From: Cunninghamella blakesleeana
Lineage: Eukaryota > Mucoromycota > Mucoromycetes > Mucorales > Cunninghamellaceae
Assembly: GCA_017871115.1 (NCBI GenBank)
Contig: JAFCIZ010000008.1
Span: 744,001-808,000 of the forward strand
Length of the DNA: 64,000 nt
Reading direction: 5' to 3'
Positions within the stretch are counted from its first letter, which is position 1. Each line of letters opens with the position of its first letter. The notes below the pieces were generated by a model, which made no database searches, had not been told where the DNA came from, and saw only the letters and a list, made by a program, of their open reading frames with translations. Position numbers and translations under genes: made by a program. Positions 1 through 64,000 of the stretch are shown in pieces.

Positions 1-210
1 AATACCATTCCTATTTGCGCTCTTTCATTTGTTCCATGTACTCTTAGTCTTGATCGAAAAGCTTGATTTTGTTCTGGGGTGGTATTTGCCATAGTTGTCC
101 AAGTAGGATGTTCTAAATCTATAAAAAATATTTGAAATATTTATAATTATATTATGATATTAATTAATGTAAATTATTGTTATTTGCTACTATTATTGTT
201 ATTTTATATA

Positions 211-253
<43 letters not shown>

Positions 254-859
254 TTGCTTACCAGCTTCTGAAGGTGGTGTTTGTAGTGCAGTCATAGCAT
301 TTGATATAGCAATTAAAGTTCTTGTAAGTCGATCTTCTGCTGAAATCTAAATAAAATAAATAAATAAAATTAGACTATGTATATATACATTGTTTATTTG
401 TTATTGATAATATATATTTATATATTACATTGTGATTACTTACAACATTGCGGTCAATGAGTGATGACGGTATATCAGAATTCAACCTTCTACCAGGTAT
501 AGCTTCAAATGGGTGTCTTGGAATATCAAGTATATTAGGTAATACGTTACTATTTGTAGACCTGTTATTTCTATTATTATCGCTTTGATTATCATTGGCA
601 TCCTGTATTTGTATATATATAAGTTAAAGTTAAAGATAAAATAAAGTGTTAATCAATTGTTTCAATATGTTTACTTGTTAAATATATTTATTTTTATAAT
701 TCATTACCATATCATTTATAGCGTTTCGATCCATACTAAAGACTGATCTGCGTGTACGAACATTTCCTCTACCTCTTCCTGAATTGACTAAACCATTAAT
801 CAAGGAATTAATAATCTATTATAATTAAGATATATGCGTATTAATAAAAGTATTTTAGT

Positions 860-910
<51 letters not shown>

Positions 911-1307
911 GGAAAATAAAATATAATAAATAAAAGAAAGCTATATTATATATATTCCTATTACTTACTGAATTGCTATCGGATATACCACTTATATTTG
1001 CATCGACTGTGACAATGGTGTATCCATCTGAAGGTGAAAACAATCCATTTAATAGCTGAGATCTAGTAGCTCTACTGTTATTTGTTGTTGGATCGTCTAT
1101 TTAAATAAATAATTGATAAATGTGTATATAATTATTAATAGGAGATAAAAAAAATTTCAAATATTATATATAATATAATATAATATATCGTACCATTTGC
1201 AGTATTAATAGGTGCATCGATAGGTCTGGCAACTAAGTGAATTATCTTGCCATCATTCAGATTAGCTAGTAAAAAAAAGAATAAAATAATAAAATACAGA
1301 AACTATA

Positions 1308-1340
<33 letters not shown>

Positions 1341-1566
1341 CTATCTTATTTAAAAGTATACATGGTTTACCATATTCTGCAAGCTGTGTTCCATCTTTGA
1401 GTACTTTTCCTTGAAAAATTAATCGTTGACGATGACTAGCGATATCAGAAACTGATTGAATAGCTTCTTTTAATTGTTGAACAGAAGCATCGCTTGATAT
1501 AGTAACTGAATGAGTACGCTGTTCTAACGATTTTACTTTTAGAGTCCAACTACTGACAACGGACAT
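1..1566 (-). CDS. Ubiquitin-like domain protein, 5' part only (runs off the left edge)
   Basis: Seven exons read on the minus strand: 1566-1372 (its last base is 1371), 1265-1194, 1096-969, 815-708, 602-444, 346-262 and 118-1. All have GT-AG borders and stay in frame. The start is the ATG at 1566, followed by MSVVSSWTLKVKSLEQ. Residues about 5-90 form a ubiquitin fold: the stretch RQRLIFQGKVLKDG is the classic beta3-beta4 region, and exon 2 closes the domain with DGKIIHLVARP, a C-terminal edge typical of BAG6/Scythe and ubiquilin-type UBLs. The rest is low-complexity and Arg/Asn-rich with no domain I recognise. A BAG6-like or Dsk2-like shuttle role in protein quality control is inference; the decisive C-terminal part lies outside the window. 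Introns 3 and 6 carry T tracts of about 46 and 34 bases. Confidence 0.75.
213..248. repeat. Poly-T tract of about 34 bases in intron 6 of the UBL gene
   Basis: This is a nearly pure T run from 215 to 248. Because the gene is on the minus strand, it is a poly-A run in the pre-mRNA. Its length is likely variable between isolates. Confidence 0.85.
864..909. repeat. Poly-T tract of about 46 bases in intron 3 of the UBL gene
   Basis: This is an uninterrupted T run, the longest homopolymer in the window. It reads as poly-A in the sense of the host gene. Assembly or sequencing slippage could have changed its true length. Confidence 0.85.
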
Positions 1567-2444
1567 TATTACGAGAATAAAATCTTTAGTAATATTTAGG
1601 TATAAAATTGATTTATCAATGAAAAGAAAAGCAAGGAAAAATAAGTAAAAGAAAGAAGGAGAAAAAAAAAAGGGAAACAAAGAAAAAGGTAGAAAAAACT
1701 AAACCGGCGATGTTTTAATTTTTTTTCCTGTTTATTTAAAGTTTAAAAATATTTAATACGTCTAATTTATACTAAATAGAATAATCTGGAAAAATATAAT
1801 ATATAAATATATAAATATGTATACAACAATTATGATACATGTATTATTATATAATGTTGATAATTAAACTATAATTTCATTTCAGTTTATTAAAAAAGAT
1901 GTATCTTGAAGCTCTAGTATATATTAAAAAAGCATCAATATTTTCATATTCGTTTCATTGTTATTAAAAATCAAAACACATATTAAAGAATTTAGTTCTT
2001 TTTCTTTTTTCTTTGATCTTTTAATTATACATATAACCGCTCTTGATTTGTTTTAAAGAATAATTCTGTTTTTGTATTTAAAATCAGTAGTTGTTTTTTT
2101 CAATTTTGATTTATATCAAAATTATAAAAATAATAATCCTTTACCTTATAGTGTTATTATTATTATTATTCCATTAATCGCATTATGTATTTCATTTTAA
2201 GAACATGAAAAAAAGAATAAATAACAGTAAATTCTTACATATTTGTATCTATCTAAATGAAAATATCTATTTATTATGATTTTTATTAATATAATTATTA
2301 TTATCATTATTTGATAATATATGTAGAAATAAATGTAATGCATTAACGTAAAATTAAATATATATATAGTATAAAGTATATAAAGTATATTTTTTTTTTT
2401 AAAAAAAATAAATAAAAATAGATAAATAAAAAATTAAAGTGTAA
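1567..2444. other. Intergenic: UBL promoter and ABC-transporter 3' flank
   Basis: This 878-bp AT-rich spacer lies between two minus-strand genes. The part next to 1566 must hold the UBL promoter; about 130 bp upstream of its ATG lies CTAAACCGG at roughly 1697-1706. A T11A8 palindrome at 2390-2408 lies just past the stop of the ABC gene. I see no ORF with coding character. Confidence 0.6.
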
Positions 2445-5400
2445 TCAAGAAGTTATATTAAGGGATTGTTGTTCAACTAATTCCGCATATAGTCCTCCCA
2501 TCTTCAATAATTCATCATGGGTACCTTGTTCGATTACTTCGCCATCCTTAATAACACAAATGAGATCAGCATTTTGAATTGTTGATAATCTGTGCGCTAC
2601 AGTAATTGTTGTTTTGCCATTATCATCTTCATTTAAAATTTTATCAAGGGCAGCTTGAACTATTTTTTCAGAATCACTATCCAGAGCAGAAGTAGCTTCA
2701 TCCAATAAAAGAATTTTAGGTTTACGAATGAGAGCTCGAGCAATGGCAATTCTATATGATAAATAGTTATTAAATAATATAAAAAATATGAGTTTGATAA
2801 TAAATATATAAATAAAAAAATGCATTTGTATATATATATATATATATAATATGTATTATTTACCTTTGTTTTTGACCACCACTTAATTGACTACCTTTAT
2901 CACCAACTCTTGTATCAAACCCATCAGGAAGTTCTTTAATAAATTCATAAATATTAGATGATCGACAGGCTTCTTCCATTTCTTCTTGTGTTGCTTCTCT
3001 CTCAAGCCCAAAATGAATGTTATCACGAATTGTAAAATCAAATAATACAGGTTCTTGACCAACTAAGGACATATGGCTACGTAAATTACCCAAAGTATAT
3101 GTTTTCACGTCGTGATCATCCAATCGTACATGACCAGAATTAGCATCATAAAATCTTTCTATTAAACTAATGACTGATGATTTTCCGCATCCAGAAGGTC
3201 CCTATTTCGAGAAAAAAAAAAAAGAAAAGTTTAATTAATATCATATCTATTAATAATATAACTATTCTATCTTATTTTTTTTTTTATCCAAAATATAAAC
3301 TTACAACAAGAGCAACTTTTTTTAATGCATCAACTTTAAGGTTAAAATTACCATTAAATACAGGGTTTTTAGATCTAGTAGGATAAGCAAACTTGATGTT
3401 TTCATAAGATAATTCGCCTTTAATAGAGTCGATAGATGGTTCAATACCTTCCAAGTCAGGATCAATTTTTGGTTGACGATCTATAATTTCAAAAATAGAT
3501 ATGGCTGCAAGTTTTCCAGTAGAAAAGTTCTTAGCAAATACAGCACCTTGTCCTAATATAAATAAATAAATATATTTATATTATTAATAAAATGTTGTAT
3601 TTTATTTTATTGTTATTTTAATAAACAACTATGTGTATGGATTAAAATGACTTACCAACTCCCATTGCTGAAATCATGATCATCATTAAACTTGTGAACA
3701 TACCATTGTAAGTTATCCAACCTTTTTCAATAAATCGCATTCCAGAATAAAAAGCTATACTCAAATAAAAAATAAAAATATATAATACAAAAAATTATAA
3801 ATACAAAAAATAACAACAAAAACAATAAAGATAATACTAGTATTAAAAAAAATTGTTTACCTATTACTTGACAAAATAAAGGCCCAGATTGAGTACAAGC
3901 ATAACCAAAAGATGACACCCATGCTTTTTTCATTGTCAATTGATGAGACCGTTCAGTGGCCTTCGAGTAACGATTTTCAAAGTAATTTTGTTGATTCAAT
4001 GAAGCCACTGTGCGGATTTCCTTAATAGGTTCTGCAGCCACTTCACCCGTTTGATCATCTGACTTTTTGTTATTGTCGATATAGCTTTGTTCTACTTTTG
4101 TTTCGTAAAGAGCACCGAATATCAATATAGGACATACACCAAGAATAACCAAAGTTACTTGCCATGAAAATACAAAAGCAATAACAAGACCTATTTTATT
4201 TTATTTTTAGAAAAATAAATAATATGCATTTATAAGCAAATCTGTAAACATTAAAAAATATAAATCCATCTAAAGAAAAGTTTATTACTATTATTTATAC
4301 CTGCAATGCCAGTCATAATCATTTGAATAATTTCGCCAACTGTTTGAGTAATCATTGTATTCACATTTTTAGCATCCACAGCCAACCTTTCGGTAAGAGA
4401 GCCAGTATTATTTTCATCATAAAACCCAATTTCTTGTCGAATATAAGCATTAAATACTTCAGCTCGAAGTCTTTTTGTATAAATTTCACCAGCAAATTCA
4501 AATCCAATAATTTTCAAAGAAAAACCAATAAAAGCACCAAGGCCCACAATCATAAATAAGAAAGCATATAAGTTTGTACCCGACATTGGGCCATTTGATT
4601 CTACTAATTTATCAGGGAGTGTAATTAAGACAACAATTTGACTAAAGATATAGCCAAATGCTGGGAAGATACAACCTTGAAGTACACCACCAAATGCACC
4701 CAATAATAAAAGGTGCCATTCAGTACGCATTTGTTTAACTACTCTCATGATGGGTGCAGATTGTTTCATTTTTCTTTCTTTATCGACTTTTTGTTGTCGT
4801 AATTTCATTTCATGGACGTCCAAGACTGAGGCTTTACTATTCTTTCGAGACAATTTTTCATTTAATTCGTCATCATCATTATTATCTTGAGCATTTATAT
4901 CAATAACAATTTGTTCTTTTTCTGATTCTAATAATTCAGTTACATCCTTGGTTGCATTATACTTGGTAGTAGATGTGGCTTCCTTTAATTCATCATTACT
5001 TTCTCCTGAACTTGTTTGAGCACTTGCAATAATTTGTTTTTCCACGAGATTAGCATAAAAACCATTCATATTTAATAATTCATTATGAGTACCTTGTTCA
5101 ACAATTTCACCATGATCAAACACCACAATTTTATCAGCGTTACGAATAGTAGATAATCTAAATATGAGAAGAAAAAAAAAGAAAGAAAGAGAGAGAAAGA
5201 AGAAATTAGTATTAATTATTTGTACAAAAGTACTTTATTAATATTATTCATTCATTTAGTTAATACCTATGAGCAATAGTAATTGTACTTCTATTGCGAG
5301 TTGCAGATTCTAAAGCACTTTGTACAAGTCGTTCTGATTGAGTATCAAGAGCTGATGTAGCCTATAAACATAAAAAAAAAGGAATACAATATTATACTTT

Positions 5401-7528
5401 GAGTTTAAAATTATTATTATTTATCATTAATATTATTGTTTCTATATCAATACCTCATCTAAAAGTAAAATTTTTGGATTTTTAATAATAGCACGAGCAA
5501 TGGCAATTCTAAAAAAAAAAGAAACGAGAAAAGAAAGTGTGAGCGGAATAAATAATAATAACAATAATGAATAAATGATTATAAATTTCTTTTAAATATT
5601 TATTAATAAAAAATCACATTACCTTTGTTTTTGTCCACCAGATAAAAATGCAGCATTTTCACCAACAATAGTATTATATCCATGAGGTAATTGAGTAATA
5701 AAACCATGACAATTGGCAATTTTACAAGCATTTTCAACATCAGCGGATGTAACGGAAGATGGATCGGTAGCGCCAAGGACAATATTTTGATAAATAGACA
5801 TATTGAATAAAACTGGTTCTTGGTTAACAATACCAATGTTGTTTCTTAACCATGAGACATCAAGATCTTTAATATCTTTTCCATCCAATAATATAGTACC
5901 TTCTATAGGGTCATAAAAACGTTGTAATAACTGCATAACAGTTGATTTACCGCTAATATAAATATATATAATAGGTTAATTATCATCACATTAAATTAAA
6001 TAGAAAAAAGTTAAAAATAAAATAAAAATTATTACCTTCCACTAGAACCAACTAAAGCAACAGTAGATCCATTTTCAACAAATAAACTAAGATTTTTTAA
6101 AATAGGGACATCTGGTCTAGTAGGATAGTTAAATACAATATTCTTAAATTCAATAGTTGCTGTATAATCATCAGGTAAATTTTGAGATTTTTTCATATCA
6201 GAATCAATGCTAGGTACTCTATCGATTGTTCCATAAATAGCGTGAGCCGCACCACATGCTGTAGTGATTGAGGTTAAATATTGAGGTAAAGATACTAAAC
6301 CAACTATAATAGAAATAAAATAAACATAATAAAAAGTGAGTGAATTGAGTTAATATATCTATATGTAATTTTTTATTCTTTTTAAGCGATATGTTTGTTA
6401 AAAACTTACTAGCACCCAAAATAATCCCAAAGAAAGAAATAACCACTTGAGAGCCGTTAATACGGCCTTGAATAACAAGACTAGCACCATACCAAAGAGC
6501 AAGAGCATAGGTAGAAAAGAAGACAAAAATGAAAAAGCCAGTAGATAATGCAAGAACGATACCACGAGCAAACCCAGCTTTACGGGCCTTTTCTAATTCT
6601 ACCGTATAGATGTCAACAAATCTTTTTTGTAAAGAGAAGGCTTGAACTGTTCTGATCCCTGAAAAGGCTTGTTCGGCTACTTTTCCAGCATCAGCATAAG
6701 CATCTTGAACTTTGGTAGTATATTTTGTCACAAACACGCCCATAAAAGCAGCAGCAAGAGAAAAAATAGGAAAAGTAGCTAAAATAACCAAAGATAAAAG
6801 CCAACTTGCTGTAAAACCAACAATGAATCCACTAATAAATTGAGCAATAGATAAAACAAAGAGACCGAATTTTTCAGAAATACCTTCTCGAATTAATTGA
6901 GTATCAGCCGTTAATCGAGTAGTTAAAGATCCTTCTTCTGATTTATCAAACCAAGCCATGTCTTGTCGTAAAATGGAATGAAAATAAAGTAACTTGATTC
7001 TTCTTGTTTGACGTTGTCCACTCATTATCCATAAAGTTTGTGCTGCATAAGAGGCGACTAAAACAGCAACAGCCATATAGACAAACATTAAAATAGTAGG
7101 TAAAGTTTTTTCAACATAATTAACGGGCCCACTACCAACAGGTTGTTCCGTTATTGCTGTTGTAATATTTCCTAAGTATCTTCCAAAAAAGATGATGACA
7201 GCCGGTTGCAAGGCACCTTTTTTTTTAAAAAAAAATAAACAAAAAAAAAAAAAATAGAAATAAAGACACGTGCGAAAAAAAAAAAAAAAATAGAGAGTTA
7301 GAAAAAAATGTTATATTATTTTTACAATTATCTAATTGAATTCTTACCAACAGCAGCCGAACATATAAATCCACCTGCTATAAGTAAAGCGTCTTGAAAG
7401 TTTGCATATTTAAATAGTTTATGAATAGGGATTGCTGGTTTTTTTTCTTTTTTTTCTTTTGGTTTATCTTTATCAGTTAGGGTATTGTTTGATGAACTAT
7501 TAGTTGTATCATCCGTTATTTTACCCAT
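2445..7528 (-). CDS. Full-length ABCB/MDR-type ABC transporter (P-glycoprotein/Pmd1-like)
   Basis: Twelve exons: 7528-7348, 7216-6410, 6303-6036, 5952-5623, 5508-5454, 5361-5267, 5157-4301, 4190-3861, 3754-3656, 3552-3305, 3201-2864 and 2751-2445. They sum to 3915 nt, or 1304 residues, the usual size for a TMD-NBD-TMD-NBD exporter. NBD1 has Walker A GSSGSGKST (split by intron 3), signature LSGGQKQR and Walker [17 protein letters not shown]2 has [27 protein letters not shown] and the H-loop TVAHRLST. The N-terminus is Lys-rich and cytosolic, and a charged linker follows NBD1. This architecture is known for plasma-membrane drug or lipid efflux in fungi and animals, and ATP-driven export is expected. 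The substrate cannot be told: it could be a multidrug pump or an a-factor-type (Ste6) exporter. Confidence 0.93.
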
Positions 7529-8608
7529 TTTTATATTGTTTTTAAATTATTGTTATTATAAAAAAAAAGGTTGTAGATATGAATGAATGAAAGAGAAAAG
7601 GAAAGAAGTGAATCCGTTTTTAATAGTTTTGTGATTTGAAATAGCTGAGTTTGAAGTCATGTGTTGGTGTAAAAAAAATATTCAACCTTGGATCATTCAC
7701 CCATCCTGTGGAACGGAAAATACGCCGAATTCCAACAGCCGAATCAAACCGCAGCGTGTTTTTTTATCAATATATATTTGAGTCATATCATTAAAGTTTC
7801 GTGTTCGTTACAAATATCCATAAAATTAATTTTTTGATTCATAAAAATTATAACTTGTGTTACCAAAGAAATATGTTTATCAATTGACTATAGTAAATAG
7901 GAACGCAGAATAGATCATTCCAAAATTCTTTTTTGTTAGTATATACATCTATATATTAAAATCTTTTATTATTATTGTTGGTTTTTCTATTTTTTTAAAC
8001 CAATATTTATTTATTTGTTTACGTCTTTTTTACTCTTTTCGATTTTACTATTATTTATTATGTATCTGTTACAAAATAATTACCAATCTTGGCAATGATT
8101 ATCCGATTCATATATATCAAAAGTATTGGAAGGTCTTTGAAAAAAATAAATAGCAAAAGGAAAAACAGCCGAATCATAAAGTTAAGTAGCCGGTTAATTG
8201 ATAATCATATAAACTTTTCATATTCCACCATATAGTCCGATTACTTTATCAAAAAAGGTAACAGGTTAAAGTTGTTCATTTTTTCAGTAACCAACAAGAA
8301 AGGAGTTTCAATTTAAATTGCATAAATATATTCTATAAGACTTCAGCTATAGAGCATTGTTGTCAAAAGGATAAACAAGATTGAAAGTCTTTGAGAACAA
8401 AAGGAACGCGAAGACCAAGACCTTTAAATATAGAATGATAAATATCAACTTCAGTTTTAGTACGAACCAAAAGTATAGTGTTTTGTTTTTTTACCTATTT
8501 TTTATCTAACAATAGAATGTCATCACAACTACAATTAAATAAACATATAAAACAATAATAATAAAAAGTAATAAAATACTATTTCTATATTTGTTATTTT
8601 TTAATTAT
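7529..8608. other. Intergenic: ABC-transporter upstream region
   Basis: This AT-rich spacer has no credible ORF. The 12-mer ACAGCCGAATCA occurs twice, near 7734 and near 8166, in an otherwise GC-poor stretch. The first copy is about 210 bp upstream of the ABC ATG and could be a regulatory site, though function is unproven. Confidence 0.45.
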
Positions 8609-8789
8609 CTTGGCTACTAAGTGCTTTTTAATTGCCATTCTTAAAAATAAAGATATCATTTTTTTTTATCTTGGTATAAAAGGTATACCATTTAATTTAC
8701 TTGGTATTAAAGTGATATCATTTATTTTTCTTGGAGCTTGAGAAGTATCGTATATTTTTCTTGGTATTAATGTTTCACGATTAATAATA
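8609..8789. repeat. Degenerate 30-bp tandem repeat, about six units
   Basis: Units begin at about 8609, 8640, 8670, 8700, 8730 and 8760, spaced 30 bp (the first is 31). Four start with CTTGG. The clearest copies are 8670-8699 and 8700-8729. On the minus strand an ORF at 8875-8666 reads through the array as a 10-residue repeat built around (I/A)PRKI or IPSKL. Maintenance of period and frame is visible, but the ORF has no partner domain, so I treat it as a minisatellite or a fragment of a repeat protein. Confidence 0.7.
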
Positions 8790-8875
8790 TCTCTTAGCAA
8801 TTCATGGTATTTATTGTGTAAATCTAAAATAATCGATAAAAAGTCTATAAAATTAGTTGAAGTTTGGTAAAACAA
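8666..8875 (-). CDS. Doubtful 69-codon ORF made mostly of 10-residue repeats
   Basis: The ORF starts MFYQTSTNFIDFLSII and then enters the repeat IPRKI / APRKI / IPSKL at 10-residue spacing before a TAA. No known family is recognised. It could be the last exon of a lost or unrecognised gene, or a chance reading of the tandem array. It lies directly upstream of, and opposite to, the HET-family pseudogene. Confidence 0.2.
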   Translation of the reverse strand: MFYQTSTNFIDFLSIILDLHNKYHELLRDIINRETLIPRKIYDTSQAPRKINDITLIPSKLNGIPFIPR

Positions 8876-8929
8876 ATAAAAGTTAGCGATTGTAGTATAT
8901 ATAATTATTAAATTTACATTTCATACCAG

Positions 8930-9478
8930 GTCAACCAAAAATTACTTTTTATTTCTGAAAAAGAGAATGTATAATAAAGACAGTTTGTTAAAAAGAAAAA
9001 AAAAACGGATTGGTGAGAATATTTTTAAAATAAACCGGAGTTTATATATTCTACTCAATTTTACATAAAATATTTTGTATAGCTTTAATAAAAACTCAAT
9101 TTTTTAAACTTTTCTGTTTAAATTATAAGCGGTTATAATATTTACTATTTATAAAGACAAAGAAATAAATCCAGAGTATTTAAACATTACTATTACGGAT
9201 TACAATCCAAATTTGATTAACCAAAAGAAACATTAAAAAATGCTTCGAAAAAAATTAAGAAATAATTTTATTTAGAAGTGCAGTTAATAACTAAAATAAT
9301 ATATATTATATGCTATATTAATTAACCAAGATAATGAATTTCAGCATAATAATATTTTCAAAAAATTCATAAAACTTAAAATCATTAAAGTCAAGTGCTT
9401 ACATTATACAGTAAATCTAACCTATATCAAGTTACAATTATGTCTTCAATTAACGTTAAAATTTAATTAGTATTTCAT

Positions 9479-9534
<56 letters not shown>

Positions 9535-10594
9535 TAAACAGTACAAATAAAAAATGAAAATATAAAGTTGGTCTAAGATTTTTTAGCATTTTGCACGTTT
9601 GTTTGATAATTCGTGTATGGATAACCAGAGAATCTGATATTGCAAAAGAAAAACATTAAATGAATGAAATATACATTTATGCATTTATACATGTCATTTG
9701 TAGCTTCTTCTTTTTCCATCCTTCCTTAATTAACAAACTGAAATATGAATGCTGATAGCAATAATTATAAAAATAAAACTACATAGTTTTGGGAAACAAA
9801 GAACTGTAGCATATTTAATAATCATTTTAAACCGATTTACATTTTATGACCATTCAGAAATGATATTAAAATTAAATACAAGATCATTTTTAATGACATG
9901 TCGCCACTGTGGAAAAAATATAACTATTTAATAAAAGGTTAAAGTACATTATCAAGTCGAAATACTACGAATATGACCTCTGTTATATTAAAATTACAAA
10001 AATTACGCAAACAAATAAATGATTTATGAGATTGAATAAAATTACTTAAAATACACTCTTATTTTGATATTGAGCTATTTATTTTTATTCATTTGTCTGT
10101 CAATAAGATAAAATATATATATATAAATGTCCTGATCAAACATATAGATATTAATTGGCAGGTTTAAAAAAGATTTGTAACAAGTAGGTCTGGAAGTAAC
10201 AAATCTGTACAATATTTATTAAGAAATGAAATAGAAGCCAAATGACTAATTTATATCGATAGATTAATTAATATTCAATTGAATTTTCATCATTATTACC
10301 AATCTATTAAATCAAATAAGCATTTCATTTTTTAAAATACACTAACATTTGATAAGAACAATTTATCCACTTGTTTTTTAAAAGATGATGATAATTTGAA
10401 ATGCATATTGATTCCTTTGTTTATATTTATATTACCTTATTTTGATAAAGTATCTCCAAAAAAAGGAAGCGACAATTTTTTTACTCAGCAATATGAATCA
10501 AAATAGATGGGTGTTACTTTCACGATATACTTTTAAGGAAGATAAGGTATTTTATTCATGTCGTTCTGGTGAATATACATTTAATGTATATTGA
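8930..10594 (+). pseudogene. Decayed paralogue of the PIP-box/HET-domain gene (copy A)
   Basis: Conceptual translation of successive frames lines up along nearly the whole intact protein encoded at 24640-26648. Examples (this copy vs intact): WKKYNYLIKG then stop vs WKKYNYLIKNK; RFTFYDHSEMILKLN vs RFIQQDHLNMLLNSN; LINIQLNFHHYYQSIKS vs ILAIQLNPDYCYLSIKS; LKDDDNLKCILIPLF vs LKDDDSLKFIWIPFF; and at the end NRWVLLSRYTF vs NKWILLSRYSL, finishing NVY-stop vs HIY-stop. There are many in-frame stops and at least several frameshifts, so no product can be made. A faint match to the PIP exon (TKNYF with Lys-rich tail) lies at about 8935-9010. The gene-like match starts near 9080. An (AAT)n expansion at 9480-9533 sits inside it. 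Confidence 0.88.
9480..9533. repeat. (AAT)n microsatellite inside pseudogene copy A
   Basis: This is a pure trinucleotide array of about 18 units. It interrupts the region that aligns with the Asn/Lys-rich linker of the intact HET protein, and fits post-inactivation expansion. Confidence 0.9.
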
Positions 10595-11038
10595 ATAAAC
10601 TACTGTATAAATAAAAAGAATATATTTATTTAAATGCATGTTATTTAAACGCAAGTTAGTTAAATAAAATAAAAATAGTGATTTATGAATCAATTGATGT
10701 ATTTTATTTAAAAATATCAAAAGATAATAATAACGAAAAAAAAAAAATTAAACCGTGCGAATGTTTTTTAAAATTTTTATACCGATATCCATATGTACAA
10801 AATAATAATCCATTTTTATTTTTATTTGCTTTAATAGGTTGGGTAAAAAAATATTCGAATCAGTTGATAACGATAAAGAATATTTTTTAAAAAAATTGAT
10901 TTTTAGTGTATTGCTTTACATATTATCATATAATATCTTTCACCTCAGTTAGTCTCGATTCTCTGATTAAGTTATTTTTATGAATAAATTCATAAAAATC
11001 AAACCTACAAGAAGCTTAATTTTTATAAAAATACTTAT

Positions 11039-11070
<32 letters not shown>

Positions 11071-11282
11071 TGTTAGTGATACTGTAAATACAATTAAAAA
11101 ATTAATAAGAATAAAATAGTTACACGGCCAAAACCAAATAAAGTTTTGGCGTCGGAATTTTAATGCTTTTATTGCCTGAATTTTATATGTAAGCCACGAA
11201 TTTTTTTTTCCAACTTTTTTTTTCCTGCATTTTTTTTTTTTTTTTACTTTTTTTTATATATTAATATATATAAATATATACT
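10595..11282. other. Intergenic: UTP25 upstream region
   Basis: The AT-rich spacer between the end of pseudogene A and UTP25 holds the UTP25 promoter. It contains the inverted repeat at 11127-11150, the GGAATTTTAAT motif at 11154-11164 and T tracts close to the ATG. A 70-codon ORF at 10678-10890 looks non-coding: it is Lys/Asn-rich and matches nothing known to me. Confidence 0.5.
11127..11150. promoter_or_regulatory. Inverted repeat GCCAAAAC-N8-GTTTTGGC upstream of UTP25
   Basis: Perfect 8-bp arms at 11127-11134 and 11143-11150 are separated by 8 bp, about 135-155 bp before the UTP25 ATG. It is GC-richer than its surroundings, which makes it a candidate dimer-binding site. Function is inferred from symmetry and position only. 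Confidence 0.4.
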
Positions 11283-14200
11283 ATGGCAAAAGGGAGATCG
11301 GCAATTAGTAAATCAATGGGTAAAAAGAAATCCACAGACAATCATGTATCTGGATTATCTTCAGCAAAAGCTAATAAAAAAAAAGACACACCAGTTAAGT
11401 TTGGAAATCTAAGTAAAAAAGATAAACGACGTCTTATTGAATATGGAGAGTTAGATCCAACTGATTTAACTGATGAAGAAGATCAAAATAATGAACACCC
11501 AAAGTAATATATGAATAATTTGAAATATGCTTATGTTTATTTATACCCTTTACTTATTACTTTCATATCTTTTATTTATTTTACCCACTATATAATAGAC
11601 AAAGACGTAAAGTAGTTTATGAAACTGACCTAGATAAAGAAATAGAAGTACAACGTAGAAAAGAAAATGGTGAATTATTATCTGAAGAAGATACTAGTGA
11701 TGATGACGAAGAAGAAGAGGATTGGGAAAAGCCTTCCGCTTACTCCTTACTTATGGGTTCACTTAAAAAAACTTCTAAAAATAAAGAATTTTATAGAAAA
11801 ATTCAACTTGAGCAAGAAGGTTTAGAAGATATGGTAGAAGACTCGGAAGATGAAGAAGCTGAACAATTAAGTGGTGATGACAATGATGATCACGACGATG
11901 ATGATGATCAAGGTAATATATATTCATATACAATGGATAATAAATATTTAAAATAGCTTTTTGTTCGATTTGCATTTACGACATGTATACTTAACATACG
12001 TTTATTTTTATTTTCCTTTTTTTAATTGGATGGTATAGAGATAGGAGATGATGATGATCAAGAGGATAATGAAAGTGCCACTTCTGAACAAAAAGAAGAA
12101 TTTGATAATGATGGCGATAATATGGATACGTATGATAATGATAGTCAAGAGGAAGAAGAGGAAATGGAAATTGGGTACATATCAACAGATGATGAAGAAG
12201 AACTTAGAGTCAATATATTTGAATCACGATTTAAAGATGAACAGCCATTGGAATTTGACAAAAAGATTGCATTAATTGAACAAAAACAATTAAATTCTGA
12301 AGCATGGCACGATGATGTATTACAAGAAGTTTTATATCAATCTCCTGGCCCAGTATCAAAAAATCAGCAAAGCACACCCATTACTAATTTAGAAGATATA
12401 CAAGTTAAAGAAAAAGTGGCTCGTCGTTGGAAAGAATTCAATAAAGCAATTGCTGATGATGGTAATAACGATAAAGATAATTTTTTAATAAAAAAAAAAG
12501 AAAAAAAGAAAAAGAGTTGTGATAAAATAGTAGCTAAACCAAACTCTCCATTCTTTTTTTCGTTAAAAATTAGACAAGATATTTACTCCAACTCAGGAAA
12601 AATTATTTGAACACATTAATAAATATCAAGATATAATGTTTGGAAATCGATCTATAGAAAATGCAAAAGAAATTAGAAATTTATATGCATTACATGCAAT
12701 CAATCACATCACAAAGTAATATTCACTAGCACAAAAATAAAATATAAATAAAATGAAGAAAAGCCTAACAATGAACCGATAATTTTTGATTATTAATAAT
12801 TTTGAATTATTGTAGAAATCGTGATCGAATTATGAAAAACAATGCCAAAATTGTCAAGGCCCAAAAAGAAGACAAAGAGCCTGGGTAAGAAAATTATATA
12901 TATATATATAATGATTTTAATGATTTATTAGCTTAACGTATTTATTTTATCTATTTTACTAAATAGTGAATTCCGTGATCAAGGTTTTACTCGTCCAAAA
13001 GTATTAATTGTTTTGCCATTTAGAAATACAGTAATTGACGTAGTAGAATCTCTTATTAAATTATCTGGATGTGAGCAACAAGTAAGTTTTTAATTAATTA
13101 AATAAATATTAAGTAAAATAGAATAAAATAATATATTACTTATTAATTTTGTTATTATTATTATATATATATCTTCTACTTTTTTAGGACAATAAAAAAC
13201 GATTTTATGATCAATTCAATTTGTTAGAAGAAGAAAAAGTGGACGAAAGCAAACCAATTGATTTTTTGGAAACGTTTAAAGGCAATATTGATGACCATTT
13301 TAGATTAGGAATTAAGATTACAAAAAAATCAATGAAATTATTTAGTGATTTCTATAATTCTGATATTTTAATTGCTTCACCTTTGGGTTTAAGAACACTG
13401 ATTGGAAGTGAAGGGTAAATATATATATATATGACTTTTTTTTTAAAAAAAAAAAGTCGACATACAAGTAAATAACAATGCTAAAATCACAACTAATTTT
13501 ATTTTATTTTCTTTGTGTTTTTTTTATTAATGTTTAATAGGGATAAAAAACGTGATCACGATTTTTTATCATCTATTGAAGTTTTGATTTTGGATCAAAC
13601 AACAGATTTTTTAATGCAGAATTGGGAGCATATTGAACATATTTTTCAACATATGAATTTAATCCCAAATGATTCTCATGGTTGTGATATTTCAAGAATT
13701 AAGAATTGGTATTTGGATGGAAAAGCTCGCTATCTTAGACAAACTTTGATATTTGCTAATTTTTTAACACCAGAATTAAACTCTCTTTACAGCAAATATT
13801 TAAAAAACACAAGTGGGAAATTAAAAATCAAACAATCTTATGAAGGATCTATCATGGAAGTCACAGCTCAAGTACCTCAAAGTTTCACTCGAATTGATAC
13901 TACTTCATTAGCATCAATGGATGAAGCTCGGTTTAAATTCTTTATTGAAAAGGTAAGATTTATATATATATATAAATAGATATAAATATGATTGTAAATA
14001 GAGATATAGATATAAAGTACATATATAGTTCATATTCTGACCTAATATTTTTATTTTATTTTATTTACCATTATTATTTTATAAAATTATTTAGACTTTA
14101 CCATCATTACGTAAATCCGCTGTAATGCAAACACATACCCTTCTATTTATCCCCTCGTACTTTGATTTTGTAAGAATTCGTAATTACTTGGAAGACAATA

Positions 14201-14571
14201 GATATGATTATGAACCATGCTGTGAATATACATCTGGACCTGGAATTGCAAGAGCAAGAACGCAGTTTTTCCATGGACGCACCAGTTTCATTCTTTATAC
14301 AGAACGGTTACATTTCTTTAGAAGATATAATATTCGTGGAACCTATCATGTAGTATTTTATGGATTACCTGATCACGGACAATTTTATAAAGAAGTGGTA
14401 GATTTTTTGGCATTAAAATTAAATGATCAAGCAAGTGCGGCAGAAGAAGCTACTTTTTCTTGTACCGCTTTATTCTCGAAATATGATTTTTTGAAATTAG
14501 AGCGTATTGTTGGTACAGAAAGAGCCAAAAAAATGTGTACAGCTCAAAAGAATGTTTTTAATTTTGCATAA
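11283..14571 (+). CDS. UTP25: UTP25, U3 small-subunit processome protein (DEF family)
   Basis: Nine exons: 11283-11503, 11599-11912, 12039-12461, 12574-12715, 12816-12884, 12967-13081, 13188-13414, 13541-13952 and 14095-14571, totalling 2400 nt, or 799 residues. The N-terminal third is basic then very acidic (runs of D/E), as usual in this family. The C-terminal two thirds is the helicase-like UTP25 fold, with [42 protein letters not shown] and [16 protein letters not shown], and a final region with [20 protein letters not shown] and [15 protein letters not shown]. It resembles DEAD-box proteins but lacks canonical ATPase motifs, as known for UTP25. It works in the nucleolus in 18S rRNA maturation. 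Confidence comes from continuous family similarity across every splice junction. Confidence 0.93.
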
Positions 14572-14715
14572 TAGATTCATACGTAGACTTTTTATTTTAT
14601 TTTATTTTTCTTTTTAATGTTCTCATTTTGTATAATAAACAATAATAAAATCATCTATTAAATATTAAAATTAAAACTAAAGTTAGATATAAAAAAAATA
14701 GACATGTATTACACA

Positions 14716-15555
14716 TTAGTTTTTATTTGTTTTCAGTAAGTTTTGGTATTGTTGTAATTTTTCTTTCGTTATTGGGATATTCTAAATAAAAATAAATATA
14801 AAAAAGGATAGAATAATGTAAAATAAAATATGAATAAGGTTGTATAACTATTGCCTTTTTAGTAGCTAAATATTTTATATTTATATTTATATGCATATGT
14901 ATACACTTTTATTGTTTTACCTTTTGTAGCTCAGAAAGCAATTTCATGCTGTCCTCATATTCAGATTCCATTTCTTTTGTATCTGAAAATTAAAAATTAT
15001 AATGTTAAAAAAATAAAATAAAATTCATTACTATTTTATATTTATCTATTTGTATGCGAATATTCTCTTTGTTTATTATATGGTTACCTGGCATTTTATC
15101 CACGAGTTTGGTATCTTCTGCTGGCTGCTCAAAAGTGATATTATCAAGAGCATGAGATTTAATTTTTTCTATTTCTTCTAACATTGGCATGATTTCATTT
15201 GATGCATTTTTTCTTTTATGTATTGATGTTGATAATGCTTCTCTTGCTTTTAATTCCAATTGTTTTTCTTCTTTAGCTAAATTTTCATCATCTTTTTCTA
15301 TAGTTTATATAACATACATTAATATAATAACGAATAACGAGAATAAAAATAAAGAAAGAGAGGATATCATCAAGGTAAGTATCATTTTTTCGTTCTTATC
15401 TTTATTTTAATCTAAAAGGTATTCTTTATATTGACTTATTGATATACCGTTTAATAAAGAGTCTATTTTAATATCTTTTCCTTGAACTGTTACATTTTCT
15501 CCTGCTATTTTAATAAGATCTCTAACCCACTATATACAATATAATACATATACAT

Positions 15556-15587
<32 letters not shown>

Positions 15588-15805
15588 ATAAATAAGGGTT
15601 TATCATTCCGATATATATATATGCGTGTATTTATTAAAACTATATTTACTGTATCTATTTCTGCTTCTATTTTTTCTTGGTGTGTGGCTGATATATTATC
15701 TGCTTCACATAAGGTCTTTGTTGTTTCTTTATATGCTGATATTATATTATTCATTACATGAATAAAATCTTGAGTATCATTTGTATCTATTTTTTGGTTG
15801 TCCAT
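14716..15805 (-). CDS. Probable NSL1/Mis14-like kinetochore (MIS12 complex) subunit
   Basis: Five exons: 15805-15650, 15529-15448, 15297-15088, 14982-14921 and 14781-14716, totalling 576 nt, or 191 residues. The protein is small, acidic and mostly helical. The block WVRDLIKIAGENVTVQG resembles the NSL1 region DWxxxFxxAVxENVxVNG. It is followed by a coiled stretch and LSTSIHKRKNASNEIM, comparable to the TATKRKxYPxxI segment of NSL1 that reads the kinetochore interface. Such proteins join the KMN network between the inner centromere and microtubule-binding Ndc80. Length suits the family, but similarity is weak. It is divergent with TRM61 across a 226-bp promoter. The alternative is an unrelated coiled-coil protein. 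Confidence 0.5.
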
Positions 15806-16031
15806 ATTATTATTATCTGTGTGTATTTAAAATAAAATAAAAAAGGATAAAGAGAAAAGGGAGTAATGGGAATAATATTCTTTTTTTGGGTTAAGTTTTT
15901 TAGACCCAGATTTTTCAAAAATGGCATTAAGCCTGTGGCTTGGTTTAAAAATCATATTCAAAAAAAAAAATTCAAGCGCTTTAATTACTTTTTCTTCCAC
16001 CTTTTTTTTTTAACATATTTATATATATATA
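15806..16031. promoter_or_regulatory. Divergent promoter, NSL1-like / TRM61 (226 bp)
   Basis: The two ATGs face away from each other. The region contains the short palindrome AAGCC-TGT-GGCTT at 15929-15941, about midway, and A- and T-tracts on either side. Both genes must be driven from here. Confidence 0.6.
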
Positions 16032-17435
16032 ATGAGTTTTACAAGCTGGAAAAAGTATATTGAAGATGGTGACCTAGTTATATTTTATATTGTATGTAAT
16101 ATATATACCCCCAAATAGAGCTCCTATATGGATACTAATTCTACTTTATTATTATTATTATTATCATTATTACCTTCATATATATGAATAGAACAGAGAC
16201 AACCTTAGTCCTGTATGGATAAAAAGTGGAAAAGAATCACATAACCGTTTTGGTATTTTTAAACATGATGATTTGATTGGTAAAGAATTTGGATCAAGAG
16301 TAAGTAGCCTATCAATATATATAGAAAGATAGAAAGAATAGTGAATTTAATAAAGGCACTTATGCAACCGTGTAGGAATAGTTTTTTTTTTTTTTAAAAA
16401 AAAAAAAAGATTTATTAATATTTTTGCTTTTTTTTTTATATATTCTTTATTTAATATAATAATAATTATAACAATAGGTTATTTCATCCAACTATAAAGG
16501 GTTCATTTATGTATTACATCCTACACCCGAACTTTGGACCTTAGTTGTGCCTCATCGAACACAAATTTTATATTTACCAGATATTTCCTTCATTACCACC
16601 TATCTAGATATGAAGCCGGGTTCTCAAGTGATTGAATGTGGTACTGGAAGTGGCTCATTTTCGCATTCTATAGCTAGAACTATTGCTCCTACTGGAAAAT
16701 TATTTACTTTTGAATATCATAAAATGCGTGCTGAAGTTGCTACAGAAGAATTTCGTAGTCATGGTCTTGAACACCTTATTACTTTAGAACATAGAGATGT
16801 TTGTAAAGATGGTTTTGGAATAAAAGATACAGTGAATGCAGGTAAATATAAGAATATGATAATAATAATACAGTGATGATGGTGATGGTTTATTTATTAT
16901 TATTTTATATTTTTATATAGTATTTCTTGATTTACCAGCACCTTGGGAAGCCATCGCATCAGCTAAAGAAGCTTTTAAACAACATCGAACAGGAAAAATA
17001 TGCACTTTTAGTCCTTGTATTGAACAAGTAGCACGATCTGTCATAGCATTAAATGAAAACGGATTTGTGGATATTACTATGTTTGAATGTCTGTTCCGTG
17101 AACATGATACACAGCCTGTATATAAGATCAGTTTTCAAGAAGCTATTAGACAAGCCAAAGAAAAGAAGATGATAGCCAACAATAGCAATAACAATACCAA
17201 TATAGACCAAGAAGAGCAACAAAAAGATAATTCAGTCGGTGGAAAAAGAAAGTTAGATTCAGACGACCCAGTGGAAGAAGCTATAGAAAAAATACTCGTA
17301 TCAAGAACCCGTGTTGAAGCTCGTGGTCATACAAGTTATTTGACATTTGCTACATTTTTACCTGATATTCAAGAAAACTTAACAGAAGATGTGGATATGG
17401 AAGAGCAACAACAACAATCCAATGAAAACCAATAA
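16032..17435 (+). CDS. TRM61: TRM61, catalytic subunit of tRNA m1A58 methyltransferase
   Basis: Four exons: 16032-16091, 16192-16299, 16478-16841 and 16921-17435, totalling 1047 nt, or 348 residues. The start MSFTSWKKYIEDGDLV is the expected N-terminus of the Trm61/TRMT61A family. An N-terminal beta domain is followed by a Rossmann methyltransferase with the SAM loop VIECGTGSGSFSHSIAR, acidic FEYHKMRAE, and motif IV as VFLDLPAPW, the DLPAPW signature of m1A58 enzymes. The C-terminus has a Lys/Asn/Gln-rich insert and then the conserved RGHTSYLTFATFLP. It acts as a heterotetramer with Trm6 in the nucleus, making 1-methyladenosine at position 58, which stabilises initiator tRNA. The family is unambiguous. 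Confidence 0.96.
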
Positions 17436-17699
17436 AAAAACAAATATTTTTTAATGCATAATAATACCATTTATATACTTGTATCATTAACTTACTATTA
17501 TTATTATCATCATTTACTTCCTTTCTATCGATCATTCTTTTTTTTTAATAGACTATATATAATCAATGTTACTATGACCTATTTATTGATAAAATAAAAT
17601 CACCATTATCATTTTTGCATAAATAAAATACCGCGTAATGATTTATATGTACATAATTTAAAATATCAACATCTTTTAATAAACAGATAGATGTATAAA
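17436..17699. other. Intergenic: TRM61 3' flank
   Basis: This AT-rich stretch downstream of the TRM61 stop has no ORF or motif I can support. It ends where similarity to the HET-family pseudogene begins. Confidence 0.5.
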
Positions 17700-18330
17700 G
17701 ATTTTTTATTAGATAAAGAGATAGTATTGAGGGCTCAATTAATTATCCATTAAATTTTCAGAGTATATAGGTCTATTAGTGACATTTCATTGTTAATATT
17801 GTATCTTTATCCTTGACTATATAGTTATATCATATACTTCCATCAAAATAGAATAGTATTAAACTGCCATTTTTTCCAGTTGTATTAAAATTTAATCTTA
17901 TTCTGTTGACCGCCATTTATTTAAACGGTTGTCTTTAAAAAGTTGATATAGCCTCTCAACATGTTCTATTAAATACATGGTACACATTTAGGGGCTGATT
18001 TTTTTATTTGTGAAAATACAAATCAAATGCTTTTCTAAAACATACATATAATAATAATAATAATAATAATAACTATTATTAATAAAGATAGTTAATAACA
18101 ATAATAAACTTTTTCTATATTTATATAAAGAAATGCCATATATATGCTAGCTGTTACTACCTTTTTCTTTTTCGCTTTTTATTATATTTATAAACTCTAG
18201 CATTGCCTTTTCCGTTATGACCTTATTGAAAAGATTCCTTTTATTATAATTTGCATTAATTGTGTGGATTATAAGGCGTTGGTTTATTAGATGTGTTATT
18301 ACATTGAAAATAATTTGAAGGAAAAAGAAA
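17700..18330 (-). pseudogene. Second decayed PIP-box/HET family remnant (copy B)
   Basis: Read on the minus strand from 18330 down, the DNA first matches the PIP exon at 26457-26648. NYFQCNNTS aligns with NYFQCSNIS, and the Lys-rich end plus following non-coding bases also align. Weaker matches to the HET gene then follow in the same order: YLIEHVERLYQLFKDN vs YLLDLVEKYRKTIYVD at about 17980-17925, and a WIIN-stop segment vs WVISE near 17750. Stops are frequent. The 5' part is secure; the 3' part rests on short matches. The shared order of PIP exon then HET segment supports their being one gene. Confidence 0.6.
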
Positions 18331-19308
18331 TATTTATTAAACTCTGAGTTAAATAATTATTTTCATTTTATTATAATAATCATTATTTGCCACTTCATTG
18401 TATCGATTGAAAAAATCAATAACGTTTGTATCTCATTTTCTTAGAAAAAAATTTTTTTTTTCTTTTTATTTTATTAATTAAAAAATTGGAAGCCCAAATT
18501 TATTGAAGCACTAATGAATATTTAATATAAATAAAAAAAAACACTTAAAAAAATAATAGCTTAGTATTAAAAAAAAAAAAGTAGGAGGAAGGTCTGTGCG
18601 TAAAATTAAACTTTTTTCATTTTTTTTAAAAATAATAAGAAAGCGTGTAGCTTTTTCTTTTTTTATTGCAAAGTTAAATTGATGCTCAGAAATGGGGTAT
18701 AGCTTCCCTCTTTGTGATATTATGCTTCGCGAAGGTCATTTTAGCACACTACGATAAAAAGCTACAGCCAGTGTAAAAATATTTCTTTTTAAAAAATTAA
18801 CATTAACCTTGTCTACACCAAAGATACACCTAGTCAAAAACAGTACAAAAGGAATACAATGATAAAAATGCCAGTATTTTTTTTTTAAAAAAAAAGAGCA
18901 CTTTTCAATAGACCAGCAAATAAAAATACTATGCAACATGCTTAGAAATTGAAAATAAAAGAAAAAAGTAATTAACCCGAAGGTTCGCCCAAGTTCTACT
19001 ATTGAAAAACCAATAGTTTTTACTAAAAAAAATACATACAAAATAATTTTTCACATAAAAAAGTAAACTTAAAATAGGTGCATATATGCATAAGAAAAGG
19101 TGCGCCGTGGAATTTTAATTATTCAAATTTTCTTCCCACATATGATTTTAAATAATATTTATTTTTCCATTTTTGGGCGGATTTTTTAAAATATTTTAAT
19201 TTTTAAGGCAACTTTTTTCTCGTTTGCTCTTTTTTTTTTCACCACTTTTATTTATTTTATATATACATATATATATACTATATCAATTAAATTATATAAC
19301 AAATAATT
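18331..19308. other. Intergenic: upstream region of the SDR gene
   Basis: The region is AT-rich with a T10A9 palindrome at about 18877-18895. GGAATTTTAAT at 19109-19119 repeats the motif found before UTP25. A 101-codon minus ORF at 18736-19041 is hydrophobic and Phe/Cys-rich, with no recognisable domain, and I do not accept it as a gene. Confidence 0.45.
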
Positions 19309-20142
19309 ATGACACAAACATTTAAAGGGAAAGTTGCAGTTATAACTGGAGCAAGCCGTGGGATTGGCAGAAGGGTAGCTGAGGCTCTTTTAGAAAGAGG
19401 TGCTTACATTGTTATTGGTGATGTGTTGGATAGAGAAGGTGAAGCTTTGGTAACCGAATATAACAAGTAACAACAACATATCAAATATATACATATGTTT
19501 ATATATAATAGTACTTTTCATTATTTTTTTATTATTCAATAACTATACATAAACAACTAATTCTTCTACTTTTACTTTTATTTATATGTGTCATAGAAAT
19601 GATAAACGCGCTGCCTATCTTCATTGTGATGTAACAAAGTATAAAGACAATGTGGCTTTATTCAAACTAGCCGAAAAAGAATTTGGTGGTGTTGATGTAA
19701 ATTTGATAAAAAGAAAAAATAGAAAAGTGAGGTTTTTATATTAATAGTTATATGTATTTATATATTTTTATACATTTATATTTTTTTGTTCTTAATATAG
19801 ATTGCAGTTCTTAATGCAGGCATTGCTGGAGGAGCTAATAATTTATTCGGTCCATTAGATGGTAAAATAAATTTTATTTTTTCATTAAAAATAAATAAGA
19901 ACTAGTTGGTCAAATAACATACTATTTTTATATTATTTTTATTATTTGCTAAATAAAATAATAGATGAAAAAGATGAAAAAATGATCGATATCAATGTAA
20001 CCTCTGTCATTAAAGGAACCAAAGTAGCAACTCTTTCATTAGCCCGTCGAGGTGGTGGTGTGATTGTTAATACTGCTTCTATGGCTGGCCTTTTTAATGG
20101 ACCTATGTAATGTATCGACTTTTCATATTTATTTACTTATCG

Positions 20143-20173
<31 letters not shown>

Positions 20174-21000
20174 TAAAATAAAATATACGAAATGAAATTT
20201 ATATTTTCCATTGCTTTTTAATATATATATATATATATTAGTGCACTTGCTCCTTATATTGCTTCAAAACATGCTGTTGTTGGTTACACTCGTAGTTTGG
20301 ATTTATTACCAAGTGTTTGTAATGTGCGAGCCAATTGTGTTTGTCCATATTGGGTGCAAACAGATTTAATTGATAGTTTGAACCGTACTGAGAGTAATGC
20401 AAGTAAGGACCCATTTGAAATTTTGGTAGCCAATTCACCTAGAACTAAAATTGAAACGGTAGTAGAAGCCTTCTTGACATTAATTGAAGATGAAACTCGT
20501 GTTGGTAATGATAACAATAATAATATAAATTATATAAAAAGTCATATTTAGTAATTTTATATTCAATTATTTTATTTATATTTCCTTTTTTTTTTTTTAT
20601 TTATGGTATATGATTTATTATTATCATATATTTAGGTCAAACTCTTTTAGCTCTACCTGATGGAATAAAAGTTCATGACCGCCCAACACCTTATGGTAAA
20701 ATATAAACCATATCTTAATTCATTGATTATTTAAAATATATATCAGATATATTTATACCCTTTTTTATTGTTATTTGATTTAAAATCGTTAGATTCAACA
20801 AAGGTTGAACTAGTTCATATTCAACAATATGGTAAAGATGCTATTGCAGATGCAAAAATTGAATTGGCTAAAGCTTTGGAAAGATATGGTATGATTAAAT
20901 TATAATTTTATGTACAATGAATATATAAATGGATATATAATGGAATAGCTTACTAATATAATACTGTTTCAATTTGTTTATATTAATAGAAAATATGTAA
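19309..21000 (+). CDS. Short-chain dehydrogenase/reductase, 15-hydroxyprostaglandin dehydrogenase-like
   Basis: Eight exons: 19309-19466, 19597-19696, 19801-19861, 19965-20106, 20242-20504, 20636-20695, 20793-20888 and 20990-21000, totalling 891 nt, or 296 residues. Classical SDR features are present: nucleotide loop TGASRGIG, an acidic residue at IGD after beta2 (predicting NAD over NADP), CDV, the LNAG motif, catalytic Ser in NTASMAG and the Tyr-Lys pair in APYIASKHA. The sequence order after the active site (GYTRSLDL, then a substrate lid and LTLIEDE) is close to animal 15-PGDH. The reaction is NAD-linked oxidation of a secondary alcohol, possibly an oxylipin, but the substrate is not shown by sequence. 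The last exon is only 11 nt and encodes the end of the protein. Confidence 0.88.
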
Positions 21001-21193
21001 ATCACTTAATTTTAAATGTAATTAAAAAAATAAAATTTTGAAGTGTATACTTTTACAAAATTAGATTATCAAAAAATACTCAAACACCAAGAGCATGAGC
21101 TTTTGTAAAAAGCTATATAGAAAAAAAAATAGAGAGTTTATGTATTTTCAGGATAGCTAGAGTTTTTACATTCTTTTATGTATATGCGTATAT

Positions 21194-21224
<31 letters not shown>

Positions 21225-21877
21225 GGAAAGAGTTATTAAATGATACTTAATACTATTACAAAGTTTATTATTCTTAAAAAAAAAAAAAGACTTTGTATGA
21301 AATTAAAAAATCCAATCTAAAAACATACTCTGTTATAAAATATTCATTTATTTCCTTTATTATGCTTTACAAGAATCGAATACTCTAAAAGGTTCACCTT
21401 TTTTTGAATTATTTTTTTTCTTGATTTATAAAAAAATTTGAAAAATTACTTTTTCTATTTTTTTTTAATTTTTGTAGATAGTTTTAGTACTCTAAAGGAT
21501 TTTGGCCCAGATTAATCTTACCAATATATGAAGAATTGTGATAGAGAAATGAAAAATAGAAATTGCGATTATAGAGTATTCATGAAATAGACTATATCAA
21601 TGATTAAATGAATAAATAGGAAGGTACATGTTTGAATATTTTTAAGAGCGAGCAGCAATATTAAAAGTATATTTTTTTTAAAAAAATTAATAATAAAAAT
21701 AAGAGTAAAGTTAAAGCAAATGTTTATATAGATTTTCATTTTTAATTCGATTTTTTAAATAAAATGATAATAATCAAAAGTCAATAGAAATAAAACAATA
21801 GTATATATAGTACAGTTGGAAAAATGGAAATTGCTTTTCACGATTTAATATGACGCTTCTATTACTTTCCTCCGCTT
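21001..21877. other. Convergent intergenic region between SDR and HACL1
   Basis: Both genes end here, so it holds two 3' flanks and no promoter is required. It contains a T run of about 26 bases near 21198-21223 and a T8A7 palindrome near 21672-21686. I see no coding signal. Confidence 0.5.
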
Positions 21878-24115
21878 TTAAAGTTTTGCTTTTTGTGCTT
21901 TGTTCATCCAACCAAATGACTATCAAATAAAAACAATAAAATAATAATGTTATTAATTGGTCGAAAGAAAAAAAATATTCACCACTTTTTTTTATCAGTT
22001 TTATATATTATCGTTATTGTTACTAATATTTCTTTTAACTTACCAATTTCTTTCTTCCTCCAGGAGCAATCATAACGTTAATGACACAAGTTTGATCTTT
22101 TGAAGCCAAAGCCTTTCTTAAAGCATCACCAAGTTCTACACGGTTTTTTACTAACCACCCTTTTCCACCACAAGCTTCGGCGATCATGTCATACCTTGTT
22201 TCAGGTGATAAAGAAGTTGATGGTAAAATATTGTTTTTGTGAGACGTTTCATAATCTTTGGGATCCAATCCATGATAAATACCATTATTGTTAATAACAA
22301 TAATTAATAATGGAATGTTTGATCGAATAGCAGTTTCTAACTCCATAGCACTAAAAAAAAAAGTGAAAAAAAAAGGAATATACAAATCATTATTAAATGA
22401 TAAAATGACATATAATTATAAATTTGTATTTATATGTATGTAAATAAATTTATGTATGTATGTATATATGATGTTTACCTGAAACCAAAAGCAGAATCAC
22501 CTACAATAGACACAATACGATCTTTTGGATAGTAGCATTGTGCTTTTTTTTATAAATTAAATTAAATTAGACAATACAATAAAATATAAACAAATATAAT
22601 TAATATATAGTAATTACATATACATGTTGCACTTTCTTTTCATTTCAATTTTTTTTAAAATACAATAAAGATTAATTCTTACCAGCAATAGCATAGCCCA
22701 TTCCAACACCCATTGTAGCTCCAGTACCTGCATCTAAACGACGACGAGGTTCTTGAACATCAAAGAAAGAACGGCCGATATCCATTGTGTTAGCCCCTTC
22801 GCTAACATAAACGATACCTTGTTGAGGTAAAATATCTTTGATCACAGTAAAAGCTGTTTGATAGGTGAGTACTGAAGTATCATTACCAACACGACCGCTT
22901 GCTTGCGTTTTTTGAACATTTGTTTTCACTTTATCTAAAAGGCCAGTAATATAAGGATTGGAAGTAGGTGTAAATTGAGGAAGTGATGGCGAAGATGATG
23001 CTAATAATTGTTGTAAAACCAATCTAATATCTCCTAATAAACCTAATGAAGTTGCACCGTTGTTTCCAATTTCTTCTGGCTGAATATCAATATGAATATA
23101 TTTAACGTTATCTGCCCATTTAGGAGATTTTCCGTAATGTAAAATCCAATTTAACCGAGCCCCTACTAATAATACTACATCTGCTTCTTTAAGTGCTTTT
23201 GATCTAGCAGCTGAGACACAGAGTGAATGGTGGTCAGATATTACGCCTTTACCCATAGGTGTTGGTAAGAAAGGAATATTTGTTTTTTCTACTAATTGTC
23301 TTAATTCATTTTCAGCACGAGCATAAGAAGCACTATAAAATGTGTATTTAAAAAAAGAAATTTTTAAGTTTTTTTTTTCTTAATATGTCCATTTTTATCT
23401 AGTTATTTTTATTTATTTTGTCATTGTTATTGTTTATTTATTTATATATTTACCCTTTTCCAATAACGATCAAAGGTTGTTTAGCTTGTTTTAACCATGA
23501 AATAGCTTGATGAATAGCACTAGGATCTGCTTGAGAGTGAGGACTTTGTTTTACAAGGGGTAATTGAAGAGCTTGGATAGAACGACGTTCTTGAATAGGG
23601 TATTGAATAAAATCAGCAGGTAAATCAACATAACAGGCACCAGGACGACCCGATAAAGCCGTACGAATAGCTTTTTCAATTACAAAAGGAATTTTATCTA
23701 CGGAGGTAGGGCGTGATGCATATTTACAATAAGGTTGACATACTTGGACTTGATCTAGTTCTTGAAAGGCACCCATATCCACTTGATCAGTATCACACGA
23801 ACCAGATAACAATACCATTGGCCAACAGTTTAATTGAGCGTTCAATAATCCAGCTAAACCATGAACCACACCAGGACCACCAACTGTTAAACAAATACCA
23901 GGGCGACCACTTAAATAGCCATAAGCTGAGGCAGCATATGCGGCTGATTGTTCATTACGAAAGCCAATAAATCGAATACCTACTGCTTGACAAGCATCGG
24001 CTATTTCTACAACAGGTATGCCAACAATACCAAAAATAACTTCAACACCTTGCGATTTTAATGACGTAGCAATAAGCTCAGCCCCAGAAGGTGGTGGTAA
24101 ATCTTTAGTACTCAT
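21878..24115 (-). CDS. HACL1: Peroxisomal 2-hydroxyacyl-CoA lyase (TPP enzyme)
   Basis: Five exons: 24115-23454, 23332-22683, 22542-22479, 22350-22044 and 21919-21878, totalling 1725 nt, or 574 residues, matching HACL1 length. The three-domain ThDP fold is visible. The Glu-bearing PYR domain has FRNEQSAAYAASAYGY. The central domain starts with QPLIVIGKG. The PP domain has the ThDP/Mg motif VGDSAFGFS...INNNGIYHG. NCWPMVLLSGS, GAFQELDQV and GRPGACYVDLPADF are characteristic of HACL1 and oxalyl-CoA decarboxylase. The tiny last exon ends in the peroxisomal signal Ala-Lys-Leu. The family cleaves 2-hydroxyacyl-CoA to formyl-CoA and a shortened aldehyde in alpha-oxidation of phytanic and 2-hydroxy fatty acids. 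An oxalyl-CoA decarboxylase activity cannot be excluded. Confidence 0.93.
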
Positions 24116-24639
24116 TGTTCTTTTTAGTAATATATTATTTTAAGAAAAAAAGATATGGAACAGGAAAAAAGGAAAAGAAAAAAAAGCGAGCTTTTTAAAA
24201 AAGAGAGATTAAATTTTTATCAAATCTACCTAAAATTTAATTGGCTAAACCGGAGTTTATATTATTTTTTGTGATCAATAAAGAGGCATATGCCAATTTT
24301 ATACATAATATCAATATTTATTACTAAATCATATAAAAAAAATAACCAAAAGTTATATGAATATATATATATATACTTAAGTTGACCAAAAAAAAAATAA
24401 AAATAGAATTGAATTATACATATTATTATTTCAACCATAAATTATCAAGTTATTTAAGGTCTTTACTATTCCTTTTTTGAATACTTTATATATTATGCAT
24501 CTCTTTGTACTATTAAATAAAGTAACGGTTAAATGTATAAAAAATTATTGTACATATTATATAAAAATTAATATTCTACTATTCCATTAGTATTTTCCAT
24601 ATCGTATCATTATTAATTTATTTATCTATTTTAATTTGC
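24116..24639. other. Intergenic: HACL1 promoter and HET-gene 3' flank
   Basis: Both flanking genes read leftward. About 131-147 bp upstream of the HACL1 ATG lies TAAACCGGAGTTTATAT (24246-24262), an exact 17-bp match to 9031-9047. The rest is AT-rich without ORFs. Confidence 0.55.
24246..24262. promoter_or_regulatory. 17-mer with CCGGAG core, repeated at 9031-9047
   Basis: The exact repeat TAAACCGGAGTTTATAT stands out in such AT-rich DNA. This copy is in the HACL1 promoter. A shorter relative, CTAAACCGG, lies at about the same distance from the UBL gene start. It is a candidate transcription-factor site, inferred. Confidence 0.4.
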
Positions 24640-26352
24640 TTAATATATATGAAAATTGTATTTATCAGAGCAACAGGTAACTTCCTTGTAATTTCCTCTT
24701 AAAGAGTATCTTGAGAGCAATATCCATTTATTTTGAGCCATATTACCAAGTAAGACTATGCGACTTCCTTTCAAAGGAAGAATTTCATTAAAATCTGGTA
24801 TTGTAAAAGTGAAAAATGGTATCCATATAAATTTTAGACTATCATCATCTTTTAATGAATAATTCGATAAAAAACTTTGATCAAATATATGTTCTTCCAT
24901 TTCAATAATAAAGTATTTAATCGATTTGATAGAAAGGTAACAATAGTCGGGGTTCAATTGAATAGCCAATATATTGTCTGTATATATTGATCCAAACTCT
25001 TTTTTGGTATTATCTAATATTTGTCGCATAATATCATAACTTCCATACATTTTGTAACCAAAACTTAATACATAAGCTGAGTATACCTCATGAGCTATAT
25101 CAGCTTTATCTTTTTCATTTAAATATAAATAGTCACCGTTACATTGACTAGCATAAGAAGGTAGGATAGGCAAACCAATATCAAAATGTGAACACGCATA
25201 AAGTAACCTTGCTTTGTCCCATAAATCATCCATCAATTCGTATAATTTTAATCTGACGGATATCATATCAGTGATATTCCAATTTGATATTGTATTTTTA
25301 TTTTTAATTAAATAGTTGTATTTCTTCCACGATGATAAAATAGCATTAAATCGGTCTTCATTTCTAGTTGCATTAGAATTTAACAGCATATTTAAATGGT
25401 CTTGTTGTATAAACCTTGTTCTTAAAAAGTTGATGAATTTTCTGCTGCTATCCACCTGTGAATAGTTTATTTTGTTGTTGCTATCGTCTTTGCTATCTTT
25501 GGAGCTATCGCTGTGGCTGTGGATATTTATGTTTGTAGGTTGATGATCAAAGGAGTATGAAAAAAAAGTAGTTACTTCACTAAATAGTACATACACAAAT
25601 ATATATTTCAATGGTGTTCCTTGATTTTTTTCTTTTTCTTTTGCAATTTGGTATTCACTGATCACCCAGGCACGATTTGACCAGTCTTGGGTAAGATAAG
25701 CTAAAAATTCATATACTTTTTTTATGTCTTCAATTTTTCCATCCAGCTTATTGTTATATTCATCGCATGATTGGCGATCGTATATAAAATAGTTTAAAAG
25801 TTGACGCGGCTTATTTTTAACATTAATTTCCTTATCTTTGGTACTGTCTTCATTTGCTGACGTACCATTGTTGAGAATATCCACATAAATAGTCTTTCTA
25901 TATTTTTCCACCAAATCAAGTAAATATCTATTTGCAGGATTATATCTTAAATATTCATAATGTAAATCAGGCACTGCCAAGATGTAAGTAGCTCTTTTAT
26001 ATATTTCTGACATTTTTAAAATTGTGTCTTTTTTTCTTTCATTATTAAGTTGATCCACCGATATAGCATCTATCCATAAATACTGAATTTCCTTTAGGTC
26101 TGTCTCTTGTTTTATATAATGACAAAGCTGTGCCAAACTTCTTAAATGAAATGATGTAATATGAGCTATATAATCTGGTGTTTTCACTAGCTGTTCGTCC
26201 ATTTCACCCCAGCGATAAGATATAGCTATATATTTCAAGCTTTGATCATACATATTCCTTTTTATACATTTTATATCATGACTATTCACAGAATAAAAAT
26301 TTTCAGCTGCAACTTTTATATCGGTAAGTACCAGATCAAAACCTGAATCCAT
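24640..26352 (-). CDS. HET-domain protein (heterokaryon-incompatibility-like)
   Basis: A single long frame starts at the ATG at 26352 (MDSGFDLVLTDIKVAAEN), or at 26342 as the second exon of a gene starting at 26648 (see the PIP exon entry). The N-terminal HET domain is clear: YIAISYRWGEMDEQ (family Y-x-A-L-S-Y-x-W-G), then IQYLWIDAISVDQLNNERKK (family L-W-I-D-x-x-C-I-D-Q-x-N), then MSEIYKRATYILAVPD and finally WSNRAWVISEYQIAKE (family W-x-x-R-A-W-x-x-Q-E). The Cys of the classic CIDQ is Val here. A C-terminal region of about 300 residues is not recognised. HET proteins of Ascomycota trigger cell death after non-self fusion; a similar role in this fungus is inference. Two decayed copies lie at 8930-10594 and 17700-18330. 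Confidence 0.85.
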   Translation of the reverse strand: MDSGFDLVLTDIKVAAENFYSVNSHDIKCIKRNMYDQSLKYIAISYRWGEMDEQLVKTPDYIAHITSFHLRSLAQLCHYIKQETDLKEIQYLWIDAISVDQLNNERKKDTILKMSEIYKRATYILAVPDLHYEYLRYNPANRYLLDLVEKYRKTIYVDILNNGTSANEDSTKDKEINVKNKPRQLLNYFIYDRQSCDEYNNKLDGKIEDIKKVYEFLAYLTQDWSNRAWVISEYQIAKEKEKNQGTPLKYIFVYVLFSEVTTFFSYSFDHQPTNINIHSHSDSSKDSKDDSNNKINYSQVDSSRKFINFLRTRFIQQDHLNMLLNSNATRNEDRFNAILSSWKKYNYLIKNKNTISNWNITDMISVRLKLYELMDDLWDKARLLYACSHFDIGLPILPSYASQCNGDYLYLNEKDKADIAHEVYSAYVLSFGYKMYGSYDIMRQILDNTKKEFGSIYTDNILAIQLNPDYCYLSIKSIKYFIIEMEEHIFDQSFLSNYSLKDDDSLKFIWIPFFTFTIPDFNEILPLKGSRIVLLGNMAQNKWILLSRYSLRGNYKEVTCCSDKYNFHIY

Positions 26353-26456
26353 ATTAATAGATATATATATATATAGAATAAATATGAGATAAAATAAAAT
26401 AAAAATTGTTAATAAATACTTTTTATAATACAACTCTTTACATAAGTATATATATC

Positions 26457-26648
26457 TTAGTTGCTATTACTTTTTCCTTTTACTTTTTTCTCTTGGTGTT
26501 TAAAATAGTCTATTATTGTCTTTTTTTTTGGTTTTATTGAAAAGTAGTCATTTAACCTGGTTTGTTTTTGTTGCCTTACTTTAAATATTGTTCGATGGAT
26601 TGATATGTTACTACACTGAAAATAATTGAGAAGTGTGGTTTGTATCAT
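26457..26648 (-). CDS. Small ORF with tandem PCNA-binding (PIP) boxes; probable first exon of the HET gene
   Basis: The 63-codon frame carries QTTLLNYF at residues 3-10 and QTRLNDYF at about 29-36, both exact PIP boxes (Q-x-x-L-x-x-aromatic-aromatic). A third degenerate one, KTIIDYF, sits in a Lys-rich context typical of PCNA ligands. It could stand alone, but a donor at 26470 (A|GTAATA) and an acceptor at 26343 (TTCAG|GT) would remove about 128 bp and join it in frame to the HET domain. The joined model is 1881 nt, or 626 residues, and skips the ATG at 26352. The remnant at 18130-18330 has the same PIP-then-HET order. PCNA binding is predicted from the motif only. Confidence 0.6.
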   Translation of the reverse strand: MIQTTLLNYFQCSNISIHRTIFKVRQQKQTRLNDYFSIKPKKKTIIDYFKHQEKKVKGKSNSN

Positions 26649-27699
26649 TTATAAAGAAAATATTAAATATAAGAAAAAAAAAATAAAAAAATAAAAAGGA
26701 AAAAAAAAAAGGGAGAGTGAAAAAAGTTTAAAAATTACATGTACATGCATCTTTATTTTTAAAAATCCGCCACTTTTTTTTTGATAGTTAAAAAAGATAT
26801 GAATGTATACTTTTTTTAGGAAACTATTTACTCTTTTTCATTATACGAAATAGTAATATTTTATTTTAAATTAATTAAAACATTTAAAAAAAAGATATTT
26901 TATTTAATTTTTTACTTTATGAAATGCATTTAAGAAATTGTTAGAGGAACATCTATTGATTTCCATATACGGTAATATATATTAGATCACACAAGCTTTT
27001 TATATATTAGCCTCTACATATATTTATTAGGTATCGTAAATTATTTAATAAACATAGAGATATACTGTACAATGTTATTGAGTATAAATATTAAATATAA
27101 AAAAAAATTGTGAAAATCTTTGATATAAAAAAAATCATAAATCAAAATAATTGCTCTCTCACGAAAATAATCCAAATCAGTTTATAAAAAAATTGCTGGA
27201 GATATGTGAATACCATGTATAGGAATCAATGGTTGTTTTATTTTTTTCATTTCATTTCATTTTATATTACAATATATAAAATTAATTATTAGTATTATAA
27301 GAAATAAATAATGAGTTCGTTATTTACTGCGCTTTTTTACTATTTTGCATAAACATATATTTAAAGATTAATATACAAACTCCGCTTTTTTTTAAAAAAA
27401 AGAAAATTGATTGCTTTTTGTTTTATTTTTATATGAGAACAACTTGTAATTAATAAAACCAAAACATGATAAAAACTAAATATTATTATATGGCTTGAAA
27501 AGAGAAGTATTAAAAAAATATGTCTGGCTATATATAAAAGCTATAGTATAAGAAAAAATTTAAACTATTATCATGTTATAACTCGTCAGTAAATGAAATA
27601 GTGAATCTACTAGGAAAAAAAAGAAAAAGAAAAATAGACCGTTATATAAGATTTGTTGTATTCATGTGAAAAAGAATATAAAAAGCTCTTAGTTATAAA

Positions 27700-27801
27700 A
27701 TGGATGATCTATTTGAGGGTAATGAATTATCTTTTTCTTTTACAGTAGTACTATGTGGTCTAACTTGTTTAGTTTATAAATTAGTAAAATATAATCTGTA
27801 A
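27700..27801 (+). CDS. Doubtful 33-codon ORF with one hydrophobic segment
   Basis: The ATG frame reads MDDLFEGNELSFSF then a hydrophobic stretch ending in VYKLVKYNL. The pattern of acidic N-terminus, one membrane span and basic tail is like small mitochondrial tail-anchored proteins, but I recognise no family. Length alone makes chance likely. Confidence 0.15.
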   Translation: MDDLFEGNELSFSFTVVLCGLTCLVYKLVKYNL

Positions 27802-28506
27802 TATGAAAATATTTAATAAAACATAAAGTACTTGATAATGACGAAAAAAATAAAACTAAATCAATAAAAATAGTAAACAATCCTCTCACAGCTCACTTTA
27901 TTTATAATCATATAAGTTATATATGTATTATAAACTGTCGATGCACTATTATTATATATATCAATATTTACATCTTTCAGGTTAACACCTACGTCTACAC
28001 TGTTCATATATACCGTTCAAATTAATCTTACAACTAAGCATATATATCCATAAATGCAATATATAATTTTTCGTGATTTTTATTGCCTTGAATCTCCTGA
28101 TAATTTCTATCTATTTTTTTTTTTTCATTAATGGTGAATAAAAAATAAAAGATAATAATGATATAATAAATCAATCAAAAAAAAGGTACTCTAAACTTGT
28201 ATGTATTCTTAAATAATTGCACTTGTATGGAAAATAAAAAAATGAATTTTAAAATTTTAAAAAAATAAAAATTATTTATTTTTTATTATTATAGTAAGTC
28301 TGTAGCTTTATACAACTAAAAAACATTAGATTGTTAATGGATTCTTTTTTATTCGCGAGCCTCATATTCCTCGCATAAAAAATAAAAGTACAAAAATGTC
28401 GGAGGTTAAATTCTAATTTTTACATAAAATTATCAAAATTTTGTAAGTTAATGATCTTTCCTCTCCTTTAATTTTTAATGTATGTATATAAAAGTTAGAA
28501 ATAATA

Positions 28507-28530
28507 ATCCATCCATCCATCCATCCATCA
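28507..28530. repeat. (CATC)n microsatellite before RPP1
   Basis: About five tandem copies of CATC, roughly 100 bp upstream of the RPP1 ATG, likely in its promoter or 5' UTR. Confidence 0.8.
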
Positions 28531-28622
28531 ATAATAAATAAATCGTCTATCCAACTATCAAATCAATTTGTTAACAATGGATATCAATTAATTTTTTTAT
28601 TTTATTATTATAAATATATAAC

Positions 28623-29214
28623 ATGAATAGAATGTCTGCCGAACTCGCCGTCGTTTATGCTGCTCTCATCCTCCAAGATGATAATGTTGAAATCACTGTA
28701 AGTTCAACTACTATTTTACTATTTTATATGGACTATTGTAGATAATAAGCGTGTTTAATATAAACCCGAATAACTGAATATTGTATTCATTTTGAAAAAA
28801 TTACCTAATTTATTTATAGGCTGACAAGCTCCAAACTCTTGTAAAAGCTGCTGGTGTTGAAGTTGAACCTATCTGGTTCTCTTTATACGCTAAGGCCCTC
28901 GCTGGTCAAAACCTCGGTGAACTCCTCTTAAATGTCGGTGCTCCTGGTGCTGGTCCTGCTGTTGCTGCTGGTGGTGCCGCTGCTGGTGGTGCTGCTGAAG
29001 AAGCTGCTGAAGAAGCCAAGGAAGAAGAAAAGGAAGAATCTGATGATGTAAGTTTGAATGATAATATATATATATATTTATTTATAAAAGAGTTTTGATT
29101 ATTTCGCGTTTTGGGTATAACTATTTTCATGATGGCATTGTATATTAATATCTTTTTTTATTTTTTAATTTTCTTTTAATTTAACAGGATATGGGCTTCG
29201 GTCTTTTCGATTAA
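28623..29214 (+). CDS. RPP1: 60S acidic ribosomal stalk protein P1
   Basis: Three exons: 28623-28697, 28820-29047 and 29188-29214, totalling 330 nt, or 109 residues. The usual P1 start is [17 protein letters not shown], from the in-frame ATG at 28632; the ATG at 28623 adds only Met-Asn-Arg. The N-terminal dimerisation helices include [18 protein letters not shown]. An Ala/Gly hinge leads to an acidic tail ending DDMGFGLFD, the invariant GTPase-recruiting end of P proteins. P1 pairs with P2 on uL10 and recruits elongation factors. Codons are GC-richer than in neighbours (Ala GCT, Gly GGT), as expected for a very highly expressed gene. Confidence 0.97.
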
Positions 29215-30064
29215 ACAACATCATAGTTTAAAGTTATTTTCTTTTAACTAATAAAAAAATTCTTCGCTGTTTTTTAATATCAAATGAATTATAATGAAAA
29301 AAAAAAAAAGGAAATACATTGTGTTTTATTAAATATAATCATGTCATTTTTTTTATGTTGATGTAATTTATATACTTGAAAAAAGATAAAAAATGTTGGG
29401 TTTTAGAGAGATAATCAATCATCTCTAATTATATAAAGGATAAAGATAAAGTTATGAACAATGATAGATTTTTTTTCCAATTTTACCATTGTTTTACAAT
29501 AAATAAACTATAGATTTTATATTTTTTATGCTGATTTTCAAACTTATATTCTGAATGCATTTTATTTATTATTTTAGTTTGATTTTTATTACACGAAGAT
29601 TTTGATATATTACGTCTCGTTTTATTAGGTTGATTTTGAGATGTGTATTTTATGAGTAATTTTTTTTTCTAAACTGAATATTGATGAATCTTTGAGGATT
29701 TTTCAAATAAATGATTATATATAATATATATAAAAAGTAAAAGCCACTTCATACATTTATGATTTTTATTTGAATATATAAATGATAATGACTAGTAATA
29801 AATAAATTATTCGCTTTATTATTTACTTTATTTTCTATTTATTAAATAAGATCAAAATAGTGATAGAATAGAAATTAAAAACATTTCAGTTAAAATGATT
29901 AAAAGATTAAAGTGAAAAAGTTATTTTTTGGAGCATTAAACTTTTTTTCGATCACAGCCTTAAAAAAATTTCATTCGCATAAAAGTCCGATTTTTTTTTC
30001 TTCCTTTTGTTTCCATTTCTTTTTCTTTTCTTTTCCTTTTATTTATTTTTCTTTCACAACAAAT
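29215..30064. other. Intergenic between RPP1 and ZNF277
   Basis: Contains the RPP1 3' end, a weak hairpin around 29404-29430 (TTAGAG...CTCTAA) and the ZNF277 promoter, with a long pyrimidine-rich stretch at 29990-30060 just before its ATG. The hydrophobic frame upstream of 30065 is read-through of this T-rich leader, not protein. Confidence 0.5.
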
Positions 30065-32259
30065 ATGAGTGAAAACGAATGGCATACAGTTAGTAATCAT
30101 AAACCTATAGCTCATTCACATAATAATAAACACTATCGCCGACGACAATCCAATCAGCTATCTTCCTCTATTGGTGGCAAATCTTTACCTAAATCACTTT
30201 CTAAATCGCTCTCTAAGTCTTTCCAAGGTTTACATATCAATAATAATAATAAGGCTGTAGGATCTATTGATGAATCAATTTTAAGTGTAGAACAATATAA
30301 TCCTTATCATTTACCAGAAGAAGGAGAATCTGATATTGAAGAAGAAGACGATGAAGACGATGATCAAATTGATCCTATTGATATCCCTCTTCCACCTTAT
30401 CATATCACTTTAGTATTAAATTGTCCTTTTGTTGATCGTTGCTCAGCTATGGAACCTTTTATGGACACGACTGCTTTAGTACAACATTTTAAATCTGATC
30501 ATCAATTGATGTTTCGTAATTTACATCATATGTATATGGCTTTAGAAGCTTATTTAAATCGATGGGCTAGAATTTTTCAAAAGGAATCTATCTCGGATCA
30601 TGCTATTTTAGAGGATGAAGGTAAAATTAAAAATAAATTATTAATAAATGTCGCTATAACTATATAATAATAATAATGGTAAAATAATTAACAATATATA
30701 TATATATATATATATATGTTTTTATTAATCAATAGTATACGTGATTGATCCAGCTGAAAGTAAAATGGACAAGACTATACGTGATGAAATTCAACGTGAA
30801 AAATTAGTAAGTCCACTAATTTATATTAACAAAAAGAAAATAAAAATATCAAAAAAGATTAATGATGAAAGGGTATCTTATTTGCTGATATATTTATATT
30901 TACTTTACGATATTATTAGGAAGAAGTACTTAAAATACAACAAAGAGAACGTGATGTCGATTCAGTTCAACCTCGTAAATGTTTATTCTGTAAAATCATT
31001 TGTGAATCAAGGTAAAAATTTTTATAATTAATTTTCTATGATAATAGTGATAATAATAAAAATATTAAATAGAGTATGATAGTTCTTGTTATTTACGTAT
31101 ACATATATCTTTTTTCTTTATCTAGAACTCACTTATTTAAGCACATGTATGGAGAACATAACTTCAATATTGGTTTACCTGATAATATCGTTAATGTCAA
31201 TGAATTTTTGGATCTATTAGAAAGCAAATTATCAAAGTGAGATAAAATCACAAATTAATAATATATATATATATATATATACTATAATAATCAAATTGTA
31301 TTCACTTTTTATTTTTTTTATTACCATCGTTATGATTTTATTTTGTTTTTTTAAAAAATAGGCTTCAATGTCTTTATTGTGAAAAAATATTTATCAGCCC
31401 AGCCGTTTTAAGAAAACACATGAGAAAAAAGAAACATTTCAAGATTGCTTCAAAGAACCGTCAATATGATCGTTTTTATGTCATTAATTATTTGGAACCA
31501 GGTAAAAACTGGGAAAACTTTGAACATGATCATTATGAATCAGATGACGATAAAAAGGATGAGTAAGTGAACACAAAAATCATAAAAAGAAAAAAAATAA
31601 AAAAAAAGGAAAATAAAACATGATCATTTATCTCATTTTTTAATATTTTATTTCTATTTTTTATTGCTTTTTTTATTTTTATTTTTTTTTTTAAAAAAAG
31701 AACATGGGAGGATTGGGAAGAAGAAGTATCAGAACCAACAATGTGTTTATTTGATGAACAAGTTTTTCCATCGCCTAAAGAAGCTATATCACATATGAAG
31801 CATGCTCACGGTTTTGATTTAGAATCAATTCGAAAAGAAAAAGGTTACGATTTTTATAAAACAGTAATATTAATTAATTATATTCGTCACCAATCTTCTC
31901 TTGTGAAATGTTTTTCATGTGGAGAATCAGTACCTGAACTTTCTAATTTGATCCGTCATATGGAAATTAAAGGCTGCCTTCGATCATTTGTCGCTGATGA
32001 TGCTGATTTCTGGAAGGATCCAAGGTATATAAAATAAAAAAATAAAATATAAAAAAAATAATGAAAAGTATATTTACTCTTTCTCTCGTTTTTTTCCTTC
32101 AGATATTTATTGCCTACTTATGAAAATGATCCTTTACTGACTGGGTTTGATGATGAAGAAGATGGTGATTTAGAAGATGATTTATTGTTACCTGACGATG
32201 AAGCAAACAAAAAGTATTTATCAAAAGTAATGTCTTTATCATTACAAGACGATAATTAA
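30065..32259 (+). CDS. C2H2 zinc-finger protein, ZNF277 family
   Basis: Seven exons: 30065-30620, 30736-30806, 30920-31011, 31126-31236, 31362-31562, 31701-32024 and 32103-32259, totalling 1512 nt, or 503 residues. The start MSENEWHTVSNHK was chosen because the leader upstream is pure T-rich UTR. After a basic, Ser-rich N-terminus and an acidic stretch come divergent C2H2 units: CPFVDRC...H...H, CLFCKIICESRTHLFKHMYGEH, CLYCEKIFISPAVLRKHMRKKKH and a CFSCGE...HME unit near the C-terminus. The spacing and the phrase MYGEHNFNIGLPDNIV are typical of ZNF277. The animal protein binds ribosomal protein uS5 cotranslationally; a chaperone role here is inference. Exon 6 starts directly after an A run of a T11A7 tract. 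Confidence 0.88.
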
Positions 32260-32538
32260 TCACCTGGTAAACCAATTAAAAAAACCGTATTCATATATAT
32301 ATGAAAATATATACGATCAATTTATTAATTTAAACTTATGTAGTATAGAAAGTAATAAAATAAATAATTATATAATAAATATTAGATTTGAAGAAAGTTA
32401 AATAAGAATATAATAGTAATATAAATGAATGAAGTAGTTTATTGTTGGATATCAGAATAATTTAAACAAAGCATATATGTGCATTCCTTCAAAATGATTT
32501 TATTGTACGTAGATAGGAGAGAACACCCATATAAAATA

Positions 32539-34071
32539 TTATTTTGCAACAACAATAATCAATGCTAGTGCGCAAGCAACAATTGAAATAATCAATAAGA
32601 AACAACACATATTCTTTCTTGCACTTTTTTGATGACGGTTAGCAACGGTAAGTTCGTCAGCGGCTTGCCTTGTATTTTGAGCAATGTTAATGACATTTCC
32701 ATATATACTCTCTATAATATTACAATAGATAAATAGTTTTAATATATAATAATAGTTTATATTATACCATATCATTCTTATAAATATATATTTATATGTT
32801 TAAAATAGCTAATGACTTACGAATACCGCTATCTTGTTCATTCACCAGCATTCCTAAATCCCTGAAAATTTCATTAAGTTCGCCGATACCTTGTTCAATT
32901 TGTTGAATTTCACCTTCACGTTCAGTGATCAATACTTCATTATATTCAATTTCATTATCTAAAGCCTGTAATTGAATGCGACGTTGGGTATCATCTACTA
33001 AAGTTGATTGATCATCTATACCACCTTCTTCTTCATCACTGTATCAATATATCAATATATATATATATATTCATATTTAATTAGAATCGAATTTTAAAAA
33101 ATATATTTATGTATAAATATATATCCAGCTTACGCTCTAGATTGTAACATGGCAGTCGTTGCTTTAGCTTTATCCACATATTCTCGTTGCTTACTAGCAG
33201 ATAAACGTTGAATCTTTTGAAAATCGCCTAATACCTTTTGAAAATCTTTAGATAATTTTTGTTGTTCTAATTTTCGTTGGCGCTAAAAAAAAAGACAGTA
33301 TATATATATATATAATGCTGCATTAATGATCAAAGTTTATAATAGTAGATTTTTTTTTAATTTTTGCTTCATTTTCAGTTTTTTTATAATTTTTTTTACC
33401 GATTTACGGCTATCTGTAGTTTGATATTGTGATAAAGATTTAATATCATTGGTGGAGTCTTTTATAAGTTCCCGTGTGGCTTCTGTTACATCGTGTCTAA
33501 ATAGCGTAAATAGTAACAATAATAAATAAGCATTATTGTTTATATATATAATAATTAATAAACAAAAAAATAATAATAAAGTACACCCATCTTTTCATTT
33601 TTATTTTTTCAAGAAATATATCCTTTTATGTTTGAAGTCATTTAAAATATTGTTATTTTTTTTTTCTTAAACCCCTCTCCTACAAATATACTTACAATTT
33701 ATTACGAACGTCCGTTGTATCTCGTGGTCCGCCTAAAAAGTTGACTAAACGTTCTATACTAGTTATATTTCCATTGATATGAAACACTTGTTGTGATACA
33801 CTTTGTACTAAAGCTTTGTATTCTCTATCGTCTTCATCTAAAAATAATAGTAATAAATAATAATAATGATAATATATATATAAATATACATACGTTGATT
33901 TTAGTAAATAAATAAAAAGAAACAGAAAACGCTTATCATTTTATGTTTCGGGATAAAACTGAGCTATCTTCATGTATGTAAGTATATACCTGTTAATTGT
34001 ATAGCACCTTGTCTGTTGTTTCTAGGTGCTCCAGCAGCACCATAACCTTGTTCTAAATCATTAAATGACAT
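32539..34071 (-). CDS. PEP12: Pep12/syntaxin-7-type Qa-SNARE
   Basis: Six exons: 34071-33990, 33837-33697, 33496-33400, 33282-33134, 33039-32821 and 32711-32539, totalling 861 nt, or 286 residues. The start MSFNDLEQGYG is the customary fungal Pep12 N-terminus. A three-helix Habc region is followed by a SNARE motif from about IEYNEVLITEREGEIQQIEQ, with the zero-layer Gln in LVNEQDSG, and a C-terminal anchor CCFLLIISIVACALALIIVV ending Ala-Lys. It mediates fusion at late endosomes and prevacuolar compartments with Vti1 and Syn8-type partners. It is divergent with RPF1 across 257 bp. Confidence 0.92.
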
Positions 34072-34328
34072 TGTTCAAATATATTATATAATAAATTATA
34101 TTACAAAAAAAAAAAAAATTAAAAGTGAATATTACTAAGGGAAAGTGAAAAGGAAAAAAGAAAAAAAATGAGCCAAGACTAGAACTTCCGTTTTTATATA
34201 AAAATCTGGGTTTAAATTTTTCGGTCAAGAATTTTTTTATGTTGCTTTGTTTTTTTAAAAAAATCTTTTTCTTTCTCCTTTAATTTTTTTTATAGAACTT
34301 TATTTCGATCTCTTTTTAAGAAAATAAA
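34072..34328. promoter_or_regulatory. Divergent promoter, PEP12 / RPF1 (257 bp)
   Basis: It contains a T7A7 palindrome at 34250-34263, about 70 bp from the RPF1 ATG, and the sequence GGGTTTAAATTTTT in the middle. No TATA box is obvious against the AT-rich background. Confidence 0.6.
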
Positions 34329-35825
34329 ATGCCCAAAGTACCAGTATTACCTTCAGATATTAAAAACAAGCATAAGCGTGAAAAGCTTTATCAAGAATTA
34401 AGATTACAAAAACAAAAGAAAAAAGCCGAAAGACGTAAACAGCTTGCTAAGGAAGAAGAAAAGAATCCAGAGCTTAAAGAAGTAAATATTGACAGTTGAA
34501 AAATTTTTTTTATTTAAAATCAATCAATCAATCAATCAATCAATGAATCACTCAATTACGTTATATTATATTAATTTATATTATATATATATATATTATT
34601 TATTTATATTATATAGAAACGATTAAAAGAAAATGTACCTAAAACCTTGGATAATACTAGAGAAAAAGATGACACTATGGCCGAAAATGACGAAGAAGTT
34701 GCTCAAGACGAAGCGTTGGATGAATTAGCTTCTTATTTTACTGGAAAAACACCTAAAATTTTAATTACTACCAGTAAAAAATGCACCAAGGTAAATATAT
34801 AAATAAAAGATAGAAAATAAATAATATTAAAAGCAAAGCAAAAAAAAGGATATTAATATATATATTATTATTAATTTTTAATAAAAAGATCTCATATGAA
34901 TTCTGTGCTGAACTTGTCACTATGTTCCCTAACTCGCAATTTGCTAAGCGTGGAACCAACCATGAATTACGACAAATCATACAAATAGCTAAAGAACGTG
35001 AATTTACAGATATGATTATTGTGAATGAAGATCGCAAAGTACCAAGTAATGAAATGATTGATCAACATATATATATATATATATATATAAATATATGTAA
35101 TTGGATTTGGATAGAATTTTTGGTTTTAATTTCAACTCTTTTTTATCATTGATTTTATTTAATAGACGCTATTACTTTAGTTCACCTTCCCGATGGACCA
35201 ACTGCTTATTTTAAATTGACTAACTTTGTACCATCAGCAAAAGTTTGCGTAAGTTGATTTAGTAACAAATAAATTATATATTTTTTTTAAAAAAAAAGAT
35301 TAAAAAATAGATGTGTATATGTTTATTAACATAAATATTATTGATAGGCTAGAGGCGAAGTAACAGATCATAATCCTGAAATCATTTTAAATAACTTTAA
35401 TACAAGATTAGGTCATACCATTGGTCGTATGTTCCAAGCTTTATTCCCTCATGTGCCAGAATTCCAAGGCAGACAAGTAACTACTTTTCATAATCAACGT
35501 GATTTTATATTCGTACGACGTCACCGTAAGTAAAAAAATATTAATAAAATGCATAGATATATGTTATATATATGGGAAAAAGAAAAAGTAGAAAAGGGAT
35601 TTTTATTGATTTATCATTACTCTTTATTTTATTTTTATTTTTTTAATTGTTAAATATATAGGGTACCTTTTTAAAGATACTGAAAAAGTTGGTTTACAAG
35701 AATTGGGCCCTAAATTTACTTTAAAATTAAAATGGTTACAAAAAGGATTATATAAGAGAGATGGTGAATATGAATGGGCCCATAAACCTGAATTGGATAC
35801 CAGTAGAAAACGATTCTTTTTATAA
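34329..35825 (+). CDS. RPF1: RPF1, Brix-domain 60S ribosome biogenesis factor
   Basis: Six exons: 34329-34481, 34617-34790, 34889-35045, 35166-35248, 35348-35525 and 35662-35825, totalling 909 nt, or 302 residues, close to yeast Rpf1. A basic N-terminal coil leads to the hallmark [10 protein letters not shown] and [15 protein letters not shown]. The Brix domain follows: [80 protein letters not shown] and [18 protein letters not shown]. The relative IMP4 lacks this N-terminal motif set. The protein acts in the nucleolus in pre-60S assembly and 27S processing. Confidence 0.95.
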
Positions 35826-36064
35826 AACAAAAAACAACAATCAACTCTATTTTTCTTCATTATTTACAACAAAAAATGGCATTTATTTCTATCCTTCATC
35901 TTTAATATATATTATAGTTTTTAGTTCTTTTCTTCTTTTCATTATTGTACATTAGATATGCTTTATTATTTTTATTATTATGTCAATAAATATCATATTC
36001 CTTCAATTTTATTTTATTTTATTTTATTTATTTTTTAAAATGGCATATTGTCTATGATATTCAA
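35826..36064. other. Convergent 3' flanks of RPF1 and BET2
   Basis: This 239-bp AT-rich spacer lies between two stop codons. It includes an (ATTTT)n-like run near 36009-36030. Nothing else is seen. Confidence 0.5.
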
Positions 36065-37384
36065 TTATTTTTTACTTAAACCAATTTTAGATATAATATA
36101 CTCAGGCATACAATATACTGGATTTACTTGTTTAAGTCCTTCATAACCTAATAATGATAACCCTGCAACTCCGAAAACTGTATGAAAAACATCAGCCATA
36201 TCGCCGGGCCGGTCAGAAATGCCACCTTGGTCAGGATCCTATCCGATAGAGAAAAAAAATCGAAAAGAAAAGAAGTTGAGAAAGAAAAAACGTGAATATT
36301 TTTGATTTTTTTTTTTAATTTTATGTGTATATACCTGAGCTGAAAGTATAAATTTAATTAATTTATCTCTATCTATCCAATGTACACGTCCTAATATTGA
36401 GAGCGAGGATAATACCCACCATGAATAACATACCTAATGAATGATTATATAACGTAATAAGAATAGTAGGATTATTATACCAATTGTTATTATTTTGTTA
36501 ATAATTATCACCGCTGTTTTACACTATTTTTTTCTTATATTTACATCTTCTAATTTTTCAGGTCTTCCATTTAAACCACCATTTTTTAATTGACGCTCGC
36601 ATAACCACCAACTTAATAAATCAGTGTCCACATGGTGTAATCCATCTACAATAGATAAAGCACCAAGACAACAGTAAATTTGGGCAGCATGAGATTCACT
36701 ACCAGGTCGACTGCCAAATCCACCATCGTAGTTTTTACATAAAAGAATCCATTCAATCGCTTTCTCTACATCAATCGCATCTAATCGGTGTAATAGAGAT
36801 AATCCACATATAACAATAAATGAGAACCGTGTGTCAACTTCTCCCCATTCGTCCCCAGAAAATGATCCATCAGGGTTTTGTTTTGAAGCCAAGTCTAATA
36901 TATATATTATTGAATAAAATAAATATATATAATGTTAAGTATTAAAGTTCTTTCTTTAAAGTATATAAATATGAGTATGATTCTATATATACTGCTATAA
37001 TTTTTGCTAACTTTATATTTTATAGTTTGCTTTACATTCAACCACTTTATCAACATTGATGGCCTCAATAGAATCCAGAGTTATTAAAACTTGTATGGCT
37101 GAAAGTGTGTATAATATATGAGAATCGTGGCCAATATGGCCACCAAAACCGCCATCCTGATGCTGTACACTTTTTATATATGATACCACTTCATCTTTAG
37201 GTAGAGCATCAATATGATTCATTAAATCTAAAGCTGTTAATCCCCAATATAAACCACTAACACGTAAATGTTCCGTGAGCCAGTATTCTAAATCATCTTT
37301 TCTATCATCTAATGACTGGATATATTTCACATGTAAAGGAATAAGTAATGTATCTAAATTGGCTTCTGAAGTGGTCGAAGTCAT
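36065..37384 (-). CDS. BET2: Rab geranylgeranyltransferase beta subunit
   Basis: Four exons: 37384-37036, 36894-36545, 36433-36335 and 36238-36065, totalling 972 nt, or 323 residues, matching yeast Bet2. Prenyltransferase repeats are evident: [80 protein letters not shown] and [20 protein letters not shown]. Zinc ligands expected for this family can be placed: Asp in LEDV, Cys in the following VCYSWW and His in VFHTVFG. With Bet4 and the escort protein Mrs6 it attaches geranylgeranyl to Rab C-termini. [16 protein letters not shown] distinguishes it from farnesyltransferase and GGTase-I beta. It is divergent with the LARP7-like gene. Confidence 0.96.
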
Positions 37385-37612
37385 GGATGATATATATATA
37401 TTTAAATATATACAAGTATTCTTATTTTTATTTTTATATTTTTGAAAATAAAGGTGAAGGGAAAAGAAAGAAAGAGAAAAAACCTGCCAATTTTTTTTTT
37501 CAAATTTTTTTAAAAAAAAATTGAATCGAAACGTCGTACTTTTTTTCTTTGCATACCTTATTTTTTATTTTATATTTTTTTTTAAAAAAAAAGTTATAGT
37601 AGAATAATAAAT
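37385..37612. promoter_or_regulatory. Divergent promoter, BET2 / LARP7-like (228 bp)
   Basis: It holds two T(n)A(n) palindromes, T7A9 at 37505-37520 and T9A9 at 37575-37592, with a small GC-richer island (GAATCGAAACGTCG) between them. Confidence 0.6.
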
Positions 37613-39036
37613 ATGGATAGACAAAAAAAAATAGCAAATACATTGCAAGCATATTTTAGCGATGCTAATTTATTGTGGGATAAAATCATGCAACAAAATA
37701 TTAAAAAAGATAATGAAGGATGTAAGCAAGCAATAAAAATTAAAACCATATGTCAAAGTCAAGATCGCCAAAAATGTATCAAGTAGTTAACAACTATGTA
37801 TACACATTTAATTAAATAAATAGTTGTACCTTTTGATTTATTGGAAAAACTTCCACGATTAAAAGCAATGAAAGCAACCGCTTTAGAGATAAAAGATTCA
37901 GCAAAAGAATACACTCTTTCACATCTTAAAGTATATATAGAAAATACTTATTTTTTATTTGATTTAATTAATGGTGTTTATTTTTACATATTATTTTGTC
38001 TTTTACTTATTATCTTTATTATTTATTTTTATTTAATTTACAGCTATCTAATGATGAAAACTCCATTGGACGAATTAAACCATATATAAGAAATAAAACA
38101 GAGGAGTTGGATGATTGGTCAATATATGTGGTAGGATATTATATATATATATATATATATATATAAATTGTATCAACATATATTCAATAAACAACTTAAA
38201 ATAATTTATCAATTTTATTATTATAAATTTTATTTTTATTATCGCTAATACTAGGAAGGACTTGAAAAACCATATCATACTAAAGAAACAATAAATGAAT
38301 TTTTTAAACAACATATTGGGAATGTATCGTTTATTCGGATACCAAAGGATAACAAAGGAAATGAGCGATTTTTAGGTTATTGTTTTATAGAGTTTGATCA
38401 AAAAGAAAATGTACAAAAAGCAATCGATATATTAAATTGTTACGATGAAACAACAATGTCTCTCTCACTGCCTACTAATGATAAAGCCCATTCAAATCTA
38501 CAGTTACGAGTCATGACAAAGTAATGGATTTTTAGTTTATATATAATATATAATCATAATAATGTAAAAAAGGACTTTTAAATAATATTAATATCAATAT
38601 TTTAACTAGTTTCAATTTTATTTATTCATCACTACTTTATTATTTAGAAAACAATGGAATGTATATAAAGAAGAATATCTCGCCCAACTTCAAAGAGCAT
38701 CTAATAATATCAAAGAAATATGGGCTGAGTATAATAAAAATAAAAATATACCATCAACAAAAGAAATTGATAATAATAATAACAATGTTAATGATATAAC
38801 ACCATCATCAGAGAATAGTAGTTTGGTTACGAGTCAAGTGCCGGAATATATAAAATCAAAACATGAAAACGAAAATGATATTAATTATATTAAAAATGTA
38901 ATAATATATGTTGATAACATTCATCCAAAAAGCTCGAAGCTCACCATAAAAGTAAATGATATACCCATTATTATTTATAAACAGATGATTATAACTATAA
39001 ATAAAGGATTATATTATAGACTTTACTAACTTTATC

Positions 39037-39075
<39 letters not shown>

Positions 39076-39606
39076 TGTTTCTTTCATTTATTCATTTTTA
39101 TAGACATTATTAGAACAATCTGGTGGTACTGTTGCTTATATAAAGCGAAAAAAAGGATTATATTCAGTAATTAATAAATAAATAAATAAATAAATATATC
39201 ATATAATAATTGCTGACAATTTCACTTCATTTATTTATTTATTTTCATGGTTAGTGCTACGTAAGAACTACCTCATCAGAAGATACGAATAAAATAGTAG
39301 ATTACTTTAAGCAGCACCGTTTAGTACAAATATCATGCGATGATTCGAAAGGTACAGATGTAAAAGATATACAAGTACCAATGGATATTGATTCTAGCAG
39401 ATACGAACCCATTGAAAAAAAGTTACCAATACAAACACGACCCATTTCAGGTAGATGAAAAAAACGGAATAAATAGTATATTTATATGAAAACAATAATT
39501 TTAATATACATACATACATATACATATATATTGAATAGGCCAAGAAGAAGAAATTTATTGGAGATATGACCCTATGAGAGAAGCTATTTGGTTAAAAAAT
39601 AATTAA
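37613..39606 (+). CDS. LARP7-type La-related protein (La motif, RRM, C-terminal xRRM)
   Basis: Eight exons: 37613-37721, 37824-37930, 38044-38130, 38255-38520, 38648-38951, 39104-39166, 39255-39450 and 39539-39606, totalling 1200 nt, or 399 residues. The La motif begins NTLQAYFSDANLLWDKIM and includes VPFDLLEKLPRLKAM. An RRM follows, with VEGLEKPYHTKETINEFF and ERFLGYCFIEFD. A linker then leads to a C-terminal xRRM: NVIIYVDNIHPKSSKL, GLYSCYVRTTSS and terminal EEEIYWRRYDP-like helix with Tyr-Trp. The YW pair before the end is the LARP7/La xRRM hallmark. LARP7 relatives cap 3' ends of 7SK, or of telomerase RNA (Pof8 in fission yeast, p65 in ciliates). The partner RNA here is not known. Confidence 0.82.
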
Positions 39607-40160
39607 AATATTATTATTATTATTGATAATTCATGCAAAACAATGTTTTTACGTACCTCTTACTATTTTTGGTGTATTGAAAATAGTTCGCCTTTTTTAT
39701 TATAATTGCGTATTAATGAAAAGATAGTGTTATATTACCTTGGTAGCATTTTAAAATCGTGTATTGAATAAAAATATATACATACTTCAAAATGAATGTA
39801 GAATTAAAATAAAGGTATATAAAAAAATAATCATTTTATCAAGCATTGATTCAAAATATTATATTAAAATTTAGTATTTTTTTTAGAATAAGACCCATAG
39901 AGAAAATATAGAAACTTACAAATTTTACTTAAGGAGATTAGAATAAGAAAGGGATGAAATCTTTAAACATTTGTATTTCTGATTATTATTTAATACCAAA
40001 ATTTATTCACTAACTATGGAGTGTTTGTAACGTATATATGTTTATTTAATTATTTTTTGAATTGAGTATTTTTATATATTAAAGATAAAAAAAATAACCC
40101 TATGTATACAATTACTATCTATTATGTATTTTTTTTAAAAAAATAAAAAACAAAAAAAAA

Positions 40161-40199
<39 letters not shown>

Positions 40200-40392
40200 A
40201 AATAATAATAATCAATAAGCAATATTCATTTGTAATTCAATCAGTAGTTTATCCCCCTATTTCTATAACTATTTATTATTTTTTCCTCTGAATAATAATA
40301 ATATCATTATTACCTAACAGTCTCTTATATAATAATTTATTCTATCCCTATTGCTATTACTATCACTAATATTTTAAAAATACTTTTTTTAC
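39607..40392. other. Convergent intergenic region with T30A10 tract
   Basis: The region holds 3' flanks of the LARP7-like gene and the F-box gene. A T run of about 30 bases followed by ten A lies at 40163-40202. No coding frame is supported. Confidence 0.55.
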
Positions 40393-42606
40393 TCAAACCT
40401 TAAACTTCAATGTATCAACAGATTGACATATTACTTGCAAGCAAAACTGATTTAATGGGAGACTATGATAAAATTTGATTTTTTCCATATCCTTATTTAA
40501 TATCTTAGATTTTTCTGTAAAATAAGTAGGGGAAATAGGAAGATGAATATGAGATCTAGGTGATGTATTACCAAGTTGACCGTAAAATAAATCTTCCTTA
40601 TTGTTGTGATTGATTTCTTTTAACATTAATGTGTTAATAACAGGTTGTTTGGCATAATCAAAAACGGTCCATGGGGTATAGTGAATTTTATAAAGTGAAA
40701 AATAATCTAATGTTAAATGAGATAAATCAAATACAGTGGATGGAATTGTACAAAATATTTTATCCATGTCTTCGTTCTTCCAATTTGATAAAGCATAATA
40801 CACATTATTAAGGTCGATTCGTCTCAAATTAGGACATGTTTGACAAAACCCAGTAAATCCATTTTTAAACCAAATTCCACCTCCACATATATTTAATTCT
40901 TCCAATAAATAAGTAGTGCTAGAATAACTTTCTAGTCCTTGCTGTTGTTTTTGATCTAGCTTAGATTCAGTGTCTTTTGTTTCATTAATTTTAGTGCCAT
41001 CTTTAATGAATGCATTTGTATTTAAAGTTAGCTTCCTTAATCGGGGAAACATCGTTAACCAATCATGGATATAAAAGTCATCTGCTGTTTTCATTCCATT
41101 TTTACGATCCACTGTCATTAAAACTTCCCCTTCTTCTTTACCAGATGGAAATAATTGTTGTTGTTCAATAGTTAATTCCTCTAAGGTTGCTGAGGCAATT
41201 TTTTTTCTTTCTTCCCGTATACCATCATCTAAAAAAAATAATATCATGTTTTTAGGCATTCTTCCATAAATACAAAGAGAGACTGATGTTAAATAGGTTA
41301 AAATACGCTGAGGGTGATAAAGATGAGCAAAGTAAGGTGCAGTACTTTTCTTTGTCATGCGTTGTTCCCTCATCATCAATTGTAGAGGGTATTTTAAATG
41401 TTTAATTGTTGGCTTCTTCTTCGTAGAAATGGCATCTGGTACCATAGGGAAAGTTAGCCATTGTAATAACTCATGATTTGGCCAATAGCAATCGCCTGCG
41501 AAAGCTATTCCTGATGTAGTAAAGTATTTTGTTTTCAAAGCGACATGGTTTTCGTTAAATCCTAGATCCAAGCGTGTCAATGATGCAAAACTAGTGATCA
41601 TCTTATGAATCGTTTTTCCGTAAGCATCAAATGTTTCATAGCCTGGTTGAGAATCCCAATTGTAACCATGACACCAATCAAAATTTAATATTAAAGTTAT
41701 TAATTGTGGGTATTTAATCGATAGGTATTTGCAACTACGTTCATCAAAAATTTCACCACATAATTCTAATTTTTTCAATGATAAAGCTGGCTTTAATTTA
41801 TTTAGTAATATATCAAATCCGTCGGATATATTCATAGCAAAATTAGCAAGACGAAGGTTTTCAAGTGAAGGACATTGGTGATGGACGCTTTCCAATGTAC
41901 GTTCGTCGAGATCATAATACATATGAGCCCACATAAAGGTGATGTCTAAAGTTGTCAACTGAGGTAAATAAGGTAATTCTAATACTTTAAGATAATGAAG
42001 TATATTTCCATTATCATCTTGAGTAAAACTAAAATCATGCTTATCACATGCACGTAAAGGAGTACGCGTTTCCTTGATATCTTGCCGTAAACCAATCTGT
42101 TGTAGTGGCGACTGATCGGTTGAAAGTACATAGGAATCATTAATATAAAGTTGAATTAAAATAGCTTTATCATAATGTATATGGTCTATCCATTCTTTTT
42201 GACTACAATGGGTATACCAGTGATAATAATGTGTCAGGTGTTGAAGTTTTGGTATTACAAGCTCTACAAGTAAGCTTCTATTTTCTGTAAATTCATTAAT
42301 GTCCTCTAAATTTGGTAAACTTACCAGTAAGCTTTCTATAATTTTTCTGGGAATGTTATTTATATCGAGTTTTAAACGACGAACATAATGACCAAGAGGT
42401 GCACCGTTGATGATTTTTGTTTTAGCTACATATAAAAAATGTTCTAGCTGGGATAAAGAGGTTATATTGATGGATGAATAAAAAATACTAGGCGCTTTTA
42501 AAATGAATGACTGTAAATTTTTACACACTCTTAAGCAATTGGCAACATCTTTTTGCGATATACGTTGTAAAATATTGATATTTGTTTCATAAGGTAACCG
42601 ATTCAT
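40393..42606 (-). CDS. F-box protein with leucine-rich repeats
   Basis: Single exon, 737 residues. The N-terminus MNRLPYETNINILQRISQKD then CLRVCKNLQSFI is an F-box (LPxExxxxILxxL...CxxVCxxW pattern). Many degenerate leucine-rich units follow, such as LKVLELPYLPQLTTLDITF, CPSLENLRLANFAM, LSLKKLELCGEIFD, YPQLITLILNFDW and CPNLRRIDLNNV, forming a curved scaffold. F-box proteins bridge Skp1-Cul1 ligases to substrates. No target can be named. The intronless structure contrasts with its multi-exon neighbours and suggests a retro-derived or lineage-expanded gene, which is common for F-box families in Mucorales (from general knowledge). Confidence 0.85.
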   Translation of the reverse strand: MNRLPYETNINILQRISQKDVANCLRVCKNLQSFILKAPSIFYSSINITSLSQLEHFLYVAKTKIINGAPLGHYVRRLKLDINNIPRKIIESLLVSLPNLEDINEFTENRSLLVELVIPKLQHLTHYYHWYTHCSQKEWIDHIHYDKAILIQLYINDSYVLSTDQSPLQQIGLRQDIKETRTPLRACDKHDFSFTQDDNGNILHYLKVLELPYLPQLTTLDITFMWAHMYYDLDERTLESVHHQCPSLENLRLANFAMNISDGFDILLNKLKPALSLKKLELCGEIFDERSCKYLSIKYPQLITLILNFDWCHGYNWDSQPGYETFDAYGKTIHKMITSFASLTRLDLGFNENHVALKTKYFTTSGIAFAGDCYWPNHELLQWLTFPMVPDAISTKKKPTIKHLKYPLQLMMREQRMTKKSTAPYFAHLYHPQRILTYLTSVSLCIYGRMPKNMILFFLDDGIREERKKIASATLEELTIEQQQLFPSGKEEGEVLMTVDRKNGMKTADDFYIHDWLTMFPRLRKLTLNTNAFIKDGTKINETKDTESKLDQKQQQGLESYSSTTYLLEELNICGGGIWFKNGFTGFCQTCPNLRRIDLNNVYYALSNWKNEDMDKIFCTIPSTVFDLSHLTLDYFSLYKIHYTPWTVFDYAKQPVINTLMLKEINHNNKEDLFYGQLGNTSPRSHIHLPISPTYFTEKSKILNKDMEKIKFYHSLPLNQFCLQVICQSVDTLKFKV

Positions 42607-43483
42607 ATTAATTAAAATAGTAAAGCCTAAGGAAAATGAAAAATGAATAAAAAGTGAGGTTTAAAAATAAAAAAATTAAAAAATTTTCGTACTGCAAATT
42701 TAAATACCGCTTTTTTTAATGCTGGAAAAATTAATACTAGCCTTGATTATGATAAATGCAAATCCTACTAAATTGATATTATAAAAATAAAGTAATTTTT
42801 CAATATAACTGCTAATTTTAGTTAATAGTTCAGTAAATATATAATAATAGGCTTGAGTAGCATAAAGAGGGATATTTATAAAATAAAAATAAAGTATGGT
42901 TACCACATAAAATAAAAGAAAATAGAGTCTTATGGTTTAGATGACTTTTTTACGATTGGTATAATAAGTTCACCAATGGACTGGCTAAAAAATTGAAGGA
43001 AAAGTATACAGTAGATTATTTCAAGCCTTGTTACCACGGTAACATATAAGACGACTGTTTAATTAGGAGCACCTATTTTGTAATGCTATAATCATGGTAT
43101 ATGATATTATTACGGGTTTTCTAAAATGAAAATATCATATTTTTTTACTAAGATGCTTATGAATTTTTTATTACTTTACGTTTATACTAATTTTATACTC
43201 AGCTATTCTACACTGTTTTTAGATCAATTTCATAGGCAAATATAATAATACAATCTGTCAAAAATTAACCAATTAATATGGTTTTTTATTTACAGCGACA
43301 AAGATACACGAGGTTCATATAAAATTTTATAATTGAAATTTCCCAATTTTACTATTTTATCCTTCTCCAACTTTAATTCATTTAATAATCGTATATTTAG
43401 CTATAACATTTATAAAAATGATCCAAGCCTGATTTATTTACTTATTTAAGCTGTAATTGATTTATATATAATATATATACATA

Positions 43484-43526
<43 letters not shown>

Positions 43527-43932
43527 GTAGTATTCTAATCTTTATCTTTAAAATAGTATTTTTTAATTATTTTTATGTAATGTGCGTTAAAAAAAGAGCA
43601 TAAGCATTATGTTAAATTGAATATGCTAATATTAAAACCTGAGTAAATTAAATTGTACATGTGCGAAAATAAAGATTGTATTCAATTTATTAATGTTTAG
43701 AAAATATTTGATATAATCAGTTTTTCTTAAAAATAAATTTGCATGAATGTATTTATAACAATTTGTAATACTTATAAATTACTGATATTTTATTTATTTA
43801 TTTATTATTATTAATATCATTAAAAAATTAATCTATGTATACATAAAAAGTAACTTTTTCGTTCTTTTTTTTTTTTTTTCTTGTAATTATTTTTTTAAAG
43901 AAAATTATGCAAAACTCTAATAAGGATATTTT
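42607..43932. other. Intergenic: F-box promoter and mL45 3' flank
   Basis: About 1.3 kb of AT-rich DNA. It contains the palindrome TGTTACC-AC-GGTAACA at about 43026-43043 and an (ATT)n microsatellite at about 43484-43527. A hydrophobic 68-codon minus ORF at 42700-42906 matches nothing known and is not accepted. Confidence 0.5.
43484..43527. repeat. (ATT)n microsatellite
   Basis: This is a pure trinucleotide array of about 14 units in a gene-free stretch, without evident function. Confidence 0.9.
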
Positions 43933-45305
43933 TTATTGCTCAATTTTTTCAGGAGCGGCGATTTTACCATAAACGCGCCAAATATCTTCTGGGTCAGAAA
44001 TGGTCTTTTGGAAAACAACATATTCAAGAACTTGATGAATTTTATTTGGGTCACCACCTACAAGTCGATTCTTTTTGTCAAAGACAGCCATAGACTATAA
44101 AATAAGCAAGTCCAGTAAAAAAAGGAGGGAAGGGTAAAAAATTAAGTGTATTAATATATATATTCATTTATTCAAATATATTTAAAAAAAATGATAATGA
44201 TGAATTGTATTAATATGTTTTACCTGTTTAGTAAACATACGAACAGTTACTTGCCCAACTGAGAATCCACTTTTACTTACGCCAGAAGTACCTACACAAC
44301 GAACACAAACAATACGAGGATTTTCTACTTCACCATGGTATTTCCATTCCCAACGTACATTATTACGTTGTTTTAATTGATTTTTTAAATTCTAAGTAAA
44401 TAGAAAAATAGAAAAATAATAAAACAAAAGATGATTCCGTTATTAAAACCTGGAGAATTAAAATCTATAACAATAGGGTGTTTTATTAATCTTACAGAAT
44501 ACATAGCATCAAGGCATACTTCTTCTAAAATTTGTCGATCCCCTCTATTCAATTTTTTTTTAAAAATAAAGTAAAATAAGATAAATAACATACTCGCATA
44601 TTGATTGATGTTTTGGTTGAATTTAAACTTTATATATATAATCATGTAGTTTACCTAGCAAAGGCATCGTTCATATCTTTATAAGTTTCTTCAGCAATAG
44701 TTAAAAATTTACCAGAGTTCCATTTTTCATATTGTGATTTATATTTAATTAAACCGACACTATATAAATATATATAATCATTTAATATAAAAGTATATAA
44801 TATATATATTATTTTCTAGGCGTTATTGATATATATGTGTTATTGTATTTATGATACCTTAAAAAATTTTGAACGTTATTTTTTATATTTCTCCATTTTG
44901 TTAATCGCCATCTTTGAAAGTCAGAAATCGAAGGTGAGGTTTCGGGTGGGATATAGTTAGCTAATAATAAAAAATAAATAAAAATATACATGTACATGGG
45001 AATTTTATTTAGTTATCTCGGTATATATATTATGATTCGTAGTGATTTGTTGTTAATTTATTTATTTATTTTTCGTTGATAGTGCAAGTATTATTATTCT
45101 TCATACCAAATACACCATGATCGCGCAATAAAATCTGTTTTCCTTCATTTTTATTTGTTGCATAGGTACGAATATTATTAGTTAATGGGATAAACATGCA
45201 AGGTTGTAAAGCTGGTATAATATTTTTTTGGCCCCAAAGACCAATATTTGAGGATACTGGTCGAGATAATGTAGTTAAGCGAAGAGCACGTAATCCAGTT
45301 GACAT
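43933..45305 (-). CDS. Mitochondrial Tim44-like domain protein, mL45/MBA1 family
   Basis: Six exons: 45305-45107, 44960-44858, 44759-44655, 44544-44496, 44391-44224 and 44094-43933, totalling 786 nt, or 261 residues. The first about 50 residues are Arg/Ser/Thr-rich without acidic residues (MSTGLRALRLTTLSRPVSSN), a mitochondrial presequence. The C-terminal Tim44-like fold includes WEWKYHGEVENPRIVCVRCV, QVTVRMFTKQSMAVFDKKN and the ending EYVVFQKTISDPEDIWRVYG, matching mL45 and yeast Mba1. These proteins sit at the mitoribosome exit tunnel and help membrane insertion of nascent inner-membrane proteins with Oxa1. It is divergent with PAXBP1. Confidence 0.9.
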
Positions 45306-45518
45306 ATTAATATTTTTTTAAAAATGAATGAAATAAAGAAAAAAAAAAAAATAAAAGAGAAAAAAAATTAAAAGGCGACACTAGGTAAAATACAAAAATT
45401 CTGGACCCCAAATTTTATTTAAGATTTTCAGTCACTTTAAATTTCACCCACTTTTTCTGGTGCTTTAATTTCCTTTACCTTTTACTTTCCACACTTTTTT
45501 TTAAAAAAATAAATTGTA
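45306..45518. promoter_or_regulatory. Divergent promoter, mL45 / PAXBP1 (213 bp)
   Basis: A T8A7 palindrome at about 45495-45509 ends only ten bases before the PAXBP1 ATG. A-rich runs lie on the mL45 side. Confidence 0.6.
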
Positions 45519-48500
45519 ATGTTTAAAAAGTCTTCGAAAACAAAAAATATTCGACGTAAAATAGAAACAAGTGACGATGAACTTCCTTCGGAAGGTAATG
45601 ACAATATTAAGAATAATAACATTATCCAATAAATACATTTTATAGCTAGATAATTCTCATTTTTTTTTTTTTTTTTTTGACTATCTAGAACAAGTTGTTT
45701 CAAGCACTATTTTAAAATCAAAGGCTGAAAAGAAAAAGAAAAAAGAAAATAAAACAGTTGTACTTAGTTTTGATGAAACGGTAAATGGGATAAACATATA
45801 AGTATTAAAAATAATTGATAAATATATTTTCTCAATTTTTACTTACTAACGTATTTTATCATGTAACATATCACAGGAAGAAGGCGATGATGATACGTTT
45901 CTTGTTAAAAAAAGTAAAGCAAGTCGTAGATTAGCTGCGGGACGAAAACTACGCGTACCAGAGTAATGATAAAGACATCTAAATTATTTTATTCCTTTTA
46001 AAAATAATCTCAAATTAAATATATATATTATTTTTTTTTATAGAAGCCCTTCCACCTCACCAGAAACAAATAATACACCATCACCTTCAGGATATAATGA
46101 CGATTACCTTGCTTCTCTAAGAGCAAATACACCCACTATACCATCCAATTTAAAAAACGTTACGCTTATGAATGATAGTACTGATGATAACGATTTAATA
46201 GCAGAAAAATTCCCAAGCACCATGTCGGCCAAGTTAGGAAATACAGCTATCCCTGATGCTAATGCTATTCATGCAGCAAAAAAGAAACGAGAACTTTTAC
46301 GACAAGGTATTAAAGTAGTGGACAATGAAGATGATTTTATCCCAATAGATGATGTAAGTTTTATAATCAATCAAAATAACTAAATAAAATCGGTTAGCTA
46401 ATTTTATATTTACACACACACATCCATATATATATAAAGTCTGGATCTAGATTAGTACACGAAGATGATGAAATCGGAAATGATGAAGGCGGATATGAAC
46501 AATATGTTGGCGATAATATTACACTGGATAAAAAGGAAGCTAAAAAATTAGAACAAGATCGACGACAAAACGTACGTGATATGATAGAGGATGCTCAAGA
46601 GCTTGATTCTGATGACGAGGATGAGGATGAGGATGAAATGAATCAAGTTGAAAGATGGGAAAAAGATTTAATTAAACATGGTGGCATTAGAGTTAAATAT
46701 GAAGAAGAAAAAGTAATAGATCCATTTGCAACGCCTAAAGATTATCATCTTGCTATTAGTAAGTCTTTTCATTCACCTTTTTTTAAGAAATAGTAATAAT
46801 AATAATAAGTGTGTTAATAATATGAGTTAATTAATCAAACTAAATTATTAATCGCAAATATATATTTATATGTACATATAATTTATAGTACCCCAATCTA
46901 CAGCCATACCAACATTAGACGATGTATTAAAACGACTAGATCTCATTTCCAACGATATCACGCACACTATGAAGCAATATGAGACGCAATTAACTGACTC
47001 ACAAAAAAACATTACAGATTTAAAACTTTCAGGAGATGATCTTGATCGGGAAATAGCACGCGGTAGTAAACGGTTTGATTATTTTCAATCATTATCTACT
47101 ACAGTAAATGACTTAGGGGAATTTTTGGATGTGAAGGTAAAAGCATGTAATATATATAAAAAAAAAGTCAGAATACAAAGGCCATTCATTAACCAATATA
47201 TTATTATTATTAGATACCTGAACTGGAACAACTCGAAAATGAAGCACATGATATTATTGCCACTAAAAAAGAAATTGTAGAACAACGTAGATGGCTAGAT
47301 GATATGGATCTTCTTAAATCATTTACTGAAATACCAAAACATCTTTTAGAAGACGATACAGAAATGGAAGAAGTGGATGAATTTGGAAGAACAAAGGAAT
47401 CAATTTATTCAGATAAATCACGACAAAGACGACAATCTGAAAGAAAAGAACGAATTTCAAAATTAGAGTTAACATCAACAGATCAAAGCGATAATGATAA
47501 AATCATGCAAGATATTGGTTATTGGTCAGATGACGAATTACCCGAATCATCGTTAGAAAAAAAGAATGAAATACTTGGTAAGTATAAGAAATAATATATA
47601 TATATATATATATATTATTATTATTATTATTTTTTAATAATTTTTTTTAACAAAAAAGAAAGAAAAAAAAAATAAAACCTATATCATTTATTAATTTTTA
47701 CTTTTATTTTATTAACTTTAAATATTTATATAGATGATATTCAATTTAATAAGTTAGATAAACTATTTGATGATGTCACAGATGATTTCAAGACAATAGA
47801 AGCTGTCAAATCAAGATTTGAATCTTGGAAAACTGAATTTTATGAAGATTATAAAATGGCTTTTGGTAGCCTTAGTTTACCCGGTGCTTTTGAATTTTAT
47901 GTAAGATGTGAACTTGTTGCTTGGGACCCCTTCTCGGTAAAGATAACAATAAAATAGAAATTATTAAATATATATACATGATAAAAGAAATAACTAACAT
48001 AAAATTTTATTGATAAATATACATTTATTTATTTATTGGTTTTATTATAAAAAGGATCCTATTGAATTCGATGCAATGAATTGGCACAAAGCATTATCAA
48101 ATTATGGAATAATTGAAGGTGATGATCAGCACGAAGATGCTGATGTAGAATTATTGAATAAGGTCATAGAAAAAGTTTTATTAAAAAAGATACAAAAACT
48201 ATTAGATGTTTGGAATCCAATCTCTTCAAAAGAAACTCGTTATGCTATCCAAGCTATTGAACAAATATCATATTATGTTGAAAAACATGAACGATCTTAT
48301 CAGGTAATTAATAGTATCATTATTATTATTATGTAGAATTAATAAATAAATAAATAATAACTAATGGCACTGGATTTACATTATTAATCATTGTTTATTT
48401 ATATTTACATCTTTATTTATATATATAATATTAGAATCTTTTGATGGCTGTGGAATTATCTATTGAAAAACCGTTATTAAAATATGCTCAAATTACAGAA

Positions 48501-48836
48501 GCCTGTAAATTACTTGTTGAAGATGAAAATAATGAAAAAGATAAACAATTATTTATCTGGAGACAATTAAAAGTAAGTTTTATTATATTTGGTAAACATA
48601 TACATACATAAAAGAATGGTTGTTCTGATTTTTAAAAACATTAATTATTTTTTTAAAAAAAATAGTACTTGAAGAATTTGATATTATGGAAGCGATATTT
48701 ACCAAAAGATAATATACAGTCATTAGGGAAAATAGTCGTTCATCGAATTGTAGCACCATTATTAAGACCGGAAAAGAATTCAGCAGATAGTATTTTGCAA
48801 AATGAGGCATTGTCATTATATTCAAAATTAGAATAA
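45519..48836 (+). CDS. PAXBP1: PAXBP1/GCFC-domain protein (spliceosome-associated)
   Basis: Eleven exons: 45519-45594, 45689-45780, 45877-45962, 46044-46353, 46440-46758, 46889-47136, 47214-47577, 47734-47936, 48055-48303, 48435-48572 and 48666-48836, totalling 2256 nt, or 751 residues. The N-terminus MFKKSSKTKNIRRKI with acidic patches is typical. Then come AIHAAKKKRELLRQ and VERWEKDLIKHGG, the family's hallmark central segment (QxxRWExxQIxKG in animals), a long coiled coil, and the C-terminal GCFC domain with YEDYKMAFGSLSLPGAFEFY and RCELVAWDP. PAXBP1/GCF1 partners with TFIP11-type factors in spliceosome disassembly. The GCF2 name (LRRFIP1) is unrelated. Confidence 0.92.
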
Positions 48837-49092
48837 AAAAATATAAATCACATTTTAAAATACAAGAATCTTTTAATAAATATTATGACAATAGTCATTT
48901 GATTTATTGTTATTATTATTATTGTCAATGCAAAAAAGAGCAACTATAAAACAAAATGTATAAAGAGGATAAAATATGATGTAGATCTAATTGATATTGA
49001 AAAATAATACAGGGTGCGCGTTCGAAAAAGTTGTAAGTGCATATATATATATATATATGCATGAATTAATGATAATATGAAGTTTACTTTTT
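48837..49092. other. Convergent 3' flanks of PAXBP1 and POP7
   Basis: This 256-bp AT-rich spacer has one GC-richer island near 49013-49024 (GGTGCGCGTTCG). It is too short for a tRNA and I find no fold to support one. Confidence 0.4.
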
Positions 49093-49862
49093 TTATCGAC
49101 CTCTTTTAAGACGGTGTTGCTGATTGCGTGAGGGGTGTTGTTCTAATATATCAGCTTTACGCTGTAATTTTTCAAGTCCTTCTTTTGCGATAATTTTGAT
49201 ATGAATCGCCGAATTATACCGTTGTTGTACTTCTATATCTTTTTCCTATAAATATATATGTGTTAAGGGAAAAAAAGATTTGAAAATATATATTAATATG
49301 ATTTATATTTTTGCGATTTAATTATTTAATTTCTATTTCTATTTCTATTTCTATTTTCATTTTTACCATATCTTCAGGAATAATATCATCGATCAAAGAA
49401 ATAGTACTTGTAGTTGGTATAATGTTGACTTGATTTTCTAAAGCCTTTTTTGCACACTGAGCTATTAATATTGTGTGTGTTGTCACAGCACCCATACCAT
49501 GTAGAGTAATAGTACCAAATCTAAATATAAATATAAATAGAGTGGAGATTATGAATAAAGTTTGCTTGCTATCCATATATATATCAATATGTGTCTATAC
49601 ATTACTTTTCATTGACCATAAGTTGTTTAATTCTTTTTACAATAACCTGAAGTTTTGATTTTTGTGAAATATAAATATCTGATTTTGAAGCTGCTGGGCG
49701 TTGAGGTACTCTTTTATGTATAGCACCTAAAATGTATGATTCAAAGAAATTAATGTAAGTAGAATTGTCAACTTAATAAATGTAAACATACTATTATTAT
49801 TATTAATTAATATATAAACAATTACCTTCTATTAATTTCCTTTTAATTATTGTATCTTTCAT
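49093..49862 (-). CDS. POP7: POP7/Rpp20, Alba-fold subunit of RNase P and RNase MRP
   Basis: Four exons: 49862-49826, 49726-49606, 49520-49367 and 49245-49093, totalling 465 nt, or 154 residues. It has an Alba fold with KRVPQRPAASKSDIYISQKS, then LQVIVKRIKQLM and the core ITLHGMGAVTTHTILIAQ, which is diagnostic for Rpp20/Pop7 (xxIHGLGAAIxxAIxLA pattern). It binds the P3 arm of RNase P and MRP RNAs together with Pop6/Rpp25. The tail is basic (Arg/His/Lys), ending LKRGR. Intron 3 carries a (TTTCTA)n run at 49327-49356. Confidence 0.92.
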
Positions 49863-50060
49863 TATTATTATTTTTATGTAAGGAAAAGAAAAAATAAAAT
49901 AAAGGATCTATTAAAGACAGGTGGGTAAAGTCAAAAAAAGTTGATTACTGGAAATTTTTTTAAAAAAAAGACGGGATTTTAATTTATGTTTTATACAAAA
50001 AACCAAGCTTTTTTTCCAATCTTTTTTTTGACCTTCTTTCGTAAACCATCTACAATTAAT
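49863..50060. promoter_or_regulatory. Divergent promoter, POP7 / VPS24 (198 bp)
   Basis: This is the shortest of the five shared promoters. It contains T7A8 at 49955-49969 followed by GACGGGATTTTAATTT, resembling the GGAATTTTAAT motif before UTP25 and the SDR gene. Confidence 0.6.
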
Positions 50061-51214
50061 ATGGCGGGCACCTTATCAAATATACAGCGTTTTTTTGGAA
50101 AAAAAACCCCTGAAGAACTAGTAATAATTAAATAAAATACTCGTAAAAAATAATAAAAAAACATATATGCTATAAACTTTGAACCAATTTTATATCTGTT
50201 GTGTGTATTTTTTTTAAGTGAAAATAAATATATTTTTATTTTTTCATATATTTACTTATTAACATTAATTGTTATTGTTGTTTGTTTTATTTTTATTTTA
50301 ATAAATAAATATAGGTTAAAAAATGGAGGCAAGAAATAAGACAACAACAACGCCAAATCCAACGCCAAATCCAAGCAATCGATATAGAAGAAGCTAAAGT
50401 AAAAAAGTCAATCAAACAAGTGGCTAAAAAAGGGGATACAAAAGTATGTAAAATGTTGGCAAAGGAGTTGGTACGTTCACAACGACATAAAAATAGATTA
50501 TATACAAGTAAAGCACAAATGAATTCTATTATCATGCAGTTAGAACATCAATTAGGTAATATATAAATGTGTTTTAATTCGTATATTAAAAAAAGTGAGA
50601 AGAGAAAAAAATAATCGAAAACTAATTTATATATATATATATATATATATTAGCAACATTAAAGGTAGCAGGAGCATTACAAAAAAGTGGAGAAGTGATG
50701 AAATTAGTGAATTCATTAGTGCGTTTACCTGAAGTATCCCAAGCTATGCAACAAATGTCTATGGAAATGATGAAAGCTGGTATAATGGATGAAATGATTG
50801 AAGATACAATGGAAATGATGGATGACGATGATATTGAAGAAGCTGCTGATGAAGAAGTGAACAATGTATTATTCCAAATTACGGATGGTAAGTAGATTTA
50901 TTTTTTAATTCTTCTTGGACAATGAAAAATTTATATTTATAAAAAGTATGGATAGGTATTAATTATATATTATGTTTGTTTATTTAGGATTACTTGGTGA
51001 AGCTGGTACTGTTGGTCCAGATTTACAAAAGAAACAAGAAGTTCAAGTAGAAGAAGAAGAATCTGAAGAAGAAGGCCCTGAATTAGAACTGATGCAAAAA
51101 CGATTACAGGTAAATAATAAATTTTGAATTTTTAACAAAAAATCATTTCTTTTTATTATTATTGCTTCTAACACTATTATAATTACTATATATGAATAGG
51201 CATTAAAAGGGTAG
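50061..51214 (+). CDS. VPS24: VPS24/CHMP3, ESCRT-III subunit
   Basis: Five exons: 50061-50120, 50315-50555, 50654-50887, 50988-51109 and 51200-51214, totalling 672 nt, or 223 residues. The N-terminal FFGKKTPEELVKKWRQEIR and basic helix 1, then VKKSIKQVAKKGDTKVCKML, AKELVRSQ and LYTSKAQMNSIIMQL, are clear CHMP3 features. The acidic C-terminal half ends in the MIM1-like ELMQKRLQALKG, which binds Vps4 MIT domains. With Snf7 and Vps2 it forms the membrane-cutting spiral at multivesicular bodies. The last exon is only 15 nt. Confidence 0.95.
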
Positions 51215-52855
51215 ATGATCCACTCATGTACATGTATCACATTATACTATTTTTATTACTATTACTATTATTATTATTATTATATATATATATACCTACC
51301 ATATATTTTGTTTTTCTTATAAATATTTTTTTTATATTTAAGTTTACTTTTTTTTTTTGTTCCCTATTGTTTAAATTATTTATTATTGTCCATACAAAAA
51401 TAAAACTTTATATATATATATATTAATTTTCTCTGCTTTCTTTATTGGATTAATTTTCTTGGCATTAATGTAAGTTTTAAATAATTATAAAAAGTATAAT
51501 ACCTATTTAAATAAAATATAAATTACTATAGAAGATATGGCTTTCGGTTAATCTAGTTTTCCTTATAAAATAAAGGGAAAAGAAGTTAAAAATTGTATTT
51601 AAAAAAAAATTTAAAACATGAAAACCTGCCATCATATTGCAGCGTGTAAAAGAGAGGAAGTTACGAGATTTAAATCAACAATTAATTATCAATCTTTTCA
51701 AAAAAAAAAATTTTTATAGATATCGCAAACTAGTCAATAAAAAAAGGTTTTTTTTTTTTTATATTATATGCTAATATTTGTTATCCGTCCTATTATTAAA
51801 ATTGATACTACAATAATTTACGTTGAATAGTGATGATGAAAAGTTGCCAGGTCTATTATTTTATTAAATTTTCTTCATAAAAATGTACCCTTTTGCCCAT
51901 TTAATATTTATCTGCAACTACATTTTTCAATATTTTTTAATATAATTTTATATCATAAACTTTTGCATAAAAATAAAAGCAATAATAAACCAATTTATAT
52001 TATTTTTATAATGAGCGGTCAGTATATATATATAAGATATAAATAATAATAATTATAAGAGTAATATAAAAACGTAATAAAATTAACAATGCAAATACAT
52101 ATATAAGTGATAAATGAAATAAAAGAATGCATAAAGAAAATTTTTTTTAGAAGATTAATAAAAAACAAAAAATTAATACCTATGATGCATCTAAATTATA
52201 GCTAAAAAAAATTGCTATTAAAAAATATTAACGTTCTGTTAATAAAATTTAAAAAACAATCCAGTATATTAATAAATGTAAAATACAAAAACAAAAGTAC
52301 TAGATCTTTTTTTTTTTTTTATTAAATAAATCTTGTAAAAAAATCAGTTAAATTTGGCCTGTGAAGTTCGATCTAGATAATGAATATATAAAATTGCTCC
52401 ATCAAAAAATATTTTTTATAGAGCACCTATATTGGTAAAATAAGCAGTCTGAAATTTAATTTCATTTTTTGTAAAAGTAAAAAAATATTGAAATGTCAAA
52501 TGAAAAACTGCACCAAAATTTTAAAAATTCTGGTTATAGCCTAGATGCACCATACTCTATCTTAATCTTTTTGAAAATTGCATGATATAATATAAATAAC
52601 ATCTTCCTATGACTTAGCACATCAGTAAAACTCATATTAAAAAGAGTAGAAAAACAGTGTTACCGAATAAATTTTTCAATAAAAAAATAATTAAGCTTTT
52701 TAATTTTTAAATTCTGGCTGATTTTCTTTAAAAATACTTTTTTTTTTTTTCGGTTTCTACTTTTATCTTTTATATTTTTCTTCTTTCAACCAGAAAAGAT
52801 AATGTATATATTTGTATATGTATGTCTATGCATGGGCTATAGAAACATTAATAAA
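51215..52855. other. Gene-poor stretch between VPS24 and the L7/L12-like ORF
   Basis: About 1.6 kb, very AT-rich, with T and A homopolymers and no ORF of coding character on either strand. It may be decayed accessory DNA, but I could not align it to anything in the window. Confidence 0.5.
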
Positions 52856-52894
52856 ATGTTAACTAAGGAAATGATAATAGAAGCCATTTAGAGT

Positions 52895-53233
52895 ATGCCC
52901 CCCGAGGATTTGCAAGACATTTCAAAAGCCTGTGAAGAAAGAGTTTTCAACGTAAAATCAAATAATGAAAAAGAATATAAAGTTTTTGGCGCAAAATATA
53001 AATTATTGATATCTGGATATAATCCAAAATTAAAGGTACTTGGTGTCAAAACCCTTAATAAAACTATAGGTATGTCTCTTATTGAAGCAAAAAGATTTCT
53101 TGATCGTGTAGACTATGAAAAGTGTTATATCACCAACCCCAATGGAGAATTGTATTTCAAGTCTTCAGAAGCAAATGATATTAAAACCAAACTTGAAGAA
53201 GGTGGGATAGAAGTTGATATTTATTTATTATAG
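52895..53233 (+). CDS. Bacterial-type ribosomal L7/L12-like protein, N-terminus cut by a stop
   Basis: The intronless frame gives 112 residues from the ATG at 52895. The C-terminal half matches the L7/L12 C-terminal domain: YKLLISGYNPKLKVLGVKTL, then IGMSLIEAKRFLDR (bacterial pattern TGLGLKEAKDLVD) and IKTKLEEGGIEVDIYL (pattern LKxxLEEAGAxVE). Upstream in the same frame, from the ATG at 52856, reads MLTKEMIIEAI, stop, SMPPEDLQDISKACEE, like bacterial TKEQIIEAVxxMSxxELxxLxxAxEE. So TAG at 52889-52891 cuts an otherwise complete bacterial-type protein. No mitochondrial presequence is seen. It could be a recently broken transfer from a bacterium, or a shorter functional protein from 52895. The protein has no close relation to RPP1. 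Confidence 0.7.
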   Translation: MPPEDLQDISKACEERVFNVKSNNEKEYKVFGAKYKLLISGYNPKLKVLGVKTLNKTIGMSLIEAKRFLDRVDYEKCYITNPNGELYFKSSEANDIKTKLEEGGIEVDIYLL

Positions 53234-53450
53234 ATAATTATCTCTCTAAGTATAATCTTGGCAAACTCTTTTTTTTTATATTAGAGTTTATTAAAACTCC
53301 ACATTTTTTTTTAAAAAAAAAATTGCGTAAAGCATTTTTTCTCCTCTTTCTTTCTTTTTTTTTTTTTCAATAATATACCATATTTAAAATAAAAAATAAT
53401 TTATATACTATATATAAACATATTTAAATATAAAACACATATAATATAAT
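53234..53450. other. Promoter region of DID2
   Basis: This 217-bp stretch has T9A10 at 53304-53322 and a pyrimidine-rich block ending near 53368, upstream of the DID2 ATG at 53451. Confidence 0.5.
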
Positions 53451-54697
53451 ATGAGTGGGCTAGAAAGTAAGAATTAGATTATTACTTTTTTATTTTTATT
53501 TTTTGGCCAGCTGGCCTATATATTTTCATTAATCTTTATCTTTCTATTTCTTTTATCTTCTTTACACATATACACATAGAAAACTTATTTCAACTAAAGG
53601 TACATAGAACAATATATCGATTATTTTGAAAAAAAGAAAAAAAAAAAAGAGGGAGAGAGGAAGCTATAAACCATTAATGAGAACATTATTTAATTTATTT
53701 TATTTTTTATACTTATAATAGTTTACAGCTAAACAACTTAATAAACAATCCAAACGTTGTCAAAAAGATGAGCAACTTGAAAAAACAAAACTTAAAAAGG
53801 TAAATGAGATATTAAGTTAATAAATTTTCATAATAAAAATAAATAAAAGAGAGAGAGAGAGAGAAAGGACTTATTATTTATATTGTTTTATGGACTTTAT
53901 ATATATATGTGTGTGTGTATAGGCTATCCAAGATGGGAATATGGAAGGAGCTCGTATATATGCATCCAACGCTATTAGAAAAAAGAATGAAGCTTTGAAT
54001 TTACTCCGATTATCATCACGTATTGATGCCGTCGCAAGTCGTGTACAAACAGCCGTAACTATGAGAAAGGTATTTTAACAATTAATAAAAAATAAATGAT
54101 GATATTAAAAAAATAATACTTTTTAGAATACTAAACTTACTATTCTACTTTTTTATTTTTCTTTCTTTATTTCATCACTTATTTAAAATAATAATGATAA
54201 TGGTAATGATAGGTAACAGCGTCTATGGCTAGTGTAGTAAAAGGAATGGATAAAGCAATGGAATCAATGAATTTGGAAAAGGTATTTTATAAAAGAAAAC
54301 AATGGAAAGAAAAGTGTATTAATTTTTTTAAAAAAAAAAAAAAAGTTCAAAGATTGATGATTTTTGCATTTATGATTGATGATTTATTTTTTATAATTAT
54401 GGATGGCACATTATAAATATTTAGATATCTATGGTAATGGATAAATTTGAATCACAATTTGAGGATTTAGATGTACAGACAGAATATATGGAAGGAGCTA
54501 TGGCAGGTACGACAACAATGACTACCCCACAAAATGAAGTAGAAACATTAATGCATCAAGTAGCCGATGAGCATGGATTGGAAATGAATCAAGAATTAGG
54601 CCGATTAGAACCTAGTTCAGTACTAGGCGAATCAAAACAAAAAGAAAGAGATGAAGATACGCTGTTAACTGAACGTTTAAAAGCCCTAAGACAATAA
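53451..54697 (+). CDS. DID2: DID2/CHMP1 (Vps46), ESCRT-III regulator
   Basis: Six exons: 53451-53466, 53580-53599, 53722-53799, 53923-54069, 54213-54281 and 54425-54697, totalling 603 nt, or 200 residues. The first two exons are tiny (16 and 20 nt), giving MSGLEKNLFQLKFTAKQL, the CHMP1 N-terminus. [20 protein letters not shown] and [16 protein letters not shown] are nearly invariant in the family. It ends with a strong MIM1, [12 protein letters not shown]. Did2 recruits Vps4 and Ist1 to disassemble ESCRT-III. It lies on the same strand as VPS24, about 2.2 kb away. Confidence 0.96.
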
Positions 54698-54996
54698 ATA
54701 AATAATATGATCGTGATTACTTTATTTATAAATAAAAATAAAATAAAAAATTTTAATAAAATGAAAAACTTTACCATTCTTTATCAAGGATCTAGGAACT
54801 CCGAATTTATCTTATTTGTTTGTCTGCGTAAAGCACCTTTGAAAAAAGTCACATGCCTTTTCCTTTTCTGAGAAATAAAATATAAAAAATAAAAAAAGAG
54901 ACCCTTTTTCTTCCTCTTTTTTCTTCTTCTTCTTTTCCTTTATCACTTTTATTAAATATATAGAAAATATAAATAAACAATTATATGATTTAAAGC
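54698..54996. other. Intergenic, DID2 3' flank and TMEM164 promoter
   Basis: This 299-bp stretch has a pyrimidine-rich block (54904-54945) just before the TMEM164 start. No other element is seen. Confidence 0.5.
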
Positions 54997-55481
54997 ATGG
55001 ATTTAACTACCAAGTTAGAAACTCTAGGTAACTTTGTAAAGTCTTGGTCTTTTGATTTCCCTCCTGGTCATTTATATGATTTTAATGATTCTATTGGTGG
55101 TGCTTGGTAAATAGTAATACTAATTCTTATAATAAATTGTATCTATTGATATAGATAGTAATTTTTATTTTGATGTGATTATAAATACATTTATATTATA
55201 GGTATATCTCCCCTATCCATCATGGATTAGAAATATTATTTATGGTTCCATTTTTTGTTGGATGTACTATATATTTTGGTTATAGAGCCTGGGGTAAACA
55301 GTAAGTATTTTTTTTTTTTATCTTTTTATCTTTATTTGTATATATAAAGAGATAATACAAAAGAAAAAAAAATAGGATCAAAAAAGTAATTTTTACGGTT
55401 AATGAATGGGGCTAAAGTAAAAAAAAAAAAGTTGATTTTCGGGTAATCAAAAATTAAACAATGGTTGAAAATGATAAAATG

Positions 55482-55515
<34 letters not shown>

Positions 55516-56835
55516 TATAGGGGAATTTAAAAATATTATAATGATCCCAACAAAAGGGGAAAATAAAAAGATAAAGCAATAGAAGACGCGGGGAAATAAC
55601 AACAATAATAATAATAACAAATCAACTAATAATCATTTTGTCATTATGAATATAGTACTGAAGCTTATCGATTACTATCATCCACCCATCCTATTCCAAA
55701 AGCATCTATTGTAGAAAAAAGTTTATTAATATTAATGATCGGATCATTTGGTATTACTTGTACACATAAATCAGTCACTCAAACTTTACCCTTTCTCATG
55801 CAAGTATGTTGAAAAAAAAGTAGATAAATGTTTTGTGTTTTTTGTGCGATGTGCCATTACCAAATTTAGACAACGAGGATCCCAGGGTTAAAAAGAAAAT
55901 GAATTAAAGCTTGATTTTTTTAAAACTAATTTATTTTATATTTATATAGCCATGTCATGCAAGTGCATTATTATTGATATTGGTAATGGTATGGCCATTC
56001 AAAAATAACCCTTTTCTTCCACGATTATTATTAAATACATATTACTATACTCTGTGGGGTGCTATTCTGGCTTTAATTTTTCCAGATTTAAGAAATCATG
56101 ATATGTGGGGTGAAATTTTTAACTTCTTTTTAGGTAAGTAAATGATTTTTATTAAGTTTTTTTTAAAGTTTTTTTTTTTCTTCATCCTTTCTTTTTTCCT
56201 TCTTTTCTTCTTCATTTACTTACTTTTTTTTACACATACCTTTTATTATTTATATTTTATTCTATTAGAGCACTCCTTAGTAATTATTTTACCTATTTAT
56301 TTAATATCAAATCCACGTTATGTGACATTACCTCCATCTCTTGATATGGCTTTATTCTCCTTTTTCCTTTACGCTGCTTACCACAGCCCTATACTTCACT
56401 TCTTTTCATTATGGTCTGGTTTCAATCTTAATTATACCCTGGTTCCCCCTGCACGTAAGTTATTTGTTTTTATCATTATTGTTGACCAGTTATATAAAAA
56501 GCAAGTGGGAAAGAATGGATGTATATAAGGGATTAGAAAGTTAAAGATATATATATAATAAAAAAAAAAAAAAAAAACAGGAGGATAAATGGGAGGATTT
56601 GGAATAGAGAGGGAAGAAATAAAAGAAAAAGAAAAATGATACAAGCTGATATTGATAATGAATATATTTTATTAATATTATAGTTGGGTTCCTTATTAAA
56701 TCTGGTCCTTGGTATCGTTATATCATGTTTACAGCTGCGCTATTGAATATGTTTTGGACACGATATTTATTTATGGAAAACTTTCACTGTCTAACAAAAT
56801 GGCTAAGACAGCAAAGAAAATTAAAATCATACTAA
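54997..56835 (+). CDS. TMEM164: TMEM164-family multi-pass membrane protein
   Basis: Six exons: 54997-55106, 55202-55300, 55656-55803, 55950-56133, 56269-56454 and 56684-56835, totalling 879 nt, or 292 residues, almost the size of human TMEM164. About seven hydrophobic segments are visible. Conserved points include HHGLEILFMVP near the N-terminus, the PCHAS motif starting exon 4, FFLYAAYHSPILHFFSLWSG and WYRYIMFTAALLN. Human TMEM164 is reported as a Cys-dependent acyltransferase making ether phospholipids; the Cys in PCH would be the candidate nucleophile. That activity in this fungus is inference. Intron 2 is unusually long (about 355 bp) and holds a 31-A tract at 55482-55512. Confidence 0.8.
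55482..55512. repeat. Poly-A tract of about 31 bases in TMEM164 intron 2
   Basis: This is a pure A run in the longest intron of the gene. Confidence 0.85.
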
Positions 56836-57176
56836 ATAATAATTATTTATTATTTACTCATATTTATATTTATATTTACATATAGCTACATTAATCATCT
56901 ATTCTTTCCTTCTCTCTCTTTCTTTTTTTTAAAAAAATAATCATAATAAAAAAGAATATTGTATATTACCTCATATATATAATTGCTTGGTATCTTCTCC
57001 TTATAAAAAAATCAGGGGGAAAAAAAATTTTAACCGAATTATTTTTCTATAAAATGATTGTATTTTCATTTCCATTTTTCTTTTGTTTTTTCTCTAATTT
57101 TTTTTACATTTTATATTTTTCTTTTCCCACTCTTTTTATTTATATATATATATATATATTTATAAATATACATTCA
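56836..57176. other. Intergenic between TMEM164 and the Asn-rich gene
   Basis: A T8A7 palindrome lies at 56933-56947, followed by a T-rich leader at 57055-57150. The open frame of this leader is hydrophobic only because it is T-rich, so I do not count it as protein. Confidence 0.5.
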
Positions 57177-58610
57177 ATGGAATATGGTCACATTTTGACA
57201 TTATCACCCGACGCAAAAGTAGGATCTGACTTTGCTAATGATTTACTTGCTCAATTTGAAATAAGTCAAACTTCATCCTTATTTAGTACCATGAATAACC
57301 AAGACTCTGAAGAAGACGATTTAGATTTAAGTAATAATAATAATACTTTATATATTGGCAATGAAACTGAACTTGAAGATATAAATAATAATAATAGTAA
57401 TAATAATGCGGTAGAAGCAACAATACCTCAACAACATATTGAAATAAATAAAAAGAGGGATATAATAAATAATATACAATCGACTGAAAATAATACAGTG
57501 GAAAATAATGCTATAAATCATAATAATATGGATAATGATAAGAAAATTTCAGATGATGATAAGGATAAAGATAAAAAAGAAAATAAGGATACTCTGGACC
57601 AAATGGATATTGATAATGCTGTAGAAACGCTCATACAAACACCTCTCATTGAAAACGATAATAAAAATAATAATATTAATAACGATGAAAATAAAAAAAC
57701 TGACAGCGACAAGAGTAAAAATAATCAGGTGACACCAATTGTGGAACAATCAACAACAACAACAACAGTGCTACAACAACAACAAACAAAAGAAATAAAC
57801 AATAAAAATGATATGGATGATACTACTACTACTACTAATAAGAATGACAATAATATAAATAATGATCAACTTATTACTACTATTAACAATAAGGAAAATC
57901 ATTTAGATCATCATCAAATGGATAACATAAATATAAAAAATGATTCGATAAAAAATAATACGTTTCCAAGAAGATCAAAAACTTTGAAATTAAATTCTTC
58001 ATCCACCAAAAAAAGATCTCTTTTGAGGCGATCCTCAGCTTACCTTCGTCAAAAATTTTTTGCTTCCTCAACAACATCACCTAACTCACCTCCACTTCCT
58101 TCACAATCCGATATTTCTACTACTCTTTTGGATGATAATATTAATATAAAATCTGTTGCTACTTCCACTCCTGTTCCTTCTCCTCCCAATTCTAATCCTA
58201 AAGTGGATACGCCATTAATAAAAAATAATGAAAAAATCAATCATGATAATAGTCAAAATGATAAGATTGATAATAACGTAGACATTAGAATAAATCATGA
58301 TGAAGCTATGGATTATGGTCAAAACAACAATAATAATATGAACGATACCACTACTCTAGATAACCAACAGCAACAACAACAAAATAGGTCGGCTGATACA
58401 ACAACCAATACCTTACCAATGATCCCGCCTATGGTTACGCCTTGTCAATATCCTCCAAAACCATTAACCTATTCAGCTATTGTAGACCCTCCTAATGATA
58501 ATCATAGATCTTCATTTCCTATACTCCATTCTTGGCGAATTTCCATGTTGGATCCTAGAAGAAAATCTGAACCAGTAGTACAACCAAAAAAACGTCGTTC
58601 TATTTTTTAA
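57177..58610 (+). CDS. Asn/Asp-rich low-complexity protein of unknown function
   Basis: Intronless frame of 477 residues from MEYGHILTLSPDAKVGSDF; the upstream ATG at 57054 only adds T-rich leader. Residues about 50-260 are Asn/Asp/Lys-rich with poly-N, poly-T and poly-Q runs. A basic patch, RRSKTLKLNSSSTKKRSLLR then SSAYLRQKFFASSTT, resembles phosphorylation-regulated linear motifs (R-x-x-S). The C-terminus is better ordered in character: YPPKPLTYSAIVDPP, SFPILHSWRISMLDPRRKSE and the ending PKKRRSIF, a possible nuclear signal. No domain is recognised. It is likely disordered and could be a signalling scaffold or nuclear regulator; that is a guess from composition. Confidence 0.7.
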   Translation: MEYGHILTLSPDAKVGSDFANDLLAQFEISQTSSLFSTMNNQDSEEDDLDLSNNNNTLYIGNETELEDINNNNSNNNAVEATIPQQHIEINKKRDIINNIQSTENNTVENNAINHNNMDNDKKISDDDKDKDKKENKDTLDQMDIDNAVETLIQTPLIENDNKNNNINNDENKKTDSDKSKNNQVTPIVEQSTTTTTVLQQQQTKEINNKNDMDDTTTTTNKNDNNINNDQLITTINNKENHLDHHQMDNINIKNDSIKNNTFPRRSKTLKLNSSSTKKRSLLRRSSAYLRQKFFASSTTSPNSPPLPSQSDISTTLLDDNINIKSVATSTPVPSPPNSNPKVDTPLIKNNEKINHDNSQNDKIDNNVDIRINHDEAMDYGQNNNNNMNDTTTLDNQQQQQQNRSADTTTNTLPMIPPMVTPCQYPPKPLTYSAIVDPPNDNHRSSFPILHSWRISMLDPRRKSEPVVQPKKRRSIF

Positions 58611-59302
58611 TAATAATAAAAAAATGAATCTTGATATTATTGAATGCATATGTATACTCATAAACACTTGTATTTAAAAAAATACTCCTCCATCTCCTCC
58701 TCTCCTTGTCTCTATTCTTTTTCTTTTTTTTTGACCTGTTGCTTTTTTTTTTTTTTTCATTTTCTTTTTTAAATATATATACCTTAAATCTAGTTTTATT
58801 AAACTCCTTTTTTATTTTTATTTTAGTATGAAAGAGAATAATTATTATAATAAAAAAAATATCCCGCCTCCTTGATATCCCTCTTTTCTTCTTTTTTATT
58901 CTTCTTTTTCTTTCCCATTCTCTTGTTCATTCAGTTTTCTTTGTCTTAAAAACTTGATTTTTTGTATTTAATTTATTACATATACATATGCTATTATTTT
59001 AGTTATTACTAAAATGATACTTTTTATTTATTAATAATATTATTCTAGAAATAATATACATTGCATTTAAATAAATAAAAATAACATTCAAGCGTTACAT
59101 AAACTTTTTCAGCATACACACTCTTAATATTTTGGTCATATTTTTTTCTGCTTATTGTATTTTAATAAATAAAATATAAAACAGTGAGTATTATCAACGC
59201 TCTTTTGTTTGTGATTTTTTTAAAAAAAATTTATTACAATTTATTTACATGGAAAAAGAAATAATCCTACATATATACTAACGTTTTTTTTTTTCATCAA
59301 TT
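58611..59302. other. Convergent intergenic region before MUS81
   Basis: The 3' flanks of the Asn-rich gene and MUS81. Long pyrimidine-rich runs lie at 58680-58770 and 58870-58950, with T7A8 at 59215-59228. No coding frame is seen. Confidence 0.5.
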
Positions 59303-62300
59303 TTATGATGATGATATTTGACCCCATATATTCCATAAACGTTCACTAAGTTGAGCTGTCCATCTTCTTCTATGTAAATTATCCTTTGTTGCATTCATTG
59401 CTATTTTTTTCCCTTCTATGATAGTCGATGAATCCATAGCCTCTAATAATTGATGAGGTGTAGGATAATGTTGAATCAAGGCATATGCCTTGTCTGCACT
59501 TACACCTCGGATGGTCATTAACATTTTCATGTACAAATCTTGCAAAGTGGATGATCCTGATTTACTATTAAGTTGGTTATAAAGTGAGTAAGAAATGACA
59601 TAATGAAGGCCAGGTTTATTATTATTTGTTTGATGTTTTTTATTATCTTCATGAAGTTGACGTTTTATTTCTATATAATTCTCTTTGGTAACTAATCTTG
59701 GCGGAATTTCTTGTAGTTTAACGTTCTAAATTAATAATAGAAAAAAAATTATTATTTAAATTAAATTGATTGACTTAAATTTGTATGTATATATATAATT
59801 ATATATGATGTAAAATAAACTTACCTCATATAATTTTTCAACCATTTTAGTAACACAAACAAGATAATCAATCGTTTCTTCTAAACTATTCGTACGTTTC
59901 AAATAAAATTGGTCAACAGCTTGAACTGAAGACATAGATGTACGAATTTGTTGACTACTATATTTATTAATTTCTTCTCTATTGTATTCTTCAATAATAT
60001 ATATTACTTTGCGAGAACCACTATGTTTTAAACGAAACTAAGATAGAAATGTTATAATTAATAATAATTTATTTGATTAATTATTTGTTTATGTGTTTAT
60101 AAATCACTATCATTATTTTATTTTTTTAAAAAAGTCAAGCTTGCTTTTATATAGATATATCTATTTACCTTTTGTTCATGGTATCGTCCATCTCTTACAC
60201 TACTAACCAAATCATCCAAGCGCTTTCTTTCTACAACTATATCTAAAAACATTTCTTCATTTGTTGATTTATGCTTTGCTACCCATATCACATCACCCAA
60301 ATCCAAAGCTCTTTTCATGACATGGACACCTTTTTGACATAATGTATCTTGAATATATTCACGATTAGTTTTCATCTTTACTTCTCGATTATCCAACACC
60401 ATCATGATAGTATAATCTTCTGGTAACCATAGTTTTCCATCCCTTTTCACCAATGGCACGTAATCTATTGTTGTTATTGTCGTTTCTACGGTTTCCGAAT
60501 TGGCTGTGCATTGTGTGTTGTTCATATCATCATAGTCATATTTACCAAATCTATTTATTAGGTATAATGATGGCGACGATGATGATATATTGACATTATT
60601 ATCATTATCATTAAAACTTGACTGTGTGTTCCATCCATAATCGTCACCACTATCATTTTGAATTGTGGGCTGACTACTTATTATATCTTCATTATCTGAT
60701 GGCCAAAAACTCTTGTTATTTGTTGTTTGGCTAGAGACAGAAAGTTGAGAATTTTGATTCTCTTCATGGAGTGGTAATAAAGGTCTTGGTGGAAGTCCAG
60801 AACAAATAAGATCAGCAATCATTTCATATATATAGCCTGTACATGTAGATTCATCTACATATTTTAATTGTTGTACTTTACTATGATGTTTTTGATCTGA
60901 ACTGAATTGAATTTTGTATAAAAGTGAGTGACTGTCACCTATAAACAAAATTATATATATGTAAGTACGCACGTTAATTTTGTTATAAATATTTATAAAT
61001 ATGTATGTATGAATAGCTATCAAAACTTACGATCGATTTTAACACTAGCTTGGGATAGATGACGAACTTGTTTATCATTGATATCGAGATAAGTATAATG
61101 AAAAAGTGATTGATTTGAAGAATCCTGCTTTTATTTTATTTTTATTTTATTTTTTTTAAATAAAAATAAATAGACAGTTTTAATTAGTCTCTTCATTTGC
61201 ATATTCAAGTGTAATAATAGAATATTGGAAAATTAAAATAAATAACTTTTTATACATGTATTTGCCGTTCTTTACTTGCTGATTAGATATAGGTTGAATA
61301 ATAGGAGAGGAAGGTGGGGGGGATGGAGATAAAAGTGTGATCACTTCAGGTTGACGAGTTGATGGTAAAAGCAGTGATGATGTAGATGATATACTTTTAT
61401 CTTTCTTACTTGATGAAGGAAATAATAATGTAGGATTTTGGCTGTCATAATCATCATCATCTAAATTTATATAATCATTTTTATGGTTAATGCTGTTATT
61501 ATTACTATTGCTATAACTATTTATGGTATTATTATATTCATTGCTGTGATTATTAATGATATGGTTATTATTTTCACTGCTGTTATTATGGATAATGGAA
61601 TTACTATTGCTATTTAAATGAACTTTTTGCTTTTGTTTTTGAGTATTGTTAGTAGTAATGTCTGATGTTGATGCATGACTATTTACATTACTATTTGGTA
61701 TAGGCGTTGAAGTAACATCAGATAAATTGATACTATCCGAATCATCTACTAAATCAAAATCATTATAATTATAACCGTCTACTTCGGAAAATGAAACTTG
61801 ATTTGACGAAGAGGTATTATTATTATTATTATTGTTTTGTTGAGAATAACTAGTTATTTGTGTCGCAATAGATGGCATGTTTGAATTAGATGTTAATTGA
61901 TACTCTGAGGGATTTAAAACATATAAACTAAGGTCAACCTTATTATTATTATTGCTATTATTATTGTTTTGAGATTCCATAAATTCGTCCCATACTGATT
62001 GTAAGCCAGAACTACGATTTCTTGACTTTGGTGTATTATTTATACTCGAACTACATGATGCATTTTGCGATGATGCAGATGCTGATTTAGTAGCAGTAGA
62101 AGGCTTTTGATTTCCACTACTAGCATTTCTTAGTTGTTGTGCCAATGTTTCACCTGATTCAGTCAACATAAATCGAGCGGGGCTACCATTTTGCCATACA
62201 TAACCTTTTTCTTTTAGTACTTTAATACCTGACCAAGCTGTATAATTTTGTCCAGGCTCAGCAAGATCCATTGACACATCACAATAAACTTGTCCATTGT

Positions 62301-62554
62301 TGATAATTTCTTCTTTTAATGCATTATGTTGTCCTTGTTCTTTAAAATCCAATAAACATAGTAAAATAGCATATGGACCTGTACGATAACGTGGTATATA
62401 TGGTCGCGGAGCGCGTTTTCGTTTTACTGAACTTTCTGCTGAATCAGATGGCGAAGCTGTAGATGTTAAAGTATCTTGTGAATGACCTCTTTTTTTTCCT
62501 AATAAGAATAACAAAAATAATAAAATATAAATATAAATATAAAATTAATTTATA

Positions 62555-62589
<35 letters not shown>

Positions 62590-63014
62590 CACTTTATATT
62601 CCATTTTGATCTATTTAAATTAAACACCTTTTGGCCGTATAGGTGCTGGTAAACCATTATCTTGACAGTATTGAATCATTTTTTGTTCTAATCGTTTTAC
62701 TAAAGTAGGTCCAATACCATTTAGTTGCTCTGCTTCACAAGGATGACTAAATACCATAGGGCAACGAGATAAAGAATCATGAGCCTAATTTTCAACAGGG
62801 GATAGAAAAAAATAAATAAATAAATAACATTTGTCAAATTTTGTTTTTTGAGCCTAACAATAAATATATAAATTCCTCTTCTGAAGTATAGTAATAAAGC
62901 TACCTTTTTATACGAAAAATAAGATTTCATTTGCATAGCTTTGGCTTCTTCCATCCACTCTCCTACCCAATCTCTTAATAAAGGGTTGCCACATTCTAAC
63001 CGAGGTGGCGCCAT
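59303..63014 (-). CDS. MUS81: MUS81 structure-selective endonuclease with long low-complexity insert
   Basis: Seven exons: 63014-62904, 62784-62628, 62498-61276, 61124-61031, 60938-60169, 60037-59825 and 59725-59303, totalling 2991 nt, or 996 residues, much longer than usual for Mus81 (about 550-630). In order: the N-terminal helix-hairpin-helix (ECGNPLLRDWVGEWMEEA, LNGIGPTLVKRLEQ); a winged-helix region (TGPYAILLCLLDF); a Ser/Asn-rich insert; the ERCC4 nuclease with DNREVK, the GDVIWV strand and the catalytic VERKRLDDLVSSVRDGRYHE; and a C-terminal (HhH)2 with RGVSADKAYALIQHYPT. With Eme1 it cuts 3' flaps and recombination intermediates. All catalytic residues I can check are present. Confidence 0.95.
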
Positions 63015-64000
63015 TAAATTGTATTATCGATTATGTAAATATGTATTTTTTATGCTTATAAAAAATAATAAAAGCAAAAGTGTAAAAAATAAATTTCATT
63101 CCAAATTTCATAAAAAAAATTGAGCTGGTTTTAAATTTATTTTTTTAAAGAATTAAACCTAAATGCTTCTTGCTTTGCTTTTTGGCTTAATTTTTGTGGT
63201 TCTAGTTTATTTAGAATACTCGTTATCAAAAAAAAAAAAAAAAAAAAAAAGCTATAATTTGATTATATTATAGATATTAAATTAAAAAATACGAAAGATT
63301 ACAAAACAATTATAATAAATATTATAGATCAGTGACCAAATTGATAAATTTGAAACTGCAATTCTTACCATTTTTATTGAAACAAGATATGATTATACAA
63401 ACTAATATATATGTCTTTAATAACTATTTGTTATACCTAGTATTTCGAAAAATATGTTAATTTTACTATATTATTTTTAATAAAGAGTAAGCTTATAAAC
63501 CAAACAAAAAAACAGTAAAAATCACCTATCATTATTTTTAATATTTATTAAACTAATGGATCCTAATCTATTAAGAATTGTATATATAGGTGTTCATTAT
63601 TCTAATCAATAATCAACATGGTCAGTAATTTACAGATAGTATTTTATTTTTTTTTTGAAAAAAATAATTGTAAATATGCGCGTTATCATTAATGTAGTAC
63701 ATATCAATAAAGATATCTATTATATTATACATTATAGTATACACTTTAGTTTGAATATAATCGTTTTATTAAGTTCTAAGTATTAATTTTAAAATATAAA
63801 ATTCGCTGCATAAATGCCCAATTAGGAAACTTTCTACAGGTCTTTAGTAATTCCCAAATAATTAATTACAAAAAAAAGGTGGGAAAAGGTAGTTGTATAA
63901 AATAATCAATTTATTTTAATTGTAATATTAATTTATCATGTTTATTATCATTATTATTATTATTATCACTTTCGTAGTTTGTTAAATACTATTTTAATTA
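63015..64000. other. MUS81 upstream region to the window edge
   Basis: AT-rich sequence with GGTTTTAAATTT about 115 bp before the MUS81 ATG and an A run of about 21 bases at 63230-63250. I see no gene on either strand. Confidence 0.5.

Follow-up and report, generated by a model that had tools for sequence, protein, structure and literature searches.

A predicted PCNA-docking first exon in an expanded family of HET-domain genes in Cunninghamella

A HET-domain gene on the reverse strand of the 64,000-nucleotide stretch of Cunninghamella blakesleeana DNA analysed here (the window; C8:744001-808000) is predicted to begin with a short first exon that carries tandem PIP boxes, the motif of proteins that bind the replication clamp PCNA. 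HET domains themselves are known from cell death in fungi. The preferred reading, to which a probability of about 0.6 was assigned, is that the gene is a member of a HET family expanded in Cunninghamella and marked by a PCNA-docking first exon (the leader), and that the HET body is an effector switched by clustering on clamps or by release from them.

The small frame at 26648-26457 (-), of 63 codons, begins MIQTTLLNYF and continues with QTRLNDYF and KKTIIDYF further on. The first two boxes are strict (Q-x-x-[ILM]-x-x-[FY]-[FY]) and the third has K for Q, in agreement with the two perfect boxes and one degenerate box reported in the initial annotation. The HET frame runs from an ATG at 26352 to 24640 (570 aa). 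An intron of about 128 bp, which had been proposed to join the PIP frame to the HET domain in a protein of 626 residues, is likewise predicted here as a phase-1 GT-AG intron at the same position (26470-26343), and splicing of 26471 to 26342 is predicted to give the single frame of 626 aa, leader plus HET. The PF06985 match in the HET frame scored 51.3 bits against a gathering cut-off of 22.5 and covered the full profile, 1-146 of 146. Apart from HET, the Pfam scan of this frame returned one match below the cut-off and no NACHT or NB-ARC domain. The gene structure, a predicted leader exon joined to a HET exon, was shown by comparison with the related genes described below.

Table 1. Features of the predicted leader-HET gene, in window coordinates
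Feature	Position	Strand	Remarks
Predicted exon 1, putative PCNA-docking leader	26471..26648	-	59 codons plus one base; recurrence, pN<pS, conservation against shuffles
PIP box 1, QTTLLNYF	26619..26642	-	strict in 26/43 leaders
PIP box 2, QTRLNDYF	26541..26564	-	flanks basic, net charge +4 over the five residues on either side
PIP-like box 3, KKTIIDYF	26502..26525	-	K where a strict box has Q
Predicted phase-1 intron, 128 nt, GTAATA...TTCAG	26343..26470	-	comparison with paralogues
ATG in HET frame, inside the predicted intron	26350..26352	-	alternative start, 570 aa
Predicted exon 2, HET body and C-terminal part, including the stop	24640..26342	-	
Pfam HET match PF06985, profile 1-146	25654..26232	-	2.1e-13; spans residues 41-233 in the 570-aa frame
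W-V-I-S-E, W and E invariant in the family	25654..25668	-	candidate WxxxE

Across the six frames of the window, 12 strict PIP matches were present in open stretches, and a strict pair within 60 residues occurred once, as the leader's own pair. When the 63-aa peptide was shuffled 200,000 times, two or more strict boxes arose at a rate of 3e-5. Stronger evidence than any shuffle is the recurrence of the leader upstream of 12 other HET places in the genome. A chance origin of the boxes was rejected on the shuffle rate, on this recurrence before HET and on the conservation of exon 1.

The small frame was searched against the 31.9-Mb assembly (12 contigs), and 16 places were matched at E <= 1 (E 4e-37 to 0.042). 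Thirteen of these, the window's own included, stand upstream of a HET match of the same orientation, at a distance of 78-149 bp, two (L047 and L049) precede HET relics, and one (L048) stands alone, with no HET piece nearby at E 0.01. Some of the 13 are incomplete or weak: box 1 is missing from C8_818, and the match at C8_221 reaches no better than E 0.042. Two further leaders, used as queries against their own genome, returned the leader places already known and three additional matches at E 0.056 to 0.16 (C5:1023929, C8:322192 and C6:3578008). The leader is carried by 13 of the 22 Pfam HET places; contig C8, 5% of the genome, holds 10 of the 22, together with nine of the 16 leader matches.

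Several individual places were also inspected. The solitary L048 (C8:1072869-1073039) is a relic leader without box 1, and no HET piece was found in its 5-kb stretch. Close pairs were seen among the HET and leader places of C8, for example L025, L026 and L033. L028 (C6:3863839-3864018) has a stop directly after box 3, while the small ORF P0122, on a short contig, has a nearly identical, uninterrupted leader; intact and broken forms of the L028-type leader seem to exist. L029 and L030 (C5:664257 and C5:673850) are near-identical decayed leader-HET copies about 10 kb apart, the likeness extending to the upstream region, and judged by this identity the pair is a recent duplication of a decayed gene.

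In-frame GT-AG joins of leader and HET could be drawn at 12 of the 13 places, ten in phase 1 and two in phase 0 (C8_221 and C8_912). At the thirteenth, C6_3864, exon 1 contains a stop and the sole join returned cuts box 3. The HET genes C7_1985 and C10_577 have another short first exon, also followed by a phase-1 intron before the HET exon, which suggests that the PIP exon occupies the place that a short first exon usually has in these genes. It is extremely improbable, in our estimate, that the small frame is instead an upstream reading frame, a separate gene or an artefact, with the HET protein beginning at the ATG at 26352. That ATG is present and opens an intact frame of 570 aa, and the annotated near-relatives P0002 and P0003 start further inside, without the leader; however, the conserved FDLVLVDI precedes the first methionine of these truncated models, and the annotated relative P0005 reads EKSFDLVLVDI, as expected from splicing at the CAG acceptor. 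Paralogue C8_909 has TTG where the window gene has the intronic ATG, with the same CAG acceptor, and joined models are annotated in two species. On the TTG of C8_909, the protein models of the relatives and the in-frame joins, a separate upstream gene was rejected.

Identity and selection were analysed at 11 of the 13 leader-HET places, C6_3864 (stop in exon 1) and C8_818 (no box 1) being excluded. Mean pairwise identity in exon 1 was 65.8% compared to 52.4% in shuffled sequences. The intron was barely conserved (54.9% versus 50.5% shuffled), and the 120 nt upstream were not conserved (54.6% versus 55.0%). In both exons pN was lower than pS in 55 of 55 pairs of the 11 paralogues, the pooled values being 0.229 versus 0.579 for exon 1 and 0.302 versus 0.581 for the HET exon. 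Within exon 1, the boxes had a pN/pS of 0.21, and their four core positions taken alone had 0.13, compared to 0.54 for the remainder, the linker. These ratios, calculated on predicted exons, show selection on the boxes, with the PIP core positions the most constrained.

To describe the motif pattern, 43 leaders were aligned, 12 of them genomic and 31 annotated (seven from C. echinulata and 24 from C. blakesleeana). The annotated leaders had been chosen by a box-1-like start that required a Q close to position 3; the invariance of this Q in box 1 is therefore in part a product of the choice. At least one strict box was present in 38 of the 43 leaders and at least two in 24. In box 2, Q was found in 40/40 leaders, L or I in 40/40, Y in 38/40 and F or Y in 40/40 (DYNF and EYNF variants counted by their F), and the third and fifth positions were free to vary. 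Box 3 showed Y in 40/41 and F in 41/41, with the Q position occupied by K in 31/40 and by Q in 4/40. The final residue of box 1 was F in 27/42 leaders, and the last aromatic was missing in 15/42. Mean net flank charge was +0.1 for box 1, +3.1 for box 2 and +3.2 for box 3. The DYNF or EYNF form of box 2, with an extra N between the aromatics, occurred in the C. blakesleeana proteins P0015, P0024, P0026 and P0037; the insertion may weaken or change PCNA binding. As read from the alignment, the conserved pattern is the PIP pattern of PMC6881253, whose available text also states that 34% of curated PCNA binders lack the Q, that positive flanks increase PIP affinity and that PIP motifs lie mostly in disordered regions.

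The genome was also searched for the putative partner and for other PIP-box genes. PCNA_C matched one place, an ordinary PCNA with loop and pocket segments intact. Its exons read MDNSHVALV, KLMDIDSEHLGIPETEYD and, over the apparent last intron, YYL and APKIGEE, stretches that we take, by comparison with human PCNA, to be the partner-binding segments. Seven XPG- and MutS-type stretches were scanned, of which two contained a plausible PIP box: QSRMMDFF after an XPG match, in a gene read as FEN1-like, and MSGKSQATISSFF, which precedes a same-strand MutS match by about 3.7 kb, in a gene read as MSH6-like. Plausible boxes were absent from the other five stretches, and the remaining strict matches in the XPG/MutS stretches lay in frames of at most 37 codons.

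The same data bear on whether the leader, being PIP-like, might bind a different partner, for instance importin or some other hub, or might associate with itself as an aggregation motif. Such a leader would account for the many box 3 copies without Q, the missing last aromatic of box 1 and the DYNF variants of box 2, and its lysine-rich stretches could serve nuclear import. Nevertheless, box 2 conserves the PIP pattern with its third and fifth positions free, the core positions are the most constrained, and the same motif form occurs in the FEN1-like and MSH6-like genes of this genome, leaving a different partner unlikely.

The leaders were also checked for the PCNA-coupled destruction signal, in which positions 5-6 are TD and position +4 is basic (available text of PMC8871960 and PMC6881253); 0 of 43 conformed strictly and 1 of 43 under relaxed rules. 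In the window's box 2, ND stands where the degron has TD, and P stands at +4. A PIP degron acting through CRL4-Cdt2 is therefore disfavoured. Healthy cells must keep HET proteins restrained, and the clamp could be an off-switch or store. In growing nuclei, clamps would then keep the HET protein inactive or at a low level, and it would be freed or built up once replication stops. The same motif and selection evidence would fit. The absence of the destruction signal speaks against this use of the clamp, although storage without destruction would still be compatible with that absence; the off-switch or store as a whole is considered rather doubtful.

Among the matches listed, the nearest named protein belongs to Cunninghamella echinulata (95% identity, 86% query coverage), followed by C. 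blakesleeana. In the best 120 of 188 homologues, a strict box was found within the first 80 residues of 27, with two or more in 17, and in 0 of the 24 homologues from Absidia, Halteromyces and Chlamydoabsidia; annotated start sites, including those of these 24 homologues without the leader, may be wrong. The leader-HET fusion is present in annotated proteins of both C. echinulata and C. blakesleeana, and the probable orthologues P0075 and P0077 of the two species are 67% identical, with boxes 2 and 3 kept in both. Homologues in which PIP and HET parts are always separate genes, named in the initial annotation as evidence that would speak against it, were looked for, and the opposite was found. 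The paralogues, the proteins of two species, the intron position and the selection pattern support the central proposal of that annotation, a HET gene with tandem PIP boxes at its start.

On a tree with 11 of 36 inner branches starred for support, the label 'leader' took 5 changes compared to a mean of 13.2 in shuffles, and 0 of 500 shuffles were as low. C1_6743, C8_887 and P0050, in which the trimming motif is absent, were left out; degenerate leaders were labelled as leaders, and annotated proteins labelled 'no leader' may be truncated models, as in P0002. Because of these weaknesses, the leader is dated only to before the split of P0075 and P0077. A search with the leader-only region of P0005 returned only P0005 itself, missing relatives known to carry the leader, and is therefore uninformative on other proteins. 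A profile search of leader-sized proteins at E <= 10 yielded five small ORFs on short contigs that carry this leader, and members of no other family. In the annotated C. blakesleeana protein P0071, the model joins a zinc-ribbon piece, which we take to resemble TnpB/Fanzor-type proteins, to a HET protein; either two genes were fused in the annotation, or a mobile element lies next to a HET gene.

In the structure model of the relative P0005, residues 1-60 had block mean pLDDT values of 37-55, the leader being modelled as disordered with short helices over the boxes and the HET body as folded. The leader is thus predicted to be disordered, like most known PIP motif regions. For the HET body, TIR and deoxyribosyltransferase chains topped both second-look lists with weak resemblance, and the HET alignment gave 0 matches against sequences of solved structures. 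The W and E of W-x-x-x-E are invariant across the family, and the W-V-I-S-E of the window gene is a candidate for the TIR-type WxxxE.

A p21-like clamp blocker was also considered, in which tandem boxes would fill the ring and halt copying while the HET body adds to this or controls it. The tandem boxes and the basic flanks of boxes 2 and 3 would suit a blocker, and an excess of FAM111A may stop S phase by competition for PCNA, according to the available text of PMC13029412. The HET exon is, however, also selected, with pN below pS in every pair, and has invariant residues; the leader alone is thus unlikely to be the business end, and the blocker is improbable.

For the preferred reading, a PCNA-docking leader on a HET effector, we infer PCNA binding, enzymatic action, trigger, outcome and immune role along the following lines. 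A flexible basic tail with two or three PIP boxes would dock the HET protein on PCNA, so that the protein would gather where nuclear DNA is replicated and repaired. Its local density would rise if each molecule binds through several boxes, or if one trimeric ring takes up several molecules. The HET body, a putative distant TIR/deoxyribosyltransferase-like fold with the invariant WxxxE, would be the effector, switched on when the protein clusters on clamp-loaded DNA that is foreign, abnormal or over-abundant, or when it is released from such DNA. Once activated, it would probably attack NAD+ or nucleotides, and copying would halt or the compartment would die. The leader may take the role of a sensor in this genome, where NLR domains were not recognised: in a six-frame search without intron handling, NB-ARC gave 0 genome matches and NACHT one, below the cut-off. 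More tentatively, and with the balance of probability against it, the family may form a clamp-coupled immune system, a TIR-like death effector on PCNA that has multiplied in one seemingly NLR-less genus, watches replication and executes the compartment upon HET crowding. The threats to replication would presumably include foreign nuclei, viruses, plasmids, runaway elements and stalled forks.

With the HET-domain proteins of filamentous fungi (PF06985) the family shares a HET match over the cut-off, multiple copies and the weak TIR-like fold match. It differs in that a PIP-box leader replaces the NLR or other known partner module, and in being a Mucorales member with no known allorecognition role. 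Fungal NLRs with a HET domain have NACHT or NB-ARC, unlike the window's HET frame in the Pfam scan. The possible likeness to the TIR/nucleoside deoxyribosyltransferase superfamily (SARM1, ThsB, DNPH1) consists of the weak fold resemblance, from chains heading both second-look lists, and the W-x-x-x-E that is invariant in the present family.

In the available text of PMC6881253, p21, FEN1, MSH6 and UNG2 have the same Q-x-x-psi-x-x-aromatic-aromatic, disordered tail and basic flanks, but these are replication, repair and cell-cycle proteins, whereas here two or three boxes stand before a HET domain. FAM111A is described in the available text of PMC13029412 as an animal PIP-box serine protease and viral restriction factor that, when unrestrained, leads to apoptosis. 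It resembles the arrangement proposed here in that a damaging enzyme is anchored to PCNA through a PIP box, and in its defence role, and it differs in being a trypsin-like protease of animals with UBL parts and one PIP box. The likeness is one of design, homology not being claimed, and on this description such a design exists.

HET proteins and PIP boxes are each known; as far as the searches go, their pairing, the tandem form and the expansion in one genus are new. The initial annotation knew of no description of the pairing, and likewise no paper on it was found among the matches listed, in a literature without most subscription papers. Should PCNA binding be confirmed, the protein would be, to our knowledge, the first HET or TIR-like effector with a link to the replication clamp, and in design it would parallel, in a fungus, the animal restriction factor FAM111A. 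As the leader has a ligand of known type, direct tests of where the protein is located and what it watches are within reach for one HET family. The arrangement suggests that an enzyme of self-destruction or defence is stationed at sites of DNA copying.

The remaining genes of the window are ordinary (ABC transporter, Utp25, GCD14, TPP enzyme, F-box protein, prenyltransferase and Mus81-like). A 571-codon open frame is present at 56895-58610 (+), and its 518-aa ATG-started part gave no Pfam match at E 0.1. At 28937-29016, short GC-rich tandem repeats, with units such as GCTGCTGGTGGTGCC, lie within a stretch of 22-24% GC.
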